DNA of 64,000 bases from Pseudoselenomonas ruminantium (GTDB taxonomy: Bacteria; Bacillota; Negativicutes; Selenomonadales; Selenomonadaceae): the NCBI RefSeq assembly GCF_900104055.1, contig NZ_FNJQ01000016.1, positions 1 to 64,000 on the forward strand, read 5' to 3'. The notes below the pieces were generated by a model, which was not told the origin of the DNA, ran no database searches, and saw only the letters and a list, made by a program, of their open reading frames with translations. Positions 1-64,000 of this stretch are shown piece after piece; position 1 is the first letter of the stretch, and the number at the start of each line of letters is the position of its first letter. Made by a program: the position numbers and the translations under genes.

Positions 1-264
1 AAGTTGTTCCGCGCCAAAATTGAACAGGCCGGTATGACACAAAGCATGTCCCGTGTAGCACATTGCCTAGACAATGGCCCCATGGAAGGCTTCTGGGGTA
101 TCTTGAAGCGCGAGATGTACTACAGGCGCAGATTTACTTCCCGGCAAGAGTTGGTTGAGTCAATAGAGGAATATATAAGATATTACACTTATGACAGACC
201 ACAGCGTCATTTAGGCATACGAACCCCAAGTGAGTACCACGAAAAACTGGTTGGAGCTGCATGA
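1..264 (+). CDS. IS3-family transposase OrfB, C-terminal part (truncated by window edge)
   Basis: This is the C-terminal 87 residues of a DDE (rve-type) integrase-like transposase that moves the IS through a circular intermediate. The frame is open to the left edge, so the true start lies outside. The motif DNGPMEGFWGILKRE carries the last catalytic Glu of the DDE triad. It is followed by the family's usual tail with YTYDRPQRHLG and TPSEYHEK. The first two catalytic Asp residues are off the window. Nothing visible breaks the frame, so the copy may be intact. A hairpin that can act as a terminator follows directly. Alternatives within IS3 subgroups are possible; IS150-like is favoured by the C-terminal motif. 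Confidence 0.9.
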   Translation, partial: KLFRAKIEQAGMTQSMSRVAHCLDNGPMEGFWGILKREMYYRRRFTSRQELVESIEEYIRYYTYDRPQRHLGIRTPSEYHEKLVGAA

Positions 265-269
265 AAAAA

Positions 270-294
270 GCTGCTCGCATTAGTTGCGAGCAGC
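270..294 (+). terminator. Hairpin after the IS transposase
   Basis: A 10-bp perfect stem (GCTGCTCGCA / TGCGAGCAGC, loop TTAGT) begins 5 bases after the stop codon. A T-rich stretch follows from 301, offset by a few bases. It probably ends transposase transcription and would shield the jet promoter from read-through. Confidence 0.6.
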
Positions 295-345
295 AATGAA
301 TATTTTTATTTTTTTACCTGTCCACTTGACGGGGAGCACACCATC

Positions 346-374
346 TTGTGCTGGGTGGGGGCTTTTGCTATACT
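346..374 (+). promoter_or_regulatory. Sigma-A-type promoter of the jet operon
   Basis: TTGTGC at 346-351, a 17-bp spacer and TATACT at 369-374, placed 37 bp before the jetA start codon. The -35 box begins 6 bp beyond the IS end, so the IS has left the promoter intact or supplied its upstream context. Confidence 0.7.
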
Positions 375-410
375 GTCTTATGGTGGCATTATGAAGAGAG
401 GGGGCTGTTT

Positions 411-1892
411 ATGGAGGAGCAGGATTTTCGCCGTATTGCGGAAGTCAGTTATTTGAATACGGACAATACCTGGCGCTATCGCTCTATTTTGCATTTTTGC
501 TTTAAGCGTCATGAACATATGCAGACCTATGTTTATCCTGAGGATATTTTTCACGAGCTGAAAAAGGATTCTCATTTTCAGGCGTATACTTTCGAGCAGT
601 TGGAGCAGGATCTTGCTACGCTGGTTGGCTGGAAAAACCTTATTCCCCATCAGGAAACAGGACGTTCCAAGAGCATTGCGGACTTTAAGAAGAAACGCTA
701 TCGCTATCAATGCACGCCTTATACGGTGGAGATTGAGCGCATGGTGGAGAAATTGCAATCCCTGGGCACGGAGTTTAACGGTTCACTGGAAACCACTCAG
801 TTTGACCGCATTCTGCGCGCCTTACGGGATTTTTTAGTGTCCGGGCAGGAACTTACATCGAAGGAACTGAATCAGACCTGGGGGGATCTGGAGCATTATT
901 TCCATACACTGGTGCAGAATTCTTCCGATTATCTGGCCCATCTGAAGAGCGCCAAGGTGGAAGAACGGATGCAGACCATAGCCTTTGTAGTGTATAAGGA
1001 TCGTTTTACCAAATATCTGCAGACTTTTGTCATTGGCCTGCAGCGGTCGGCCAAGCGGATGGAAAATCTCTTTCAGGGCAGCACACCTGAGCAGGAGGCA
1101 GCCTTATTTTCCCGGCTGACGGATTATCAGCTGTCCATTCCCCGGCTGGGGGAGGAGAAGAGCCGGGAAACCTACATGGAAGATTATCAGGAGAGTTTTC
1201 TGGTTATGCGGGAATGGTTTATGGGCAACAGTTATCGGGAAAGCGAGCTGTCAGCCCTGTCCAAGGAAACGGTGGACACCATCCGCCGCATTACGAAATT
1301 TGCCCAGCGGTTGGCGGAACAGCATCAGACCTTCCGCAACCGCAAGGCTGAGTATATCCAATTAGCGCGTTGGTTCTCCCATCTCTCCAGCAAGGAGGAG
1401 GCGGATTGCCTCAGTGCCGTGGCCTTTGGCCCTGCCGGCGGGCGGCATTTCTATGGGGAAAGCCGGGAAATGGAGGATATGAACAGCCATATCCAGGATG
1501 AAGCGCCGACGAGGATTGAGCTGAAGCCACGGGTGAGCACCTATCGGGAACGCCAGCGGCAGGTACCCATCCGGCAGTATGCTGCGGCTAAGGAAGAAGC
1601 CCGTCAGCAGCATCTGGCCCAGCAGGAAAAGCTGGCAGCGGTGATGAATGGCCTGGCCGCTGATGGCGTAATCGATTTTGCCTCGCTGCCTGTTATCAGC
1701 CGCGAGGCGCGGCAGATGCTGCTGAGCTGGGTGGACCGTGCTTTGCAGCGCAATCCTGTGCGCACGGAACTGGGCAGCACGGTGGAACTTATCTATGACC
1801 GGCAGGTGAAAGGGCGCATTACCCTGTACTGCGAGGATGGTGAATTCTCACTGCCTCCCATGAAGTTTCGGCTGCAGAAAGGAAACGGATAA
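411..1892 (+). CDS. jetA: Wadjet subunit JetA (DUF2397/TIGR02677 family)
   Basis: This is a 493-residue protein resembling the DUF2397 (TIGR02677) family, the kleisin-like partner in SMC-type Wadjet complexes that recognise and destroy plasmid DNA. The N-terminal signature is visible: YLNTDNTWRYRSILHFC, then a winged-helix-like segment ending in LVGWKNLIPHQETG. The middle is helical and Glu/Gln-rich, and the C-terminus carries the family's LPPMKFRL-type ending. The start chosen is ATG 411, which has GAGAGGGGG just upstream; the frame is open further upstream, but that stretch is promoter. It is first of four tightly packed genes (3-bp gap to jetB). The family assignment comes from recalled motifs, not a search. 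Confidence 0.82.
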   Translation: MEEQDFRRIAEVSYLNTDNTWRYRSILHFCFKRHEHMQTYVYPEDIFHELKKDSHFQAYTFEQLEQDLATLVGWKNLIPHQETGRSKSIADFKKKRYRYQCTPYTVEIERMVEKLQSLGTEFNGSLETTQFDRILRALRDFLVSGQELTSKELNQTWGDLEHYFHTLVQNSSDYLAHLKSAKVEERMQTIAFVVYKDRFTKYLQTFVIGLQRSAKRMENLFQGSTPEQEAALFSRLTDYQLSIPRLGEEKSRETYMEDYQESFLVMREWFMGNSYRESELSALSKETVDTIRRITKFAQRLAEQHQTFRNRKAEYIQLARWFSHLSSKEEADCLSAVAFGPAGGRHFYGESREMEDMNSHIQDEAPTRIELKPRVSTYRERQRQVPIRQYAAAKEEARQQHLAQQEKLAAVMNGLAADGVIDFASLPVISREARQMLLSWVDRALQRNPVRTELGSTVELIYDRQVKGRITLYCEDGEFSLPPMKFRLQKGNG

Positions 1893-1895
1893 CAG

Positions 1896-3110
1896 ATGGC
1901 AATTACAGACGGACAGGATGAACTTCGGCAGGCCGCCCAGCTGCTTGTGGAAAACCGCTGGGTAACCCGCAAGGACATGCCCGATGAATACTTACTGGTA
2001 CGCCGTAACGAAAAAGCGCTGCGGCAATTTTTCCGTGACAAATGCGGCTGGCCTCTGCTGGTAACGCCGCAGTTTTACAAATTGGAGAAAATCCCCGCCA
2101 ATCCCCGGCCTTTTATGGGCATAGAGGCCATGCAGAGCGTGGAGGATTATGTGCTGCTGGCCTGCGTCATGGCCTTTTTGGAAGAATATGAGGCCGGCGG
2201 GCAGTTCCTGCTGGGGGATTTGGCTGAGGCATTGCTTTCCTATTATCCGGAGGATGCTTATACTCCTAAGTTGAATTGGGAATCCTACAACTGGCGCAAG
2301 TCCCTGATCCGGGTGCTGAAATATCTGGCCGATGAGGGAATCCTGCAGATTGTGGATGATGAAAGCGTGGCCTTTTTGAGTCAGGGCTATGGCAGCGATG
2401 GCAATATTGCCGGCGAGGCACTCTATGAGGTGACGACATTGGCCCGGTACTTCCTGCGGAATTTCCCCCAGGAATTGGGGGCCTATGACAGCCTGGCAGA
2501 ACTGGGGGCGGCGGATTTCATGCCGGAGATTGATGAGGAGGCCACGGCTCTGCGGCAGCGGCGGCACAGGCTATATCGGGAAGTGCTCTTAAGTCCTGTG
2601 TACTATCGGGATACAGAGTCGGAAGGGGATTTCCTCTATCTGCGCAAGCGCCATGGCCGGCTGGAAGAGGCGATGCTGGAATGGTTCGGCCTCCATGTGG
2701 AACTTTATCAGGATGCCGTGATGGCGGTTTCCCATGAGCAGTCATCCTGGGTCAAGGACAGTTTCCCGGTCCGGTTCCGGGGGCTTCATGATGTGTTGCT
2801 GCATTTTGCCCATTATTGGCGGGAGCTTTCGCCACAGGTGACTTCCCTGAGCAAAACGGAATGGCAGGTGCATATGGAGAAATTGCAGGCGGCTGTGGGC
2901 CACGGCTGGACCAAGGAATACCGGGAGATGAGCGTCAAGCGGCTGGCGGAGAATGTGCTGGCGGAAATGACGGCCTGGGGCATGACCAAAGTGGCAGAGG
3001 ATGGCCTGATTACATTATTGCCGGCCCTGCTGCGCTATGATGGCAACTATCCCACGGATTATCAGCCAGGCAAGAGTGCCAAGCGGGGCAAAACGGAGGA
3101 CAAGGAATGA
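1896..3110 (+). CDS. jetB: Wadjet subunit JetB (DUF2398/TIGR02678 family)
   Basis: This 404-residue protein matches the layout of DUF2398 (TIGR02678), the KITE/MukE-like subunit expected to sit on the kleisin of a Wadjet SMC complex. The N-terminus has the typical run QLLVENRW, LVRRNEKALRQFF, CGWPLLVTPQFYKLEKIPA, and then a helical segment that includes LLGDLAEALL. The C-terminus is charged (Lys/Asp/Glu tail). It starts 3 bp after jetA and its stop overlaps the jetC start by 4 bp (ATGA), so it is translationally coupled. No enzymatic motif is visible, which fits a structural role. Function is inferred from family and operon position. Confidence 0.82.
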   Translation: MAITDGQDELRQAAQLLVENRWVTRKDMPDEYLLVRRNEKALRQFFRDKCGWPLLVTPQFYKLEKIPANPRPFMGIEAMQSVEDYVLLACVMAFLEEYEAGGQFLLGDLAEALLSYYPEDAYTPKLNWESYNWRKSLIRVLKYLADEGILQIVDDESVAFLSQGYGSDGNIAGEALYEVTTLARYFLRNFPQELGAYDSLAELGAADFMPEIDEEATALRQRRHRLYREVLLSPVYYRDTESEGDFLYLRKRHGRLEEAMLEWFGLHVELYQDAVMAVSHEQSSWVKDSFPVRFRGLHDVLLHFAHYWRELSPQVTSLSKTEWQVHMEKLQAAVGHGWTKEYREMSVKRLAENVLAEMTAWGMTKVAEDGLITLLPALLRYDGNYPTDYQPGKSAKRGKTEDKE

Positions 3111-6100
3111 GCGACAATCGTTGGCAGGCCTATCGGGCAGGCATTTTGAATTATTGGTATTATGATGAGGCGGAGTTTTACTTTGCCGATGGCAGGCTGC
3201 TTTTGCGGGGCAGCAACGGTTCTGGCAAGTCCGTTACTATGCAGAGCCTGATTACGGTGCTGCTGGATGGCGTGAAGCGGGCGGATCGTCTGGACAGCTT
3301 TGGCTCCAAATCCCGTACCATGGATGATTATCTGTTGGGGGAAAAGGAAATCAGCGAATACGAGGAACGTACTGGCTATCTTTATCTGGAATACAAGCGG
3401 GCAAATAGTGAGCAGTACATCACCACAGGCATTGGCCTCCATGCCCGCCGAGGCAATTCCAAGGTGGACTTTTGGGGCTTTGTGCTGCAGAATGGCCGCC
3501 GTATCGGCGAGGATCTGTCTCTCTATCATTTGACGAAGAATCCGGAAACGGGAGAAGAACAGAAGATTCCTTTGACCCGCCGGGAATTGGAAAATGCCAT
3601 CGGCCAGGACGGCCGGGTGACCACGGAGCAGCGGGAATACATGGCCATGGTGAATCAGTATGTCTTTGGCTATGAGGATATCCGCAAATACGAGGAATTG
3701 ATGAAGCTGCTCATTCAGCTTCGCAGTCCGAAATTATCCCGGGATTTCAAGCCCAGTGTTATCTATGAGATTTTGAATGCCTCTCTGCCCACCCTTTCGG
3801 ATGAGGATTTGCGGCCTTTGGCGGAGACGCTGGAAAATATGGAAAAGACCAGGCTGGCAATCGAACAGCTCAAGCGGGAGCGGGGGGCCTTTCAGAATAT
3901 CTGCCGAGCGTATACCGCCTATAATACGGCGGTGCTGGCAGAGCGGGCTTTGGCTGAGGCCGATTGCCAGAAGGCCCTCAACCGTCTGAACAAGCAGGCG
4001 GGGGCCCAGCAGGAGGAACTGCTGGCGGCAGAAAAACAGGCGGCAGAGGCCAGTGAGCGGTTGCAGAGCCTGACGGTGGAAGAAGAAGCCCTGCGGCAGG
4101 AACAGGCCAGCCTGCAGGAGCATGAAGCCTATAAGGCTGCCGAAAGGAAAAAGGAAGCAGAATTGCAGCTGGCTAAAGAGCAGGCAGAGAAACAGCGTAA
4201 GGATGACAGCCTGCTGGAAAAACGCCGGCGGGAACTGTCCCTGCAGGAGCAGATGCGGCAGGAAGAGGCTGATCTGGCCCAATTGGAAAAACAGGTGGCT
4301 GATATTCTGGAGGATTTGACGGATCTGGCGGAGCAGGCGGACTTTGACAGCCACGCCGCTTTTCAGGAGGGCTTCCAGCTGTCCTCGCCGGATTGTGAGG
4401 AGCATTTCCGTCTCTGGCGCCGGGAACGGCAGAATCAGCTGCAGAGCCTGCAGAAACTTCATAAGCAGATGCTGCAGTACGAGCAGTCGTTGGAAAAGCT
4501 GCAGCAATGGGAGCAGGAACTGGGCGAGGAAAACCGCCGGCTGGATCAGTACCGCCATGAAGAAGAACGGCTGACAGAAATGCTGGCCCAGGAACGGGAA
4601 CATCTGGTCAAGGCCTTCTATGAATGGAAAGACCGCTGGCAGGCCCTGCTGCCAATGGACAAAGACGCAGAAATCCGCCTAGCTGGCAGTTTGCGGGAAC
4701 TTTTGGGCACAACCTCCTGGCTGGATATCCAGAATCAGCTGGGAACCATTGTCAGCGAGAAGCAGCGCAGCCTGAATGCAGCTATCGGCAAGGTGGAGCT
4801 GAATAAGCAGGAACTGACCGGTCAGCTGGCCGAAGCGCAGGCAGAACTGGCAAGCCTGCGTCAGACAAAGGCGGCTGAACCGGAACTGCAGGAAGCCTGG
4901 GCAGCTGCCCGTCAGGAACTGACAGCCCAGGGCATCGCCTATGTGCCCTTATACGAAGCCACGGAGTACAGAAGCACGGTTTCCCCGGCCATGCGGGAAC
5001 GGCTGGAATCGGCATTGCTGGAAGCTGGCTTGCTGAACTCTCTGCTGCTGGCTTCCAATGAGGCGGCGCAAAAACTGCCGGACTCCATGCGGGGCACGGT
5101 GCTCTTCAGCGGCGAGCCAGTGATGCTGGCTGAATCCTTGCTGGATTATCTGGAACCTGTGCCCGGAGAGAGCGGTATCGCCAGGGAACGCATTGCTGAC
5201 GTTTTGGGCAGCATTGCCATCAGCAGTGAAGTATACGGCAAGGGCAATGGCATTGCCCTGAATGTGGTGGATGGAGCTTATCGGCTCGGTACACTGGCAG
5301 GACGGGCAGCCCAGCGCCCGGCAGCGCTCTTTATCGGCAAGCAGGCCCGGGAAAATTACCGCCGTCAGCAGATTGCCGCTAAGGAAGCGGAAATTGCCGG
5401 CTTGCAGGCAGAGCTTGCCCATGTGCAGGAGCAGGAAAGCAGCCTGCTGGCTGAAAATGACTGCCTGCTGAAGGCTCGGGAGGATTTCCCGAATCAGCAG
5501 GAGGTACAGTCGGTTTATGATGAACTGCGCAGCCGGGAACGGGATATTGAACGACAGCAGCACAGGCTGGGTGAACTGGCGGACAGGCAGAAGAAGCTGA
5601 CCTTGGAACTGCGGGACGAACGGGCCGGAATCATTGCTGAGCGTGGCGATACGGGGCTGGCGTTTTCCGCCGCTGCCTATGAGGAAGCTTTAGCCGCCCT
5701 CCACGATTATGGCGAAGTCTGGCACAAGCTCACCCTTATGCAGGCTAACTATGCCCATAGTGCGGAGCTGTTCCGGCAGCAGAGTCAGGAGGCAGAATAT
5801 GTCCGGGAGGAAGTGGATGCCCTCAAGGGAGAACTGCTGGACAAGGATATGAATATCGCCCGGCTGGAGAAGAATATCGCTGCCCTGCAGGAGCAGCTGG
5901 CCCGGATGGATGCGGCGGCCATTGAAGCCCGCATTGCCGAAGTGGTGGAACGCCTCAGGCATATCCCCCAGGAAATCCGGCAGGTATCCCAGCTGCTGGG
6001 ACAGAATGAAAGCAGCCGGCAGACATTGGCTAGTCAGCTGGAGCAAAGCTGGCGCCGGCAGCAGGTCTATGGAAAGCTGCTGGTTTTATGGCAGAAACTT

Positions 6101-7270
6101 CTGCAGGCTGAGCAGAAGCGGGGCTTTGTGGATTTGGACAAGAAGAATCTGCGGGAGCTTATGCAGGCCCGGCAAAAGAGCCGTGACAACAAGACACTGC
6201 ATTCTCTGGCCCAGGATGTGGAAAGCCAGTATGCCAGACAGCGGGATGAAATTGCCGAGTATCGCTTTTCCCTGCGGGAAAATGTGGATGAACTGGGCGA
6301 TTTACCGGAAATTTCCCCGGAAGATGAGGAGATTTTCCTGCCTCGTTTGGATACTCTGCGGGATCATGCCGTGCGGCAGCTGGCCCTGACTGAGGCCGGT
6401 GGCAAACCGCTGAGTCCCTATGAGCAGCTACAGCAGCTCAAAGACCATCTGCTCGAACAGGAAAGCCTGCTGTCTGAGCAGGATAAGCGAATCTATCAGG
6501 AAATTATTCTCAACAGCATCGGCCGCACTATCAGTGAAAAAATCTATGGTGCAGAGGATTGGATCAGAAAGATGAACAAGCTTATGGCCCGAAGCGAAAC
6601 TTCCAGTGCGCTGCGGTTCCGGCTGGAGTGGAAGCCCCTTACCGGGGAGGGCGACAACGAGCTGGATACGGCCGAACTGGTGGAACTCTTGCACAGCGAT
6701 CCGGAATTGATGAAGGAAGCGGATATGAAGCGCCTGGAGAAGCATTTTTCTTCCCGCATACGGCGGGCAAGGGAAGAGGCTCAATTGCAGGAGAAAGATG
6801 CGGAGGCATTTCAGGCTTCCGTGCGGGAACAGCTGGATTACCGGCAGTGGTTCTGTTTCCGTCTTTACTATGATAAGGGTGAGCAGATTCAGCGGAGGGA
6901 ACTTACGGATAGGGCATTCTTCCGCTTCAGTGGCGGTGAAAAGGCTATGGCCATGTATGTACCGCTATTCTCGGCTGCCTACTCCCGCTATCTGGATGCT
7001 GGCAAGGACGCGCCGCGCCTGATTACGCTGGATGAGGCCTTTGCCGGGGTGGATGAGCAGAATATGCGGGATATGTTCCGCTTGGTGGAGCAGATGGGCT
7101 TCAACTACATCATGAACTCCCAGGCTATCTGGGGCGATTATGATGTGGTGCCCAGCCTTAATATCTATGAGCTGCTGCGCCCATTGAATGCCAACTATGT
7201 ATCGGTGCTGGGCTATCACTGGAATGGTCAAAGCCGTGATGTGATGCTGGAGGAGAGCCGTGAAGGATAA
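3107..7270 (+). CDS. jetC: Wadjet SMC-like ATPase JetC (TIGR02680 family)
   Basis: This 1387-residue SMC/MukB-like ATPase would extrude DNA loops and present closed circular plasmids to the JetD nuclease. It opens with AGILNYWYYDEAEF and a Walker A motif GSNGSGKS at residues 35-42. A very long Gln/Glu/Leu-rich coiled coil follows (about 270-1200), broken by a hinge-like region near 600-760. The C-terminal head carries the ABC signature FRFSGGEKAM (about 1272) and Walker B LITLDEAFAGVDEQ (about 1305). Length and N-terminal sequence fit the TIGR02680 family. It overlaps jetB by 4 bp and jetD by 11 bp. All ATPase motifs are intact, so the machine looks functional. Confidence 0.9.
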   Translation: MSDNRWQAYRAGILNYWYYDEAEFYFADGRLLLRGSNGSGKSVTMQSLITVLLDGVKRADRLDSFGSKSRTMDDYLLGEKEISEYEERTGYLYLEYKRANSEQYITTGIGLHARRGNSKVDFWGFVLQNGRRIGEDLSLYHLTKNPETGEEQKIPLTRRELENAIGQDGRVTTEQREYMAMVNQYVFGYEDIRKYEELMKLLIQLRSPKLSRDFKPSVIYEILNASLPTLSDEDLRPLAETLENMEKTRLAIEQLKRERGAFQNICRAYTAYNTAVLAERALAEADCQKALNRLNKQAGAQQEELLAAEKQAAEASERLQSLTVEEEALRQEQASLQEHEAYKAAERKKEAELQLAKEQAEKQRKDDSLLEKRRRELSLQEQMRQEEADLAQLEKQVADILEDLTDLAEQADFDSHAAFQEGFQLSSPDCEEHFRLWRRERQNQLQSLQKLHKQMLQYEQSLEKLQQWEQELGEENRRLDQYRHEEERLTEMLAQEREHLVKAFYEWKDRWQALLPMDKDAEIRLAGSLRELLGTTSWLDIQNQLGTIVSEKQRSLNAAIGKVELNKQELTGQLAEAQAELASLRQTKAAEPELQEAWAAARQELTAQGIAYVPLYEATEYRSTVSPAMRERLESALLEAGLLNSLLLASNEAAQKLPDSMRGTVLFSGEPVMLAESLLDYLEPVPGESGIARERIADVLGSIAISSEVYGKGNGIALNVVDGAYRLGTLAGRAAQRPAALFIGKQARENYRRQQIAAKEAEIAGLQAELAHVQEQESSLLAENDCLLKAREDFPNQQEVQSVYDELRSRERDIERQQHRLGELADRQKKLTLELRDERAGIIAERGDTGLAFSAAAYEEALAALHDYGEVWHKLTLMQANYAHSAELFRQQSQEAEYVREEVDALKGELLDKDMNIARLEKNIAALQEQLARMDAAAIEARIAEVVERLRHIPQEIRQVSQLLGQNESSRQTLASQLEQSWRRQQVYGKLLVLWQKLLQAEQKRGFVDLDKKNLRELMQARQKSRDNKTLHSLAQDVESQYARQRDEIAEYRFSLRENVDELGDLPEISPEDEEIFLPRLDTLRDHAVRQLALTEAGGKPLSPYEQLQQLKDHLLEQESLLSEQDKRIYQEIILNSIGRTISEKIYGAEDWIRKMNKLMARSETSSALRFRLEWKPLTGEGDNELDTAELVELLHSDPELMKEADMKRLEKHFSSRIRRAREEAQLQEKDAEAFQASVREQLDYRQWFCFRLYYDKGEQIQRRELTDRAFFRFSGGEKAMAMYVPLFSAAYSRYLDAGKDAPRLITLDEAFAGVDEQNMRDMFRLVEQMGFNYIMNSQAIWGDYDVVPSLNIYELLRPLNANYVSVLGYHWNGQSRDVMLEESREG

Positions 7271-8522
7271 GCTGTTAGCGGAAGCGGCGGCGTATTTCCG
7301 GGAGCATGCCATATTGCTGAAGCTGGCCGGGGAATTTTGCCGCAAGTATCGCAGCCTGGGACATTTTGGCGGGCGGGTGCTCCTGTCCGTGCTTACCGTG
7401 GAGGAACAACGGGATTTATCAGCCTTTCTGCGCCGCAAGCCGGGAAAAGCGGATTTTGTTTCTTATAAGGATTTTTCCGCTGCGTGGGAGAAAACCCGCT
7501 TCGGAAGCATTGCTTTGCCGGATTTTCTGCTTTCCCTGATGCCGGGAAATTTCATGACTAAGCGGGAAGAGCGGCAACAGGAACAGGTGAAGCGACGGGC
7601 AATCATGGACCGTCTGCGGGCTGAATATCCGGCTGAACCTGTAAGGCATTGGTTGCGGGCATTGGCTCAGGGAGATTTGCGCCTGTTTGCCAAAGATCTG
7701 TATCAGCAGGAAGATGTCCTGGCGACTGTGGCCTGCGCCTTGGCGAGCCTGCCGGAAAAATATGAGCGCCTGCCCCTGTTTGCCAATCGGGTGGCGAAAA
7801 ATCCCCATGCACTGGATTTTGACCGTACAGAAGGCCGGCTTTTCCTGCAGGCGTTGGCCTTTTTGCAGGGGGGACATGTTCCGGCAGCTGCTGATGAGCG
7901 TACGGAATTGCTGTATAAATACCGTCTGATTCGGGATGATATCCTGAACTTTGCTACGGTTTATGGACTGAAGGCTTATGCGGAAAATGGACGGGAGATT
8001 GCCTATTGGCGTACGGCGGCCGAAGTATGCGCCCCGTTGAATGTGCCCCTGCGGGAAATCGCGGCAGCCAGGCAGATCCTGCCAGTGTCAGAGAAAGCGG
8101 ATGCGGTCTATATCGTGGAAAATTCCGGTGTGTTTTCTACATTGCTGGACGGTTTGCAGGCAAGGCAAAAGACTGTACCGCTGGTGGCCCTGCATGGCCA
8201 GCTGAAAGCTGCTTCCTGGGCCTTGCTGGATAGACTGGCTGCAGGCGGTTTTCGCCTGCTCTATGCCGGCGACTTCGATCCGGAAGGCCTGAGTATTGCC
8301 AGCCATATCCTGAATCGCTACGAAGGAGCCGCCCTTTGGCATATGTCTGTGAACGAGTACGCCCAGGCCAATCTGCCCTTGCCGGAAAACCGGCTGAAAA
8401 AACTGCCCACAAGCAATCACCCGCAGCTGACGCCTTTGGTGGCAGCCATGCGGCACGAACAAAAGGTGCTGTATCAGGAAAGTTTGCTCCAGAAACTGCA
8501 GGCTGATTTGTGGAACAAGTAA
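7260..8522 (+). CDS. jetD: Wadjet nuclease JetD (Toprim, DUF2399-like)
   Basis: This 420-residue protein should be the DNA-cleaving subunit of the Wadjet complex. The C-terminal third holds a topoisomerase-VI-like Toprim fold: acidic residue in VYIVENSGVFS (about residue 284) and the DxD motif in YAGDFDPEGLSIA (about 337). This is the DUF2399 arrangement. The N-terminal part carries HFGGRVLLSVLT and a long helical stretch. The start is GTG 7260, inside the jetC end (11-bp overlap), so translation is coupled. The DUF2397/2398/SMC/DUF2399 set corresponds, as I recall the nomenclature, to Wadjet type II. Catalytic residues look intact. No partner genes beyond jetABC are visible. Confidence 0.85.
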   Translation: MKDKLLAEAAAYFREHAILLKLAGEFCRKYRSLGHFGGRVLLSVLTVEEQRDLSAFLRRKPGKADFVSYKDFSAAWEKTRFGSIALPDFLLSLMPGNFMTKREERQQEQVKRRAIMDRLRAEYPAEPVRHWLRALAQGDLRLFAKDLYQQEDVLATVACALASLPEKYERLPLFANRVAKNPHALDFDRTEGRLFLQALAFLQGGHVPAAADERTELLYKYRLIRDDILNFATVYGLKAYAENGREIAYWRTAAEVCAPLNVPLREIAAARQILPVSEKADAVYIVENSGVFSTLLDGLQARQKTVPLVALHGQLKAASWALLDRLAAGGFRLLYAGDFDPEGLSIASHILNRYEGAALWHMSVNEYAQANLPLPENRLKKLPTSNHPQLTPLVAAMRHEQKVLYQESLLQKLQADLWNK

Positions 8523-8580
8523 GGCGGGCGAATGGAAAATATTGGTTGATACTATAGTATGTTTATGCTATAATGAGAGT

Positions 8581-8648
8581 AATAAGAGAGGTCCTGCTTT
8601 AGTGGACGATTCAAAATAAGAGAGGTCCTGCTTCAGTGGACGATTCAA
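8581..8648 (+). repeat. Two tandem 34-bp direct repeats
   Basis: Two adjacent 34-bp copies (8581-8614 and 8615-8648) differ at a single base (T/C). The core contains GAGGTCCTGCTT and AGTGGACGATTC. AGTGGAC is the complement of GTCCACT found in the IS3-type end at 319-340, so these could be remnants of a related IS terminus or a tandem duplication left by one. No gene is overlapped. Confidence 0.7.
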
Positions 8649-8652
8649 AATA

Positions 8653-8682
8653 AAGGGATTATCGTATTGGCGGTAATCCCTT
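8653..8682 (+). terminator. Possible terminator downstream of the jet operon
   Basis: A 9-bp perfect stem AAGGGATTA / TAATCCCTT with a 12-base loop lies about 130 bp after jetD. The following bases (CTTAAATT) are only moderately T-rich, so termination is likely but not certain. Confidence 0.45.
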
Positions 8683-8769
8683 CTTAAATTGTACGGAGAT
8701 GCTTGGAGAATGGATTTAGGGTTATGCTGTATTTATAAACAAACTTAGCAATATATGTTAAATATCTTT

Positions 8770-9088
8770 ATAAATTTTGTTGCTCATTAACTGCTCTCGA
8801 CAAGCCGAGTGTCGGATTAGTCCGAACCAAGCAAGCGGTCTACGCAGCAACTACCACAACTGGACGCAGCACTACGCCCTCTACCTCATAGGCTTATGCT
8901 ATTTGAGGTTACTTGTTTTTGCTATTTTCATGTAGGCGGCTTTGCCGCTGAACGAGGTGTCTACGTCAACCTTGGACATTTTTACAAGCCGTAAGGGCGA
9001 TGTCTCCTCGAATACGTAGAAACGAGGCTCTTTTCTCGGCTCAACCTTTCTAAAGTGCAGTTCCCGTAGGTTCGTTACGTACATTATA
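8770..9088 (-). ncRNA. Candidate structured RNA (unassigned; omega-RNA/HEARO-like possible)
   Basis: This roughly 300-bp stretch is dense in short hairpins: CTCG/CGAG (8796-8809), CGGA/TCCG (8813-8824), CCTCA/TGAGG (8884-8908), GCGGC-TTT-GCCGC (8936-8948) and CCTCG/CGAGG (9006-9027). A possible long-range pairing joins CTACGT (8961) to ACGTAG (9014). On the minus strand a TATAAT box (9083-9088) precedes it. A 61-codon open frame (8899-9084) lies inside but would start at the promoter box, so coding is doubtful. Composition differs from the AT-rich flanks. The dense stem-loops recall RNAs accompanying IscB/TnpB-type nucleases, yet no nuclease gene is adjacent. Orientation and class are unproven. 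Confidence 0.3.
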
Positions 9089-9136
9089 ACAAAATATTTA
9101 ATATTTGAGAATAGTTTGTTTATTTTTGTTTACTAT

Positions 9137-10150
9137 ACCGCTCCGGTGTCAGGCAGTATAACGGCAAGTATGGTGATAGGCATGAACCAAGGGAGCCTTT
9201 ACGCTGGCGGCATTACGGGGAATAACAGTGGCACGCTTGCCAAGGCGTATAGCACAGAAACAGGAAGTGTTGCGGCGACAGCAAATATGGTTGATTTGAG
9301 GAACCAGATCGGCGGCGCAATTACCGGCAACGGCACTTCCACCAACGCTTACAGCGAAAATCTTACAGCGGTGGCTACCTTCGCCGAATGGGGCGACTCC
9401 ATTTCCCCAGATGGGCAAAGCCGCACTGCTGTATGGCGCATCTATGATGGAACCACCACGCCCCTGCTCACCGCCTTTATGACGCGGAAGGATAATATCG
9501 AGGCCAAAGAATATGACGGCACCGCCGATGTGGGCAACAACATCATTGCTTCCACCAAAACCTCTACCCAGGCAGAGGGCATCAACTGGGTTAATAATGT
9601 CAGCATGATTACCCCCAAGACCTTGACCATAAGCAATGTAACCAAGGTCTATGACGGCAATACTGCCGTCAGCCTTTCCCTGTCCAATGTGGAGGGCATT
9701 GTGGAGGCGGATAAAACCGCCCTGAGCCTGAGTTCTACTGCCACGGCTGCCTACGACAATAAGAACGTAGGCACCGGCAAGACCGTCCTTACAGCGGCCT
9801 CGCCCTCACCGGGGACAAGGCCAAGAACTACACCGTTGCCCCAGCAGGAAGCCTCAATACCGGCAGTATCACCGCCGCCCCGGTCACCTTTAAGGCCGAT
9901 GATTACACCACATACGCCAGTCAAGGGCCTGACACTTTCCACCTACTTTGATGCCAGCTGGGTAAAGGCAGAGAAATCCGGCAGCAATGCCACCACCCTG
10001 AAAGGCTGGGGTTTTGGCCTGACCTACGCCCAGCCCAACGACTGGTTTGCCAGAATAGACTACGCACGGCGTATCGGCTTTGCGGACAACCTCTCCCGCG
10101 ACGCCGAAAGCCGCAGCCGCATCTGGTTCATGGTCGGGAAGGTATTCTAA
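9137..10150 (+). pseudogene. Chimeric two-partner-secretion remnant: adhesin (TpsA) fragment joined to transporter (TpsB) C-terminus
   Basis: The first part encodes pieces of a filamentous-haemagglutinin-type adhesin: a GLUG-like segment (GSLYAGGITGNNSGTLAKAYS) and a YDG repeat (KVYDGNTAVSLSLSNVEG). Near 9789 the repeat continues in the next frame (YSGLALTGDKAKNYTVAPAG), so one base has been lost. At about 9925 the sequence switches to the C-terminal strands of a ShlB/FhaC-type outer-membrane transporter (WGFGLTYAQPNDWFARIDYA, ending FMVGKVF). No start codon, signal peptide or POTRA domain is present. The fragments of two normally separate genes are thus joined by deletion, and the product is almost certainly dead. 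A good terminator follows. Confidence 0.8.
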
Positions 10151-10160
10151 CACAAAATAA

Positions 10161-10187
10161 AAAAGCTCCCGCAGTGCGGGGGCTTTT
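10161..10187 (+). terminator. Rho-independent terminator after the TPS remnant
   Basis: The arms AAAAGCTCCCGC and GCGGGGGCTTTT form a 12-bp stem (one G-T pair) around an AGT loop. The flanking A and T runs make it usable in both directions. Confidence 0.85.
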
Positions 10188-10384
10188 GTCATATATGAAT
10201 CCAAGTTTGGGGAAGCCTGATAATGGGGAGTTATCGGGGGATTCAAACACTTATTAATTATAGGAACAGTAAAGCAGAGAAACAACCGTTAAAAACGGAT
10301 AATTATCGCTGATTTTGAACAATGGATGGATTGCTATATCGTTGTGGCGGCCTTTATGGTAGGATAGGAGTAGGGGGGGTATCT

Positions 10385-11410
10385 ATGCAAAGATATTGGC
10401 AGCTGGTCTGCCAGGGCTTGCTGCTATGGCTGGTGGCGCTGGTTTGCAGTGGGTGTGGTAATACGGTGCAGGAGCATGGAAAGGAGGACCTGATTGTCTA
10501 TAGTTCCCATCCACAGCGTTTTGTGCAGCCGCTGGTGGATGAGTTTGAACGTCAGACGGGAATCACGGTTCGGGTGGTGCATGGCAGCACGGGTGAGCTT
10601 TTGGATCGTGTGGCAAAGGAGCAGCCTGCAAGAGCAGATGTGTTTTGGGGCGGCGCCATTTCCAAGGTGGAGGATCAGCGGGCGCTGTTTACTGCGTATG
10701 TGTCATCGCAGGACGATAAGATGCGGCCGCAGTTCCGGAATACGGATGGTATCATGACGCGCTTCACCGATGTGCCCAGCGTCCTGTTGGTCAATACGAA
10801 TTTGCTGGGGGACCGGGAAATCACAGGCTACAAGGATTTGCTGGCGCCTTGGCTCAAGGGGCGGATTGCCTTTGCCGATCCGGCGGTATCGTCATCGGCA
10901 TATGCACACCTGCTCAATATGGTGGATGTGATGGGGAAAGGCAATACCGTAGCTGGCTGGGATTATGTCCAGGCTTTTGGGGCGAATTTGGCGGGGCAGC
11001 TGCTGCCGGATTCGCAAGCCGTATGTGCAGGTGTAGCCCAGGGGAAATATGCAGTCGGCTGCACCTTTGAAGAGGCCGCAATCCTTGAGGCGGCCAAAGG
11101 CAGTCCTGTGAAGATAATCTATATGGAGGAAGGCGTCCACAGTGTTCCCGATGGGGTATGCATTGTCAGGGATACAGTACATCAGGAAGCCGCGCAGGCT
11201 TTTGTGGAATTTTTGGTGAGTAGGGAGGCGCAGGCGTATATCGTGCGCGAGCTGCATCGCCGCAGCGTGCGCCAGGATGTTCTGCCACCGGATGACCGGA
11301 CATTGCTTCCGCCATTGCTGGAAGCGGCCAGTTGGGAAAAGGCGCATGATACGGTGTCACAGGCGGATTTGTTGGCGAAGTTTTATCGATTCTGCGGGCG
11401 GGAGGATTAG
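10385..11410 (+). CDS. Periplasmic substrate-binding lipoprotein of an HptA/PgtC-like sensing system
   Basis: This 341-residue extracellular solute-binding protein is of the family that includes iron(III)-type binding proteins, AfuA, PgtC and staphylococcal HptA. It has a signal peptide (hydrophobic LLLWLVALV) followed by CSGC, an off-consensus lipobox. The mature part begins LIVYSSHPQRFVQPLVDEFE, with the signature VVHGSTGELLDRV and RADVFWGG. ATG 10385 is preceded by GGAGTAGGGGGGGT. It is followed after 1 bp by a LytS-like kinase and an AraC-type regulator, and no ABC permease or ATPase is adjacent. That context suggests a sensory role, as HptA does for sugar phosphates. The ligand cannot be read from the sequence. 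Confidence 0.75.
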   Translation: MQRYWQLVCQGLLLWLVALVCSGCGNTVQEHGKEDLIVYSSHPQRFVQPLVDEFERQTGITVRVVHGSTGELLDRVAKEQPARADVFWGGAISKVEDQRALFTAYVSSQDDKMRPQFRNTDGIMTRFTDVPSVLLVNTNLLGDREITGYKDLLAPWLKGRIAFADPAVSSSAYAHLLNMVDVMGKGNTVAGWDYVQAFGANLAGQLLPDSQAVCAGVAQGKYAVGCTFEEAAILEAAKGSPVKIIYMEEGVHSVPDGVCIVRDTVHQEAAQAFVEFLVSREAQAYIVRELHRRSVRQDVLPPDDRTLLPPLLEAASWEKAHDTVSQADLLAKFYRFCGRED

Positions 11411-11411
11411 T

Positions 11412-12944
11412 ATGTATGATTTTCAGCGGGCCTTTCGCCGGGCACTGCTCAAATATGCCCTGTTGCCGGCGCTGTTGTTTGGCGGCATCAGCCTGATCTT
11501 TACCATCTATGCCTGGAATCATTATGTTGTGGCGAATAATCTGGCGGTACGAAGTGAGCTGGTTCACCGGCTGGAAGGCGGGCTGCAGGATGGGGCGTCT
11601 GTCCTGCAACAGATGGAGCATCGGATACAGGCGGGATCGGGAGCACTGGCGCCGCAAAGTAATCAGGACCGGTCAGCACTTTATGGCGACCTTTATGCGG
11701 TGGCGAATCAAAGTGCGGTTCCCCTGGACTTTTACCTGCTGGATGAGCAGGGGCAGCTGCTTTTAGGGAGTCAGCCGGTTCTGCCTTCAGGCTTGCAGCA
11801 TGGGGATTGGGGCATCCTGCGGCGCCTGCACCAGAGCAGCCGGCCGTGCTGGGAGTTCATCCGCAAGGATATGGCCAGACAGGATCTGGCACTTGGCAAG
11901 GCCGTGGCAGCAGGGGACGGTGGCAAGGGCGTTCTGGTCATCATCATTTCCGGTGATAAGATTTTTGCGGGCAAGGAGAATCCGGAAGTCCTGCTGGCGG
12001 TGACGGATTCCTTCGATAATGTAACGGCAGCGGCAGAGGCGATGCCTGTGGATGAGCAGGGAAAGCTGCTGCCGATACTCTGCGCGACGGATGGTGGTTT
12101 GGCAGAAGCAGGACGGGAGATTTACTATGTGACGCAGAGCCGTTTGCCACAAGGGCTGCAGGTGGTGGCGCTTACGCCGGTACGCAGCCTGCTGGATCGT
12201 TATCTTATGGGCAGTGCCTTGTCCCTGCTGTTTTTCCTGCTGTTGATACCGCTGATCTTCCGCGGTGTGCAGCGAGAAAGCCAGTTGCGGGCTCAGGCCG
12301 TAGAACGCCTGACTGCCAAAGCTGAGATGCGCCAGCTGGAATCCCAGTTCAATCCGCATTTCCTGTTCAATACCTTGGAAAATATCAAATACATGGTCAA
12401 ACTCGATCCCGCCGCTGCGATACGGATGCTGATTGCATTATCGGCGCTTTTGCGCTACAGCATCAACAATTCCCTGCAGCAGGTAACGCTGGCCGATGAT
12501 CTGGACTACGTGCACCGTTATATGGAAATTCAGCAATACCGGTTTGGAAAAAGGTTGGATTTTACCGAGAACATCGATTCGGCAGCACTGGCTTGTGAGA
12601 TTCCCAAGCTGCTATTTCAGCCTTTGTTGGAAAATGCCATAAAGTACGGCGCCGATAAAAGCGGTTTGAGAAGCGTGCGTTTGGAAATAAAATGTTTGGA
12701 CGATGAATTGCAGGTGGATGTCGTGGATCAGGGCAGGGGCTTTTCTGCTGAGACACTGCAGGCTTGGCATTTGCTGCAGGAAAATGAGGAGAATGATACG
12801 GCGCATACAGGGCTGTACAATATCCATCGCCGTATCCAGCTGTTTTATGGCCGGCAGTTCGGTGTGGAAATCCGGTCCGGAGCAGGGGAGAACTGTGTGA
12901 GATTGCGCCTGCCACGGCGGGTGGCAGAGGAGGGGTTGATATAG
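11412..12944 (+). CDS. Membrane sensor histidine kinase, LytS/YesM-type (HptS-like)
   Basis: This 510-residue kinase has one transmembrane helix near residues 13-35 and another near 270-290, enclosing a periplasmic sensing domain of about 235 residues. The cytoplasmic part has the His_kinase (PF06580) box QFNPHFLFNTLENIKYM, with the phosphorylated His at about 316. The HATPase domain follows (NAIKYGADKSG, VVDQGRGFS, GLYNIHRRIQLFYG). ATG 11412 follows the binding-protein stop by 1 bp and has GGGAGGA upstream. It presumably receives the signal from the binding protein and phosphorylates the next gene product. The trio resembles HptA-HptS-HptR. The signal is unknown. Confidence 0.85.
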   Translation: MYDFQRAFRRALLKYALLPALLFGGISLIFTIYAWNHYVVANNLAVRSELVHRLEGGLQDGASVLQQMEHRIQAGSGALAPQSNQDRSALYGDLYAVANQSAVPLDFYLLDEQGQLLLGSQPVLPSGLQHGDWGILRRLHQSSRPCWEFIRKDMARQDLALGKAVAAGDGGKGVLVIIISGDKIFAGKENPEVLLAVTDSFDNVTAAAEAMPVDEQGKLLPILCATDGGLAEAGREIYYVTQSRLPQGLQVVALTPVRSLLDRYLMGSALSLLFFLLLIPLIFRGVQRESQLRAQAVERLTAKAEMRQLESQFNPHFLFNTLENIKYMVKLDPAAAIRMLIALSALLRYSINNSLQQVTLADDLDYVHRYMEIQQYRFGKRLDFTENIDSAALACEIPKLLFQPLLENAIKYGADKSGLRSVRLEIKCLDDELQVDVVDQGRGFSAETLQAWHLLQENEENDTAHTGLYNIHRRIQLFYGRQFGVEIRSGAGENCVRLRLPRRVAEEGLI

Positions 12945-13688
12945 ATGCTGAGAATTGTATTGGTAGAAGATGAAGATATCATCCGGCGTGGGCTGGTGGA
13001 GACCGTGGATTGGGAGGCTATGGGAGCAGAAATTGCAGGTGAGGCAGCAGACGGGGAGGAAGCTTTGCCCTTGATACGGGAGCTCCGGCCAGATGTGCTG
13101 ATTACGGATATCCGCATGAATAATATGGATGGGTTGGAACTGGCCCGCAGGCTGCGGGCGGAAAACATCCTGCCCAGGCTGGTCTTTTTGACGAGTTATA
13201 CGGATTTTGAATACGTCCGGGAAGCACTGCGACTGCAGGCGGCTGATTATCTGTTGAAGCCGGTTGACGATGCGGATTTGGCAAGGCTGATGTGTAAATT
13301 GGGGGCTGTGCAGCAGGAAAAACTGCCCTTTGAACAGGAAATGACCGGGGCGGCAGACAGCAAAAATCCCTACGTGCGGGCCGTTTGGCAGGCCATCACG
13401 GCGAACTATCAGAACCATATCAGCCTCGAACAGGTAGCGGAAGAACAGCTGGTATCCGTCAGCTATCTGTCGCGCAAGCTCAAGGAGGAAACAGGCGATA
13501 CCTTCGGCACGTTGTTGGCCAAGTATCGCCTGCAGCAGGCCGTGCGGCTGCTGCGGACAGGCAGATTGCGTGTCTATGAAGTGGCCGGGCAGACAGGCTT
13601 TGGCGATTATAAGAACTTCTGTCAGGTGTTCCGGCGTTATCTCGACACGACACCCAGCGCCATCATTCAGGAAAGCATTGGCAAATAG
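12945..13688 (+). CDS. Response regulator with AraC-type DNA-binding domain (HptR/YesN-like)
   Basis: This 247-residue regulator has an N-terminal receiver domain with acidic pocket (E8, D9), phosphoacceptor D55 in LITDIRMNNMDG, and the conserved Lys in DYLLKPVDDAD (about 107). The C-terminal 100 residues form an AraC-type double helix-turn-helix (ISLEQVAEEQLVSVSYLSRKLK, then VYEVAGQTGFGDYKNFCQVFRR). Its ATG abuts the kinase stop with no gap, so the three genes form one operon. By analogy with HptR it should activate an uptake gene, but no obvious target transporter lies in the window. Confidence 0.88.
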   Translation: MLRIVLVEDEDIIRRGLVETVDWEAMGAEIAGEAADGEEALPLIRELRPDVLITDIRMNNMDGLELARRLRAENILPRLVFLTSYTDFEYVREALRLQAADYLLKPVDDADLARLMCKLGAVQQEKLPFEQEMTGAADSKNPYVRAVWQAITANYQNHISLEQVAEEQLVSVSYLSRKLKEETGDTFGTLLAKYRLQQAVRLLRTGRLRVYEVAGQTGFGDYKNFCQVFRRYLDTTPSAIIQESIGK

Positions 13689-13720
13689 AAACAGATGGTT
13701 CAGGCGGAGGAATAAAAACA

Positions 13721-13749
13721 TTGCAATCCCCCTGTCTTTATGCTACAAT
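13721..13749 (+). promoter_or_regulatory. Promoter of the pheS T-box transcript
   Basis: TTGCAA (13721-13726), 17-bp spacer, TACAAT (13744-13749). Transcription would start near 13756, at the beginning of the T-box leader. Confidence 0.75.
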
Positions 13750-13755
13750 TCTATG

Positions 13756-13985
13756 TATTGTGGCGATGAACAAGAAGAGTAAATCTTGCAGGCCTTCTAA
13801 GAGAGTCTTCGTTGGTGGGAGAAGACAGGGCCGGGGATGGAAAGTTCGCTTGGGAGCTTTCCGGAGGAAATGCCGGACGCATCTCTGCGTTATGGAGATT
13901 CAAGTGATAAATCAGGGTGGTACCGCGAAATTCAGCCTTCGCCCCTCGTGTATGCTTATGACATACGAGGGCGAGGGCTTTTTAG
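13756..13985 (+). promoter_or_regulatory. T-box leader controlling pheS-pheT
   Basis: The T-box core AGGGTGGTACCGCG at 13914-13927 is canonical. It is preceded by a leader with stem I features: the AGAAGAGTAAA start, GA-rich internal loops and a GGTGG distal loop. It is followed by a terminator whose arms carry CGCCCCTCG and CGAGGGCG (13934-13980) and a T run. Uncharged tRNA-Phe is expected to favour the antiterminator and let pheST be transcribed. I did not assign the specifier codon by base pairing, so Phe is deduced from the downstream genes. Confidence 0.93.
13934..13985 (+). terminator. T-box attenuator terminator upstream of pheS
   Basis: A long stem (5' arm AGCCTTCGCCCCTCGTGTATG; 3' arm CATACGAGGGCGAGGGCTT) is followed by TTTTT. 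It competes with the antiterminator formed by the T-box bulge. Confidence 0.88.
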
Positions 13986-14013
13986 ATTTTACAGATAAAA
14001 CATCAGGAGGTAA

Positions 14014-15042
<1,029 letters not shown>

Positions 15043-15058
15043 TTAGGGAGGTTACACC

Positions 15059-17488
15059 ATGCAGGTTTCCATTAAATGGTTGAACGATTACATAAAATTT
15101 AACGAAACGGCCGAAGAACTGGCCGACAAATACACCATGTCCGGCGTTCCCGTGGAAAATGTTATCCGCGCGGACGAAGGTCTCGATAAAGTGGTGACGG
15201 GCCGTATCGAAAAGCTCGAAGCTCATCCGGATTCCGACCATCTGCAGATTTGTCAGATGAATGTCGGTGAGCCGGAACTCATTCAGATTATCACGGGTGC
15301 TCAGAATGTGGCCGAAGGCCAGGTTGTGCCGGTGGCGATGGTTGGTGCACATCTGCCCAATGGCCTGCATATCAAGAAGGGCAAGCTGCGCGGCCTGCCT
15401 TCTAATGGTATGCTTTGCTCCGCTGAAGAACTCAAGATGGACCTTACCAAGCTGACGGAAGAAGAAAAGAACGGCATTTACATCCTGCCTGCCGATACGC
15501 CGGTTGGTGTACCCGCCAAAGATGTGCTGGGCCTCGATGATGTCGTGCTGGAATTCGAGCTCACCGCTAACCGCGCCGATTGCTTTAGCGTTGTCGGACT
15601 CGTGCGTGAAGCAGCAGTGCTTACGGGCAACGAGCCGCACTATCCGGAAATCACGGTCAAAGAAGATGACGAAGCTAAGGCTGCGGACATGATCAAGATA
15701 GGCATCGACAGCGATCTCTGCGATCGCTTTGCTGCCCGCGTGATCAAGAACGTCAAGGTTGGCCCGTCTCCGGAATGGATGCAGCAGCGTCTCGAAGGTG
15801 CAGGCATCCGCGCCATCAATAATGTAGTGGACGTGACCAACTTCGTCATGGTGGAACTGGGCCAGCCCATGCATGCCTATGACTATGATGAAATCGCCGG
15901 CCACAGCCTGACGGCCCGTCTGGCCAAAGAGGGCGAAAACCTCCATACGCTGGATGACAGCTCCCGTATTGCCAAGGGTACGGAGCTCGTTATCGCAGAT
16001 AGCGAAAAGCCAGCTGGTCTTGCCGGTGTGATGGGCGGCCTCGAATCCGAAGTGACGGAAAAGACCACGACGATTGTCCTTGAAGCGGCATCCTTCAATG
16101 GCGCCAGCATCCGTCGCACATCCCGCGCCTGCGGCCTGCACTCCGAGGCTTCGGGACGTTTCGAACGCGGCGTGGATGTGACAGCTATTCCCCGCGCCCT
16201 CGACCGCGCCTGCCAGATGCTGCAGGAAATGGGTGCCTGCACGGTAACCCAGGGCATGGTGGATGTATATCCGAAGCAGAAAGAGCAGACGGAGATCCAT
16301 TACACCGCCGAGCAGATCAATGCCCGTCTGGGGACGCAGCTCAGCGCTGCCAAGATGATGGAAATCCTCACGAGCCTGGGTTTCTCTGTTCAGACGGAAG
16401 GCGAAGGCTTTGTGGCCCAGGTTCCTTCCTGGCGCAATGACTGCACCTGCATGGAAGACCTGTCCGAGGAAATCTCCCGTATCTATGGTTTTGACAATAT
16501 CGCACCGAGCCTGCCTTGGGGGGCAGTGATGCAGGGTAAGCAGAGCCCGCGCCAGAACTTCATCGACAAGGTCAAGGAAATCCTTGTAGGCCTCGGCATG
16601 ACGGAGGAGCTGTCCTTCAGCTTCACCAACACCGACCTGCTGGACAAGATGTTGGTGCCCGCTGACAGTGAACTGCGTCAGGCAGTGCCCATCATGAACC
16701 CGCTGACGGATGATTATCCACTCGTGCGCACGAGCCTTCTGACCTCCATCATGGAAAACGCTGTGCGCAACTTCTCTCGCAAGAATATGGATCTGCGTCT
16801 CTTTGATGTAGCTCCCGTATTCTTCCCGAAACAGCTGCCCGTAACGGAACAGCCGGAAGAAGTCGTAAAACTTGTCGGTCTGATGACGGGCCGCCGCAAT
16901 ACTGTAGGCTGGAATCAGGCAAATGACATGATTGACTTCTACGATATGAAGGGCCTGGTGGAAGAACTGCTCGCAAGCCTCTCCATCTCCAAGTACACCG
17001 TGGAAGCCGGCGAGCATTTCGCCCTGCATCCGGGCAAGACGGCGCTCTTCAAGAAGGGCCGCGAGGTCATCGCCACCCTTGGCGAACTCCATCCGCAGGC
17101 TGCCGAGAACTTCGGCATCAAGCAGAAGGTTTACCTCTTCGAGATGGATGTGGAAGTGCTCATGAAGTACACCGCCAAGAATTTCCATTTCGACAGCCTG
17201 CCCAAGTTCCCGGCAACCTCCCGCGACCTGGCCATCGTGGTGGACAAAGATGCCGAAGCCGGCAGGATCGAACAGGTCATCACGAAGAATGGCGGCAAGC
17301 ACTTTAAGTCTGTAACGCTCTTTGACGTCTACACGGGCGAGCATGTGGCTGAAGGCAAGAAGAGCCTGGCCTTCAACCTGCAGTTCCAGTCCAAGGACAA
17401 GACGCTGACCGATGAAGAAGCCGATACGGCGTTCAATAATATCCTCAAGGCTGTGGAAAAACAGTTTGGTGCGCAGCTGCGTGCATAA
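15059..17488 (+). CDS. pheT: Phenylalanyl-tRNA synthetase beta subunit
   Basis: At 809 residues this is a full-length PheT. Visible domains in order are: tRNA-binding (EMAP/OB) domain at about 40-150; B3/B4 editing domain at about 210-390, with RAINNVVDVTNFVMVELGQP and the GLHSEASGRFERGVD segment; B5 domain at about 400-475; the catalytic-like core; and the C-terminal FDX-ACB anticodon domain (about 715-809) with FPATSRDLAIVVD. It pairs with PheS to form the active tetramer and edits Tyr-tRNA-Phe. GGGAGGTT precedes the ATG. There is no sign of damage. Confidence 0.97.
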   Translation: MQVSIKWLNDYIKFNETAEELADKYTMSGVPVENVIRADEGLDKVVTGRIEKLEAHPDSDHLQICQMNVGEPELIQIITGAQNVAEGQVVPVAMVGAHLPNGLHIKKGKLRGLPSNGMLCSAEELKMDLTKLTEEEKNGIYILPADTPVGVPAKDVLGLDDVVLEFELTANRADCFSVVGLVREAAVLTGNEPHYPEITVKEDDEAKAADMIKIGIDSDLCDRFAARVIKNVKVGPSPEWMQQRLEGAGIRAINNVVDVTNFVMVELGQPMHAYDYDEIAGHSLTARLAKEGENLHTLDDSSRIAKGTELVIADSEKPAGLAGVMGGLESEVTEKTTTIVLEAASFNGASIRRTSRACGLHSEASGRFERGVDVTAIPRALDRACQMLQEMGACTVTQGMVDVYPKQKEQTEIHYTAEQINARLGTQLSAAKMMEILTSLGFSVQTEGEGFVAQVPSWRNDCTCMEDLSEEISRIYGFDNIAPSLPWGAVMQGKQSPRQNFIDKVKEILVGLGMTEELSFSFTNTDLLDKMLVPADSELRQAVPIMNPLTDDYPLVRTSLLTSIMENAVRNFSRKNMDLRLFDVAPVFFPKQLPVTEQPEEVVKLVGLMTGRRNTVGWNQANDMIDFYDMKGLVEELLASLSISKYTVEAGEHFALHPGKTALFKKGREVIATLGELHPQAAENFGIKQKVYLFEMDVEVLMKYTAKNFHFDSLPKFPATSRDLAIVVDKDAEAGRIEQVITKNGGKHFKSVTLFDVYTGEHVAEGKKSLAFNLQFQSKDKTLTDEEADTAFNNILKAVEKQFGAQLRA

Positions 17489-17500
17489 GCAGGTGATATT

Positions 17501-17764
17501 ATGGCAGAAGAAAAGAACAGTCCCTCCGCTCAGCGCGTGGTCGTGGATATCTATGGCACGAGCTATCCGCTGAAGACGGACAATCCCCAGCATATGAAGC
17601 AGCTGGCTGCGGCGCTGGACAAGCGAATGAAAATCATGAGCCGTGCCGTGCGTACCTTTGACGAGCGCAAGATTGCCGTCCTGACTGCGCTGGAGATTGC
17701 GGAGGATTATTACAAGCTCAAGAAAGATTACGATGAACTAGTGGATCTTTTGGACGAAAAATAA
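17501..17764 (+). CDS. zapA: Cell division protein ZapA
   Basis: This 87-residue protein has the ZapA fold order. A short beta part (VVVDIYGTSYPLKTD) is followed by HMKQLAAALDKRMK and a C-terminal coiled coil ending in YDELVDLLDEK. ZapA binds and bundles FtsZ at the division ring. It begins 12 bp after pheT and is probably co-transcribed. A zapA gene downstream of pheT is common in Firmicutes, which supports the call. Confidence 0.9.
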   Translation: MAEEKNSPSAQRVVVDIYGTSYPLKTDNPQHMKQLAAALDKRMKIMSRAVRTFDERKIAVLTALEIAEDYYKLKKDYDELVDLLDEK

Positions 17765-17803
17765 TCAAATAATAGCAGGATTTTTTATCCAGCCCACGAA
17801 TAT

Positions 17804-17842
17804 AACTCGTAAAGGAGAAGGAAGTACGACTTTACGGGTTAT
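17804..17842 (+). other. Hairpin in the zapA-chemoreceptor gap
   Basis: ACTCGTAAAG and CTTTACGGGT form a 10-bp stem (one G-T pair) around a 14-base purine-rich loop. The T-rich tail after it is weak. It could be a poor terminator for zapA or part of the chemoreceptor leader; no known riboswitch consensus is visible. Confidence 0.35.
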
Positions 17843-17870
17843 TTCTATAGGACAAAGGAGTGGGTAATCA

Positions 17871-19592
17871 ATGGGGTGGATTAAAAATCTGCGGGTAGCC
17901 TATAAGATGCTGATACTGGCGGTTTTTGCCGTAATTGGCATGCTGGTTATCGGCTTTGCCGGGTATTCGTCGCTGAAAAAAGCTCAGGTAGACATGGAAT
18001 TCATGTATGAGAAATGCGTAAAATCCTTGGGCTATCTCAGCGATATGCGCTATGGCATCCGTTATTCCCAGGGCATGATGGTGGTCATGACCACGGTAAA
18101 GGATGATCCGGCCCGCATGCAGACTTTGCAGAAAAAGTACGAGGATGGCGTGAAACTCGTGGAGGCTGGTGTCAGCAGCTATGAAGCCGTCACGGGCAAG
18201 CCCGAGGAAATGAAAAAGGAATTTGAAGAATTCAAAAAGGGATGGGGTGAGCTCCATACCCTGATGAATAAGGTTACCGCTTTGGCGCAGCAGGGGCAGC
18301 AGGAGGAGGCGCTGGCGCTGTATAACCAGAATGGTGCCAAGATGGTGGATAAGCTTCGTCCTCATATCAACAAGATGACGGAACTGGAAAATGCCCATGC
18401 CGAAGCACTGAACAAGGAAAATGATGAAGATACGGAAGCAACCATTCGCAACATGGTTATCCTGCTGCTATTGGGCTTGATTATCATGGTCGCAGTGGCG
18501 ATGTTCATCACCCGGGAAATCGTCAATCCGGTGGAAGCTATGATGCGTTCCTTGGATCGCCTGCGTGGCGGTGACTTCAGCGACCATCCCCGTACGATCA
18601 TCCGTGGCGACGAATTTGGTGCGATGGCAGATATGGTAGCAGAAGTACGTACGACGCTTAATAAACTCATGCGCAGTTCCAGCACCACAGCGGAACAGCT
18701 GGCTGCATCCTCCGAAGAACTCACCGCCAGCTCCCATCAGTCGGCACAGGCTTCCGAGCAGGTGGCGCAGTCCGTTACCAATGCCGCCGGTGCTGTGGCC
18801 GAACAGCAACAGGATGTGGGCGATGTCATCGATTCCATCGATAATGCAGTTGAGGCAATCGGACGTCTGAGCAAGACGGCCAATATGGTTTCAGAACATG
18901 CCAATACCAGCAACAAAGCTGCTGTAGAAGGTAATGAAGCCGTGAAACAGGCAGTCAGCCAGATCAACAGCGTGGCCCAGGTGGTCAACAGCTCAGCTGA
19001 AACCGTGGATAAACTTGGGCAGAGCTCGCAGGAAATCGGCCAGATTGTCGAGACGATTTCCTCGATTGCCGAACAGACCAATTTGCTGGCACTCAATGCG
19101 GCAATCGAAGCTGCTCGTGCCGGTGAGCATGGCCGCGGCTTTGCCGTTGTAGCCGATGAAGTAAGAAAGCTTGCTGAAGCCTCCCAGGAAGCGGCCAAGC
19201 AGATTACAAGCCTCATCAGTGGTATCCAGTCGGAAACGGCAGCAGCGGTTACCTCCATGCAGAAGGGCAGTGCCGCCGTCAAGGAAGGCACCGCATCGGT
19301 GGAACAGCTTCGTGACACCTTCAAGAGCATCTATGATGCAGCTTTGGGGGTTGCCAAACAGGCTGAGGAAATGACCAGGGAACTCAAGGCTGTTGAGAAT
19401 GATACGCAGGTCATCAAGAGCAAATCTGACGGCATCCTGCAAAAGGGTGGTATGGTGGCATCGGAAATGGAAAGCGTTTCTGCCGCCTCCGAAGAACAGT
19501 CTGCCTCGGCAGCCGAAATTGCTGATGCCAGCACGGCTCTGGCCAATCTGGCCCAGGGACTCCAGAATTCCTTGCAGAAATTTAAATTCTAA
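17871..19592 (+). CDS. Methyl-accepting chemotaxis protein
   Basis: This 573-residue chemoreceptor has an N-terminal transmembrane helix (about 12-32) and a periplasmic four-helix-bundle ligand domain (4HB_MCP type, about 33-190). A second helix ([19 protein letters not shown], about 192-212) and a HAMP domain follow. The signalling domain has the hairpin tip [21 protein letters not shown] and the [14 protein letters not shown] motif. It should dock CheA/CheW and bias flagellar rotation. GGAGTGG precedes the ATG. It is monocistronic, with its own terminator at 19601. The ligand is unknown. Confidence 0.95.
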
Positions 19593-19600
19593 AAACCAAG

Positions 19601-19637
19601 AAGTGACCGGTATCTTTGGCGGATATCGGTCACTTTT
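19601..19637 (+). terminator. Terminator after the chemoreceptor gene
   Basis: AAGTGACCGGTAT pairs with ATATCGGTCACTT (13-bp stem with one G-T), followed by TT and a short T-rich tail. Confidence 0.8.
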
Positions 19638-19662
19638 GTGATGAATGGGAATAGATTTTTCA

Positions 19663-19691
19663 TTGGATTTTCAAAAAAACATGTTTATAAT
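19663..19691 (+). promoter_or_regulatory. Promoter of the OmpR-type two-component operon
   Basis: TTGGAT (19663-19668), 17-bp spacer, TATAAT (19686-19691), 33 bp before the regulator start codon. Confidence 0.75.
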
Positions 19692-19723
19692 AGATATGAA
19701 GAAAATATTTTGGAGGTGCGGTT

Positions 19724-20404
19724 ATGCGTGTTTTACTAGCAGAAGACGATCGCCGCTTAGGTAAGCTGATTCAGTATATGCTGGAACAGAATAAGATAAA
19801 GGCTGATTGGGTGACCAATGGCAGTGAGGTCTATGAATATGCCATGTTCACCGATTATGATATATTGATTCTCGACTGGATGATGCCGGGAGAAAATGGC
19901 ATTGACGTATGCAAACGTCTGCGTACGGATGGCTACGCCAAGGCCATCCTGATGCTGACGGCCCGCGATTCCGTGGAAGACAGGGTTTCGGGGCTCGATG
20001 CTGGTGCTGACGACTATCTGGTCAAGCCCTTTGAGTTCGCCGAACTCATGGCCAGGCTCCGGGCTTTGGGGCGCCGCAGCACCCAGCAGATTCAGCAGGA
20101 CAAGGTGGAAGTCGGCGATTTCACGCTGAACCGCACGACGAAGGTACTGAAGAAGAAAGATGAAGTTATCCAGCTCTCACCGCGTGAGTTCCAGATCTTT
20201 GACCTGCTGGTGCAGAATTTGGGCATTGTGGTGCCCCGCGACATCCTGCTCGATCGGATATGGGGCATGGAGGCGGATGTGAGCTCTAACAATATCGATT
20301 CCTATATCAAGATTTTGCGGAAAAAACTCGATGTAGGGGATGGGGAAACGATTATTAAGACCGTCCGCGGCATTGGCTATAAGCTGGAGGTCGGCGGACA
20401 GTGA
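19724..20404 (+). CDS. OmpR/PhoB-family response regulator
   Basis: This 226-residue regulator has a receiver domain with acidic pocket E7/D8/D9, phosphoacceptor D51 (LILDWMMPGENG) and Lys in DYLVKPFEFAE. The C-terminal winged helix (about 125-222) has LSPREFQIFDLLVQN and SNNIDSYIKILRKKLD. GGAGGTG precedes the ATG. Its stop overlaps the kinase start by 4 bp. The receiver/kinase pair resembles CiaR/CiaH-type systems, but the regulon cannot be deduced here. Confidence 0.93.
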   Translation: MRVLLAEDDRRLGKLIQYMLEQNKIKADWVTNGSEVYEYAMFTDYDILILDWMMPGENGIDVCKRLRTDGYAKAILMLTARDSVEDRVSGLDAGADDYLVKPFEFAELMARLRALGRRSTQQIQQDKVEVGDFTLNRTTKVLKKKDEVIQLSPREFQIFDLLVQNLGIVVPRDILLDRIWGMEADVSSNNIDSYIKILRKKLDVGDGETIIKTVRGIGYKLEVGGQ

Positions 20405-21720
20405 CAGAGAATCTCTTTGGCAAAAGCCGCAAACGGCTGACCATGCTCTATTCGCTGGTCATGATCATCTTCCTGGCCATCTTGATTTTCGCCATGCATC
20501 AGTCCATGGACTGGTCCATCCGTTCCGAGCAGGCAAGGGAACTTTGGGATACGGCTGATAATGTGGCCGAGGCCCAGAAGTATCTGAACCAGCATCCGGA
20601 ACTCGTGATTGACGATACCCTGGCTTACAAGAATACCAATGACCGCCTGTTCTTCTATGTATTCGATGCCGATGGGAGGCTGCTGAACTTTTCCCGGGCC
20701 TCCTTCCGCATTGAGCCGTTTATCCTCGATGTGATGAGCCAATGGACAGCCCCAGAGGGGGACGTGGTGGTCGTGACCAAGCCCAAGGAGAACGGGCATA
20801 AGTCGGAAATCATGATGACCACCCAGAAAATCACCGAAAGCAATGGCCGGGTGCAGATGGTCTATGTAGGCAAGGATGTCACGGCGCTCTACAATGGTAT
20901 GGAAAAGGCTACCTCCATAATGGCTGGTCTGGGACTGCTGGCCCTGCTCATTGCGACCATGGTCGGGCATATCCTGTCTGGCAAGGCCATGGTGCCGCTG
21001 AAGGCTGCCTATGAAAAGCAACGCCAGTTTGCCGCGGATGCTTCTCATGAATTGCGTACGCCATTAGCGGTGGTCATGGCTTCGGCTGAGATCCTGCAGA
21101 ACGATCCGGAAATCAAATCGCCGTTCCTGAAGCAGATCGTGGAAGATGTCCATGATGAGGTCAAGAAGATGACCAAACTGGTCAGCGATCTGCTGGTGGT
21201 GGCCCGCAGCGATAACAAGGCGCTGAAGCTGAAGCCATCCAAATTCGATCTGGGCGCGGTGGCGGCGCAGACTGCCCGCATGATGCAGCCTTTGGCTGAG
21301 CAGAAGCACATCAGCATCCTGTCGGATAACCTGCCGAAAACCATCATTCATGCGGATGAACAGAAGATTCGCCAATTGGTGCTGATCCTCGTGGATAATG
21401 CGGTGAAGTATACGCAGGATGGCGGCGAGGTCAAGGTGGAATTCCGTTCCGCCGAAAAAGGCAAGGTCACTCTGGCCGTGCAGGATAATGGCATCGGCAT
21501 TGCCAAGGAGGATCAGGAAAAGATCTTTGACCGCTTCTACCGTGTGGATAAGGCTCGTTCCCGCGAGATGGGTGGAAACGGCTTAGGACTGGCCATCGCC
21601 CAGGAAATCGTGGAGCTTCATCACGGCAATATTGCCATTGAAAGCGAACTGGGCAAGGGAACGACATTCCTGGTTACTTTGAAAAGCAAGATCAAGGGAA
21701 AAAATTTACATATGTTTTGA
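20401..21720 (+). CDS. Sensor histidine kinase of the OmpR-type pair
   Basis: This 439-residue membrane kinase has a first transmembrane helix near residues 15-37, an extracytoplasmic sensor of about 135 residues and a second helix near 172-195. The HisKA box FAADASHELRTPL has the phospho-His at about 217. HATPase motifs are LVDNAVKYTQDGG (N box), DNGIGIAKEDQ (G1) and GGNGLGLAIA (G2). The start is GTG 20401, overlapping the regulator stop by 4 bp. The FAADASHELRTPL form of the H box is typical of CiaH/PhoR-like kinases. The stimulus is unknown. Confidence 0.93.
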   Translation: MTENLFGKSRKRLTMLYSLVMIIFLAILIFAMHQSMDWSIRSEQARELWDTADNVAEAQKYLNQHPELVIDDTLAYKNTNDRLFFYVFDADGRLLNFSRASFRIEPFILDVMSQWTAPEGDVVVVTKPKENGHKSEIMMTTQKITESNGRVQMVYVGKDVTALYNGMEKATSIMAGLGLLALLIATMVGHILSGKAMVPLKAAYEKQRQFAADASHELRTPLAVVMASAEILQNDPEIKSPFLKQIVEDVHDEVKKMTKLVSDLLVVARSDNKALKLKPSKFDLGAVAAQTARMMQPLAEQKHISILSDNLPKTIIHADEQKIRQLVLILVDNAVKYTQDGGEVKVEFRSAEKGKVTLAVQDNGIGIAKEDQEKIFDRFYRVDKARSREMGGNGLGLAIAQEIVELHHGNIAIESELGKGTTFLVTLKSKIKGKNLHMF

Positions 21721-21791
21721 TTGAAAGGCAGGAAATTTATCATTGGTAACGAATTTTATTCGTAATGAAGGAAATTTCCGGGGTGATGTGT

Positions 21792-22232
21792 ATGAAACAC
21801 TCGGGCCTAGATGATCGGCTGGATTCTATCTTGGTGCGGGCGGCTATGCGGCTGGAAGAGCGTATGCGATTAGCCTATTTTCGCGGGAATCTGACCAAGT
21901 ATTTAGACCGGATTGGTCTGGCCAAGTATATTGATGATGAAAAACTATTGAAAGGCAGCCTGCTGGATCTGCAGGATGATGCGGCAGTGGCCATGGCTTA
22001 CTGTCTGCGCAAAGCACGTAAGCGGGGCTACCTCAAGGAAGCGTTGGATGAGCTGAATATGTCAGAGCTCCTGCAGAGGGAAACGCGGATCAAGACCGTG
22101 GTGCCGACCATGAAACGGCAGCCGGAACTGAACAAGGTACAGCTGCAGATGGTCAAAGGCGAGAATAAGTCTTCGGCATTGACCGAGGAAGAAAAGAAGA
22201 AACTGCTCAAAAACTTCAAAGTGATAAAATGA
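21792..22232 (+). CDS. Conserved hypothetical protein, helical and Lys/Glu-rich
   Basis: This product of about 146 residues has no family that I recognise. It is predicted to be mostly alpha-helical: DDRLDSILVRAAMRLEERMRL, a middle part with RIGLAKYIDDEKLLKG, and a Lys-rich C-terminus (EEEKKKLLKNFKVIK). There is no signal peptide, membrane helix or Cys pair. ATG 21792 is chosen because GGGG lies 8 bases upstream; in-frame ATGs at 21786 and 21765 are alternatives. It follows the kinase gene by 71 bp and ends at a bidirectional terminator, so it may be expressed with the two-component operon. Confidence 0.65.
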   Translation: MKHSGLDDRLDSILVRAAMRLEERMRLAYFRGNLTKYLDRIGLAKYIDDEKLLKGSLLDLQDDAAVAMAYCLRKARKRGYLKEALDELNMSELLQRETRIKTVVPTMKRQPELNKVQLQMVKGENKSSALTEEEKKKLLKNFKVIK

Positions 22233-22234
22233 AA

Positions 22235-22266
22235 AAACGCTGATGGGGGTAAATCCATCAGCGTTT
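22235..22266. terminator. Bidirectional terminator between convergent genes
   Basis: AAACGCTGATGG and CCATCAGCGTTT form a perfect 12-bp stem with A runs on the left and T runs on the right. It serves the small plus-strand gene and the minus-strand flavodiiron gene. Confidence 0.9.
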
Positions 22267-22272
22267 CGTTTT

Positions 22273-23433
22273 TTAGAGGTCTGTGATTTGATTGGTGATT
22301 TTTGCCAACTGTTCTGCCGTGGGCACATTGGCCAGGCGGATCTTGTCGAGGACGATCTCACAGCCGCAGGCCTTCAGTTCTTCTTCTACCAGGCCGATGC
22401 TCTGTCCGCCCCAGCCGTAGGAGCCGAAGGCGAAGGCTTTCTTGTTCTTGGGGGCCAGTCCCTTGAGGTAGCAGAGGAAGCTGGCGATGGTGGGCATCAT
22501 CTGGTTGTTGATGGTGGGGGAACCTACGGCCAGGTATTTGGCGGTCAGGATGTCGGTGAGGATATCGGACAGATGGTTTTCCTTGATATCATAGAAGCCG
22601 ACGGGAATATTCTTCTGGGCAAAGCCCTCGGCGATGGCGCGGGCCATCTTTTCCGTGGAATGCCACATGCTATCGAAGACGATGACAGCCCGTTCTTCAT
22701 TTTCAGAGCTGGACCATTGTTGATATTTGGCCATGATTTCCGGGATATGGGAGCGCCAGATGACGCCATGGCCCGTGGCAATCAGTTTGATTTCCAGCCC
22801 GCTCAGCGCTTTGAGGGCGGTCTGGGCCTGACGGCCATAGAGCATCAGGATGTTGGCATAGTATTTCTGGCATTCATACATCAGTGTGGGGGAATCCACT
22901 TCATCATCAAAGCGCTGGCTCGAAGCGAGGTGCTCGCCAAAGGCATCGTTGGAGAAAAGGATCTTCTCCTCGGGGCAGTAGGTCACCATGCTGTCCGGCC
23001 AATGGAGCATGGGGGTGGGGACGAACTGCAGGGTGCGCTGACCGATGCTCAAGGTATCGCCGGCTTTGACACCCTGATAGGGAAGGATGCCATAATGCCC
23101 CTTGAGACCTTTTTCACCATTAGGCAGGGTGGTGATAATCTTAGCATTGGGGCAGTGTTTCAGCATGAAGGGCAGGGCCCCGGAATGATCCGGTTCCACA
23201 TGGCTGGAGATGATGTAATCGATCTTTGCTGGATCGATCACAGACTGGATGCGTGCCAGAAGTTCATCGGCAAAGAGCTCCTTCACCGTATCAATCAGGG
23301 TGATTTTCTCGTCTATGATAAGATAGGCGTTGTAGGTGGTGCCTCGCCCGGTTTGGTAGCCATGGAAACTGCGCATGGACCAGTCGATGGCGCCCACCCA
23401 GTAAATGCCCTTTTGGATTTCTAATGCCTGCAT
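22273..23433 (-). CDS. A-type flavoprotein / flavodiiron protein (FprA-like)
   Basis: This 386-residue cytoplasmic flavodiiron protein reduces O2 and/or NO and protects an anaerobe from both. The N-terminal metallo-beta-lactamase-like domain has the diiron motif HVEPDHSG (about residues 77-84), further ligands in PTPMLHWPDSM, and a His in LIATGHGVIWR. The C-terminal flavodoxin domain starts RAVIVFDSMWHSTEKMARAIAEG (FMN loop). No rubredoxin domain follows, so electrons must come from a separate donor. GCGAGGA precedes the start on the minus strand. The gene stands alone between the shared terminator and a divergent efflux operon. Confidence 0.93.
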   Translation of the reverse strand: MQALEIQKGIYWVGAIDWSMRSFHGYQTGRGTTYNAYLIIDEKITLIDTVKELFADELLARIQSVIDPAKIDYIISSHVEPDHSGALPFMLKHCPNAKIITTLPNGEKGLKGHYGILPYQGVKAGDTLSIGQRTLQFVPTPMLHWPDSMVTYCPEEKILFSNDAFGEHLASSQRFDDEVDSPTLMYECQKYYANILMLYGRQAQTALKALSGLEIKLIATGHGVIWRSHIPEIMAKYQQWSSSENEERAVIVFDSMWHSTEKMARAIAEGFAQKNIPVGFYDIKENHLSDILTDILTAKYLAVGSPTINNQMMPTIASFLCYLKGLAPKNKKAFAFGSYGWGGQSIGLVEEELKACGCEIVLDKIRLANVPTAEQLAKITNQITDL

Positions 23434-23596
23434 AGTATGATCCTCGCTTTCTGCTATAAATTTTTCAATCTATCTCGTTATTTCGTCAGTTAGCAGTTTT
23501 TTCCTGCCTGGTAAAGGATTTTCCCGCAGTGAAGACGAATTTAATCAGAACAAATAGTATTGAAAAACATATAGCTGAATGAAATGAGGAAGAAGA

Positions 23597-24832
23597 ATGC
23601 GCCATAAATTTACCAATATGACAAGAAAAAAGATGCTGATTGCCGGTGGTGTGTGTCTGCTGCTGCTGGCAGTAGCGCTTTATTTTTATATGGGCACCAA
23701 TAAGGATACAGCCAGGCGGGTGCGTCGCAATATGCCGGAGGTCAGGGTGCAGGAAGTGGTGCGGCAGGACATGCAGCGTCATATTGTGCTGTCTGGTCAA
23801 ACTGTTGCAGATGCCAGCATCAATCTGGCACCCAAATATAATGGCCGCATCACGGCCGTATATGCAGATCTGGGCGACCATGTAGAGGAAGGTCAGGTGC
23901 TCATGGTGCAGGATCTCGGGGATCTGGATATTTCCATTGCGCAGAATTCGGCGGCGGCAGGTGCGGCCTGGGCTGATGCCCGGGAGGCAAGCGCTGCTTA
24001 CAATGCTAATATCATCAGCAAGCGGAATGCCTATGAACTGGCCAAAGCAAAATATGAACGGCAGAAGTATCTTTTTTCCATCGGGGCCATTTCCCAGGAT
24101 ACGCTGGACAGCATGGAACAGGAATTCAGTGCCAGCCGGGCAGCTTATGAGGTGCTGGCCAATCAGGTAGCGGATGGCGGTGCGGCAGCTGTCCAGTCCA
24201 AGGAACTGACGGCCCAAAAGCAGGAACATGCGACAGAAGCGCTGAAAAAGCAGCGGGAGGATATGATCCTGCGCGCGCCGCGTGCAGGTGTCATCGTCTA
24301 TCGCAGTGCCGAAGTCGGCGCGCTGGCGGCAGCAGGAACAAAGACCTTTGTGCTGGTGGATAACAGCCATATCAATATTGACTGCAGCATTGCGGAAAAT
24401 GATGCAGCCATCCTGCAGCCAGGGATGGCCGTGAAGGTTACGATTGACGCCTTGGGGCGTGACTTTACGGGGAAGATCATCTTTGTAAGCCCGGCCATGG
24501 AAGAGGGGGCCAAGAGCTATCAGGTGCGCATCTCGCTCGAAGAGGCGGATGAGACGGTCAAGGCCGGCCTTTTTGCCCATACCGCGGTGGATATCATGCA
24601 GAAGCCGCAGGCCTTGTTCGTGCCGAAGGAGGCTGTGCTGACGCGCAACGGGCAGCAGTATGTCTTTGTCCTGCTGGAAGAGGATAAAGTGGAGCAGCGT
24701 TCGGTGAAAATCGGCCTGCTCAACGATGAGAGCGAGGAGATCATCGAAGGCCTGAACGAGGGGGAAAAGGTCGTTCTCACCAATCAGGATAAACTGCGCA
24801 GCGGTATGAAAGTCAAGGTGGCAGAGTCATGA
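23597..24832 (+). CDS. RND efflux membrane fusion protein (periplasmic adaptor)
   Basis: This 411-residue HlyD/AcrA-type adaptor has an N-terminal membrane anchor (MLIAGGVCLLLLAVALYFY). A lipoyl half-motif (LAPKYNGRITAVYADLGDHV) is followed by an alpha-helical hairpin (about 105-215), the second lipoyl half (ILRAPRAGVIVYRSAEVGA), a beta-barrel and a membrane-proximal domain (VPKEAVLTRNGQQYVFVL). It links the inner-membrane pump to an outer-membrane channel. No TolC-type gene is adjacent. Its stop overlaps the pump gene start by 4 bp. Start ATG 23597 has GAGGAAGAAG upstream. The substrate is unknown. Confidence 0.92.
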   Translation: MRHKFTNMTRKKMLIAGGVCLLLLAVALYFYMGTNKDTARRVRRNMPEVRVQEVVRQDMQRHIVLSGQTVADASINLAPKYNGRITAVYADLGDHVEEGQVLMVQDLGDLDISIAQNSAAAGAAWADAREASAAYNANIISKRNAYELAKAKYERQKYLFSIGAISQDTLDSMEQEFSASRAAYEVLANQVADGGAAAVQSKELTAQKQEHATEALKKQREDMILRAPRAGVIVYRSAEVGALAAAGTKTFVLVDNSHINIDCSIAENDAAILQPGMAVKVTIDALGRDFTGKIIFVSPAMEEGAKSYQVRISLEEADETVKAGLFAHTAVDIMQKPQALFVPKEAVLTRNGQQYVFVLLEEDKVEQRSVKIGLLNDESEEIIEGLNEGEKVVLTNQDKLRSGMKVKVAES

Positions 24833-27800
24833 ATATCACGCGTTTATCCATCCTGCGCCCTGTGGGGATTTCCATGATCGTGGCGTTCTTCGTAGTGCTG
24901 GGGCTCTACAGTTACTATCGCATCGGCGTGGAACTGTTGCCGGCACTGAATACTCCCTTTGTCACGGTGACGGTGAAATATCCTGGTGCCAGCGCGGAAT
25001 CGGTGGAGCAGGAAATCATCAAGCCGGTCGAAGATGCGGTGTCCTCCGTGTCCAACGTGAAGACCATCACTTCGATGGCCGGTTATGAGCGGGGACGGGT
25101 GATGCTGGAACTGAATTTTGATGCCGATGCAGATATGGCAGCAATCGAGGCCACGAAAAAGGTGGAGGCCATCAAGAACCGCCTGCCGGATGAGGCTGAC
25201 GCTCCCGTGGTCATCAAGCGGGATATGAACGCCAAGCCCATCATGGAACTGGCGGTTATGAGCCAGCATAGCCTTGGTGATGCTTATTCCATGACGGAAA
25301 ATGTCTTCCAGGATGTCCTGCAGCAGGCGGGCGGCGTATCGGAAATCGAGCTGCATGGCGGCCGGGACAAGGAAGTGGCCGTCGAGGTGGACCGGGAAAA
25401 GCTCGCTGCTTACAAGCTGACACTGCCCAAGATTGCCAGCGCCATCCGCAGCGAAAACCAGCTTTTGCCTTCTGGCCCGGTTTATACGGAAAGCACCAAA
25501 GCGGATGTGCGTGTGGTGGCAGAGTATAAGCAGGCGGCAGATATCGAAAAGATTCGTGTGAACAATACCGCTGGTGAATCGATTCCCCTGACGGCCGTGG
25601 CCACGGTCCGGGAACAGGATGCCCGGCAGCAGCGCTATGGCCGGCTCAATGGGGAACCAGCCATCAATGTGCTGATCTACAAGAACAGTGATGCCAATGT
25701 GGTGGAAACGGCAGAGAACATCAAGGCCGCCGTGGAAAAATTGCGCCGGGATTATCCGGATTATCAATTCATAGAGGTATCCAACGATGCTGACTATGTG
25801 GAAACCTCCCTGCATAACACATTGGGCACATTGGTGGAGGGCCTGATTACCACGGGACTGGTGCTCTTCTTGTTCCTGCGGGGCTGGCGTTCTACGGCGG
25901 CAGTCATGATTGCCATTCCGACTTCGCTGATTTCCACATTCTTTGTCATGTACCTGGCGGGGTTCACCTTCAACATGATGTCCCTGATGGGCATGACACT
26001 CTGCGTGGGAATCCTGGTGGATGACAGCATCGTCGTGCTGGAAAACATCATCCGTTATCTGAAAAAAGGAACTGAGCCGGATCTGGCTGCGGAAAGAGGG
26101 CGCATGGAAATCGGCATGGCCGCGATTGCCATCACCCTTTGTGACGCGGCGGTATTTATGCCCATTGCCTTTATGGAAGGTATGACTGGTCAGTTCTTCC
26201 GTCAGTTCGGCCTGACCATTGTGTTTGCCGGGGGCTTTTCACTCTTCGTGTCTTTTACCCTGACACCGATGTTGGCCTCAAAACTCTATAAAAAGGGCTA
26301 TCAGGTGACCGACCATCCGCTTTGGGGCTTTATGGACCGATTGGAAAACGGGGCCGTGGACTTTTATCGGAAAACCCTTTACTGGAGCCTAAATCATAAG
26401 AAGAAACTCCTGCTGGGCATCCTGGCCGTATTCATAGGTGTCATCGCCCTGATTCCGCTGGGTGTTGTGGGAACGGAGTATATGCCGCGTACGGATGAGT
26501 CGAGTTTTACCATCAATATCCAATGTCCGGTCAGCGCAGCTTCGGAGGAAACCAATAAGATTGCTTTGCAGCTGGAACAGAAGCTGGCGGAAATCCCAGA
26601 GGTCAAATACTATATGACGCAGGCTGGTGGTGTGACCTCTGCGAATGAAGGACGCATCAAGGTGGAACTGGTGGGGCGTCGGGAGCGCAGCCGTTCCATC
26701 TGGGAGATTACTCAGGAGGTGCGTGAATACGCACGGGGCATCAAGAATGCGGATATCCGCGTTACGGAAACCCAGTCCAACGTGGCCGGGATTTCTGACG
26801 GTGGTGGCGGCCGTGGCGGCGGTGGAGCATTGCAGGTTGAACTGCGGGGCAACAATATGCAGGAACTGACGGCTGCCGCATCGAAGGTGGAACGCATCCT
26901 GCGCCGGGAGGTCAAGGGCGTCAGCGACGTGAACAGCTCCTATACCGAGGGGATGCCGGAACTGCAGCTGACAGTCAACCGGGAAAAGCTCAAAGCCTTT
27001 GACGTCAGTCTGGCCGATATCGATACGGCTTTTTCTTCCGCCATATCCGGTCTGTCAGCCGGACAGCTCAAAAATGATGCCTTAAACGGCGGTCAGGATA
27101 CGAGCATCAAAGTGCGGCTTAAGAATGCTGACGCCTATAAGGCATCGGATGTGGCCCGGGTCCCGGTCTGGGCCAATGGCAAGCTGGCCTATTTGGGCGA
27201 TGTGGCTGACATCAAAGATGGTCAGGGTCCGGTCAGCATCCGCCGGGTGGACAAGCAGCGTTCCATCCAGCTGGGGGCAAACCTGCGGGATCGTCCGGTG
27301 GGCGATGTGATCCGGGATGTCAATAAGGCCTTGCAGGATGCGGATTTAGGCGAAGGCATCACCTATCGGTTCAAGGGACAGGCCAGCCGCATGAATGAGA
27401 CTTTCAGCGAGCTGCTGAGTGCCCTGTTCCTGGCGTTGGTACTGATCTACATGCTGCTGGCTGTGCTCTACGAATCCGTGCTTACGCCGTTCATCCGCAT
27501 GTTCTCCCTGCCGCTGGGGTTGATCGGTTCGGTGCTGCTGCTGCTCTTGACGCATAATACGCTGAACCTTTATTCCATGATTGGCATCCTGGTCATGGAT
27601 GGTATCGTGGCCAAGAATGGCACCCTGCTGATTGACTATACCCTGACCTTGATGGATCGGGGGCATACGGCCTTGGAGGCCATCGTGGAGGCTGGTTGCG
27701 TGCGCCTAAAGCCGATCTTCATGACCACGATCACCATGATGGTGGGGATGATGCCCATGGCGCTGGCATTGACCGATGGGGCCGAAACCCGCGTATCCAT

Positions 27801-27921
27801 GGCCTGGGTGATCATCGGCGGCCTGCTGACTTCTACGGTGTTTACGCTGCTGATCATTCCCATTATCTTCCTGTATTTCTATCAGGGAAAGGAACGGCGG
27901 CGCGGGGCGGTGGAAAATTAG
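24829..27921 (+). CDS. RND efflux transporter, AcrB/HAE1-like
   Basis: This 1030-residue inner-membrane proton-driven exporter is close to the usual AcrB length. It has the N-terminal helix, large periplasmic loops and 12 expected membrane helices. The proton-relay motif GILVDDSIVVLENI in TM4 keeps both Asp residues. Other family marks are LPALNTPFVTVTVKYPGAS near the start and AKNGTLLIDYT in the second half. A Gly-rich insert (GGGGRGGGGAL, near 26803-26829) lies in the second periplasmic loop. It is co-translated with the adaptor (4-bp overlap). Drug, detergent or metabolite export is likely; the specific substrate is not readable. Confidence 0.94.
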   Translation: MNITRLSILRPVGISMIVAFFVVLGLYSYYRIGVELLPALNTPFVTVTVKYPGASAESVEQEIIKPVEDAVSSVSNVKTITSMAGYERGRVMLELNFDADADMAAIEATKKVEAIKNRLPDEADAPVVIKRDMNAKPIMELAVMSQHSLGDAYSMTENVFQDVLQQAGGVSEIELHGGRDKEVAVEVDREKLAAYKLTLPKIASAIRSENQLLPSGPVYTESTKADVRVVAEYKQAADIEKIRVNNTAGESIPLTAVATVREQDARQQRYGRLNGEPAINVLIYKNSDANVVETAENIKAAVEKLRRDYPDYQFIEVSNDADYVETSLHNTLGTLVEGLITTGLVLFLFLRGWRSTAAVMIAIPTSLISTFFVMYLAGFTFNMMSLMGMTLCVGILVDDSIVVLENIIRYLKKGTEPDLAAERGRMEIGMAAIAITLCDAAVFMPIAFMEGMTGQFFRQFGLTIVFAGGFSLFVSFTLTPMLASKLYKKGYQVTDHPLWGFMDRLENGAVDFYRKTLYWSLNHKKKLLLGILAVFIGVIALIPLGVVGTEYMPRTDESSFTINIQCPVSAASEETNKIALQLEQKLAEIPEVKYYMTQAGGVTSANEGRIKVELVGRRERSRSIWEITQEVREYARGIKNADIRVTETQSNVAGISDGGGGRGGGGALQVELRGNNMQELTAAASKVERILRREVKGVSDVNSSYTEGMPELQLTVNREKLKAFDVSLADIDTAFSSAISGLSAGQLKNDALNGGQDTSIKVRLKNADAYKASDVARVPVWANGKLAYLGDVADIKDGQGPVSIRRVDKQRSIQLGANLRDRPVGDVIRDVNKALQDADLGEGITYRFKGQASRMNETFSELLSALFLALVLIYMLLAVLYESVLTPFIRMFSLPLGLIGSVLLLLLTHNTLNLYSMIGILVMDGIVAKNGTLLIDYTLTLMDRGHTALEAIVEAGCVRLKPIFMTTITMMVGMMPMALALTDGAETRVSMAWVIIGGLLTSTVFTLLIIPIIFLYFYQGKERRRGAVEN

Positions 27922-27942
27922 CTGCAATCAGCAGAATTATCC

Positions 27943-27971
27943 TTGACAAGTCGCGATGATAAAACTATAAT
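27943..27971 (+). promoter_or_regulatory. Consensus promoter of the thrS T-box transcript
   Basis: A perfect TTGACA (27943-27948), 17-bp spacer and perfect TATAAT (27966-27971). It is the strongest promoter by sequence in the window, placed just before the T-box leader. Confidence 0.9.
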
Positions 27972-27977
27972 GAACAC

Positions 27978-28222
27978 ATCAGTTAAAGGCAATGACAAAG
28001 ACATGACAGTGAAAGAGCGTTTCCAAGAGAGGGATATGTTTGGTGTGATTATCCTGAAGCAGCGTTGACTGTTACCACTTTGGAGCTGCTGTCCGGAATT
28101 TCAGTATGGACAGACGGTCACACTATCGTTACAAGTGCTGAGTGGTCATGGCATAGCTATGGCAATCAGGGTGGAACCACGATGTTACAGCTTCGTCCCT
28201 ACTTAGGGGCGGAGCTTTTTAG
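27978..28222 (+). promoter_or_regulatory. T-box leader controlling thrS
   Basis: The core AGGGTGGAACCACG lies at 28168-28181, with a structured leader of about 190 nt before it and a terminator at 28189-28217 behind it. An ACC triplet near 28074 in the sequence GTTACCACTT could be the Thr specifier; this was not verified by folding. Uncharged tRNA-Thr should promote read-through into thrS. Confidence 0.92.
28189..28220 (+). terminator. T-box attenuator terminator upstream of thrS
   Basis: AGCTTCGTCCCTA and AGGGGCGGAGCT form an imperfect stem with a very short loop, followed by TTTTT. It overlaps the antiterminator partner of the T-box. Confidence 0.85.
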
Positions 28223-28241
28223 TTTTTTAGGAGGGTTTTGC

Positions 28242-30161
28242 ATGTTGAAGATTACCATGAAAGACGGCTCTGTCCGCGAAGTGGAAGCGGGCGTAAGCGT
28301 TTTGGATTTTGTGAAACAGGTCAGCAACAGCCTGGCCAAGAAGGTGCTGGCTGCCAAGATCGATGGCGAAACGAAAGACCTCACGACGGTTCTCGACAAG
28401 GACTGTGCGGTTGAGTTCCTGACGTTTGAAGAAGCAGACGGCCGCTGGGCACTGCGCCATACGGCTTCCCATATCCTCGCACAGGCTGTGAAGCGCCTTT
28501 ATAAGGAAGACAATGTTAAGCTGGCTATCGGTCCGGCCATCGACAACGGCTTCTACTACGATATCGATATGGACCGTCAGCTTAGCGAAGCGGACCTCAA
28601 GGATATCGAAAAGGAAATGAAGAAGATCGTCAAGGAAAACCTCAAGCTTGAACGCAAAGAGGTCAGCCGTGCCGATGCGCTTAAGATGTTTGAGGAGATG
28701 GGCGAAAGCTACAAGGTAGAACTCATCAATGACCTGCCGGAAGATGCGCTGATCACGCTCTACAGCCAGGGCGAATTCACAGACCTCTGCGCCGGCCCCC
28801 ATGTGCTTTCTACGGGCAAGGTCAAGGCTGTCAAGCTGCAGAGCGTAGCCGGTGCTTACTGGCGCGGCAGCGAAAAGAACAAGATGCTGCAGCGCATCTA
28901 TGGCACGGCTTTCGAAAAGCAGGCTGACCTCGATGAATACCTGCATATGCTCGAAGAAGCGGCTAAGCGCGACCATCGCAAGCTGGGCAAGGAACTTGAC
29001 CTGTTCAGCCTGCACGAAGAAGGCCCGGGCTTCCCGTTCTTCCATCCGAACGGCATGGTTGTACGCAACGAACTGATCAACTACTGGCGCGAAGTGCATC
29101 GCCGCTATGGCTATCAGGAAATCAAGACGCCGATGATCATGAATCGCAAGCTTTGGGAGACTTCCGGACACTGGGATCATTACAAAGAGAATATGTACTT
29201 CACGAAGATTGACGATGAAGACTATGCTGTAAAACCCATGAACTGCCCGGGCGGCATGCTGGTGTATAAATCCCATCAGCACAGTTATCGTGACCTGCCT
29301 CTGCGTCTGGGTGAATTGGGTATCGTACATCGTCATGAGCTGTCCGGTGCGCTCCACGGTCTGTTCCGTGTCCGCAACTTCACGCAGGACGATGCGCATC
29401 TCTTCATTACGCCGGCACAGATTGAAGAGGAAATCCAGCATACGATTGACCTCTTTGACGAAGTGTACAGCACGTTCGGCCTGACTTATACGGCAGAGCT
29501 TTCCACGCGTCCGGAAGATTCCATGGGTTCCGATGAAATCTGGGAGAACGCTACGAATGCCCTGCGCAATGCGCTCGAGCATCGCGGTCTCAAGTACATC
29601 ATCAACGAAGGTGATGGTGCGTTCTACGGCCCGAAGATCGACTTCCATCTGCGCGACTCCATCGGCCGTACCTGGCAGTGTGGTACGATTCAGCTCGATA
29701 TGCTGATGCCGGAGAAATTCGACCTGACCTATGTGGGCGAAGATGGTGAGAAACATCGTCCGGTCATGCTGCATCGCGTGGTTTACGGTTCCATCGAGCG
29801 CTTCATCGGCATCCTGATCGAAAACTACGCCGGTGCTTTCCCGACGTGGCTGGCTCCGGTACAGGTTCGCATCCTGCCGATCACGGACAAGCATGCTGAC
29901 TATGCTTACGAACTCAAGAAGAAGATGTTCGATCTCGGCCTGCGCGTCGAAGTCGATGACCGCAACGAAAAGACGGGCTACAAGATCCGTGAAAGCCAGG
30001 TCAAGAAGACGCCGTACACGCTGGTGGTCGGCGATCAGGAAATGGCAGATGGCACGGCAGCCGTTCGCAAACGCGGCGTGAAGGACAGCGAGACCATGAA
30101 GGTTGACGACTTCATTGCCTATGTTCAGGAAAAGATCGCAAGCAAGAGCGAAGAATTCTAA
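28242..30161 (+). CDS. thrS: Threonyl-tRNA synthetase
   Basis: This 639-residue class II enzyme charges tRNA-Thr. Order of domains: TGS domain (about 1-62), tRNA-SAD editing domain with HTASHILAQAVKR and LCAGPHV, catalytic core with zinc-site Cys in VKPMNCPGGML, motif 2 RHELSGALHGLFRVRNFTQDD, motif 3 HRVVYGSIERFIGILIEN, and a C-terminal anticodon-binding domain (QVRILPITDKH). The start is ATG 28242 with TAGGAGGG upstream. The frame is open further upstream, but that part is the T-box leader. A terminator follows at 30182. Length is normal and no defects are seen. Confidence 0.97.
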   Translation: MLKITMKDGSVREVEAGVSVLDFVKQVSNSLAKKVLAAKIDGETKDLTTVLDKDCAVEFLTFEEADGRWALRHTASHILAQAVKRLYKEDNVKLAIGPAIDNGFYYDIDMDRQLSEADLKDIEKEMKKIVKENLKLERKEVSRADALKMFEEMGESYKVELINDLPEDALITLYSQGEFTDLCAGPHVLSTGKVKAVKLQSVAGAYWRGSEKNKMLQRIYGTAFEKQADLDEYLHMLEEAAKRDHRKLGKELDLFSLHEEGPGFPFFHPNGMVVRNELINYWREVHRRYGYQEIKTPMIMNRKLWETSGHWDHYKENMYFTKIDDEDYAVKPMNCPGGMLVYKSHQHSYRDLPLRLGELGIVHRHELSGALHGLFRVRNFTQDDAHLFITPAQIEEEIQHTIDLFDEVYSTFGLTYTAELSTRPEDSMGSDEIWENATNALRNALEHRGLKYIINEGDGAFYGPKIDFHLRDSIGRTWQCGTIQLDMLMPEKFDLTYVGEDGEKHRPVMLHRVVYGSIERFIGILIENYAGAFPTWLAPVQVRILPITDKHADYAYELKKKMFDLGLRVEVDDRNEKTGYKIRESQVKKTPYTLVVGDQEMADGTAAVRKRGVKDSETMKVDDFIAYVQEKIASKSEEF

Positions 30162-30181
30162 TTTTATAAAGTAGAAGTAAG

Positions 30182-30210
30182 GAAGGGACTGATGGAAGGT
30201 CCCTTCTTTA
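30182..30210 (+). terminator. Terminator after thrS
   Basis: GAAGGGAC and GTCCCTTC form an 8-bp stem, followed by TTTA. It separates thrS from the cobalamin genes, although no strong promoter is visible between it and cobH, so partial read-through may matter. Confidence 0.7.
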
Positions 30211-30234
30211 TAGTACGAAAATGAGGTGAATCGT

Positions 30235-30870
30235 ATGGAATTTATCAAGCAGCCCATGGAAATCGAAAACCGCAGTATGGAAATCATCGCCCCGCATCTC
30301 GAGGGGTTGAATCTTACGCCGGAGCAGGTCAAGGTTTATTCGCGTCTGATCCATGCCGCCGGGGATGTGGAATATGCGCCGATTATCCGAATGTCGGATG
30401 ATGCTATCGAGAGGGCAATGGCGGCATTGCGCGGTGGCTGTGATATCTACACCGATGTGGAAATGGTACGCACGGGCATCAACAAGCGCAAGCTTACGTC
30501 CTTTGGCGGGCAGGTACATTGCCTGATTGCCGATGAGGAAATCGCCAAAACTGCCAAGGAGCAGGGCATTACCCGTTCCATGGCGGCCATGCGCAAGTTC
30601 GGTGCGCAGATGAATGGCGCAATCATCGCGATTGGCAATGCGCCGACGGCACTGTTTGAAGTGCTGCGACAGGTCGAGGAAGAAGGCCTGCGTCCGGCCT
30701 GTATCGTGGGCATTCCGGTAGGTTTCGTGGGTGCGGCTGATTCCAAGGCCGAGTTGGCCAAGCAGACGACGGTCCCTTATATCACTGTGGAAGGCACCAA
30801 GGGCGGCAGCCCCATTGCGGCCGCGGCAGTCAATGCCATGATGTATCTCATCAATAATGACCGGGGCTAA
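30235..30870 (+). CDS. cbiC/cobH: Precorrin-8X / cobalt-precorrin-8 methylmutase
   Basis: This 211-residue enzyme shifts the C-11 methyl group to C-12 and so makes hydrogenobyrinate or cobyrinate in corrin ring synthesis. The conserved catalytic His is in RLIHAAGDVEYAP, and later family signatures are DVEMVRTGIN, AIGNAPTALFEVL and GIPVGFVGAADSK. ATG 30235 has GAGGTG 5 bases upstream. It heads a tight run cobH-cobU-cobQ-cbiB-cobS. In an anaerobe the cobalt-early (CbiC) variant is more likely than aerobic CobH. The early ring enzymes are not in the window. Confidence 0.93.
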   Translation: MEFIKQPMEIENRSMEIIAPHLEGLNLTPEQVKVYSRLIHAAGDVEYAPIIRMSDDAIERAMAALRGGCDIYTDVEMVRTGINKRKLTSFGGQVHCLIADEEIAKTAKEQGITRSMAAMRKFGAQMNGAIIAIGNAPTALFEVLRQVEEEGLRPACIVGIPVGFVGAADSKAELAKQTTVPYITVEGTKGGSPIAAAAVNAMMYLINNDRG

Positions 30871-30873
30871 GCT

Positions 30874-31464
30874 ATGGCAGGAAAAATCGTACTCGTGACC
30901 GGTGGCGCCCGCTCGGGTAAATCCGCTTTCGCCGAGCGTCTTGCAGCAAAGGCGGGGGAATCTGTGGGCTATATCGCCACGGCTCAGATTTATGATGAGG
31001 AAATGCGCTACCGGGTAAAGCTCCATCAGGAGCGACGGCCGGATAATTGGCAGACTTATGAAGCGCCCTTTGGCGCAGAAAAGGCACTGGCTGAAGCGGC
31101 GGCCAGTCATACGGTTATATTGTTTGACTGCATCACCCTGTACCTCAGTAATCTGCTCTGCGCGATTCCTGAGGCAGATTTGACTGAGGAACGGGCTTAT
31201 GCGGATATGACGGTACAGATTGACCGTTTGCTGCAGGCGGCACAGACGGCGGCCGAGCAGGGCGTGACCGTGATTTTTGTCAGCAATGAGGTGGGGGCAG
31301 GCATTGTGCCGGAAAACCGGCTGGCCCGCTTTTACCGCGATCTCAGCGGGTTGGCCAATCAGCGGATCGCGGCGGCGGCCGAAGATGTTTATGCCGTGCT
31401 GGCGGGGATTCCCGTCAATATCAAGCGATTGAACACCCTGCTGGTGCAGGAAGGGGACAGATAA
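30874..31464 (+). CDS. cobU: Adenosylcobinamide kinase / GTP guanylyltransferase
   Basis: This 196-residue bifunctional enzyme phosphorylates adenosylcobinamide and adds GMP, activating it for lower-ligand attachment. The P-loop GGARSGKSAFAE lies at the N-terminus. It is followed by the RRPDNWQTYEAP region with the guanylylation-type residues, and FVSNEVGAGIVPENRLARFYRD. It starts 3 bp after cobH and ends 1 bp before cobQ. A clear Shine-Dalgarno is lacking, so translation probably relies on coupling. Confidence 0.93.
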   Translation: MAGKIVLVTGGARSGKSAFAERLAAKAGESVGYIATAQIYDEEMRYRVKLHQERRPDNWQTYEAPFGAEKALAEAAASHTVILFDCITLYLSNLLCAIPEADLTEERAYADMTVQIDRLLQAAQTAAEQGVTVIFVSNEVGAGIVPENRLARFYRDLSGLANQRIAAAAEDVYAVLAGIPVNIKRLNTLLVQEGDR

Positions 31465-31465
31465 T

Positions 31466-33004
31466 ATGGCAAATTCCATTATGCTGATGGGAACAAGCTC
31501 CCATGTGGGCAAAAGCATCATCACGACGGCGCTCTGCCGTATCTTTCATCAGGAGGGGCGCAAGGTCGTGCCGTTCAAGGCGCAGAATATGGCGCTCAAT
31601 TCCTATGTGACCAAAGACGGCAAGGAAATGGGCCGGGCGCAGGTGGCGCAGGCCGAGGCGGCCGGCCTGGAGCCGATGGTGGATATGAATCCCGTGCTCC
31701 TGAAGCCGACAGGCAACAGCTGTTCGCAGGTCATCATCAACGGCAAGGCCGTGGGCAATATGAGCGCCCGGGAATATCACAAGGGCTATTCCCTCAAAGC
31801 ATTTGGTGCGGTGACGGAAGCCTTGGCACGTTTGCAGGCAGATTTTGACACCTTGGTGATCGAAGGGGCAGGCAGCCCGGCAGAAGTCAACCTCAAGGCC
31901 AACGATATCGTCAATATGCGGGTAGCCAAGCATCTCAATGCTCCGGTTCTGCTGATTGCCGATATTGACCGGGGCGGTGCGCTGGCCTCGCTCGTGGGCA
32001 CCTTGGAATTGCTCGACGAGGAAGAACGGGCTTTGGTCAAAGGTTTGATCATCAACAAGTTCCGCGGCGATGTGACGCTCTTGACACCGGCCGTTGACTT
32101 TTTGGAGGAAAAGACCGGCAAGCCCGTGCTGGGCATAGTGCCGCATATCGAAGATATGGGCATTGACGATGAGGACTCCGTATCGCTTGACGATAAAGCC
32201 GTGGAGCAGGATCTGCCGAAGGCGGATTTGCATATCGCGGTCATCCAGACGCCGAAGATTTCCAATTTCACGGATTTTGACAGTTTGGCGGCGGAACCGG
32301 ATGTATCCCTCTACTATGTGAAGCGGGCGGAAGATTTGGGGAATCCTGACCTGATCATCCTGCCCGGCTCAAAAAATACCACCGAAGATCTGTTGCATCT
32401 GCGGGAATGCGGACTCGAAGCGGCTATCCGCGCGCAGGTAAAAGCAGGCACGCCGCTTTGGGGTATCTGCGGCGGTTATCAGATGCTGGGAAAGAAGATT
32501 GCTGATCCTTTGCATACAGAATCGGCTAATGATGAGGTGACAGGCTTAGGGTATCTGCCCATGGAAACCACCTTTGCGGCAGAGAAATTGACCAGTCAGG
32601 TTCAGGCTGACGGTCGGCTGAATTTCCTGGGGCGGGATATCGTAATCAAAGGGCTTTATGGCTATGAGATTCATACGGGCGAAACAAGATTTGACGGTCA
32701 GATTCAGCATCCCTTTACGATCATTGACCGGTCAAATGAAGCAGTTAATATTGCCGAAGGATTGACCAGTCAGATTGACGGTCAGGGACAGGTGACGGGC
32801 ACCTATATCCATGGCATCTTTGACCATGACGATTTCCGGCGGCAGGTGCTCAACGCCCTGCGTGCCCGCAAGGGGCTCGCGTCTCTGCCCATCCAGCGCA
32901 GTGTGCGGCAGGAAAAGGAACGGGCCTATAATCGTCTGGCAAGTGTCGTGCGCAACAGCCTCGATATGGAAAAGTTGGCCGAAATCATGGGTGAGTGCCC
33001 ATGA
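31466..33004 (+). CDS. cobQ/cbiP: Cobyric acid synthase
   Basis: This 512-residue glutamine-dependent amidotransferase amidates four side chains of adenosylcobyrinate diamide. The N-terminal P-loop-type synthetase domain opens MLMGTSSHVGKSIITTALCRI. The C-terminal class I glutaminase domain has the nucleophile Cys in WGICGGYQMLG and the catalytic His in GTYIHGIFD. Length is standard. Its stop overlaps the cbiB start (ATGA). It is intact. Confidence 0.95.
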   Translation: MANSIMLMGTSSHVGKSIITTALCRIFHQEGRKVVPFKAQNMALNSYVTKDGKEMGRAQVAQAEAAGLEPMVDMNPVLLKPTGNSCSQVIINGKAVGNMSAREYHKGYSLKAFGAVTEALARLQADFDTLVIEGAGSPAEVNLKANDIVNMRVAKHLNAPVLLIADIDRGGALASLVGTLELLDEEERALVKGLIINKFRGDVTLLTPAVDFLEEKTGKPVLGIVPHIEDMGIDDEDSVSLDDKAVEQDLPKADLHIAVIQTPKISNFTDFDSLAAEPDVSLYYVKRAEDLGNPDLIILPGSKNTTEDLLHLRECGLEAAIRAQVKAGTPLWGICGGYQMLGKKIADPLHTESANDEVTGLGYLPMETTFAAEKLTSQVQADGRLNFLGRDIVIKGLYGYEIHTGETRFDGQIQHPFTIIDRSNEAVNIAEGLTSQIDGQGQVTGTYIHGIFDHDDFRRQVLNALRARKGLASLPIQRSVRQEKERAYNRLASVVRNSLDMEKLAEIMGECP

Positions 33005-33942
33005 TGACGGGAATACTGGCTTTTCTGGTGGACTGCATTATCGGCGATCCCAAGAGCCGCTGGCATCCGGTGGTGCTGATGGGAAATCTGATCTCCCTGC
33101 TGGAGAGGCTGTTCTATCATCCGACGGATAAAGGCACGCGCAAATTTGCCTGGGGGGCCGCACTGGTGCTCGTGGTGCTTTTGCTTACCTATGCTGTGGC
33201 CGAAGGCATTATGCTGCTTTCCTATAAGATTCCTTGGAGCTGGGGCAGTACGGCGGTGGGAGCGCTTATGCTTTCCTTTGCCATTTCGCCCAAAAGCCTG
33301 GCCAAGGCCGGCAAGGAACTCTATGGCTTGCTGCTGGCCGGCGATATGGCCGAAGCCCGGCGCAAGGTGGGCTGGATCGTAGGCCGCGATACGGATAAGC
33401 TCGATGAGCCGGAAATCGCCCGGGCCACGGTGGAGACTATTGCGGAAAATACCACCGACGGCATCATTGCCCCCTTGTTCTTCTTCGTGCTCGGCGGCGT
33501 GCCGCTGGCTATGGCCTATCGGGCGGCCAATACCATGGACTCCATGATTGGCTACAAGAATGACAAATACCTCTACTTCGGTCGGGCGGCGGCAAGGCTG
33601 GATGATGTGCTTAACTATATTCCCGCGCGGATTACGGGCGTGCTCTTTATCTTTGCCGCCTGGATTCTGGGCTATGACTATAAATTTGCCTACCGCATGA
33701 TGCTGCGGGATGCAAAGAAACATCCGAGCCCCAATGGCGGCTATGCCGAAGCCACGGTGGCCGGTGCTCTGCATATCCGCTTGGGCGGCTATAATTCCTA
33801 TTTTGGCCAGCAGCATTTTCGGGCCTATATGGGTGAGCCGCTGGAAACCTTGGGCATCAAGCATATCATGGGCTCCATCCGCCTGATGTATACGGCGACT
33901 GTGATGTTTATCATTATCTGTTATGCCATGTTTGGGTTATGA
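33001..33942 (+). CDS. cbiB: Adenosylcobinamide-phosphate synthase
   Basis: This 313-residue integral membrane protein joins the aminopropanol arm to cobyric acid. The N-terminus has the family signature DCIIGDPKSRWHPVVLMG, and RATVETIAENTTDGIIAPLFF and MDSMIGYKN occur later. Several hydrophobic helices are visible (around 55-75, 150-170, 205-225 and at the C-terminus). The start is ATG 33001, inside the cobQ stop, with a second ATG directly after it. It works with CobS at the membrane in nucleotide-loop assembly. Confidence 0.94.
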   Translation: MMTGILAFLVDCIIGDPKSRWHPVVLMGNLISLLERLFYHPTDKGTRKFAWGAALVLVVLLLTYAVAEGIMLLSYKIPWSWGSTAVGALMLSFAISPKSLAKAGKELYGLLLAGDMAEARRKVGWIVGRDTDKLDEPEIARATVETIAENTTDGIIAPLFFFVLGGVPLAMAYRAANTMDSMIGYKNDKYLYFGRAAARLDDVLNYIPARITGVLFIFAAWILGYDYKFAYRMMLRDAKKHPSPNGGYAEATVAGALHIRLGGYNSYFGQQHFRAYMGEPLETLGIKHIMGSIRLMYTATVMFIIICYAMFGL

Positions 33943-33986
33943 TATGGATGTAGAAGTGATAAAAATCACAAGAGAGGATGGAAATC

Positions 33987-34754
33987 ATGAAATCATTTAT
34001 TACCGCTTTGCAGTTCCTGACGAGAATCCATGTCAAGAATCAGACGGATCTGACCGCTGAAGATTTTGGGCGCAGTACGAAATTTTTCCCGCTGGTGGGG
34101 CTTATCCTGGGGATTATCTATATGCTGGCCTCCTGGTGCCTGATTGCCGTCTTTGGCTGGGCCAATTTCGTGACGACCTTGCTCGTCATCCTGCCCATCC
34201 TGCTGACCGGCGGCCTGATGCTCGACGGCTTTATGGACACTGTGGATGGTGTCTTCTCGGGCCGGGAGCGGGAACGGGTGCTGGAAATCATGAAGGACAG
34301 CCGGGTGGGCTCCTTCGGCGTGATTGCGCTGGCCTGCCTGCTGTTGGTCAACTGGTCGGCCATGCGGGATGTCAAACTCGTGCTGATCATGACGGCGCTC
34401 TTCGTCATGCCGATTATCGGCCGCATGGCCATGGTCATGGCCATTGCCTTTTTCCCCTACGCCCGCAAAGAGGGCATGGGCAAGATCTTTGCTGAGATGG
34501 CTGATAAGGAAACCGTGGTGCTCGCAGCAGCCGTTACGTTGGTTTTCGTTGTGCCCTGGGGACAAGCGGCCGTTGCCGCGCTGGTGGTTGGACTGGCCTT
34601 TGCCTGGCTCGCGGCTAAATGGCTCAGCCATAAACTCGGCGGTCTGACTGGCGATACTTACGGTGCAATCGAAACTTTGACTGAAACCGTGGTGCTTTTG
34701 GTGTTCTGGGTGACATCCTGGATTCCTGGCGGATTGCATATTTTATGGCGTTAA
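33987..34754 (+). CDS. cobS: Adenosylcobinamide-GDP ribazoletransferase (cobalamin synthase)
   Basis: This 255-residue multispanning membrane enzyme attaches alpha-ribazole to adenosylcobinamide-GDP, the last assembly step. The signature FITALQFLTRIHV opens it, followed by FFPLVGLILG and the metal-binding Asp cluster in LMLDGFMDTVDGVFSGR with KDSRVGSFGVIA. ATG 33987 is chosen because GAGAGG lies 9 bases upstream; ATG 33978 abuts that site. It is last of the synthesis genes, 44 bp after cbiB and just before the riboswitch promoter. Confidence 0.94.
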   Translation: MKSFITALQFLTRIHVKNQTDLTAEDFGRSTKFFPLVGLILGIIYMLASWCLIAVFGWANFVTTLLVILPILLTGGLMLDGFMDTVDGVFSGRERERVLEIMKDSRVGSFGVIALACLLLVNWSAMRDVKLVLIMTALFVMPIIGRMAMVMAIAFFPYARKEGMGKIFAEMADKETVVLAAAVTLVFVVPWGQAAVAALVVGLAFAWLAAKWLSHKLGGLTGDTYGAIETLTETVVLLVFWVTSWIPGGLHILWR

Positions 34755-34759
34755 ATACA

Positions 34760-34788
34760 TTGACAATAAATAATCATAATGGTATGAT
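34760..34788 (+). promoter_or_regulatory. Promoter of the btu uptake operon
   Basis: A consensus TTGACA (34760-34765), 17-bp spacer and TATGAT (34783-34788), directly upstream of the cobalamin riboswitch. Confidence 0.85.
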
Positions 34789-34814
34789 GAAAAACATGTT
34801 AGATAATTGAATCA

Positions 34815-35087
34815 AAGGGATCAGGTGTCGTAAGACTCAATAGAAAAGCCGGTTGAAGGCCGGCGCGGTCACGCCACTGTAGCGGGGAGCGAATCTGCAC
34901 AAGGTAAGTCACTGGGGAAACCTGGGAAGGCGCAGACGAGCAATGATCCGGAGCCAGGAGAACTGCCTGATTGACAATCACCGCCAGACTCACGAGCGAT
35001 GGGGAGGGGATTAGCCATTTTTCTGTACCATTAGGTAGTTTTATCGTGCAGTTTTCAGCTGTCCTTTTACAAGGACAGCTTTTTTGT
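34815..35087 (+). promoter_or_regulatory. Cobalamin riboswitch controlling B12 uptake genes
   Basis: The aptamer shows GGTGTCGTAAGACTC, a GCCGG stem, the TCACGCCACTGTAGCGGGGA block (with the GCCACTG box) and GGGAAGGCGCAGACGAG, all cobalamin-riboswitch marks. The expression platform ends in a terminator (35057-35087). Bound adenosylcobalamin should switch off the btu-exb-tonB operon. The synthesis genes upstream (cobH to cobS) are not behind this switch. Confidence 0.93.
35057..35087 (+). terminator. Riboswitch terminator
   Basis: AGCTGTCC and GGACAGCT (8-bp perfect stem, loop TTTTACAA) are followed by TTTTTG and more T. It lies 22 bp before the btuF start. Confidence 0.88.
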
Positions 35088-35108
35088 TTGCATGTGGAGG
35101 GAATATGT

Positions 35109-36101
35109 GTGCGAAAATTTCTTAGATTGCAATTAGTGCTTGTCCTCTTATTGTTCGTTATATGCCTGGCTGGCTGTAAAAATGATACGGCTGGGCAGGA
35201 TGAATCAGCCGCCTATACGGTGACGGATGCGCAGGGAACGCAGGTCAATATGCCGGCCAAGCCGAAGAGGATACTCACCATGTCCATGAGTACGGATGAA
35301 GTGATGTTAGGGCTGGTGGAACCGGAGCGCATGGCTGCAGTCAATGCCATGCTGGATGATCCGGCCAGCTCCAATGTGGTAGAGCTCGGGAAAAAAGTGG
35401 AGACCAAAATCCGCTATCCATCTGTGGAAGAAATCGCTAGCCTGCAGCCGGATCTGGTAATCATCCCCGATTGGGGAGACCTGTCAAGGGTGGCGGCCCT
35501 GCGGGATTTGGGCATCCCTGTGGTGGTCTGCAAGGGCCCGCGCAGTCTGCAGGAGGTAAAGGAAACCATCAAATTGCTGGCACAGGCGGCAGGCGAACCG
35601 CAGCGGGGCGAGGTGCTGCTGCAGAAGATGGATGAGAAACTGGCAGAGATTGCCGCTGAGACAGCGAAGATTCCCGCTGAAGAGCGCCGCAGCGTGGTGC
35701 TGATTTCCCTGATGAAGGGTTACGGCGGTGCAGGCTGCTGTTTTGATGAAGCCTGCCAGCTGGCTGGTGTTGTGAATGGCCGGGCGGCTGCCGGCATCCA
35801 AAACGGTGAGGAAATGAGCAAGGAAAAACTCGTGGAAATCAATCCCGATATCTTGTTCCTGCCCACCTATAACAATCATGGCAAATTTGATATTGACCGC
35901 TTCCGGGATGAATATATGAATGATCCGTCCTTGCAGAATATGCGGGCCATCCAGCAGGGCAACCTGTTGGAACCGGATGAAGGTTATATATATAACTGTT
36001 CGCAGGATTTTGTCTTCGCGGTACAGGAGATTGCCTATCGTGTCTATGGCGACAGGTTCAAGCTGGAACCGCAGCAGCATCTGACGGCAGTGGAGAACTA
36101 A
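35109..36101 (+). CDS. btuF: Cobalamin-binding periplasmic lipoprotein
   Basis: This 330-residue BtuF/FhuD-type class III binding protein has a signal peptide with a perfect lipobox (LAGC), then TVTDAQGTQVNMPAKPKRIL and the Venus-flytrap fold linked by a long helix. The start is GTG 35109, with GGAGGG 8 bases upstream; the upstream open frame belongs to the riboswitch. It is first gene after the cobalamin switch and is followed by receptor, ATPase and permease. That makes B12 the most likely ligand, although the sequence alone would also allow haem or siderophore. Confidence 0.88.
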   Translation: MRKFLRLQLVLVLLLFVICLAGCKNDTAGQDESAAYTVTDAQGTQVNMPAKPKRILTMSMSTDEVMLGLVEPERMAAVNAMLDDPASSNVVELGKKVETKIRYPSVEEIASLQPDLVIIPDWGDLSRVAALRDLGIPVVVCKGPRSLQEVKETIKLLAQAAGEPQRGEVLLQKMDEKLAEIAAETAKIPAEERRSVVLISLMKGYGGAGCCFDEACQLAGVVNGRAAAGIQNGEEMSKEKLVEINPDILFLPTYNNHGKFDIDRFRDEYMNDPSLQNMRAIQQGNLLEPDEGYIYNCSQDFVFAVQEIAYRVYGDRFKLEPQQHLTAVEN

Positions 36102-36114
36102 GGGGGACTTTTTG

Positions 36115-37971
36115 ATGCAGAAGGATTTGACAAGAAATGTTTTGGCTGCATTGGCTTTGGGGACACTGTGCTTTGGCACGGCAGTCTGTCAGGCTGAAAC
36201 GGTGAACGAGGACTTGGGGGATGTGGTTGTTACGGCGGAACGTATGCCATCCTCGCGCATGAGTACACCGGCAGATGTGACCGTGATTACGAGTGAGCAG
36301 ATGGAATCCAACCACTATCAGACCGTGGGCGAGGCGCTGGCCAACGTCAATGGTGTTGTGGTGACCAACGGCAATGCTAACGGCGATTCTGAAGTCATCA
36401 TCAATGGTGACCAGCGTGTTGTGGTGTTGGTGGATGGGCAGCGGCTCAATAATGATCAGGGTTCAATGTCCCGTGCTACGGTGAATTTAGGTATGATTCC
36501 ATCGGTCAAAAATATCGAGCGAATAGAAGTGGTGAAGGGAGCAGGTTCAGCCCTCTATGGCAGTGACGCTGTTGGTGGTGTGGTCAATATCATTACGCGT
36601 AAGGGTACGAAGAACGAAACCACAGTAGATTTAAATACAGGATCCTTTAAGGCACATAATTATGAACTGACCAATCAGGGTTCGGCTCAGGATTGGAGTT
36701 GGTTTATAACGGCAGGCCTGCAGAAGCGCGGCTATTTTAACTATAAATCAGATCATAATTCCAGCACACGCATGCAGAACAGCGATTACAACAATAAGAG
36801 TTTTTCATTGCGTTTGGATAAACAATTGTCTGCAAACGAATCTTTGCGGTTGAACTTTGCACATCATTTGACGAATAACGGCATCACGACTGATGCCAAT
36901 GCAAAGCAAAAGCATAATTATAACTATGGTTCCTTAACGTGGAATTTTAAGGAAAAACAGCCGGTACATGGTTTCCTGCGATACTTTGCCAATTATAAAT
37001 CTACTGATTATATGGGCAAGTTTGATACGCATACGCAGGGGGTGGATTATCAGAATGGCTGGAAGCTGGGGAAGAACAACAAACTGGTGGCCGGAGCAGA
37101 ATGGCATCAGAGTAAATCCAGCAATAAGCAGAGCGGCTATGAAAATAAAAAGATCACTACGCAGGCATTATTCCTGCAGGATACCATGCGATTGACGAAT
37201 AAGTGGTTCTTTGTGCCAGGGGTGCGCGTAGACCATCATGATTCTTTTGGTACACATTGGACACCAAAAGCGGCTGTGAATTATCGGGCTGATAAACGTA
37301 CTAAGGTATATGCATCCTGGGGCCGGGTATTTAAAGCACCAACGGCAGACGATTTGTTTTATACGGTTGAAGGGGAATATATGGGATATCCCTATGCCTA
37401 TTATGGAAATCCCAATTTGAAACCTGAATCTGGGCATGTGGAAACTGTTGGTTTTACCCATGAATTTTCCCGTAAGGCGATTTTGGATGCAAGTTACTTT
37501 TGGAGCAATTTGCATGATGCTATTCGCTGGGTTCCTGAGCCAACTACTGGATTTAATTATGCTACCAATATTGACCTTGAAAAGAAACATGGTATACAGG
37601 TATCCTTTACGGGAAAACCTTCTGAACATTGGTCCTATGATGTTGGTTATTCTTATATTGATGTCGATGCAAAAGATATTTATAACAATAAATTGTATTA
37701 TAGTCAGCCCAATGGTTATCGCTTAGGCTTGCATTATAATTATGGACGTTGGGCGGCAAATATTTTAGGCCGTATGGGCAGTGGGTTGGAAAAGAGCAAG
37801 TATAATTGCAATAGCTATGCAATATGGGATTTCAATACCACTTATGCAGCTACAGATAACGTGAAAGTTTACTTTAAGGCTAATAATATAACCAATAAAA
37901 TGTATTATCTTGGCTCTAAATATCCTTTGCAGGGCCGTTCCTTCCAACTGGGTGTGAAGGTGTCGTTTTAA
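36115..37971 (+). CDS. btuB: TonB-dependent outer-membrane receptor, BtuB-like
   Basis: This 618-residue receptor has a signal peptide (LAALALGTLCFGTAVCQA), a TonB box (DVVVTAE, near residue 38), a plug domain with VVVLVDGQRLNNDQG and RIEVVKGAGSALYGSDAVGGVVN, and a 22-strand beta-barrel ending in an aromatic-rich last strand (GRSFQLGVKVSF). Size fits BtuB. It lies in the cobalamin-riboswitch operon. Codons in the barrel region are more AT-rich than the neighbouring genes. The call rests on context plus size; other corrinoids are possible ligands. Confidence 0.9.
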   Translation: MQKDLTRNVLAALALGTLCFGTAVCQAETVNEDLGDVVVTAERMPSSRMSTPADVTVITSEQMESNHYQTVGEALANVNGVVVTNGNANGDSEVIINGDQRVVVLVDGQRLNNDQGSMSRATVNLGMIPSVKNIERIEVVKGAGSALYGSDAVGGVVNIITRKGTKNETTVDLNTGSFKAHNYELTNQGSAQDWSWFITAGLQKRGYFNYKSDHNSSTRMQNSDYNNKSFSLRLDKQLSANESLRLNFAHHLTNNGITTDANAKQKHNYNYGSLTWNFKEKQPVHGFLRYFANYKSTDYMGKFDTHTQGVDYQNGWKLGKNNKLVAGAEWHQSKSSNKQSGYENKKITTQALFLQDTMRLTNKWFFVPGVRVDHHDSFGTHWTPKAAVNYRADKRTKVYASWGRVFKAPTADDLFYTVEGEYMGYPYAYYGNPNLKPESGHVETVGFTHEFSRKAILDASYFWSNLHDAIRWVPEPTTGFNYATNIDLEKKHGIQVSFTGKPSEHWSYDVGYSYIDVDAKDIYNNKLYYSQPNGYRLGLHYNYGRWAANILGRMGSGLEKSKYNCNSYAIWDFNTTYAATDNVKVYFKANNITNKMYYLGSKYPLQGRSFQLGVKVSF

Positions 37972-38795
37972 TGGCAGATATTTTGCTTGATGTGCAGGGC
38001 TTGCAGGCTGGCTATGGCGGGCGGCAGGTCTTGCGGGAAGTTTCCTTCCGGGCTGGAAGTGGAGAGCTTATCGGTCTGATCGGCCCCAATGGGGCAGGCA
38101 AGAGTACCCTCTTGAAATCCTTGCGGGGGCTTTTGCCTGCTGAGGGGCACATAAAAATCAAAGGGAAAAGTCTTGGCGATTATATTCCGCAGGATATGGC
38201 TAGAGTGGTGGCTTATCTGCCCCAGCATAGTCATGTACCCTTTGCCTTTTCGGTAAGAGAAGTGGTGCTGATGGGGCGCGCCCCGCATTTGCGCTGGTGG
38301 CAGCGGGAAGGTAAGCAGGATGTGAGGATTGCGGACGCGGCCATGGAATACATGGCGGTGACAGACCTTGCGGATAAGCCGGTCAATGCCTTGTCCGGCG
38401 GGCAGCGCCAGCGGGTGCTGCTGGCCAAGATCCTGGCGCAGCAGACGCCGTTGCTGTTCTTGGATGAACCAGCCAGCGGCCTCGATATCTTCTATCAGGA
38501 GGAACTCTTCCGCTTTTGCCGGGAGCTTTGTCAGGCGGGGCGAACAATCTTGCTGGTGGTGCATGACCTGGCGCTGGCGGCGAGGTTCTGTTCCCGGCTG
38601 TTACTGCTGGGGGGCGGTAGGCTTCTGGCTGATGGCAAGCCGCAGGAGGTCTTGCAGACGCAGCTCCTGAGTCAGGCCTATGGCGTACCGGTTTTTGTGG
38701 ATTTTCATCCTGTGACGGGACATGCCGATATCTATACACGGCAGCCGGCTAGCGAACAGCGGCTTTTGCCTTTGTTGCTGGGAGGTGCGGGATGA
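37971..38795 (+). CDS. btuD: Cobalamin ABC transporter ATPase
   Basis: This 274-residue FecE/BtuD-type ATPase has Walker A GPNGAGKSTLLKS, a Q-loop in YLPQHSHVPFAFSVREVVLMGR, signature LSGGQRQRVLLAK, Walker B LLFLDEPASGLD and a switch His in VVHDLALAAR. Its first base is the last base of the receptor stop codon. It overlaps the permease by 4 bp. It drives corrinoid import with BtuC. Confidence 0.94.
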   Translation: MADILLDVQGLQAGYGGRQVLREVSFRAGSGELIGLIGPNGAGKSTLLKSLRGLLPAEGHIKIKGKSLGDYIPQDMARVVAYLPQHSHVPFAFSVREVVLMGRAPHLRWWQREGKQDVRIADAAMEYMAVTDLADKPVNALSGGQRQRVLLAKILAQQTPLLFLDEPASGLDIFYQEELFRFCRELCQAGRTILLVVHDLALAARFCSRLLLLGGGRLLADGKPQEVLQTQLLSQAYGVPVFVDFHPVTGHADIYTRQPASEQRLLPLLLGGAG

Positions 38796-39811
38796 GAAAG
38801 CATTTTATCGGCGTATTGGCGGGGATGCTGGTACTCCTATGCCTGTTGATTGTTCTGTCCCTTAGCTGGGGGCAGATGGCGATTCCCTTTTCTCATGTAA
38901 TCGATGCGTTAGGCAGTGTTGTCGGCATCGCGCCCGCGCATGGACTGACACCCAATGAGGAGGCCGTAATCTGGCATATCCGCCTGCCCCGTACATTGGT
39001 GGGCCTGCTCACTGGTGCGGCTTTGGCGGCGGCTGGGGCCGCCCTGCAGGGGCTCTTTGCTAATCCGTTGGCTGATCCCGCGATTATCGGCGTGTCCAGT
39101 GGAGCTTCAGTGGGCGCAATCGTGGCGATTGCCACGGGACTTTCGGCGGCGACCATGTTTGCCCTGCCGGTCTGTGCCCTGCTGGGGGCTTTGCTGGCGG
39201 TCAGTCTGACCATCGCACTGGCCTTTCGCCGGGGAAGGATTCCCGTGCTGACGCTTTTGCTGGCCGGTGTGGTGGTCGGCATGTTCTTGGCGGCGGTATC
39301 GGCGATGCTATTGACGGCAGTCAGCGAGAACAAATTACAGGAATACCTGTTCTGGACCATCGGCGGCCTTGACTATCGCCGCTGGGAACATGTATGGCTG
39401 GGGCTTTTCCCGATTGTCATCAGTGTGGGCTCTATCTGCCTGCTGGCACGGCAGCTCAATATCCTGTCCTTGGGTGAAACGGAGGCCAGGGCCGTAGGTT
39501 TGCCGGTAATCCGGTTCCGCCTGATTCTCCTGTTCCTCGCGGCGCTTGCCACAGCAACGGGCGTCTGCATCAGCGGCAATATCGGCTTCGTCGGGCTGGT
39601 CGTGCCGCATATGCTGCGCATGCTGATTGGTCCCGACCATCGACGCCTGTTGCCGGCAAGTGTTTTGGCCGGTGGCATCTTCCTGCTTTTCTGTGATATT
39701 GTGGGCCGGGTGCTTCTGTCCGGCACGGAGATTCGCGTGGGTATCATGACAGCCTTTATCGGCACGCCGTATTTTTTGTATCTGTTGCGCAAGCAGCAGC
39801 GAATGGAGTAG
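38792..39811 (+). CDS. btuC: Cobalamin ABC transporter permease (FecCD family)
   Basis: This 339-residue inner-membrane permease has about ten hydrophobic helices. FecCD-family signatures are IWHIRLPRTLVGLLTGAALA, GLFANPLADPAIIGVSSGAS and GFVGLVVPHMLRMLIG. It pairs with the ATPase (4-bp overlap) and takes substrate from BtuF. It is intact and of normal length. Confidence 0.95.
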   Translation: MRKHFIGVLAGMLVLLCLLIVLSLSWGQMAIPFSHVIDALGSVVGIAPAHGLTPNEEAVIWHIRLPRTLVGLLTGAALAAAGAALQGLFANPLADPAIIGVSSGASVGAIVAIATGLSAATMFALPVCALLGALLAVSLTIALAFRRGRIPVLTLLLAGVVVGMFLAAVSAMLLTAVSENKLQEYLFWTIGGLDYRRWEHVWLGLFPIVISVGSICLLARQLNILSLGETEARAVGLPVIRFRLILLFLAALATATGVCISGNIGFVGLVVPHMLRMLIGPDHRRLLPASVLAGGIFLLFCDIVGRVLLSGTEIRVGIMTAFIGTPYFLYLLRKQQRME

Positions 39812-39817
39812 ATGTGA

Positions 39818-40459
39818 ATGGAAAATATCGTTGCAGGGCTGGAACTCTTTCAAAAGGGCGGCCTGGTTATGTATGTACTGCTCTTATGCTCTTTATTTGT
39901 TATGGCTATCGGTTTGGAACGCTTCCAATATTTCCGCCGTATGGATTCAGGACGTGGCTTTGCCCGGTCATTTGCGGAGCTTATGGGCGCGGATGATTAT
40001 GCGGGGGCGATGCGGCTGGCACAGGAATCTTCCGGCAATATGGCAGAAATCGTAGTGCAGGCCGCAGAGCGGGCCACTGGAGGGCAGGAAGTCAGCAGCT
40101 TCATGGAGATTCAGTCCGGTGTGGCGCTGGCACGTTTTAGGCGGCGCCTGTATTACCTCAATGTCATTGTGACCATGGCACCACTGTTGGGGCTTTTGGG
40201 AACCATCAGCGGCATGATTTCGGCTTTCAGTGTCTTCAATGTGCAGTCGGCACAGGCTGCAGCCATTACCGGCGGTGTTGGTGAAGCTTTGATTGCCACG
40301 GCCTTTGGCCTCTGTGTTGCCATCATGGCTTTGGCCGTACATGCCTTTTTCGTGCAATGGGTGGAAAATATCGTCACGGATATGGAGCAGGTTTTTTCTC
40401 TGGTCGAGGCCAGACAGGCTGAACTGATAAAGGCGGGTGCCGCTTATGCGTTTGCGTGA
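39818..40459 (+). CDS. exbB: ExbB/TolQ-type proton channel protein
   Basis: This 213-residue MotA/TolQ/ExbB protein has three membrane helices: near 16-36, near 110-130 (LLGLLGTISGMISAF signature) and near 150-175. It forms the pentameric channel that, with ExbD, energises TonB. It begins 6 bp after btuC and overlaps exbD by 14 bp. Placement inside a B12 operon suggests a dedicated energiser for the two receptors here. Confidence 0.93.
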   Translation: MENIVAGLELFQKGGLVMYVLLLCSLFVMAIGLERFQYFRRMDSGRGFARSFAELMGADDYAGAMRLAQESSGNMAEIVVQAAERATGGQEVSSFMEIQSGVALARFRRRLYYLNVIVTMAPLLGLLGTISGMISAFSVFNVQSAQAAAITGGVGEALIATAFGLCVAIMALAVHAFFVQWVENIVTDMEQVFSLVEARQAELIKAGAAYAFA

Positions 40460-40859
40460 CCGCCGCCATATGGAAAAGCCGGATATCATCATCATTCCGA
40501 TGATCGATATCATGTTTTTCCTGCTCGTGTTCTTCATGCTCAGCACGCTCTACATGGTGAATCTCAAGACTGTGGATATCCATATGCCGCAGGCAGCGCA
40601 TGCAGAGACGCAGCTCAAGGTGACCTATGTGGTCACGATGAAGGACGACGGCAGTCTGTGGCTTGAGGATAAGCCCATTGCCGAGCAGGAATTATTGCAA
40701 AGAGTGGCACAGCAGCAGGCAAATAACCCACAGTTTGCCGTGGTAGTGCGGGCTGATCAGAAGCTGGATTACGGCATGGTCATGGGCCTGCTGGACAAGA
40801 TAAAAGGTGCTGGTGTGACCAAGGTTGGCTTGGCTGCGGCCAGTGCCGGAGGGCAGTGA
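40446..40859 (+). CDS. exbD: ExbD/TolR biopolymer transport protein
   Basis: This 137-residue protein has one N-terminal membrane helix (IIIIPMIDIMFFLLVFFMLST) carrying the conserved protonatable Asp in PMIDI. A periplasmic domain (about 40-137) with VVVRADQKLDYGMVMGLLDKIK follows. ATG 40446 lies within the end of exbB, so the two are co-translated. It supplies the proton path with ExbB. Confidence 0.93.
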   Translation: MRLRDRRHMEKPDIIIIPMIDIMFFLLVFFMLSTLYMVNLKTVDIHMPQAAHAETQLKVTYVVTMKDDGSLWLEDKPIAEQELLQRVAQQQANNPQFAVVVRADQKLDYGMVMGLLDKIKGAGVTKVGLAAASAGGQ

Positions 40860-40860
40860 G

Positions 40861-41664
40861 ATGCGGCAGGAACAAAAGGCAGAACTAAAAGCCTGGGCCT
40901 TTTCGCTGGGCCTGCATGGTGTCCTATTTGTGCTGGTGGCGTTGAGCGGCTTGTTCCTGCTGGTCAAACCGGTACAGGAGGCAGAACCGGTAGAGGTGGC
41001 GCTGTTAGAAGATGATGGTGCTGCTGGTGGCGGCAATGCAGGCGGAGGCAGTCCGGCACCAGCGCAAATTCCTGCTGTCCCGCCTATGGAAGTTACCATG
41101 CCCACGCAGAACCTGCCGCAGATTCAGGAAAGCTACACGCAGGAGCCACAGAAACAGCAGGAGTATCGCCGGCAGCATCAACAGGCTGCAGAGAACGTTG
41201 CAACGGCCACTGCCGCCAATATAGGGAACACGGCAGGGGCCAATAAGACGGATGCCGGTGGAGCGGGCAATGGCAAAGGTACGGCGGCTGGTGCTGGCCA
41301 AGCCGGCCAGGGAACAGGCAGTGGGGCCGGTTCAGGCTCCAGTACCGGCAATGGCAGTGGAACTGGTGCAGGAAATCACCCTGCCAGCAGTGAGCGTGTG
41401 GCAGCACGCTGTACCTACCGCCCGAGTCCTGCCTATCCGGAAAGCCTGCGTCAGCAGGGTGTGGAAGGCTCGGTGCGGGTGCTGATCCTGGTGGCCGAGG
41501 ACGATTCCATCGAAGCGGTGGAAGTGGTGAAATCCTCCGGTTATCCCGCTATGGATGCTGCGGCGGTCAGTGCCGCCCGCGGCTGCCGCTTCCAGATGAA
41601 TGGCCGTCGGGGCCGCTATACCACAACTTATGGCTTCCAGCTCACCGATGGTGATGATTGGTAA
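40861..41664 (+). CDS. tonB: TonB energy-transducing protein
   Basis: This 267-residue protein has a membrane anchor (residues about 17-38, with SLGLH containing the conserved Ser and His) and a C-terminal TonB domain (about 183-267; RPSPAYPESLRQQGVEGSV and SSGYPAMDAAAV). The linker (about 125-180) is Gly/Ala/Ser/Thr/Asn-rich instead of the usual Pro-Glu/Pro-Lys repeat, with only a short Pro part near 60-95. It starts 1 bp after exbD. It should contact the TonB boxes of the two receptors encoded on either side. Confidence 0.9.
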   Translation: MRQEQKAELKAWAFSLGLHGVLFVLVALSGLFLLVKPVQEAEPVEVALLEDDGAAGGGNAGGGSPAPAQIPAVPPMEVTMPTQNLPQIQESYTQEPQKQQEYRRQHQQAAENVATATAANIGNTAGANKTDAGGAGNGKGTAAGAGQAGQGTGSGAGSGSSTGNGSGTGAGNHPASSERVAARCTYRPSPAYPESLRQQGVEGSVRVLILVAEDDSIEAVEVVKSSGYPAMDAAAVSAARGCRFQMNGRRGRYTTTYGFQLTDGDDW

Positions 41665-41698
41665 TATATTTAGAGAATTTAGGGAAGGGTGTTATTTT

Positions 41699-43705
41699 TT
41701 GAAAAAGGATGCAAAACATTTGTCGAAGCAGATAGCTTTAGCTTTGACTGCTATGGTGCTGGCCAGTGGCTATTCAGTGACGGAAGCCGCTGACAACCAG
41801 ACCGTGGAGGAAAACTTAGGCGATGTGGTGGTCACGGCCACCCGCAGCCATAAGCGGGAGGTCGATACTCCGGCGGCTACAGAGGTTATTACAGCACAGG
41901 AAATCAAAGAATCTGGCGCTCAGACGGCAGGAGATGCCTTGGCGAAAGTAGACGGCATTGCTTATGGTGCTTTTGGTCAGAATGGTGCGGCCATGGGAAC
42001 GATGGCTAACGACGTCAATATCCGTGGCGTTGATAATGGCACTTTGGTACTCGTGAATGGAAATCCGATTTCCTGGCGTGGCAAATATGACCTGTCCGCG
42101 ATTCCAGCGGATACGATAGAACGCATCGAGGTGGTCAAGGGCAGCGGTTCCGTGCTCTATGGCAGCGAGGCGATGGCCGGTGTGGTCAATATCATTACGA
42201 AGAAAAAAGCGGCTAACACAGTGACGGCTGGTATTGGTAATTCCGGGCAGCAACATTATGCATTAAATGTCGGTGATGATCGTTTGGCGGTCCATTATAA
42301 TTTTAGCAATTGGAAGCATGGTGTGGATGTCAGCAAGACGAATATTTTATTAGGGCAAACGCGCACCAATGTGAACCATGTGAAAAAACAGGGAGCAGGA
42401 ATCAGCTATAGCCTGACTAAGAATCTGGATTTCTTGTATAATTATTATGAAACCGAATCAAAATATGATCGTTGGGTAACGGATGTAACTCGTGCTGAAG
42501 CTGTAGCCAAGGTGGGAGATTTATTTAATAGCCGCAAGTATGAAACCAAGCGTCATATAACCCAGCTCAATTATCATGACAAGAATTGGAAAGCCAGCCT
42601 CTATTGGAACGATGGTACGGTAGAATCCCATGGGCCAACAAATTATAAAAAAGATGGGACTTTGACTGAGGCAGGGGCTGTTCAACGAAATCCAAAGCAA
42701 ACAGATTATGATGTTTTTTATAATACGAGAGAAAAAAATATAACTTATGGTCTTGATTTTCAGCGCCGTTGGAAAGTTTCACCTCGTACAGCCTGGATCG
42801 GCGGCATGAGTCTGCAAAAAGAGCGTTATCAAAAATTAGCTGCTTATAGTACGCCGAAAGCTGAAAAATATACACGCAACAATTGGGCTGCTTTTGCGCA
42901 ACTGGAGCAGAAATTTGATGATAAGAATACTGGCATTTTTGGTGTGCGAGAAACATGGACTACGGGTGCATGGCGTTCGCAGAATTATAATAATCTCAGC
43001 GCATCAGGGCAGTGGCTGCATAAAATGGATAAAGCCAACAATCTTTATGTAAGCGTTGCACAGTCTTTTATTATGCCGACATTTTCTGAAATGTATTGTG
43101 CGACAGGCGCAGGAAATCCTAATCCGGATCTAAAACCGCAGAAGGGCATCAACTATGAAACGGGTTGGAAACAGAATCATCATAACCATCATTGGAAGGC
43201 GGCTGTTTTCCATATGGATATCGAGGACAACATTGATGCAAGTTGGGATGATAAAAAAAGCCGATACACATACAAAAATGAGGATTTTCGTAATACGGGG
43301 ATTGAATTGGCCTGTGATATCAAGAGCCAGCGTCCGCTATCCTATCATTGGGGCGCAACCTGGCAGAATCCCGAATCCAAGAATGCCAAGAAAGGCTATT
43401 GGGATAGGAAGTTTGGCAAAGTACAGCTGACTGGCGGCATTACCTATAAAAAGAGCAAGCTGACCTCGAACCTGTCTGGTTCCTATCTCTGCAACCGAGT
43501 GCAGACGCCATCGGCAGAGCATTCCTTCAAAGCAAAACCTTATTTCCTTACCACCTGGCACACCAGTTACAAGCCGGATGCCGCGCAGGAAATCACTTTA
43601 ACGATTAAAAATGTCCTGAATCGTCACGACGTGATTTCCCATTCGTCATCCACATATTATGATGCACCCGCCAGCTATATGCTGAACTACACATACAAAT
43701 TCTAA
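41699..43705 (+). CDS. Second TonB-dependent receptor, BtuB-like
   Basis: This 668-residue outer-membrane receptor starts at TTG 41699 (GGGAAGGG 9 bases upstream), because the signal peptide (QIALALTAMVLASGYSVTEA) follows directly. The TonB box DVVVTATRS matches that of the first receptor. The plug has DVNIRGVDNGTLVLVNGNPIS and RIEVVKGSGSVLYGSEAMAGVVN. The barrel ends in ASYMLNYTYKF. It closes the riboswitch operon and is the second receptor in it, so it may take a different corrinoid or precursor. A haem, siderophore or metal ligand cannot be excluded. Confidence 0.88.
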   Translation: MKKDAKHLSKQIALALTAMVLASGYSVTEAADNQTVEENLGDVVVTATRSHKREVDTPAATEVITAQEIKESGAQTAGDALAKVDGIAYGAFGQNGAAMGTMANDVNIRGVDNGTLVLVNGNPISWRGKYDLSAIPADTIERIEVVKGSGSVLYGSEAMAGVVNIITKKKAANTVTAGIGNSGQQHYALNVGDDRLAVHYNFSNWKHGVDVSKTNILLGQTRTNVNHVKKQGAGISYSLTKNLDFLYNYYETESKYDRWVTDVTRAEAVAKVGDLFNSRKYETKRHITQLNYHDKNWKASLYWNDGTVESHGPTNYKKDGTLTEAGAVQRNPKQTDYDVFYNTREKNITYGLDFQRRWKVSPRTAWIGGMSLQKERYQKLAAYSTPKAEKYTRNNWAAFAQLEQKFDDKNTGIFGVRETWTTGAWRSQNYNNLSASGQWLHKMDKANNLYVSVAQSFIMPTFSEMYCATGAGNPNPDLKPQKGINYETGWKQNHHNHHWKAAVFHMDIEDNIDASWDDKKSRYTYKNEDFRNTGIELACDIKSQRPLSYHWGATWQNPESKNAKKGYWDRKFGKVQLTGGITYKKSKLTSNLSGSYLCNRVQTPSAEHSFKAKPYFLTTWHTSYKPDAAQEITLTIKNVLNRHDVISHSSSTYYDAPASYMLNYTYKF

Positions 43706-43724
43706 GCGGAACAGAATAAACAAG

Positions 43725-43759
43725 AAACCGCACATGGCAGCAGGCTGTGTGCGGTTTTT
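43725..43759 (+). terminator. Terminator closing the B12 uptake operon
   Basis: AAACCGCACA and TGTGCGGTTT form a perfect 10-bp stem, followed by TT and G. It lies 33 bp before cas1 and insulates the CRISPR locus. Confidence 0.9.
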
Positions 43760-43791
43760 GTCGAACATAATAGAAAAAGGGGGCAGGAAAG

Positions 43792-44781
43792 ATGCAGGGA
43801 TTGACACCAACGGAGCTGAAGGCCATCTTGTTTTCCAAGCGGGCCAATGTGTATTATCTGGAAAAATGCCGCGTCATGCAGAAAGATGGGCGTGTGCTCT
43901 ATCTGACGGAAGGGAAAAAGGCCAATCAATATTGGAATATCCCCATTGCCAATACGACGGTAATCCTTTTGGGAACAGGTACGTCCATAACGCAGGCGGC
44001 CGTGCGGATGCTGGCCGGTGCAGGTGTGCTGGTCGGTTTTTGCGGTGGCGGAGGTACGCCTTTATTGGCCGGGACAGAGATTGAATGGCTGAACCCACAA
44101 AGCGAGTATCGGCCCACACAGTATGTACAGGGCTGGATGGCCTTCTGGTTTGAGGAAGATAAGCGCCTGCAGGCGGCCAAGAATTTTCAGCATAAACGCT
44201 GCGATTTCTTGGCAAAGGTCTGGGGGAAAGACCGGGATTTGCAGGGAGAAGGTTTCTTTGCGGATGACAGGGAGATAGAAGGCGCATTGAAGGGCTTTCG
44301 CCAGCGCATTGAGAGTGCAGGAAATGTGACAGAATTATTGGCGGCAGAAGCTAACTTTGCCAAGCAATTATATAAATATGCTGTGCAGCGGACAGAGTAT
44401 GGAGAATTCACCCGCGACGCAGACGCAACGGATATCGCAAATGTTTTCCTGAATCACGGCAATTATCTGGCGTATGGAATGGCGGCCTCGGCTTTGTGGG
44501 TGTTGGGGATTCCCCATGGTTTTGCCGTCATGCATGGCAAGACGCGGCGGGGAGCGCTGGTCTTTGATGTGGCGGATTTGATAAAGGATGCGATTGTTTT
44601 GCCGGGAGCGTTTATCTGTGCAAGGAATGGCTTGGAAAATCAGGAGTTTCGGGAGTATTGCCTGCAAAAGTTCACCGAGCATAAGGTTTTGGAATTTATG
44701 TATGACACCATAGAGAAGCAGAGCTTGCAATGGTATAAGGGGGCTGGAAGCAATGATGGTGATATTTACCAGTCAGAGTGA
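43792..44781 (+). CDS. cas1: CRISPR-associated endonuclease Cas1, type I-F
   Basis: This 329-residue Cas1f integrates new spacers together with Cas2. The I-F signature is visible: an N-terminal LTPTELKAILFSKRANVYYLE, then LLGTGTSITQAAVRMLAGAGV and GFCGGGGTP. The metal-binding residues sit in the C-terminal helical domain: Glu in LLAAEANFAKQLYKY, His in GIPHGFAVMHGKTRRGAL, and Asp in FDVADLIKDA. GGGGGCAGGAAAG precedes ATG 43792. It overlaps cas2-3 by 29 bp. All catalytic positions look intact, so adaptation should be possible. Confidence 0.95.
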   Translation: MQGLTPTELKAILFSKRANVYYLEKCRVMQKDGRVLYLTEGKKANQYWNIPIANTTVILLGTGTSITQAAVRMLAGAGVLVGFCGGGGTPLLAGTEIEWLNPQSEYRPTQYVQGWMAFWFEEDKRLQAAKNFQHKRCDFLAKVWGKDRDLQGEGFFADDREIEGALKGFRQRIESAGNVTELLAAEANFAKQLYKYAVQRTEYGEFTRDADATDIANVFLNHGNYLAYGMAASALWVLGIPHGFAVMHGKTRRGALVFDVADLIKDAIVLPGAFICARNGLENQEFREYCLQKFTEHKVLEFMYDTIEKQSLQWYKGAGSNDGDIYQSE

Positions 44782-47700
44782 TAAGAATGCCCTGAAGACC
44801 ACACGTTGGATACTAGATGCCTTTGCCAACCGCATTGGCACGGATACATGGCAGACGGTGATTACCGAGGACGGCCTGCAGATGGTTAAACGCTTGTTGC
44901 GCCGCCATGCGACCAAGAGTATGTCCGTATCCTGCCGCTGGATTCGGTCGCGTACCCGCAGTCAGCTGCTTTGGATTGTCGGTGACAGGAGTCGTTTCAA
45001 TGAAGAGGGCTATGTGCCGGTGAACAGCACGCAGAAGGATATTGCCCATCAGGCATGGGAAAATGATTGGATCTATCTGCCGGAAATAAAGTCCTTGGCG
45101 GCAATGGCTGGTGCGCTGCATGACTGGGGAAAGGCGGATGCGGCGTTTCAAAAGATGCTGAAGAAAGCAAGTCATGGGAAGCGGGAGAGCGATGAATCCT
45201 GCCGTCATGAATGGTTAAGCTGCAAGCTATTGGAAGGATTGGTCTATCAGACGGAAAAACAGTCGGATGAAGAATGGCTGGAAATCCTGCACAGCGGGAA
45301 AATCCCGGAGAAAAAATTGGAGGATTGGCTGATAGAAAGTGCCGGGAAAAAACTGGCGAACTTGCCGCCGGTGGCCAGTATGTTATGCTGGCTTATCCTG
45401 TCCCATCACCGTCTGCCTGTATTAGATAAGGATAGTGCAAAAGGTTATGGAAATGATGAAGCCAAAGCGTTCTCCCAGCTTTTATCCGAGCTGGATGTTG
45501 ACTGGGGCTATCGGAAGCTGGGGGATGCTGCGGTCAAATTGTCCAAAGGGTTATTGAAATCGGATAAATGGAGGAAACAGGTAAAGAAGTGGTCGGGAAG
45601 GCTGCTGGAGCAAATTCCTGTGTTGCATGACTTATGGGAGCGGGAGAATATCCGGCTGCTGCTATTGTATGCCCGCAACAGTTTGATGCTCAGTGATTAC
45701 ACGGTTTCAGCCGCAAAGGCAGATAGAGCATGGCCGCAGGATTGTGCTTTATTTGCCAATACGGATAAGCAGGGATTGAAGCAGCGCTTGGACGAACATC
45801 TGGTGCGGGTAAGCACACAGGCTGCGCAGGCCGCACATTGCCTGCCGCATTTTGTCCATGGTATGGATCGGATTGAAGATGTTTCCGGCCTGCGCAAAAA
45901 AAGCCCGCCAGCTTTTAGCTGGCAGGATAAGGCTGTGGACAAGATTGGCGATTGGCGTAAGGCAGAAGAAAAAGCAGGCCGCCATCATGAAGGCTGGTTC
46001 GTAATCAATATGGCAGGCACGGGCTGTGGCAAAACGATGGGCAATGCCAAAATCATGCAGGCTTTGTCAGATGATGGAAAATCCCTGCGGTATAGCCTGC
46101 TATTAGGTTTGCGCAGCCTGACTTTGCAGACCGGCCGCGAGTATCGGGGGCGAATCGGGCTGGATGATAGTGAAATGGCGGTGCTGGTCGGTTCAGCTGC
46201 GGCCAAAGAACTGTATGGAGATGATGCCTGGGAGGAGTCTGCTGATACCGAATGCATGAACGGCTTGCTTTCCGGAGAGCTCAAAGCGGATTTTGCCGTA
46301 GAAGACAAGATGCTGGAGGTCTTATTTTCCTCGTCTGTGCAAATGGCGCAGAAGCATAAGGAATTGTTGTATGCGCCAGTGTTGGTTGCGACCATAGACC
46401 ACATGATGCCCGCGACAGAAACCGTGCGTGGTGGACGGCATATCCTGCCCTTATTGCGCATGATGTCAGCTGACATTGTGATTGATGAAATCGACGATTT
46501 CGCGGGGGCGGATTTAGTGGCAATCGCCCGGCTGGTGCATACCGCAGGAATGCTGGGAAGGAATGTCATTCTTTCATCGGCGACGATTCCGCCAGATTTG
46601 GCAGAAGGCTTGTTTTCTTCTTATGAGAGCGGGCGGCGGTTATATACCCGTTTCTTTGGTTATCCCTTGCGTGTGAATTGCGTCTGGTGCGATGAATTTC
46701 AGACTAAGGTGCAGTTGGCGGAAGGGACGGAACAGGCAGAGATGCTATTCGCTTATCGGCAGCAGCATAAATCCTTTGCTGTGCGTCATGGGGAAAAACT
46801 TGCCCAGCAGCCAGTGAAACGCCGGGGCTGGGTGGTGGAATGTGCAGATGTGTTGGCTCTGCCAGAGGAAGACCGGAAAAATGCTTATTTCCAGCTCATG
46901 CAGGAGGCGATACTGAAACTGCATCAGCAATATGCCGTGACCGATAAAAAGACGGGAAAGCGGGTGTCCTTTGGACTCGTGCGGCTGGCCAATATAAGGC
47001 CCTGCGTGCAGGCTGCAAAATTCTTGTTGGAAGCGGCATGGCCGGAAGATTTTGCACCACGCCTGCTCGTGTATCATAGCCGTCAGACGGCGTTGCTGCG
47101 CAGTCAGGAGGAAAAATATCTGGATAAGGTGTTGAAACGTAAAGGAGAGGAGACAGCTGAAATTGATTTTCAGGACGTAGTGGTACGCAGGCATATTGAG
47201 CAGGCAGAAGCGCAGAATATTGTCTTTATCCTTGTGGCAACCCCCGTAGAGGAATTGGGGCGTGACCATGATTTTGATTGGGCCGTGGTAGAACCTTCCT
47301 CCTATCGTTCGATTATCCAGCTGACGGGCCGCATTCGCCGGCATAGGAGTGCGCTGGAAAATAGAGAGGCAGGAAATATCGCAATCATGCAGTATAATCT
47401 GCTGACAATAACTTCAAACAATAAAGTGGTATTTTGCAGGCCGGGTTTCGAGTCGGGAAAATATGCGCTGGAAACACATGATATGAAAAAGCTGGTGGAT
47501 GTTGAGGCAATAGCAAAGGTCATCAATGCGTCGCCGCGTACCGTGCGCCCGGAAAAATTATATCCACGCAGGTCATTGATTGACTTGGAACATCAGGTGG
47601 TGACCGATTTCCGTGACCTGTCAAATTGCGGCCCAGGGGTGATTCATGGCTGGCAGGAAGAGTATTGGTGGCTTACAGGCCTGCCCCAGCAATTCAATAG

Positions 47701-48031
47701 ATTCCGTGAAGGCGCGCAGGATATAGAATTATGCCTTAAAGCACAAGATGATGGTACTGTACGTTTTTGTGAACAGAGTGAAAAGACAGGAGAGTGGATA
47801 GAACGCGAGGAGTGGTATCATATCCATAAGCAAACAGATGAAGTCAATGAACGGTTTTGGCTGCAACGCGATTATCAGCAGTCATTAGCAGCAATTCAAG
47901 GAACAACGGGAAGCGATAAAATCAAAATCCAGGCAGGTCTTTTGCATCTGCCAGCTAATCGTGAAAAGGCAGTATGGCTGTATTCGGATCAGTTCGGTAT
48001 GTATGATGAGGAAGAGGACTTTCAAACGTAA
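44753..48031 (+). CDS. cas3: Cas2-Cas3 fusion nuclease-helicase, type I-F
   Basis: This 1092-residue fusion is diagnostic of I-F. Residues 1-95 are Cas2-like (TSQSDKNALKTTRWILDAFA). An HD nuclease domain has HDWGKADAAF at 123. An SF2 helicase follows with Walker A AGTGCGKT (about 422), motif II DEID (about 578) and motif III SSATIP (about 605). C-terminal motifs are LVATPVEELGRDHDFDWAV and QLTGRIRRHR. It unwinds and degrades DNA bound by the Csy complex and joins Cas1 for spacer capture. The start overlaps cas1. No disruption is seen. The helicase has DEID where most have DEAH or DEVH. Confidence 0.95.
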   Translation: MMVIFTSQSDKNALKTTRWILDAFANRIGTDTWQTVITEDGLQMVKRLLRRHATKSMSVSCRWIRSRTRSQLLWIVGDRSRFNEEGYVPVNSTQKDIAHQAWENDWIYLPEIKSLAAMAGALHDWGKADAAFQKMLKKASHGKRESDESCRHEWLSCKLLEGLVYQTEKQSDEEWLEILHSGKIPEKKLEDWLIESAGKKLANLPPVASMLCWLILSHHRLPVLDKDSAKGYGNDEAKAFSQLLSELDVDWGYRKLGDAAVKLSKGLLKSDKWRKQVKKWSGRLLEQIPVLHDLWERENIRLLLLYARNSLMLSDYTVSAAKADRAWPQDCALFANTDKQGLKQRLDEHLVRVSTQAAQAAHCLPHFVHGMDRIEDVSGLRKKSPPAFSWQDKAVDKIGDWRKAEEKAGRHHEGWFVINMAGTGCGKTMGNAKIMQALSDDGKSLRYSLLLGLRSLTLQTGREYRGRIGLDDSEMAVLVGSAAAKELYGDDAWEESADTECMNGLLSGELKADFAVEDKMLEVLFSSSVQMAQKHKELLYAPVLVATIDHMMPATETVRGGRHILPLLRMMSADIVIDEIDDFAGADLVAIARLVHTAGMLGRNVILSSATIPPDLAEGLFSSYESGRRLYTRFFGYPLRVNCVWCDEFQTKVQLAEGTEQAEMLFAYRQQHKSFAVRHGEKLAQQPVKRRGWVVECADVLALPEEDRKNAYFQLMQEAILKLHQQYAVTDKKTGKRVSFGLVRLANIRPCVQAAKFLLEAAWPEDFAPRLLVYHSRQTALLRSQEEKYLDKVLKRKGEETAEIDFQDVVVRRHIEQAEAQNIVFILVATPVEELGRDHDFDWAVVEPSSYRSIIQLTGRIRRHRSALENREAGNIAIMQYNLLTITSNNKVVFCRPGFESGKYALETHDMKKLVDVEAIAKVINASPRTVRPEKLYPRRSLIDLEHQVVTDFRDLSNCGPGVIHGWQEEYWWLTGLPQQFNRFREGAQDIELCLKAQDDGTVRFCEQSEKTGEWIEREEWYHIHKQTDEVNERFWLQRDYQQSLAAIQGTTGSDKIKIQAGLLHLPANREKAVWLYSDQFGMYDEEEDFQT

Positions 48032-48049
48032 TGCAGAATAACAACCATA

Positions 48050-48189
48050 GGAAGATTTACCCAAAATTTTGCCAGCCTTCGCGAGTCCTTATAGAATAAG
48101 GACTGGGCGAGAGAAGAAAAATTAGGGTAAAATGTTGCAAAAACGGCATTAGAGCTGTGCTCTGTAGGGCTGATCAGTGGAATTTTGCA
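48050..48189 (+). promoter_or_regulatory. Leader of CRISPR array A
   Basis: It shares blocks with the leader of array B (53677-53804): CCAAAATTT near the start, then AAAATTAGGGTRAAATG, and TGCA immediately before the first repeat. An internal hairpin (GTCCTTAT / ATAAGGAC) is present. The matching blocks suggest that both arrays use the same integration and transcription signals. Confidence 0.7.
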
Positions 48190-48397
48190 GTGCTCCGCCG
48201 AATAGGCGGCTTAGAAAGCCACGGCAAAAACAAAGCCAATAATCTTAATGTGCTCCGCCGAATAGGCGGCTTAGAAATTGTCCGTAGTGTCAATTATTAA
48301 TTTCATTTGGTGCTCCGCCGAATAGGCGGCTTAGAAACTAAAGGGACATATCTATTAGCAACTGGTTCTGTGCTCCGCCGAATAGGCGGCTTAGAAA
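48190..48397 (+). CRISPR. CRISPR array A, type I-F (4 repeats, 3 spacers)
   Basis: Four identical 28-bp repeats start at 48190, 48250, 48310 and 48370, with three 32-bp spacers, an exact 60-bp period. Each repeat begins GTGCT, has stem CCGCC/GGCGG around loop GAATA, and ends in the 8-nt handle CTTAGAAA, the I-F plan recognised by Cas6f/Csy4. Direction is plus, with the leader at 48050-48189. The last repeat is as perfect as the first. The 3' side runs straight into an rtcB fragment. Spacer targets cannot be identified without a search. Confidence 0.98.
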
Positions 48398-48412
48398 AGC
48401 TGGTGGCGTAGG

Positions 48413-48562
48413 TGGGGGTATACGACATCTATCAACCAGGAGACTTTGGATGAAGCCCCCATAGCCTATAAATCCCTGTCGGATATATTAGATGTAATTG
48501 GCGATACGGTGGAGATTATCGATGTGATGAAGCCGGTGTATAACTTTAAGGCTGCGGAGTGA
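48413..48562 (+). pseudogene. 3' remnant of an rtcB-like RNA ligase gene
   Basis: Immediately after array A an open frame without a start codon reads TTSINQETLDEAPIAYKSL, then IGDTVEIIDVMKPVYNFKAAE and a stop at 48560-48562. This is the typical C-terminus of RtcB-type RNA ligases (DEAP.AYK, PVYNFKA). Only about 47 residues remain. The rest of the gene is missing; the cas2-3 gene and array lie where it should be. It marks a recombination junction beside the array. Confidence 0.75.
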
Positions 48563-48588
48563 AGCGCGGCGTTCTGTTGACAGATTAG

Positions 48589-48618
48589 TTGGACAGGAGA
48601 GATAGTCTTTGCTATAAT
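48589..48618 (+). promoter_or_regulatory. Promoter of the HipA-like gene
   Basis: TTGGAC (48589-48594), 18-bp spacer, TATAAT (48613-48618), 32 bp before the start codon. A TTGACA at 48577 is an alternative but is spaced too far (30 bp). Confidence 0.65.
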
Positions 48619-48650
48619 GCAAAGAAGATTGTATAGAAGGGCGGGATGTG

Positions 48651-49784
48651 ATGAATTTTCAACTGATGTGCAAGGATATTCCTGTGGCTGGTTTTACCAT
48701 AAATGAAGCAACAGGGCGAATTGTCAGCGATTTGGATATTGATAATCGTGAATACCTGCCTTTGTCCGTGTTGTTTAGTGACAGCTATCGCATTGCTTTG
48801 CAGAACTGGATAGACAATCGCAGCGTGTCAGCTCATCGAAAAGATGTGGCAGCTATGTTGGCGGCTTACCATGTGGAAACGCCGAGTGCTTTGTCCTTTA
48901 AGAGTTTGGGGCTGAATCTATCGGACCAATATTGGTTCAAGCCAGAGGGCGCTGATTTTTGCTGGCATGATGTAAACCTTTTTGAGAATGAGTTTGCGGA
49001 GCAGTCCTTTCGATCTGTTGCAGGTGGGGATAGTTCAAGTTATACTCCTGACAGCAGTTCCAATGGTGACTTGCCAAAGTTTTGGAAAATTGAACAGGGG
49101 AAACGTGTTCTCTATAAGGAAGGTTCGGCTCCTTTTGATCAGCAGCCATATAATGAAGTGTTTGCATCCAAGCTATTGGATGTGCTGAATCTGCCCCATG
49201 TTAGTTATTCCTTGGAACAGGATGATGCGGGCGAAAAAGCTTATAGTGTATGCGAAACCTTTGTTACATCGGAGACTGAGTATGTGCCTGCGTTGGAGAT
49301 TTTAGGCGTAGTTCCCAGATTGAACCATGAAAATAGCTATCAGCATTTTGGCCGTTGTATTGAAGAACTATCGATTCCGGTCTCCAGGCGTGAAATAGAT
49401 GAGATGCTGATGTTTGATTATCTCATTAACAATGCCGATCGGCACTATGGTAACTTTGGCTTTATCCGTGAGGTGAGTACTAGAAAGTTTTTGGGGTTGG
49501 CACCGATTTTTGACAATGGTAATAGTCTTTGGTACCTGCAACTCAATAAGCGGATGAAATTTAAAGACCAGCCAGCTAAACCTTTTCGAGATATCCAGAC
49601 GGAGCAGCTGAAGCTCTTAGGACAGACGAAACTTCTAGTGGAAAAATTGACCGAGGAGTTGCTGCAGCGGCTGATTGTTGATATATATAGCAAAAATGAT
49701 TTATTTGATGCAGAGCGCATGGACAATCTGCTATATAATGTTACAGTAGCATCGCGGAGAATTGCTGATAGGCAGCATGATTAG
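48651..49784 (+). CDS. HipA-like kinase-fold protein, orphan, inside the CRISPR locus
   Basis: This 377-residue protein resembles HipA-type Ser/Thr kinases in its C-terminal half. The catalytic loop is NNADRHYGNFGFI (Asp about 263, Asn 268) and a metal-binding motif is in APIFDNGNSLW (Asp about 288). Upstream lies a nucleotide-loop-like stretch (FWKIEQGKRVLYKEGSAPFDQQPYNE, positions 49081-49158) that fits the ATP-binding lobe. ATG 48651 follows GAAGGGCGGG; GTG 48648 is in frame as well. No HipB antitoxin is next to it. It has its own promoter and lies between array A and the mini-CRISPR, in the middle of a cas locus. Related orphan kinases exist in phage defence and in toxin modules; its role here is not known. 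Confidence 0.72.
   Translation: MNFQLMCKDIPVAGFTINEATGRIVSDLDIDNREYLPLSVLFSDSYRIALQNWIDNRSVSAHRKDVAAMLAAYHVETPSALSFKSLGLNLSDQYWFKPEGADFCWHDVNLFENEFAEQSFRSVAGGDSSSYTPDSSSNGDLPKFWKIEQGKRVLYKEGSAPFDQQPYNEVFASKLLDVLNLPHVSYSLEQDDAGEKAYSVCETFVTSETEYVPALEILGVVPRLNHENSYQHFGRCIEELSIPVSRREIDEMLMFDYLINNADRHYGNFGFIREVSTRKFLGLAPIFDNGNSLWYLQLNKRMKFKDQPAKPFRDIQTEQLKLLGQTKLLVEKLTEELLQRLIVDIYSKNDLFDAERMDNLLYNVTVASRRIADRQHD
49729..49739 (+). promoter_or_regulatory. Possible extended -10 promoter for the mini-CRISPR RNA
   Basis: TGCTATATAAT at 49729-49739 lies at the 3' end of the HipA-like gene, about 54 bp before the first degenerate repeat. There is no good -35. Read-through from the kinase promoter is the alternative source of the RNA. 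Confidence 0.35.
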
Positions 49785-49792
49785 AAAAGGCA

Positions 49793-49867
49793 ATCTTCCA
49801 TCGCATAGATGGCTTAGAAATTTATAATCTTTTTAGATGATGAACCGCCGTATAGGCGGCAAATGAA
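49793..49867 (+). CRISPR. Mini-CRISPR: two degenerate I-F repeats around a 19-nt pseudo-spacer (CreR-like)
   Basis: Repeat 1 (49793-49820) has its stem changed to CCATC/GATGG around GCATA, with both sides altered together so that five pairs remain, and keeps the exact 5' handle CTTAGAAA. Repeat 2 (49840-49867) keeps the stem CCGCC-GTATA-GGCGG exactly but has lost the handle. Only the parts needed for one crRNA (5' handle, 3' hairpin) are conserved. The spacer 49821-49839 is 19 nt, not 32. Its first 15 nt, TTTATAATCTTTTTA, recur at 49876-49890 behind CC, at the csy1 promoter. This is the layout described for Cas-regulating RNAs (CreR). Confidence 0.85.
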
Positions 49868-49873
49868 ATAAAA

Positions 49874-49894
49874 CCTTTATAATCTTTTTATAGT
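49874..49894 (+). promoter_or_regulatory. PAM (CC) and partial protospacer for the mini-crRNA in the csy promoter
   Basis: CC at 49874-49875 is the type I-F PAM on the correct side. It is followed at 49876 by 15 nt identical to the first 15 nt of the pseudo-spacer; identity then breaks down, which should allow binding without full Cas3 activation. The site ends at the -35 box (49894), so a bound Csy complex would block the promoter. Inside the mini-CRISPR the same spacer is preceded by AA, not CC. Confidence 0.8.
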
Positions 49895-49922
49895 TGATTT
49901 ATTGAGCCTGAAGTAATATAAT
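49894..49922 (+). promoter_or_regulatory. Promoter of the csy1-csy4 operon
   Basis: TTGATT (49894-49899), 17-bp spacer, TATAAT (49917-49922), 58 bp before the csy1 start codon. The -35 box directly adjoins the protospacer-like element. Confidence 0.75.
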
Positions 49923-49980
49923 ATAGAACAAGGATAAATGACAGATAATATTGAAGAATATGATAAGTGGGGTGATGTTG

Positions 49981-51135
49981 ATGAGTGTGTTGACAGATTA
50001 TGTGCAGGTAGAATCTGAAAAGAAAGGCGTGCCGCTTAGGCAGTGGCTAATGGATATGGCGAAGAATGCCAGCAAGTGTCAGTTTGCCACGCATATAGGC
50101 CGGTTTGTCAATCCGGATGTGACGGTCAATTGGCAGGCAAAGGTCCAAGATAAGCCGGATGAACCATATGTATCGACAGCTTCGGTGAAGTGTTTACCGG
50201 ATATTTTTGTAGCGGCTAATTATCTGGCAACGGCCAGCTTGCTGCAATTACGTTTAGAGGCTGGGAAGACGTTCTATGAGCACTTGCAGTCTGCTGATGA
50301 TGGCTTGCGGGAAGATTTCCAATACATGCAGGTTGACTATGATCAACTGCGTGAAGATTTGCTGGCTATAAAGTCGGATGTAGTGCCGGATGCAACAGAT
50401 AAGCGGTTGCGGCAGGTATATTTTCCTGTGGGGGATGATGGATACCATTTGTTGACCGTTTTGCCGCCTGCGAGTCTGATGCAGGAAGTGCGCTTACGTA
50501 TCCGGGCAATGGAAGAGACGGCGCGGCTGGCCTGTACTAAGAAATCGGAGAGCTATGGCAGTGATCATAGGCGAATCTATGATCTGGTACAGACCAAATT
50601 CGGCGGCACCAAGCCGCAGAACATATCCTATGGGAATAATCGGCAGGGCGGACGCAGTTATATGCTTCCGGCATTGCCGCCGGTTTTGGAAAAGCGTAAT
50701 TTGATTTATCCGAGGCGGGATTTTTTCAGGGAAACGTTGCGGCGGAAGGATTTTATTGGTCTGTTCCATCGTCTGCATAAGCGTTATGTTGATACGCGAA
50801 ATAATCTGGAAATCCGGCGGGCTGTTCGCAGTATAGAGCAGCAGATAATGGAAATGGTATTGCAACGAGTATATGTGCTGCGAGAGAAGCATGGCTGGAC
50901 AGAAAATCGCAGTTTGAGCAGAGCACAGATGATTTGGCTGGACGATAAGTATATCGATGAACGATACAATGATGAGGAGTGGCAAAAACAGCTGGCGATT
51001 GAGTTTGCCGATTGGATGATGAGCGCCTATGAAAAAATCCTAAAGAGGGAAAAAGTCGAGTTGGGCGATGGAGAACTGACGGCATTGCGAAAAGAAGCCA
51101 TCAATTTCATTCGCAGTGATTTGCAGAAGCAGTAG
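49981..51135 (+). CDS. csy1: Cas8f / Csy1, large subunit of the I-F surveillance complex
   Basis: This 384-residue Cas8f caps the 5' handle of the crRNA and reads the PAM. The diagnostic segment FGGTKPQNISYGNNRQGG followed by SYMLPALPP is present (residues about 205-235), as is a helical C-terminus. It is somewhat shorter than the roughly 430 residues of Pseudomonas Csy1. ATG 49981 has GGGGTG 8 bases upstream; in-frame starts further upstream lack this spacing. It is first gene of the csy operon, 11 bp before csy2. Confidence 0.92.
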   Translation: MSVLTDYVQVESEKKGVPLRQWLMDMAKNASKCQFATHIGRFVNPDVTVNWQAKVQDKPDEPYVSTASVKCLPDIFVAANYLATASLLQLRLEAGKTFYEHLQSADDGLREDFQYMQVDYDQLREDLLAIKSDVVPDATDKRLRQVYFPVGDDGYHLLTVLPPASLMQEVRLRIRAMEETARLACTKKSESYGSDHRRIYDLVQTKFGGTKPQNISYGNNRQGGRSYMLPALPPVLEKRNLIYPRRDFFRETLRRKDFIGLFHRLHKRYVDTRNNLEIRRAVRSIEQQIMEMVLQRVYVLREKHGWTENRSLSRAQMIWLDDKYIDERYNDEEWQKQLAIEFADWMMSAYEKILKREKVELGDGELTALRKEAINFIRSDLQKQ

Positions 51136-51146
51136 GGGGTAGGTTG

Positions 51147-52079
51147 ATGATCACAAAATATCTGATGATTCCCCACTTACAGATACAGAATGCCAATGCA
51201 GCCAGCAGTCCTTATACGGTAGGTTTTCCGGCAATGACTGCCTGGCTGGGGATGGTTCATGCTCTGCAACGGCGGATTCAGTGCAGGGAGGAATTGAAAA
51301 AAATCTCTATGACGCGGGCGGCAGTAATATGTCATACCTGTGATTTACAGGTGTTCCATGATGAGGGGAATTTTTACAGTTCGCTGATTGGCACGGCGAA
51401 TCCGCTGAAGAAGAGCAGGAAAACCGGCGAATTTGAGCGGCCGCCTTTTGTTGAAGAAGCACGCTGCCATTTGGAGGTCAGCCTGTTGGTGGAATTGGAA
51501 GAAGTGTCAGGCAGTATCGAGCAGATTTTTGAGGAAACTGTTCGGCAAGAGTTGCCACGCTTAAAGGCGGCAGGGGGAGACATTGTCCTGCGGCACGGCG
51601 AGCAACAGGATTGGCGGGTAATAGCTGTTGATAATGATGAAGAAAAGGACGTGCGCAGGTTGAAAGCGCGTCTTATGCCTGGTTATGCAATCATTGAACG
51701 ACAGGACTTGCTTCGGCATGAAGAGGGCAAGGATGCTTTGGACTGTTTATTGAACGCTATGCAGGTACAGTATACGGCCAATCGCGATGCTGATGGCAAT
51801 TTTACTGGTTGGCAGAGAACAAAGGTATCTGCAAATGGCTGGTTGGTGCCATTGGCAGTTGGTTTCCGGGACTTATCCGGCAGCTTGCAGGTGAAGGAAC
51901 AGCGTTCCTATGAGTATGAGCATCATTTTGTGGAGCCCTTGGTAACTGTGGGCGAATTTGTTATGCCTTATCGTCTGGCGTCGATTCAGGAAATGATGTG
52001 GGAATATGATTATGATGAAGCAGATGGCTTATACTTGTGCCGGAATATGGGTGAAAAAGATTTGCGTGGGGAGGAATAA
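51147..52079 (+). CDS. csy2: Cas5f / Csy2
   Basis: This 310-residue RAMP-type protein pairs with Csy1 at the 5' end of the crRNA. The family mark IQNANAASSPYTVGFPAMTAW and the following GMVHALQRR are clear. Later segments are YRLASIQEMMWEYD and WLVPLAVGFRDLS. ATG 51147 is preceded by AGGGGGTAGG. It is 2 bp before csy3. Intact. Confidence 0.92.
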   Translation: MITKYLMIPHLQIQNANAASSPYTVGFPAMTAWLGMVHALQRRIQCREELKKISMTRAAVICHTCDLQVFHDEGNFYSSLIGTANPLKKSRKTGEFERPPFVEEARCHLEVSLLVELEEVSGSIEQIFEETVRQELPRLKAAGGDIVLRHGEQQDWRVIAVDNDEEKDVRRLKARLMPGYAIIERQDLLRHEEGKDALDCLLNAMQVQYTANRDADGNFTGWQRTKVSANGWLVPLAVGFRDLSGSLQVKEQRSYEYEHHFVEPLVTVGEFVMPYRLASIQEMMWEYDYDEADGLYLCRNMGEKDLRGEE

Positions 52080-52081
52080 TC

Positions 52082-53092
52082 ATGGCTAAGAAAGCTGCAG
52101 ATATTGCATCAGTGTTAGCATTTGAAAAGAAATTGGTCGTTTCAGATGGTTATATGTATGGTACTTGCTGGGACGATGAGCATAAGTCAAAGGCTGAACC
52201 TTTGAAGTTGGTGGAAAAATCAGTTCGGGGAACGATATCCAACCGGTTGAAACCAGCTGTGCAGAATGATCCGGCAAAATTGAATGCAGAAGTAGAAAAA
52301 CCAAACTTACAGCAGGTCGATGCCTGCGCATTGGGAATGGAAGAGGATACCTTGAAACTATCCTTTACCATCAAGGTGTTAAGTGGCGTAGAGAAGCCGT
52401 CAGCTTGCAACAATGCGGCTTTTGCCCAGAGCTATGCTGAGGCGGCTAAAGGTTATGTGGAAAAGACTGGTTTTAGAGAACTGGCTTATCGGTATGCCTA
52501 TAATATTGCCAATGCCCGTTTCCTTTGGCGGAATCGTCTAGGGGCGGAGAAAATTGATGTTTGTGTCAAGGTTGGTGATTGGGAGCAGAAATTTGATGCA
52601 TATACTTATTCGTTGCGTGATTTTGCCGAGCATGAGGAAATCAAGGCTTTAGCAGGAAAGATTGCGGCAGCCCTGTCTGGCGAGGAAGCGTATCAATTTA
52701 TTGAAGTAGAAGCTTATGCAAAGCTGGGAATGGGGCAGGAAGTGTACCCCAGTGAAGAATTGGTGTTTGATAAGGGCAACAGCCGCAAGAGCAAGATTTT
52801 GTATCATGTGGATGGTGTAGCGGCAATGCATTCCCAGAAATTGGGCAACGCTTTGCGGACGATTGATACATGGTATCCAGAGTTTGCAAGTGAAGAAGGA
52901 ACTGGACCGATTGCCATCGAGCCGTATGGTGCAGTGACAAACTTGGGAAAAGCATTTCGGAATCCTAAAGATAAGGTAGATTTTTACACATTGTTTGATA
53001 AGTTTGCCTTGGGCGAACCGCTGGCCAGTGTGGAAGAAGAGCATTATGTTATGGCAGTTCTGGTGCGTGGCGGTGTATTTGGCAAGGGGTGA
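52082..53092 (+). CDS. csy3: Cas7f / Csy3, backbone subunit
   Basis: This 336-residue protein forms the six-fold backbone along the spacer. The Csy3 signatures are FEKKLVVSDGYMYGTCW near the N-terminus, FLWRNRLGAEKIDVCVKVG in the middle and the C-terminal KSKILYHVDGVAAMHSQKLG. GGGGAGGAAT precedes the ATG. The stop overlaps the first possible csy4 start. Intact and of normal length. Confidence 0.93.
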   Translation: MAKKAADIASVLAFEKKLVVSDGYMYGTCWDDEHKSKAEPLKLVEKSVRGTISNRLKPAVQNDPAKLNAEVEKPNLQQVDACALGMEEDTLKLSFTIKVLSGVEKPSACNNAAFAQSYAEAAKGYVEKTGFRELAYRYAYNIANARFLWRNRLGAEKIDVCVKVGDWEQKFDAYTYSLRDFAEHEEIKALAGKIAAALSGEEAYQFIEVEAYAKLGMGQEVYPSEELVFDKGNSRKSKILYHVDGVAAMHSQKLGNALRTIDTWYPEFASEEGTGPIAIEPYGAVTNLGKAFRNPKDKVDFYTLFDKFALGEPLASVEEEHYVMAVLVRGGVFGKG

Positions 53093-53097
53093 GCAGC

Positions 53098-53676
53098 GTG
53101 AAGTTTTATCAGGAACTCACCTTGTTGCCGGATGCGGAGATTAGCGAGAACCATATCTGGAGCAAACTGTATCAGCAGCTTCACTTGGCTTTGGCAACGC
53201 AGATGGAAGACGGCAGTAAGGGGAATATTGGTGTCTCGTTTCCGCAATATGAAGATGGCAGAAAGGTTCGGCTGGGCAGTAAACTGCGGATATTTGCGGA
53301 ATCAGAAGATGAATTGAAAGCGTTAGCGATAAGGAAATGGCTGCAACGGTATGAAGATTACATTCATATGACCAGCATCCGTCCTGTGCCGAAGCGGGTG
53401 AATGGCTATGCAGTTTATCGTCGTTATCATCCGGAAGCAAGTTCTATGCAGAAGGCCAGACGCTACGCCAAGCGGCATAATGTATCTTATGATGAAGCCT
53501 TGAAATTATTTCCGCAAGAATGCAGGGATAAGAAAGTTCCCTTTGTGCAGATGCATAGTGAAACGAATCAGCAAAAATATCGCCTTTGTATAGAACGCAT
53601 TGTACAGGATTCGGATCAGGACGTTGGTTTTGGCAGTTATGGTCTGGATAACCAGTCAACTGTGCCGGAATTTTGA
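53098..53676 (+). CDS. csy4: Cas6f / Csy4, crRNA-processing endoribonuclease
   Basis: This protein of about 192 residues cuts the pre-crRNA 3' of the repeat hairpin and stays bound to it. The catalytic His is in YQQLHLALATQ, aligned with His29 of Pseudomonas Csy4, and NIGVSFPQYED follows. The C-terminal part has Arg/Lys-rich helices (KARRYAKRHNVSYDEALKLF) for hairpin contact, then the conserved PFVQMHSETNQQKYRLCIE segment. GTG 53098 is chosen because AAGGGG lies about 8 bases upstream; GTG 53089 is the alternative. It would have to recognise the GAATA-loop, GTATA-loop and mini-CRISPR GCATA-loop hairpins alike. Confidence 0.92.
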   Translation: MKFYQELTLLPDAEISENHIWSKLYQQLHLALATQMEDGSKGNIGVSFPQYEDGRKVRLGSKLRIFAESEDELKALAIRKWLQRYEDYIHMTSIRPVPKRVNGYAVYRRYHPEASSMQKARRYAKRHNVSYDEALKLFPQECRDKKVPFVQMHSETNQQKYRLCIERIVQDSDQDVGFGSYGLDNQSTVPEF

Positions 53677-53804
53677 CCAAAATTTCAGCATGGTACGGGA
53701 ACCCGCATAAAATAAGCGTGTGGGAGAAGGGGTAAAATTAGGGTGAAATGCTATAAATCTGCGGTAAGAGCTTATTTTACGGGGATCTTTAGCGATTGAA
53801 TGCA
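53677..53804 (+). promoter_or_regulatory. Leader of CRISPR array B
   Basis: It matches the leader of array A in three blocks, ACCAAAATTT, TAAAATTAGGGTGAAATG and TGCA just before the first repeat. It begins directly after csy4. Confidence 0.65.
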
Positions 53805-54073
53805 GTGTTCCGCCGTATAGGCGGCTTAGAAAATCTATGAACCGAAAGGAAAGGCGCGAGAATAGTGTTCCGCCGTATAGGCGGCTTAGAAAAAAACCAC
53901 ACCTACTACTTCGGCCAGCATGGTGTGTTCCGCCGTATAGGCGGCTTAGAAAGGAGGACATGGCAAAGTACAAGCAAGCCGCAGGTGTTCCGCCGTATAG
54001 GTGGCTTAGAAACCACTGCACAATCAGTCCCGAAGCATACTTGACATGTTCCGCCGCATAGGAGGTTTAGATG
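53805..54073 (+). CRISPR. CRISPR array B, type I-F (5 repeats, the last degenerate; 4 spacers)
   Basis: Repeats of 28 bp start at 53805, 53865, 53925, 53985 and 54046. Spacers are 32, 32, 32 and 33 bp. Repeats begin GTGTT with stem CCGCC-GTATA-GGCGG and handle CTTAGAAA; they differ from array A at position 4 and in the loop (GTATA against GAATA). Repeat 4 has one change (GGTGG). Repeat 5 is degenerate (GCATA loop, GGAGG, TTTAGATG), as expected at the leader-distal end. Direction is plus. Confidence 0.97.
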
Positions 54074-54118
54074 CACAAGACGTTGACTTTTGTTGCTGTA
54101 TAGGGTAAATTCATAAGT

Positions 54119-54391
54119 ATGATTAAGAAAAGCAAACACCAAGGAAGTATCGAAATGGAGAAGTTTTGCCGGGATATCTGGCGTACCATTGAAGATACGA
54201 TTTTTGAACAACATGGCTGTCTGCTGCCGGCTGGCGATATAACAGTAGATGTGATTCTGCACTGGAACAAGGAGGAAGTGTTGGGATCGTTGAAACGCCG
54301 GGGCAAGATTGCCAGTTGGGTACAGGACAGAGAATTTGAAGATGGCAACATGCGCAGATACAAAATTATCGTAGATAGCGAGAAGATATGA
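54119..54391 (+). CDS. Small hypothetical protein next to CRISPR array B
   Basis: This 90-residue product has no family that I recognise. It reads as a helix (MEKFCRDIWRTIEDTIFEQHG) followed by a strand-rich part (DITVDVILHWNKEEVL) and a basic segment (GSLKRRGKIASWVQDREF). There is no signal or membrane segment. The ribosome site is weak (AGGGTAAA, spaced about 10). It lies 46 bp after the last degenerate repeat and ends at a bidirectional terminator. It could belong to the CRISPR locus or be an unrelated insertion. Confidence 0.5.
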   Translation: MIKKSKHQGSIEMEKFCRDIWRTIEDTIFEQHGCLLPAGDITVDVILHWNKEEVLGSLKRRGKIASWVQDREFEDGNMRRYKIIVDSEKI

Positions 54392-54507
54392 AGGTATTTT
54401 TTAGATGGTTGTTGCACACAAAAAATTCGTATTTGTTTGATCAAGCTATGAAATATGGTATTTTGTGAAGGCAGAACTGCTTCAGCATATGCCCATTCAT
54501 AATACAT

Positions 54508-54547
54508 AAAGCCGCTCCGCTGATGGGTTGTCAGCAGGAGCGGCTTT
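54508..54547. terminator. Bidirectional terminator between convergent genes
   Basis: AAAGCCGCTCC and GGAGCGGCTTT form the outer stem, and GCTGA / TCAGC extend it, with A and T runs on the two sides. It closes the CRISPR region and the minus-strand nitroreductase gene. Confidence 0.88.
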
Positions 54548-54566
54548 TGTGGTGGTAGTCTATTTT

Positions 54567-55139
54567 TCAGTCAAAAACCTTGACGCGGGTTGTAATGTCT
54601 TCAGGCTCTTTGGCATCAGGTTCGGCAGCAATGCCGCCAAACGGCATTTGCGCAACGAGTTTCCATGAATCCGGGAGATTGAATAGCTTTTTTACAGCAT
54701 CGTCAATGACTGGATTGTAGTGCTGGATATTGGCACCAACATTCAGGTCACGCAGAGCTGTCCAGATGGTGAACTGCAGCATGCCATTCGCTTGTTGTGA
54801 CCAGATGGGAAAATTAGGGGCATAAGCAGGGTATTGTTCCTGTAAATTTTTTACGACATCTTCATCATAGAAGTACAGCACCGTGCCAGCTCCGGCCTTG
54901 AAACTGTCGATTTTCTCGCGAGCGACTTTTCCGCCAAATGCATCGTAAATCGCATCCCATAGCTCATCATGTTTGCTGTTCATGGCTAGGACGACGCGGG
55001 CTGACTTCATGTTAAAAGCATCAGGAACCAGCTCTGTGGCCTGTTGGACAATTTCCTTGATCTTGATTGCATCAACCGGCAGCTCCTTTAAAAGCTGATA
55101 GTAGCTGCGGCGCTTGTGGATGGACTCAAGCATACTCAT
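54567..55139 (-). CDS. Nitroreductase-family oxidoreductase
   Basis: This 190-residue FMN-dependent nitroreductase-like protein belongs to the subgroup that starts IHKRRSYYQLLKELPV, has FNMKSARVV and GAGTVLYFYDED, and ends with AQMPFGGIAAEPDAKEPED, as in the HBN1/Frm2-like branch. The start is ATG at 55139 (MSMLES), because GGAGGG sits just upstream on the minus strand. It stands alone. Reduction of nitro compounds or quinones is likely; the natural substrate is unknown. Confidence 0.88.
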   Translation of the reverse strand: MSMLESIHKRRSYYQLLKELPVDAIKIKEIVQQATELVPDAFNMKSARVVLAMNSKHDELWDAIYDAFGGKVAREKIDSFKAGAGTVLYFYDEDVVKNLQEQYPAYAPNFPIWSQQANGMLQFTIWTALRDLNVGANIQHYNPVIDDAVKKLFNLPDSWKLVAQMPFGGIAAEPDAKEPEDITTRVKVFD

Positions 55140-55247
55140 GGTGTTTCCCTCCGTATTCATTTAAAAGATTCATGGTCTTTCAACTATAGGCTCTATTCGT
55201 CAAAGGATGTTTATATCCTGCTGGAATGATGCTGGCAGCAGAAATAT

Positions 55248-55346
55248 TTGGACAATTAGACTTCTTCATGTTAGAATAAGATTAGGAGAGCGTTATATAC
55301 GTGACGGAGTCCCCAAGGTTTTGTGTATTGACTTGGGGACTCTTTT
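55248..55346 (+). ncRNA. Candidate short transcript ending in a strong terminator
   Basis: TTGGAC (55248-55253), an 18-bp spacer and TAGAAT (55272-55277) precede, by about 30 bp, a terminator with stem GAGTCCCCAAG / CTTGGGGACTC and TTTT (55307-55346). No gene lies between them. The short RNA of about 60 nt could be a small RNA or an attenuated leader; evidence is only this layout. Confidence 0.3.
55307..55346. terminator. Strong intergenic terminator
   Basis: An 11-bp perfect GC-rich stem (GAGTCCCCAAG / CTTGGGGACTC) is followed by TTTTCGTT. It lies between the nitroreductase and the next minus-strand gene, with no gene ending at it on the plus strand. Confidence 0.8.
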
Positions 55347-55467
55347 CGTTGTATAAATAATTTTTAATTATCTATTGATTTTCATTCTCAATAGTGCTAT
55401 ATTATATACAGGCTTTCGTTAAAGCTCTCCTAAAATATAATACACAGCAAAGAACCGGACGTACTGC

Positions 55468-55986
55468 TCATGCGTCCGGTTCTTTGTCTTCGGCATTATC
55501 GTTTGTATCGCAGTTGTCAAAATCACTGCAGCTGCTGTCATCACGACGGTCGTGGTCATAGTACGAGCTGGAATGATTATGAGAAAAGTGGTCGTCGTCA
55601 TCGCAGAAGGCATGAGCACCGAAAATGCTGAAATTGTAAATGGTTCTGTTGCTGCTATTGGATTGATGAGTGCGGCCATCTGAATATCGATCATATTCGG
55701 CCAGTTCATCTAGCGCATCCTGAAGGCTATAGCCGTTGTCCAGCAGGTACTCGATATCATTTACAGCGAAATATTGACCATTGGGCGCTTTATATTGGGA
55801 AAGGTATTTGGGGCAGCGTGAAAGTGCATCCTTGGCATCTTGGAGACTGTAGCCGTTATTTACCAGGTATTCGATATCGTTGCGTTCAAAGAACTGGCCG
55901 CTGGGGGCACAGTAGGGGGAAAGCCTATTCAATTCGTCATAGACTTTTTGTGCTTCGGGACTGGTCGTAATATTGTTGGATGACAT
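55468..55986 (-). CDS. Hypothetical protein with two tandem helical repeats and an Asp/Ser/His-rich tail
   Basis: This 172-residue protein contains two copies of a unit of about 40 residues. Each unit has GQ(F/Y)F followed by NDIEYL and NGYSLQDA (residues about 33-58 and 71-96). A low-complexity, acidic and His/Ser-rich tail follows (about 105-172). ATG at 55986 has GGAGGG upstream on the minus strand. It has no signal peptide. The repeats look like small helix pairs that could bind a partner. Function is unknown and I recognise no family. Confidence 0.65.
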   Translation of the reverse strand: MSSNNITTSPEAQKVYDELNRLSPYCAPSGQFFERNDIEYLVNNGYSLQDAKDALSRCPKYLSQYKAPNGQYFAVNDIEYLLDNGYSLQDALDELAEYDRYSDGRTHQSNSSNRTIYNFSIFGAHAFCDDDDHFSHNHSSSYYDHDRRDDSSCSDFDNCDTNDNAEDKEPDA

Positions 55987-56073
55987 AGAAAGTTCCCTCC
56001 GTATAAACGATGATATGTGTGACAAGTTTTTACGGATTTACCTTATCATAAATTTATTAAATTTTTCTTAGTT

Positions 56074-56214
56074 TCAGGGAAGTTTTTTCTCGAAGCGGAA
56101 CATTCCTTCGGGGTATACCCTGGCCCCATAGTTGAAGGCCTCCTGATTGTCTCGGATAAACTGCTCTCTGTCATCAACTTGCAGGGGGAGAAGCGTTATC
56201 TTCATATTTTTCAT
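56074..56214 (-). pseudogene. Truncated GNAT-like acetyltransferase N-terminus
   Basis: A 46-codon frame begins MKNMKITLLPLQVDDREQFI and continues RDNQEAFNYGA, which resembles the N-terminus of GNAT-family acetyltransferases that run to about 150 residues. It ends after GMFRFEKKLP with a stop. The acetyl-CoA binding core is missing, so this is probably a relic. It lies in an otherwise gene-poor gap. Confidence 0.5.
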
Positions 56215-56398
56215 GGTACTCACCTTGCTTTCATATTCATTTTGCATCAAGTATATTATAACGCTGGGGGAAATAGGCTGTCCATAAAAGGATAGGGAAT
56301 GCAGGCAATAAAATATCCGAGGTTTTATGCCTTGAAGTTTTTGGGTTACTTAAAAATTTAATCATGGTCTAATATTATAGTGATATAATTTATTGAAA

Positions 56399-56426
56399 TT
56401 GACATGAAAAAACTATACTTTAATAT
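56399..56426 (+). promoter_or_regulatory. Promoter of the 248-residue hypothetical gene
   Basis: TTGACA (56399-56404), 16-bp spacer, TAATAT (56421-56426), 33 bp before the start codon. Confidence 0.6.
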
Positions 56427-56459
56427 ATCATAGATGCTATAGTGGAGAAGGAGATTATT

Positions 56460-57206
56460 ATGTACGCAATTATCAATAAAGGGGATGGCCAGTACTATAC
56501 ATCAACTGTCTTTGCCTATTATGAGGATAATAATAATGATGATGGTGAGATAGATTGCTGGGACTGGTATTATATTGTGTTGAATGAGAGTAGGACGGCA
56601 TTAGTTAAGCACTATGTGTTCGATGCTACAGCTAATCCGTATCTGCATAAGATGGTTATTGTTACAGATAGAGATAAGAGTAATTGGAATGTTGATGGCG
56701 AAACAGGAATCGGTGAAATAAATCTTGTAAAGAAGAATGACTTATTAAAAATGGTAGAGCAGGGAACGGTGTCTGATGAACTGTTAGCGATAGATGAAAT
56801 TTATAAATTTAATGAATACCCTGAAATACAAGACTTCAAAGATATTGATAATTTAATGACCGTATCTGGATATTTTCATGATGCTTATATTGACCATTAT
56901 GAAGAAAAAGATGGTACACTTTATGTATTATTCGATGGTATCTGGGGAGGAAAGGTAGAAGTTTGGTTTAGTGGCGATGTGAAATATGATGTTAGCAGGG
57001 GAAATTTAGACGAAAGATATGATCCTACTTGGTATGGTGCGACGATGCTAATAGAAAACGGATTTATATATTTGGTTAATGGCGATAACGTAACTGCGGA
57101 AAAGATAGGGGATGATTACTGTTGGTTCAAGGCACGGAAAGTCAAATATCATGTTATACCTAATCTGGAACATACTGGTGTAAGAGGAGAAGCACAAGTT
57201 TTGTGA
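56460..57206 (+). CDS. Hypothetical acidic protein
   Basis: This 248-residue protein is rich in Asp, Glu, Tyr and Trp, and I recognise no family. The N-terminal half has YYTSTVFAYYEDNNNDDGEID; the C-terminal half has SGYFHDAYIDHYEEKDGTLYVLFDG (56862-56936) and WYGATMLIENGFIYLVNG, predicted to be beta-rich. It has no signal peptide or membrane helix. ATG 56460 has GGAGAAGGAG upstream; GTG 56442 is in frame but overlaps that site. Base composition is more AT-rich than the core genes, in line with recent acquisition. Soluble immunity-type or phage-related roles are possible but unsupported. Confidence 0.6.
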   Translation: MYAIINKGDGQYYTSTVFAYYEDNNNDDGEIDCWDWYYIVLNESRTALVKHYVFDATANPYLHKMVIVTDRDKSNWNVDGETGIGEINLVKKNDLLKMVEQGTVSDELLAIDEIYKFNEYPEIQDFKDIDNLMTVSGYFHDAYIDHYEEKDGTLYVLFDGIWGGKVEVWFSGDVKYDVSRGNLDERYDPTWYGATMLIENGFIYLVNGDNVTAEKIGDDYCWFKARKVKYHVIPNLEHTGVRGEAQVL

Positions 57207-57242
57207 AAACGATTGTTGATTTTGAAGGATGGATAGAGAAAA

Positions 57243-57421
57243 ATGACTGCTGATGATTTTGTAAAACTATGCTACGAAGAAAAAGAAGCTATGTTAAATC
57301 TTACTTTGAAGAAGATACGAATCTTTCAGTAGGAATAATGATAAAAAAATTAATACAATCAGGCACGGATAAGGAAGAACTTTATAGATTGATAGATGCT
57401 ATATTAGCAGAAAGTTATTAA
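57243..57421 (+). pseudogene. Frameshifted small gene
   Basis: The frame from ATG 57243 reads MTADDFVKLCYEEKEAM. After a one-base shift near 57290 the protein continues sensibly as YVKSYFEEDTNLSVGIMIKK and then LIDAILAESY, ending at 57419-57421. Joined, these would give about 58 residues. The family is not recognised; such small helical proteins occur as immunity or antitoxin-like products. As it stands it is broken. Confidence 0.5.
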
Positions 57422-57439
57422 GAATATAAGGGTGCGATA

Positions 57440-57916
57440 ATGGAAATAGAACGTCAATTCTTGGTGGATGAGTTGCCTGAATTACCTGCAAAATATGAGG
57501 TATTGCGTCAGGGATATGTGTCATTAGAGCCTGAAATTCGTATCCGGCAGATAGGTAATGATCGTTTCATGTTGACTGTGAAGCGTGGTGCAGGACTGGT
57601 ACGGGAAGAATGGGAGACGGATATAAATAGGCATGAATTTGAAAATCTGGCATCAAGGCTGTGGCCGGGAACGATAATGGTGGAAAAACATCGCTATATG
57701 TTCGTGCTGTCAGATGGACACAGGGCAGAACTTCATGTACATGTTGGGCATTTAGCAGGTTTTAACTATGTGGAAGTAGAATTTTCGACAAGGGAAGAGG
57801 CCATGTCGTTTATACCGCCTGCATGGTTTGGCCGGGAAGTCACGGAAGATGCGAGATTTTCCTATGGGACATTGGCACAGGCTGATGGTATGGAAATTGT
57901 GAAGCAGCTATTTTGA
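57440..57916 (+). CDS. CYTH-domain protein (triphosphate tunnel metalloenzyme family)
   Basis: This 158-residue protein has the CYTH plan: the N-terminal strand EIERQFLV, strands with EIRIRQIGNDRFMLTVKRG and VREEWETDI, KHRYMF, and FNYVEVEFSTREEAMSF. The family's ExExK signature reads EIERQ here, so the usual Lys is Gln at residue 6. Related proteins hydrolyse inorganic triphosphate or make cAMP, and this change may alter that. It starts 18 bp after the frameshifted gene. Function is inferred from fold only. Confidence 0.85.
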   Translation: MEIERQFLVDELPELPAKYEVLRQGYVSLEPEIRIRQIGNDRFMLTVKRGAGLVREEWETDINRHEFENLASRLWPGTIMVEKHRYMFVLSDGHRAELHVHVGHLAGFNYVEVEFSTREEAMSFIPPAWFGREVTEDARFSYGTLAQADGMEIVKQLF

Positions 57917-57987
57917 ACTATTGAAATTTAGAAGGGCTAAGATAAATTTAATCTTCCTTTGCTATCCTAGCTAAGGAGGTGTTGAAT

Positions 57988-58665
57988 ATGGATGATGAAA
58001 ACTTTGCTACATCCGCTCGATTCCTGGTGTTTCTAGGAATGGTGTTTTTGGCCTTATTCTTTGTTGATGAACACAAGATGGAAGTATTTGTGTTTGCCTG
58101 TGCTGTGGCGCTGTATCTGGAAGCTCACAAAGAAGGTTGGCAGAGTCCGTTGATAGAATGGCCAGAAGAACTATCGTTTCTCTCAACCTGCTATTATGCA
58201 TCATTGAAATTATTAAAGCTGGGTGCCATTGTTGAGACCGTTGTACTAATCTATTTGTTTTGGAATGATGTGATGCATAGCCCACAGTTATTTCATATTA
58301 CAGGTATAATATATCTGGTAAATGTTATTTGGCTATCTGCAACAGCTGGTGTACTATCAATTTGCTGGTCTATACATGATAAGTGGGCTGAGCGAACAGG
58401 CAATATAACTATAGCATCATTAAAGCCGCCTTTTACCCAGGGGCACAGAGGCTTCAAGACTTGGAGCTGGCTGCTTATGGATGCAGTTGTAATAATGGCA
58501 TTGGTTATCATGTATGTGGATCATTATGCTCTAAAGCAGTTTGACGTATTCGAATTGACAATCGTATGCGCTGCATATTTTGTTTTGATGATTCCGCTGC
58601 AGTTGTGGATGTATTTTCATTATAAAGGCCTGCTGCCTAATGCGTTGCCCAAGGCGGAGCGCTGA
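57988..58665 (+). CDS. Hypothetical integral membrane protein
   Basis: This 225-residue protein has about six hydrophobic segments (FLVFLGMVFLALFFV, VFVFACAVALYL, IVETVVLIYLFW, GIIYLVNVIWLSATAGVLSI, LLMDAVVIMALVIMYV and LTIVCAAYFVLMIPLQLWMY). Short charged loops separate them. ATG 57988 has AAGGAGG upstream. I recognise no family. It ends directly before the IS200/IS605 left end. Role unknown. Confidence 0.65.
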   Translation: MDDENFATSARFLVFLGMVFLALFFVDEHKMEVFVFACAVALYLEAHKEGWQSPLIEWPEELSFLSTCYYASLKLLKLGAIVETVVLIYLFWNDVMHSPQLFHITGIIYLVNVIWLSATAGVLSICWSIHDKWAERTGNITIASLKPPFTQGHRGFKTWSWLLMDAVVIMALVIMYVDHYALKQFDVFELTIVCAAYFVLMIPLQLWMYFHYKGLLPNALPKAER

Positions 58666-58790
58666 CAGAAAGAGCTATGTGCATTTTATCGAATGCGGCG
58701 TAAAACCCTAGCTTCAGATATGGGGATATAAGCCGCGTCCGCCGAAGTTACGTAAGTAATTGAAGGTGGACAATAAATTTTTGACTTGTG

Positions 58791-58819
58791 TTGTATTAGA
58801 TTTCTTTAAGCAGTATAAT
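58791..58819 (+). promoter_or_regulatory. Promoter of tnpA
   Basis: TTGTAT (58791-58796), 17-bp spacer, TATAAT (58814-58819). Transcription would start at or near the ATG at 58826, so the message may be nearly leaderless. Confidence 0.6.
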
Positions 58820-58825
58820 ATTAAC

Positions 58826-59245
58826 ATGAAAGAAATTAAGGAGATAAAATACCATTCGAGTCATGATATTGTGTACTCCTGTAAGTATCATATTGTGTTC
58901 TGTCCTAAATATCGTAGAAAAGTGTTGGTCAATGGCGTTGACACCAGACTAAAGGAGCTGGTCAAGTCAATCTGTGAAGAAATCCAAGTCGATGTAATCG
59001 AAATGGAAATCATGCCAGACCATGTGCATCTTCTGCTAGAGGTTCATCCACAGTTCGGCATCCACAAAGCCGTAAAGACTATCAAGGGCAAGACCTCCCG
59101 TATCTTGAGGCAGGAATTTCCATGGCTGACAACTAAACTGCCTAGCCTATGGACAAACAGCTATTTTTGCTCCACTGTCGGTGGTGCTCCGCTTAACATC
59201 GTGAAGCAGTATATCGAGAATCAGAAAACATCGCAAAGGAAGTGA
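58826..59245 (+). CDS. tnpA: IS200/IS605 TnpA, single-strand Y1 transposase
   Basis: This 139-residue HUH transposase cuts and joins the top strand of the element. The HUH motif is in MPDHVHLLLEV (His 66 and 68) and the catalytic Tyr at about 129 is in NIVKQYIENQ. The N-terminus SSHDIVYSCKYHIVFCPKYRR is typical. Start ATG 58826 lacks a Shine-Dalgarno and sits at the predicted transcript start. The frame is open upstream to 58760, but that part is less conserved in type. Length is normal, so it is probably active. Confidence 0.93.
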   Translation: MKEIKEIKYHSSHDIVYSCKYHIVFCPKYRRKVLVNGVDTRLKELVKSICEEIQVDVIEMEIMPDHVHLLLEVHPQFGIHKAVKTIKGKTSRILRQEFPWLTTKLPSLWTNSYFCSTVGGAPLNIVKQYIENQKTSQRK

Positions 59246-59249
59246 GAAA

Positions 59250-60371
59250 ATGGAAAAATACACAATGGGATTCAAGTTCAGGATATACCCCAATCATACC
59301 CAGCAGGAGCTAATCAATCGTACCTTGGGCTGTTGTCGATTTGTGTTCAACCATTTTCTGGCCATCCGCAGGGACGAGTGGACTGCAAATCATAAGTCTG
59401 TAAACTATAATCAAACCAGTGCCATGCTGACGGATTTGAAAAGATACGAAGAATACAGCTGGCTGAAACAGGTGGACAGCATGGCGTTGCAGGAGTCCCT
59501 GAAAAATCTCGATACAGCATACCAGAATTTCTTCAAGCACCAATCAAGATACCCCCGCTTCAAGTCCAAGCACAACCATAGTCAATCCTACCGCACCAGG
59601 AATCAGAGCAATGGCATCCGTATCTTAGGGAATCGAATCAAGCTGCCTAAAATCGGAGCTGTGAAAATCAAGCAGAGCCGAGAATTTGACGGGCGAATCC
59701 TTAATGCTACGGTCAGTCGTACTGCTTCTGGCAAATACTTTGTGTCTATATGCGTAGAATTGGACAGGGAAAATTTGCTCAAGACCAATGATGGCGGGCA
59801 AATAGGTATTGATGTAGGCTTGAAGGAATTCTATTCGGACAGCAACGGGAATACTGTTGCCAACCCTAGAATTCTACGGTGTTTGACAAGAAAGCTCGTG
59901 CGAGAACAAAGATGGCTTTCCAGAAAAATGCCAAGATCTGTCAATCGTGGCAAGGCTCGTATCCGTGTTGCCAAAGTCCATGAGCGTATATCCAATATCC
60001 GCAAAGACTTTCTGCACAAAACTTCTACAGCGTTGGTTAGAAAGAATAAAACCATAGCCATAGAACATCTGCAAATCAAAAACATGATGAGGAATCACAA
60101 ACTGGCTCGTGCTATATCAGACGTAAGCTGGTCTGAGCTCTTCCGTCAGCTTGAATACAAGGCAGAATTGCATGGCTCTGAAATCTTGAAGGTAGACACA
60201 TTCTACCCGTCAAGCCAGACCTGTTCAAAATGCGGATACCAGAACAAGGAAACTAAGAATCTTGGTATCAGGGATTGGACTTGCCCTGCATGTGGTTCAC
60301 ATCATGACCGAGATGCCAATGCAGCAATAAATATACTGCGAAAGGCAATAGAACAAAAACAGGTTGCTTAA
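59250..60371 (+). CDS. tnpB: IS200/IS605 TnpB, RNA-guided RuvC nuclease
   Basis: This 373-residue TnpB is the ancestor-type of Cas12. RuvC acidic residues are visible: Asp 188 (IGIDVGLKEF), Glu 272 (IAIEHLQIKNM) and Asp about 355 (HHDRDANAAINI). A zinc ribbon has Cys pairs CSKCGYQ and CPACGS. The N-terminus FKFRIYPNHTQQELINRTLG is the usual start. It begins 4 bp after tnpA. It would use an RNA from the element's right end to cut the empty donor site and help the element to persist. All motifs are intact. Confidence 0.94.
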   Translation: MEKYTMGFKFRIYPNHTQQELINRTLGCCRFVFNHFLAIRRDEWTANHKSVNYNQTSAMLTDLKRYEEYSWLKQVDSMALQESLKNLDTAYQNFFKHQSRYPRFKSKHNHSQSYRTRNQSNGIRILGNRIKLPKIGAVKIKQSREFDGRILNATVSRTASGKYFVSICVELDRENLLKTNDGGQIGIDVGLKEFYSDSNGNTVANPRILRCLTRKLVREQRWLSRKMPRSVNRGKARIRVAKVHERISNIRKDFLHKTSTALVRKNKTIAIEHLQIKNMMRNHKLARAISDVSWSELFRQLEYKAELHGSEILKVDTFYPSSQTCSKCGYQNKETKNLGIRDWTCPACGSHHDRDANAAINILRKAIEQKQVA

Positions 60372-60500
60372 CATAAATTAGTACCGTGGGACACACGGGA
60401 ATTTACGCTTGGGGAGAACGTGTAAGTCAAACTGGCTACGGCCAAACCGCAGTGTTCAGCGAACCAAGAATCCCCTGCCTTTAGGCATGGGGAGTGTCAA
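60372..60500 (+). ncRNA. Probable TnpB guide (omega) RNA region and right end
   Basis: By analogy with known IS605 elements, the 3' end of tnpB and the right end give a structured RNA whose 3' part reads into the flanking DNA as guide. Here the sequence has ACCGTGGGACACACGGG, a CGTGTAAG segment and the terminal hairpin. The guide would begin at 60501, within the VWA gene. Exact ends are not determinable from sequence. Confidence 0.5.
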
Positions 60501-61037
60501 AATTCCTTCTTGGAGAAGCAGCGGCAGGAAAAGGGGCGTGTTGAGGTTACGACTGTCCTTTTTGATGACAAGTATGAAAAAATCGTAGAGGCCAAAGACA
60601 TAAAGGCAGTACCGGAGTTAACCAATAAAGAGTACTATGCCAGAGGAATGACAGCCCTTCTGGATGCAGTGGGCAGAACCGTTGCAGATACCTTGGGCAG
60701 AATGAATCATGATGGTATCTGCCCTGCTAAACGGCGCGTGTTGTTCCTCATCATGACGGATGGCAAGGAAAACGACAGCAAGGAATATAGCAAAGCTGAT
60801 GTAAAAAGAATGATTGAAAAGGCTGCAAAGGAGTACAAATGGAATTTCATTTTCATGGGTGCCAATATCGATTCTGCGTCTGAGGCTGCCGCTATTGGCA
60901 TAGGTGCTGACCATGCGGTAGATTACGACCATAATGCAGGCGGCGTAAGAAAATCGTTCGCGCGCATGAATGCGGCAGCAAAAGAGGTGCGGGAAGAGGG
61001 CAGCGTTGGCGAAAGCTGGAAGCAGGCTGCTGAATAA
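60501..61037 (+). pseudogene. VWA-domain protein, 5' truncated by the IS element
   Basis: The frame reads NSFLEKQRQEKGRVEVTTVL directly from the IS end, which corresponds to a point about 30 residues into a von Willebrand A protein, after the missing metal site DxSxS. It continues with YYARGMTALLDAVG (MIDAS Thr), VLFLIMTDGKENDSKEYS (Asp) and FIFMGANIDSASEAAAIGI. About 178 codons remain. The 5' part is not on the left flank of the IS, so it has been deleted or moved. A new start such as TTG 60510 is possible but there is no evident ribosome site. Probably dead. Confidence 0.8.
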
Positions 61038-61066
61038 GAAAAACGGTAGATTTTGAGTTTTAGATT

Positions 61067-61101
61067 AAAACCACCTGTTCAATTCGATGGGTGGTTTTAT
61101 T
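61067..61101 (+). terminator. Terminator after the VWA remnant
   Basis: AAAACCACC and GGTGGTTTT form a 9-bp stem, followed by ATTTT. It isolates recJ from the accessory region. Confidence 0.8.
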
Positions 61102-61185
61102 TTGGGCAAAAATTCTCCCAAGAGTGCTCGTTGGTATTTACGCCGCAACTAAAATGAGATAAGATATTACACAGGAGTGTAAAGT

Positions 61186-63156
61186 ATGTTAAAAGAATGG
61201 AAATTAAGTGCCGCTGCTCCTGAGGCAGTGGCTTTTGCAAAAGAGTTGGGCGTGACGAAGAGCCTGGCAAATATCTTATGGAATCGCGGCATTTGTACCA
61301 AGGAGGCGGCGGAGGTTTTTCTGCAGCCTGAGAAGCAGCCGTTTTATGATTCTTTTTTAATGAAGGATATGGACAAGGCTGTAGATCGGATCATCGAGGC
61401 TATCGACGGCGAGGAGAAAATCGTGGTCTATGGCGACTATGATGTGGACGGCATGACGGCCACGACGCTGTTGGTGCATAATCTCAAGGCGCTGGGGGCA
61501 AATGTCGGTTTCTATATTCCGCATCGTGAAAAGGAAGGCTATGGCTTTAACCTGCCTGCTTTGCAAAGCATTGCTGAGGACGGGGCGAAGCTATTGGTAT
61601 CTGTGGACTGCGGCATCGCCTCGGTGGATGATGTAGCGGCGATGGCGGGCAAGCTCGATATCATCGTGACGGACCATCATTTGCCGGGAGAGCAATTGCC
61701 GCCGGCACTGGCCGTGGTCAATCCGCATCGTGAGGATTGTCCCTACCCGGACAAGAATCTGGCGGGCGTTGGCGTGGCCTTCAAGCTTTGTCAGGCTTTA
61801 TGGCAGGAAATGCATGGTCAGCGTTATGCACAGGATTTGGAAATCGTGGCCTTGGGTACGGTGGCCGATATCGTGCCGCTTTTGGGCGAGAACCGCAAGA
61901 TTGTGGCGGCGGGGCTTAAGCGCATGCGCAAATCCTCTTTTGCGGGGATGCGGGCATTGGTGGAGGTGTCCGATATCCGCGATGAAGAGCTTAATACCGG
62001 CCATGTGGGCTTCCGTCTGGCACCCCGGCTCAATGCTGCGGGGCGTATCGGCTCGGCGCGCAAGGGTGTGGAGCTGCTGCTGACCAAGGATGAAGCTGAG
62101 GCCGAATCGTTGGCGATGGAATTGGATATGCTCAACAGCCAGCGGCAGACCATCGAGCAGGAAATCCTGGCCAAGGCTGAGGCAGAACTCAAAGGGGAGG
62201 ACGTGACCAATCTGCCGGCCATCGTGGTGGCGGGAGAGAATTGGAATCCTGGCGTTATCGGCATCGTGGCCTCCCGTCTGGTGGATAAGTATTACAAGCC
62301 GACCATCGTGTTCAGCAAGCAGGCAGATGGTGTCTGCAAGGGTTCCTGCCGCAGCATTGAAGGGCTGCATATGTACGAAGCCTTGAAGGCCTGCCAGCAG
62401 CATATCCTGCAGTTCGGCGGTCATTCGCAGGCGGCAGGATTATCCGTGGCCGAAAGCGAATTAAAAGCTTTTAAGGAGGCTTTCGCGGCAGTGGCTGAGG
62501 CAACCCTGACACCGGAGGATTATGTGCCCAAGGTCAAGGTGGAAATGGAGCTTGCGCCGGAGGAAATCACCTTTGACCTGATCGATGAACTGGCCAAGCT
62601 GGAACCCTTTGGCATGAAAAATCCCAAGCCGCTCTTTGGCGTGCGGGAAATCCGGGGCACGGCGCCGCAGGTCATTGGCAAGGAAGGGCAGCATCTGCGC
62701 TTTCAGGTAGGCAGTGCCAAAGCTCCGGTGACGGCACTATTCTGGAATCGCAGTGACTACGCAGGGATCATTAACAGCGAAGTCATCGATATGGTATACA
62801 GCCCCGCCATCAATGAATGGCAAGGCAATCGCAGCCTGCAGTGCATGGTGGACAGCATTGCCCCGGCGGACGGTGAACGCATATTCCCGGAGCGCGAGCA
62901 GCTTGTCAGTATCTATAAATTCCTCTATCAGATTCAGCAGCAGGAAGATTATATTCCCTATACTGCCGAAGAACTCACAGTGGATTTCTGCAAGCGGGGG
63001 ACGCATATCTCCCTTTATACCATGAGCCTGGGCCTGCGGATTTTCCAGGAACTCAGCCTGCTGCGCATGGATATGGAGGAAAATTGTTATTATCTGCCCA
63101 AGGCCAGCGGGCGGATGGATTTGGATGCTTCGCCAACTTACCGGCGGCACCGCTAA
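61186..63156 (+). CDS. recJ: Single-stranded-DNA exonuclease RecJ
   Basis: This 656-residue 5'-3' exonuclease acts in recombination and mismatch repair. DHH-family motifs are visible: VVYGDYDVDGMTATTLL (motif I, about 82-98), VSVDCGIASVDD, TDHHLPGEQLPPA (DHH, about 164) and LAGVGVAFKLCQALW. DHHA1 marks are RLNAAGRIGSARKGV and QFGGHSQAAGLSV. An OB-type domain and a helical C-terminus follow. GGAGTG precedes the ATG. It begins 26 bp before the relA-like gene. Length is within the Firmicute range. Confidence 0.96.
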   Translation: MLKEWKLSAAAPEAVAFAKELGVTKSLANILWNRGICTKEAAEVFLQPEKQPFYDSFLMKDMDKAVDRIIEAIDGEEKIVVYGDYDVDGMTATTLLVHNLKALGANVGFYIPHREKEGYGFNLPALQSIAEDGAKLLVSVDCGIASVDDVAAMAGKLDIIVTDHHLPGEQLPPALAVVNPHREDCPYPDKNLAGVGVAFKLCQALWQEMHGQRYAQDLEIVALGTVADIVPLLGENRKIVAAGLKRMRKSSFAGMRALVEVSDIRDEELNTGHVGFRLAPRLNAAGRIGSARKGVELLLTKDEAEAESLAMELDMLNSQRQTIEQEILAKAEAELKGEDVTNLPAIVVAGENWNPGVIGIVASRLVDKYYKPTIVFSKQADGVCKGSCRSIEGLHMYEALKACQQHILQFGGHSQAAGLSVAESELKAFKEAFAAVAEATLTPEDYVPKVKVEMELAPEEITFDLIDELAKLEPFGMKNPKPLFGVREIRGTAPQVIGKEGQHLRFQVGSAKAPVTALFWNRSDYAGIINSEVIDMVYSPAINEWQGNRSLQCMVDSIAPADGERIFPEREQLVSIYKFLYQIQQQEDYIPYTAEELTVDFCKRGTHISLYTMSLGLRIFQELSLLRMDMEENCYYLPKASGRMDLDASPTYRRHR

Positions 63157-63181
63157 GATTTAGGGAAGGAGATGGGACATT

Positions 63182-64000
63182 ATGAACGACAAAGACAAAG
63201 CACCAGTGACCATAGATTCCATTATTGCAGCAGTGCAGGCCTATGAGCCTAAAGCTGATGTTGCCCTGATTCGCAAGGCCTATGATTTGGCCGCCGATGC
63301 CCACAAGGGACAGGTGCGAGTGTCCGGCGAAGAGTATATCATCCATCCGCTGCATGTGGCGGAAATCTTGACGGAACTGCATATTGACGATGTGACCATC
63401 AGTGCGGCGCTGCTGCATGATGTGGTGGAAGACACCCTTTACACCAAAGAGCAGATTGAGGAAATGTTTGGCGAAGAAGTGGCCATGATCGTGGATGGCG
63501 TCACGAAACTCGGTCGCATCAAATATAAATCCAAGGAGGAAGTCCAGCTCGAAAACTACCGCAAGATGTTCCTGGCCATGGCCAAGGATATCCGCGTGAT
63601 CATGGTGAAACTGGCCGACCGCCTGCATAATATGCGCACGCTCAAATACATGCGCGAGGACAAGCAGAAGCGCATTGCCAAGGAAACCATTGAAATCTAT
63701 GCACCTTTGGCCAACCGTCTGGGTATTTCCAATATCAAATGGGAGCTTGAAGACCTCTGCCTGCGCTATCTGGAGCCGGAGAAATACTATGACCTGGTGG
63801 AAAACGTCAAGCAGAAGCGCAAGGAACGGCAGGCCTTTATCGATACGGCCATCGAGCAGATTGAAGCGAAGATCGGCGAGGCCGGCATCAAGGCGGAAAT
63901 CAAGGGTCGCGCCAAGCATTTTTACAGCATCTACAAGAAGATGCTGCGGGATAAGAAGGATATCAGCGAAATCTATGACCTGTCCGCCATTCGCGTATTG
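63182..64000 (+). CDS. relA: RelA/SpoT-family (p)ppGpp synthetase/hydrolase, 5' part
   Basis: The first 273 codons of a long RSH protein run off the right edge. The hydrolase domain is intact: HKGQVRVSGEEYIIHPLHVAEIL, HDVVEDT (His 79, Asp 80), and LADRLHNMRTLKYM, followed by KETIEIYAPLANRLGI. The synthetase domain is just beginning (KGRAKHFYSIYKKM, DLSAIRVL). In Firmicutes a single bifunctional Rel is usual. ATG 63182 has GGAGATGGG upstream. It is likely co-transcribed with recJ (25-bp gap). Confidence 0.95.
   Translation, partial: MNDKDKAPVTIDSIIAAVQAYEPKADVALIRKAYDLAADAHKGQVRVSGEEYIIHPLHVAEILTELHIDDVTISAALLHDVVEDTLYTKEQIEEMFGEEVAMIVDGVTKLGRIKYKSKEEVQLENYRKMFLAMAKDIRVIMVKLADRLHNMRTLKYMREDKQKRIAKETIEIYAPLANRLGISNIKWELEDLCLRYLEPEKYYDLVENVKQKRKERQAFIDTAIEQIEAKIGEAGIKAEIKGRAKHFYSIYKKMLRDKKDISEIYDLSAIRVL

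What the first reader, a model, noticed from the sequence alone, without database searches (positions are those of the whole stretch)
49793..49922. Self-directed mini-CRISPR at the csy promoter: probable crRNA-like autoregulator of the type I-F system
Seen directly: two degenerate I-F repeats flank a 19-nt spacer whose first 15 nt (TTTATAATCTTTTTA, 49821-49835) recur at 49876-49890. The second copy is immediately preceded by CC, the I-F PAM, and ends against the -35 box (TTGATT 49894) of the csy1 promoter (TATAAT 49917). Repeat 1 keeps the exact CTTAGAAA handle and has double compensatory changes in its stem (CCATC/GATGG), which implies selection on RNA structure. Repeat 2 keeps only the 3' hairpin. 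Exactly the parts of one mature crRNA are preserved. Known: Cas-regulating RNAs (CreR) have been described that guide Cascade-type complexes to cas promoters through partial matches. Inference: this RNA lets the Csy complex repress its own operon, so that loss of crRNAs or an anti-CRISPR would raise expression. The very short 19-nt spacer and its place between a HipA-like gene and csy1 are unusual.
Basis: partly seen in the sequence, partly recalled or inferred. Interest (0 to 1): 0.95.

Follow-up and report, generated by a model that had tools for sequence, protein, structure and literature searches.

The report
Guide RNA repressing its CRISPR operon
A tiny two-repeat CRISPR beside the csy genes of a rumen Selenomonas carries a guide that matches the promoter of those same genes, and guide and target have changed together across related bacteria, so the CRISPR machinery very probably uses it to hold down its own production.

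Summary
Fourteen of 36 csy1-bearing Negativicutes genomes carry a degenerate repeat pair upstream of csy1. Its 18-27-nt spacer matches a CC-flanked site in or next to the csy1 promoter. Guides differ between lineages, yet each fits its own target (mean 14.6 of 15 read positions, against 7.4 for foreign targets). Of 15 mismatches in positions 1-15, 14 fall on positions 6 and 12, the nucleotides a type I-F Cascade does not read. Neither protein operators nor gene conversion explains that. In 10 of 14 the target begins 18-22 nt before the -35 box. Best explanation: a type I-F cas-regulating RNA (CreR), by which the Csy complex, loaded with a shortened crRNA, blocks its own promoter. Expression and repression are inferred, not shown. 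CreR is reported for I-B, I-E and V-A; a sister element, the I-F CreTA of Acinetobacter, lies in the same cas3-csy1 gap but guards a toxin. The neighbouring hipA is a passenger (4 of 14). The two closest relatives lack the element. Verdict: real; a new I-F variant of CreR.

The parts
49793..49820 (+). Degenerate repeat 1 of the mini-CRISPR (creR psi-R1): stem CCATC/GATGG, intact 8-nt 5' handle CTTAGAAA
49821..49839 (+). 19-nt guide (spacer); first 15 nt identical to the csy1-promoter target
49840..49867 (+). Degenerate repeat 2 (psi-R2): Csy4-type hairpin kept, 3' handle lost
49874..49875 (+). CC, the type I-F PAM
49876..49890 (+). Target of the guide, 15 nt, just upstream of the -35 box (UP-element position, inferred)
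49894..49922 (+). Predicted csy operon promoter, TTGATT-17-TATAAT
49981..51135 (+). csy1 (cas8f), first gene of the operon thought to be repressed
51144..52079 (+). csy2 (cas5f)
52082..53092 (+). csy3 (cas7f)
53089..53676 (+). csy4 (cas6f), the presumed processing enzyme

Best explanation
[quoted passage not shown] Its transcript is cut by Csy4 at the two hairpins into a crRNA-like RNA: 8-nt handle, 19-nt guide, 3' hairpin. This RNA loads onto Csy1-4 as a shortened Csy complex, which recognises CC plus the 15-nt target at 49876-49890 and occupies DNA up to the -35 box of the csy1-4 promoter, hindering RNA polymerase. The partial match avoids cleavage by Cas2/3. Because ordinary crRNAs compete for the same proteins, and anti-CRISPRs disable the complex, csy expression would rise when crRNAs are plentiful or an inhibitor arrives. 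Shown by sequence: anatomy, PAM, match, promoter placement (predicted promoter), co-evolution, mismatch periodicity, hairpin covariation. Inferred: transcription, processing, loading, repression, competition.
For: Same anatomy upstream of csy1 in 14 of 36 csy1-bearing Negativicutes genomes, these being 36 of 380 searched. A detector with no position weighting recovers the same 14. Cognate match mean 14.57 of 15 against 7.36 non-cognate; 0 of 20000 permutations reach the observed sum. 14 of 15 mismatches in positions 1-15 lie at 6 or 12. G009 and G011, with Csy1 92% identical, differ at 4 read spacer positions and the target changed with the spacer at 4 of 4. G016, G015 and G001 have the same first 20 spacer letters, and over positions 1-18 their targets differ only at 6, 12 and 18 (rows). 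Tolerance of every sixth position by I-F Cascade is published (PMC7305327, passages); I-F CreA has natural mismatches at 6, 11 and 18 and tolerates loss of pairing at 10, 12, 19 and 20 (PMC10097628 section 9). Target start is 18-22 nt before the predicted -35 in 10 of 14, over the -35 in 2, over the -10 in 1; -10 to csy1 is 22-67 nt in 13 of 14 (csy1 starts approximate, promoter of G344 uncertain). Repeat 1 stem: 4 of 5 pairs with changes on both sides. Repeat 2 has lost the handle that repeat 1 keeps, as in proven CreA (PMC9458426 section 13).
Against: No transcript or repression data. The best promoter-like site for the mini-CRISPR in the window is weak (9 of 12, 45 nt upstream) and repeat 1 starts 8 nt after the hipA stop codon, so it may rely on read-through. 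The two genomes with the most similar Csy1 (G002 82%, G006 81%) lack the element and have CRISPR repeats there instead, so it is dispensable. G188 has 229 nt between promoter and csy1. 22 of 36 csy1 loci are without it.
Confidence: 0.88

Rival explanations
1. It is a CreTA (or CrePA) addiction module: the guide represses a toxin whose gene starts at the target promoter, or the neighbouring HipA-like kinase.
For: The proven I-F CreTA of Acinetobacter lies in the same cas3-csy1 gap with a 20-nt spacer and a CC-flanked partial match (PMC10097628). The window has a ribosome-site-like AAGGA and a 26-codon frame from 49938, read from the sequence. hipA lies next door.
Against: In 13 of 14 loci only 22-67 nt separate the predicted -10 box from csy1, leaving little room for a separate toxin transcript. 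The mini-frame's start codon is missing in G009, G010 and G011. Guide and csy1 run in the same direction, whereas in Acinetobacter creA diverges. No match with 3 or fewer mismatches at the hipA promoter or anywhere else in the window; hipA is there in only 4 of 14.
Confidence: 0.06
2. Decayed array unit or accidental self-targeting spacer kept by chance.
For: Repeats are degenerate; ordinary arrays flank the csy genes.
Against: Different guides with matching targets in 14 genomes, recurrent placement at the promoter, mismatches almost only at unread positions.
Confidence: 0.02
3. The two 15-nt copies are direct-repeat operators for a protein regulator.
For: Direct repeats beside a promoter are a common operator form (general knowledge).
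Against: The repeated word differs between lineages; one copy sits exactly between handle and hairpin, the other follows CC, and in G344 it is on the other strand. That one copy follows a handle and the other CC is what the detector asked for; the 6 and 12 pattern is not.
Confidence: 0.02
4. The guide binds the csy1 promoter region but its main role is to block read-through from hipA or cas2-3, not to regulate the csy promoter.
For: Repeat 1 is 8 nt from the hipA stop and no terminator was predicted between 49672 and 50100; a bound complex would also be a roadblock.
Against: Placement follows the -35 box in most loci whichever gene lies upstream.
Confidence: 0.05

Closest known systems
CreR, cas-regulating RNAs (Liu et al. 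2023, Cell Host Microbe; not held, seen only through passages of the reviews PMC13131331, PMC12737573, PMC12948488)
   Same: crRNA-like RNA from a mini-CRISPR whose guide partly matches the promoter of its own cas operon; no dedicated toxin.
   Different: The passage read names I-B, I-E and V-A, though another review says type I and V-A broadly. This one is I-F, with a 19-nt guide, lies between cas2-3 and csy1, and in the window has a target only before the effector operon, not before cas1-cas2/3.
Type I-F CreTA of Acinetobacter WCHA45 (PMC10097628)
   Same: Same gap, two degenerate hairpin repeats, 20-nt guide, CC PAM, mismatches at positions 6, 11 and 18, loss of pairing tolerated at 10 and 12 (passages and sections 6, 9).
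   Different: There the guide diverges from the gene it represses, a toxin RNA with its own mini-ORF; here it is co-directional and the target promoter reads directly into csy1.
Cas9 auto-repression (Workman et al.; mentioned in PMC13131331, passage)
   Same: Effector represses its own expression; released by anti-CRISPRs.
   Different: Different class of effector and guide (that the guide is a long tracrRNA form is recalled, not read).

Membership tests
CreR (cas-regulating RNA) | Solitary degenerate two-repeat unit near cas genes | tested here: met
   four flagged loci rechecked: no true repeat within 200 nt of repeat 1 apart from repeat 2
CreR (cas-regulating RNA) | Guide with partial, PAM-flanked match in the promoter of its own cas operon | tested here: met
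   14 of 36 csy1-bearing Negativicutes genomes; promoters are predicted, not mapped
CreR (cas-regulating RNA) | No toxin gene under the target promoter | tested here: met
   -10 to csy1 22-67 nt in 13 of 14, 229 nt in G188; toxicity itself not testable here
CreR (cas-regulating RNA) | crRNA-like RNA produced, processed and bound by the effector | not testable with these tools
   no RNA data; hairpin and handle conservation only
CreR (cas-regulating RNA) | Effector-dependent repression relieved by crRNA excess or anti-CRISPR | not testable with these tools
   needs a reporter assay
CreTA (type I-F) | Mini-CRISPR in the cas3-csy1 gap with about 20-nt guide and CC-flanked partial match | tested here: met
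CreTA (type I-F) | Toxin transcript with mini-ORF between target and csy1, divergent from the guide | tested here: not met
   little room before csy1, same direction, mini-frame start not kept in G009, G010, G011
CrePA | Guide target at the promoter of a neighbouring protein toxin (here the HipA-like gene) | tested here: not met
   only one CC-flanked site with 3 or fewer mismatches in the whole window, the csy1 promoter
Ordinary CRISPR array | Identical repeats and 32-nt spacers | tested here: not met
   19-nt spacer, both repeats differ from the array repeat

The most novel reading that the evidence does not exclude
The cas3-csy1 gap of type I-F systems is an ancient regulatory slot. One family of guides, often aimed at the -35 region of the promoter in front of csy1, survives there across two phyla while its output is swapped: the csy operon alone (CreR), an inserted toxin RNA (CreTA), or an inserted small protein such as a DUF2188 or 63-aa protein in some Gammaproteobacteria. 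CreR and CreTA would then be two states of one switch.
Probability: 0.35. Interest if true: 0.75.

Novelty: new variant of a known kind. Interest (0 to 1): 0.62.

Why it matters
It would bring RNA-guided autorepression to type I-F, a subtype with many anti-CRISPRs and well-studied structures (general knowledge). Natural mutations read out the 5+1 rule of Cascade: under an identical guide in three genomes, targets differ over positions 1-18 at 6, 12 and 18 only. That gives an alignment-based detector for such guides and a testable feedback loop in rumen commensals. That the same gap holds CreTA elsewhere makes the relation of autorepression to addiction directly testable.

Tried and rejected
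Rejected: toxin module, CrePA with hipA, decayed array and protein operator (see rivals). A first detector that ignored positions 6 and 12 could bias the mismatch count, so it was repeated without weighting (at most 3 mismatches in 15); the same 14 Negativicutes loci remained. Its other 22 Negativicutes hits were array-internal or started from chance hairpins, by my reading. The binomial P of 7e-12 overstates certainty because loci are related: G016, G015 and G001 share a guide, G062 and G334 nearly so. One row per guide family (G015 and G334 kept) gives 12 of 13 mismatches at 6 or 12, my count. Position 18 is mismatched in 12 of 14, but in four of these the match had already ended at 15; where 16 and 17 match, 18 is mismatched in 8 of 10, so 18 is weaker evidence. 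That stems pair in all 70 cells and that handles look intact is partly by selection, since the detector asked for both; the double changes are not. Rfam found the four array 1 repeats but neither the mini-CRISPR nor the array 2 repeats, so its silence means little. One viral-contig pattern scan gave 0. Planctomycete L044 has a repeat-like pair by eye but no target was found. Csy1 relatives in G004 and G012 are too distant to judge.

Negative loci among the 36, by my reading: 16 have csy1 close behind an upstream ORF (usually of cas2-3 size; not tested by homology), 3 have CRISPR repeats abutting csy1 (G002, G006, G332), 1 has a gap without the element (G167), 2 are distant Csy1 forms.

Literature: the searches showed no I-F CreR in what they listed (searches listed 25 of 62, 25 of 406 and 20 of 97 papers). 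The primary CreR paper and the CrePA paper are not held, so an I-F case in them or their supplements cannot be excluded.

Full report
Observation. Every coordinate in the finding holds. Between the HipA-like gene (stop ends at 49784) and csy1 (start 49981) lie two degenerate I-F repeats, 49793-49820 and 49840-49867, around a 19-nt spacer. The first 15 spacer letters recur at 49876-49890 after CC, 3 nt before a predicted -35 box (TTGATT 49894, 17 nt, TATAAT 49917). Shuffling 49840-49980 20000 times never gave CC plus the 15-mer, and gave it 6 times with up to 3 mismatches. Elsewhere in the window the best CC-flanked match has 4 mismatches, and the genome holds no other exact copy. The RNA folds with both hairpins, z-score -2.2, 5 of 200 shuffles folding as well.

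Context. The locus is cas1, cas2-3, array 1 (four repeats), HipA-like gene, mini-CRISPR, csy1-4, array 2. Genomes of the same genus include contigs whose lengths equal those of named Selenomonas records, so the organism is a Selenomonas.

Relatives. A Csy1 family search of 380 Negativicutes genomes found 36 with Csy1. The csy1-upstream DNA of all 36 was fetched and scanned by script, and most was also read by eye. Fourteen carry the element: G000 (the window), G001, G009, G010, G011, G015, G016, G062, G147, G165, G188, G334, G342 and G344. G344, whose target is on the other strand, came from a wider search of 11 of the remaining loci; the unweighted detector also finds it. Spacers are 19-21 nt in 11 of 14, and 18, 24 and 27 nt in the rest. 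The 22 without it: 16 where csy1 closely follows the upstream ORF, 3 with CRISPR repeats abutting csy1, 1 with an unrelated gap, 2 distant Csy1 forms. By that grouping, which is my reading, 14 of 15 loci with a non-array gap in front of a normal csy1 have the element. The two closest Csy1 relatives, G002 and G006, lack it.

Co-evolution. Each spacer fits its own target, mean 14.57 of 15 read positions, against 7.36 for foreign targets; 0 of 20000 permutations reach the observed sum. Csy1 of G009 and G011 is 92% identical, yet four read spacer positions differ and the target differs with them at all four. Because loci were chosen for matching, agreement within a locus is partly by selection; the divergence between loci is not. 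Of 15 mismatches in positions 1-15 over 14 loci, 8 are at position 12, 6 at position 6 and 1 at position 11. Position 18 is mismatched in 12 of 14, but only in 8 of the 10 loci where 16 and 17 still match is this telling. G016, G015 and G001 have the same first 20 guide letters, and over positions 1-18 their targets differ only at 6, 12 and 18 (rows). Type I-F Cascade pairs in a 5+1 pattern and tolerates every sixth position (PMC7305327, passages). In the I-F CreA of Acinetobacter the natural mismatches are 6, 11 and 18, and 10, 12, 19 and 20 are dispensable (PMC10097628, section 9). The DNA thus carries the footprint of recognition by a Csy complex.

Structure and degeneration. Repeat 1 keeps its hairpin through double changes at 4 of 5 pairs, repeat 2 at 2 of 5, with the selection caveat of Tried and rejected. 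The 8-nt handle of repeat 1 is CTTAGAAA in 10 of 14 and one letter off in 4, while the same stretch of repeat 2 is degenerate. The same is described for proven haloarchaeal CreA repeats, where psi-R1 keeps and psi-R2 loses the Cas5-binding nucleotides (PMC9458426, section 13).

Placement. In 10 of 14 the target begins 18-22 nt before the predicted -35 box; in G062 and G334 it overlaps the -35, in G147 the -10, and in G344 it is on the other strand near the start site, where the promoter call is uncertain. The -10 to csy1 distance is 22-67 nt in 13 of 14; G188 has 229 nt with an inverted-repeat insert seen by eye. Repression of the csy operon is the natural reading; cas1-cas2/3 has no such target in the window.

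Beyond Negativicutes. In 369 sampled Gammaproteobacteria, 32 have Csy1, and the 30 loci handed out were scanned. The unweighted scan gave 14 hits; three (one of two in L107, and those in L134 and L143) start from chance hairpins and were dropped, leaving 11 loci, plus L137 with 4 mismatches from the weighted scan. All 12 have a second hairpin after the guide. In these 12, 19 of 28 mismatches are at 6 or 12; without L137, 17 of 24 (my count). All 12 guides diverge from csy1. In 7 of 12 the PAM lies 0-2 nt before the predicted -35. Four (L104, L107, L137, L147) have the -10 box 32-77 nt before csy1 and look like CreR. L124 and L136 also give short distances there (-11 and 58 nt), but the start codon taken is the most upstream in frame; by eye csy1 starts later, after hairpin-rich leaders as in L128, L130 and L131, which look like CreTA. 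Two have a small ORF between (L125, L133).

What is known. CreR is named for I-B, I-E and V-A in one review (passage of PMC13131331) and for type I and V-A in another (passages of PMC12737573). I-F CreTA is known from three Acinetobacter strains in the same gap (PMC10097628, sections 6 and 9). I found no I-F CreR in what the searches listed, but the primary CreR paper is not held. I file the element as a CreR by anatomy; the biochemical criteria are untested.

Conclusion. The gain here is the co-evolution test, the sixth-position footprint, the breadth, and the removal of hipA from the element.

Noticed in passing
window 48648-49784: HipA_C-domain kinase-like gene matching the PADLOC candidate models PDC-M03A, between array 1 and the mini-CRISPR; genes 76-81% identical stand in the same place in G009, G010 and G011. 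A HipB partner was not looked for.
   Followed up: partly
window 48607-48624: The -10 box of the predicted hipA promoter sits inside a perfect palindrome, CTTTGC-TATAAT-GCAAAG: a possible operator.
   Followed up: partly
window 48440-48562: 40-codon open scrap resembling the C-terminal end of RtcB, below the Pfam cut-off (E 0.02), between array 1 and hipA.
   Followed up: partly
window 49939-49970: The csy1 leaders of several Selenomonas loci share an ACAGATAATATTGAA-like stretch between promoter and csy1, seen by eye; purpose unknown.
   Followed up: no
L125 and L133 (reverse strand), upstream of csy1: Gammaproteobacterial guides whose target lies upstream of a small ORF before csy1: a DUF2188 protein (E 2e-14) in L125 and a 63-aa protein in L133. 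Possible protein-output modules.
   Followed up: partly
L120 (G006) and L053 (G002), just upstream of csy1: In the two closest Csy1 relatives CRISPR repeats occupy the place of the mini-CRISPR, in G006 behind a transposase-like sequence judged by eye: probably natural loss.
   Followed up: partly
window 54119-54391: 90-aa ORF directly after array 2 with no Pfam match at E 0.1.
   Followed up: no
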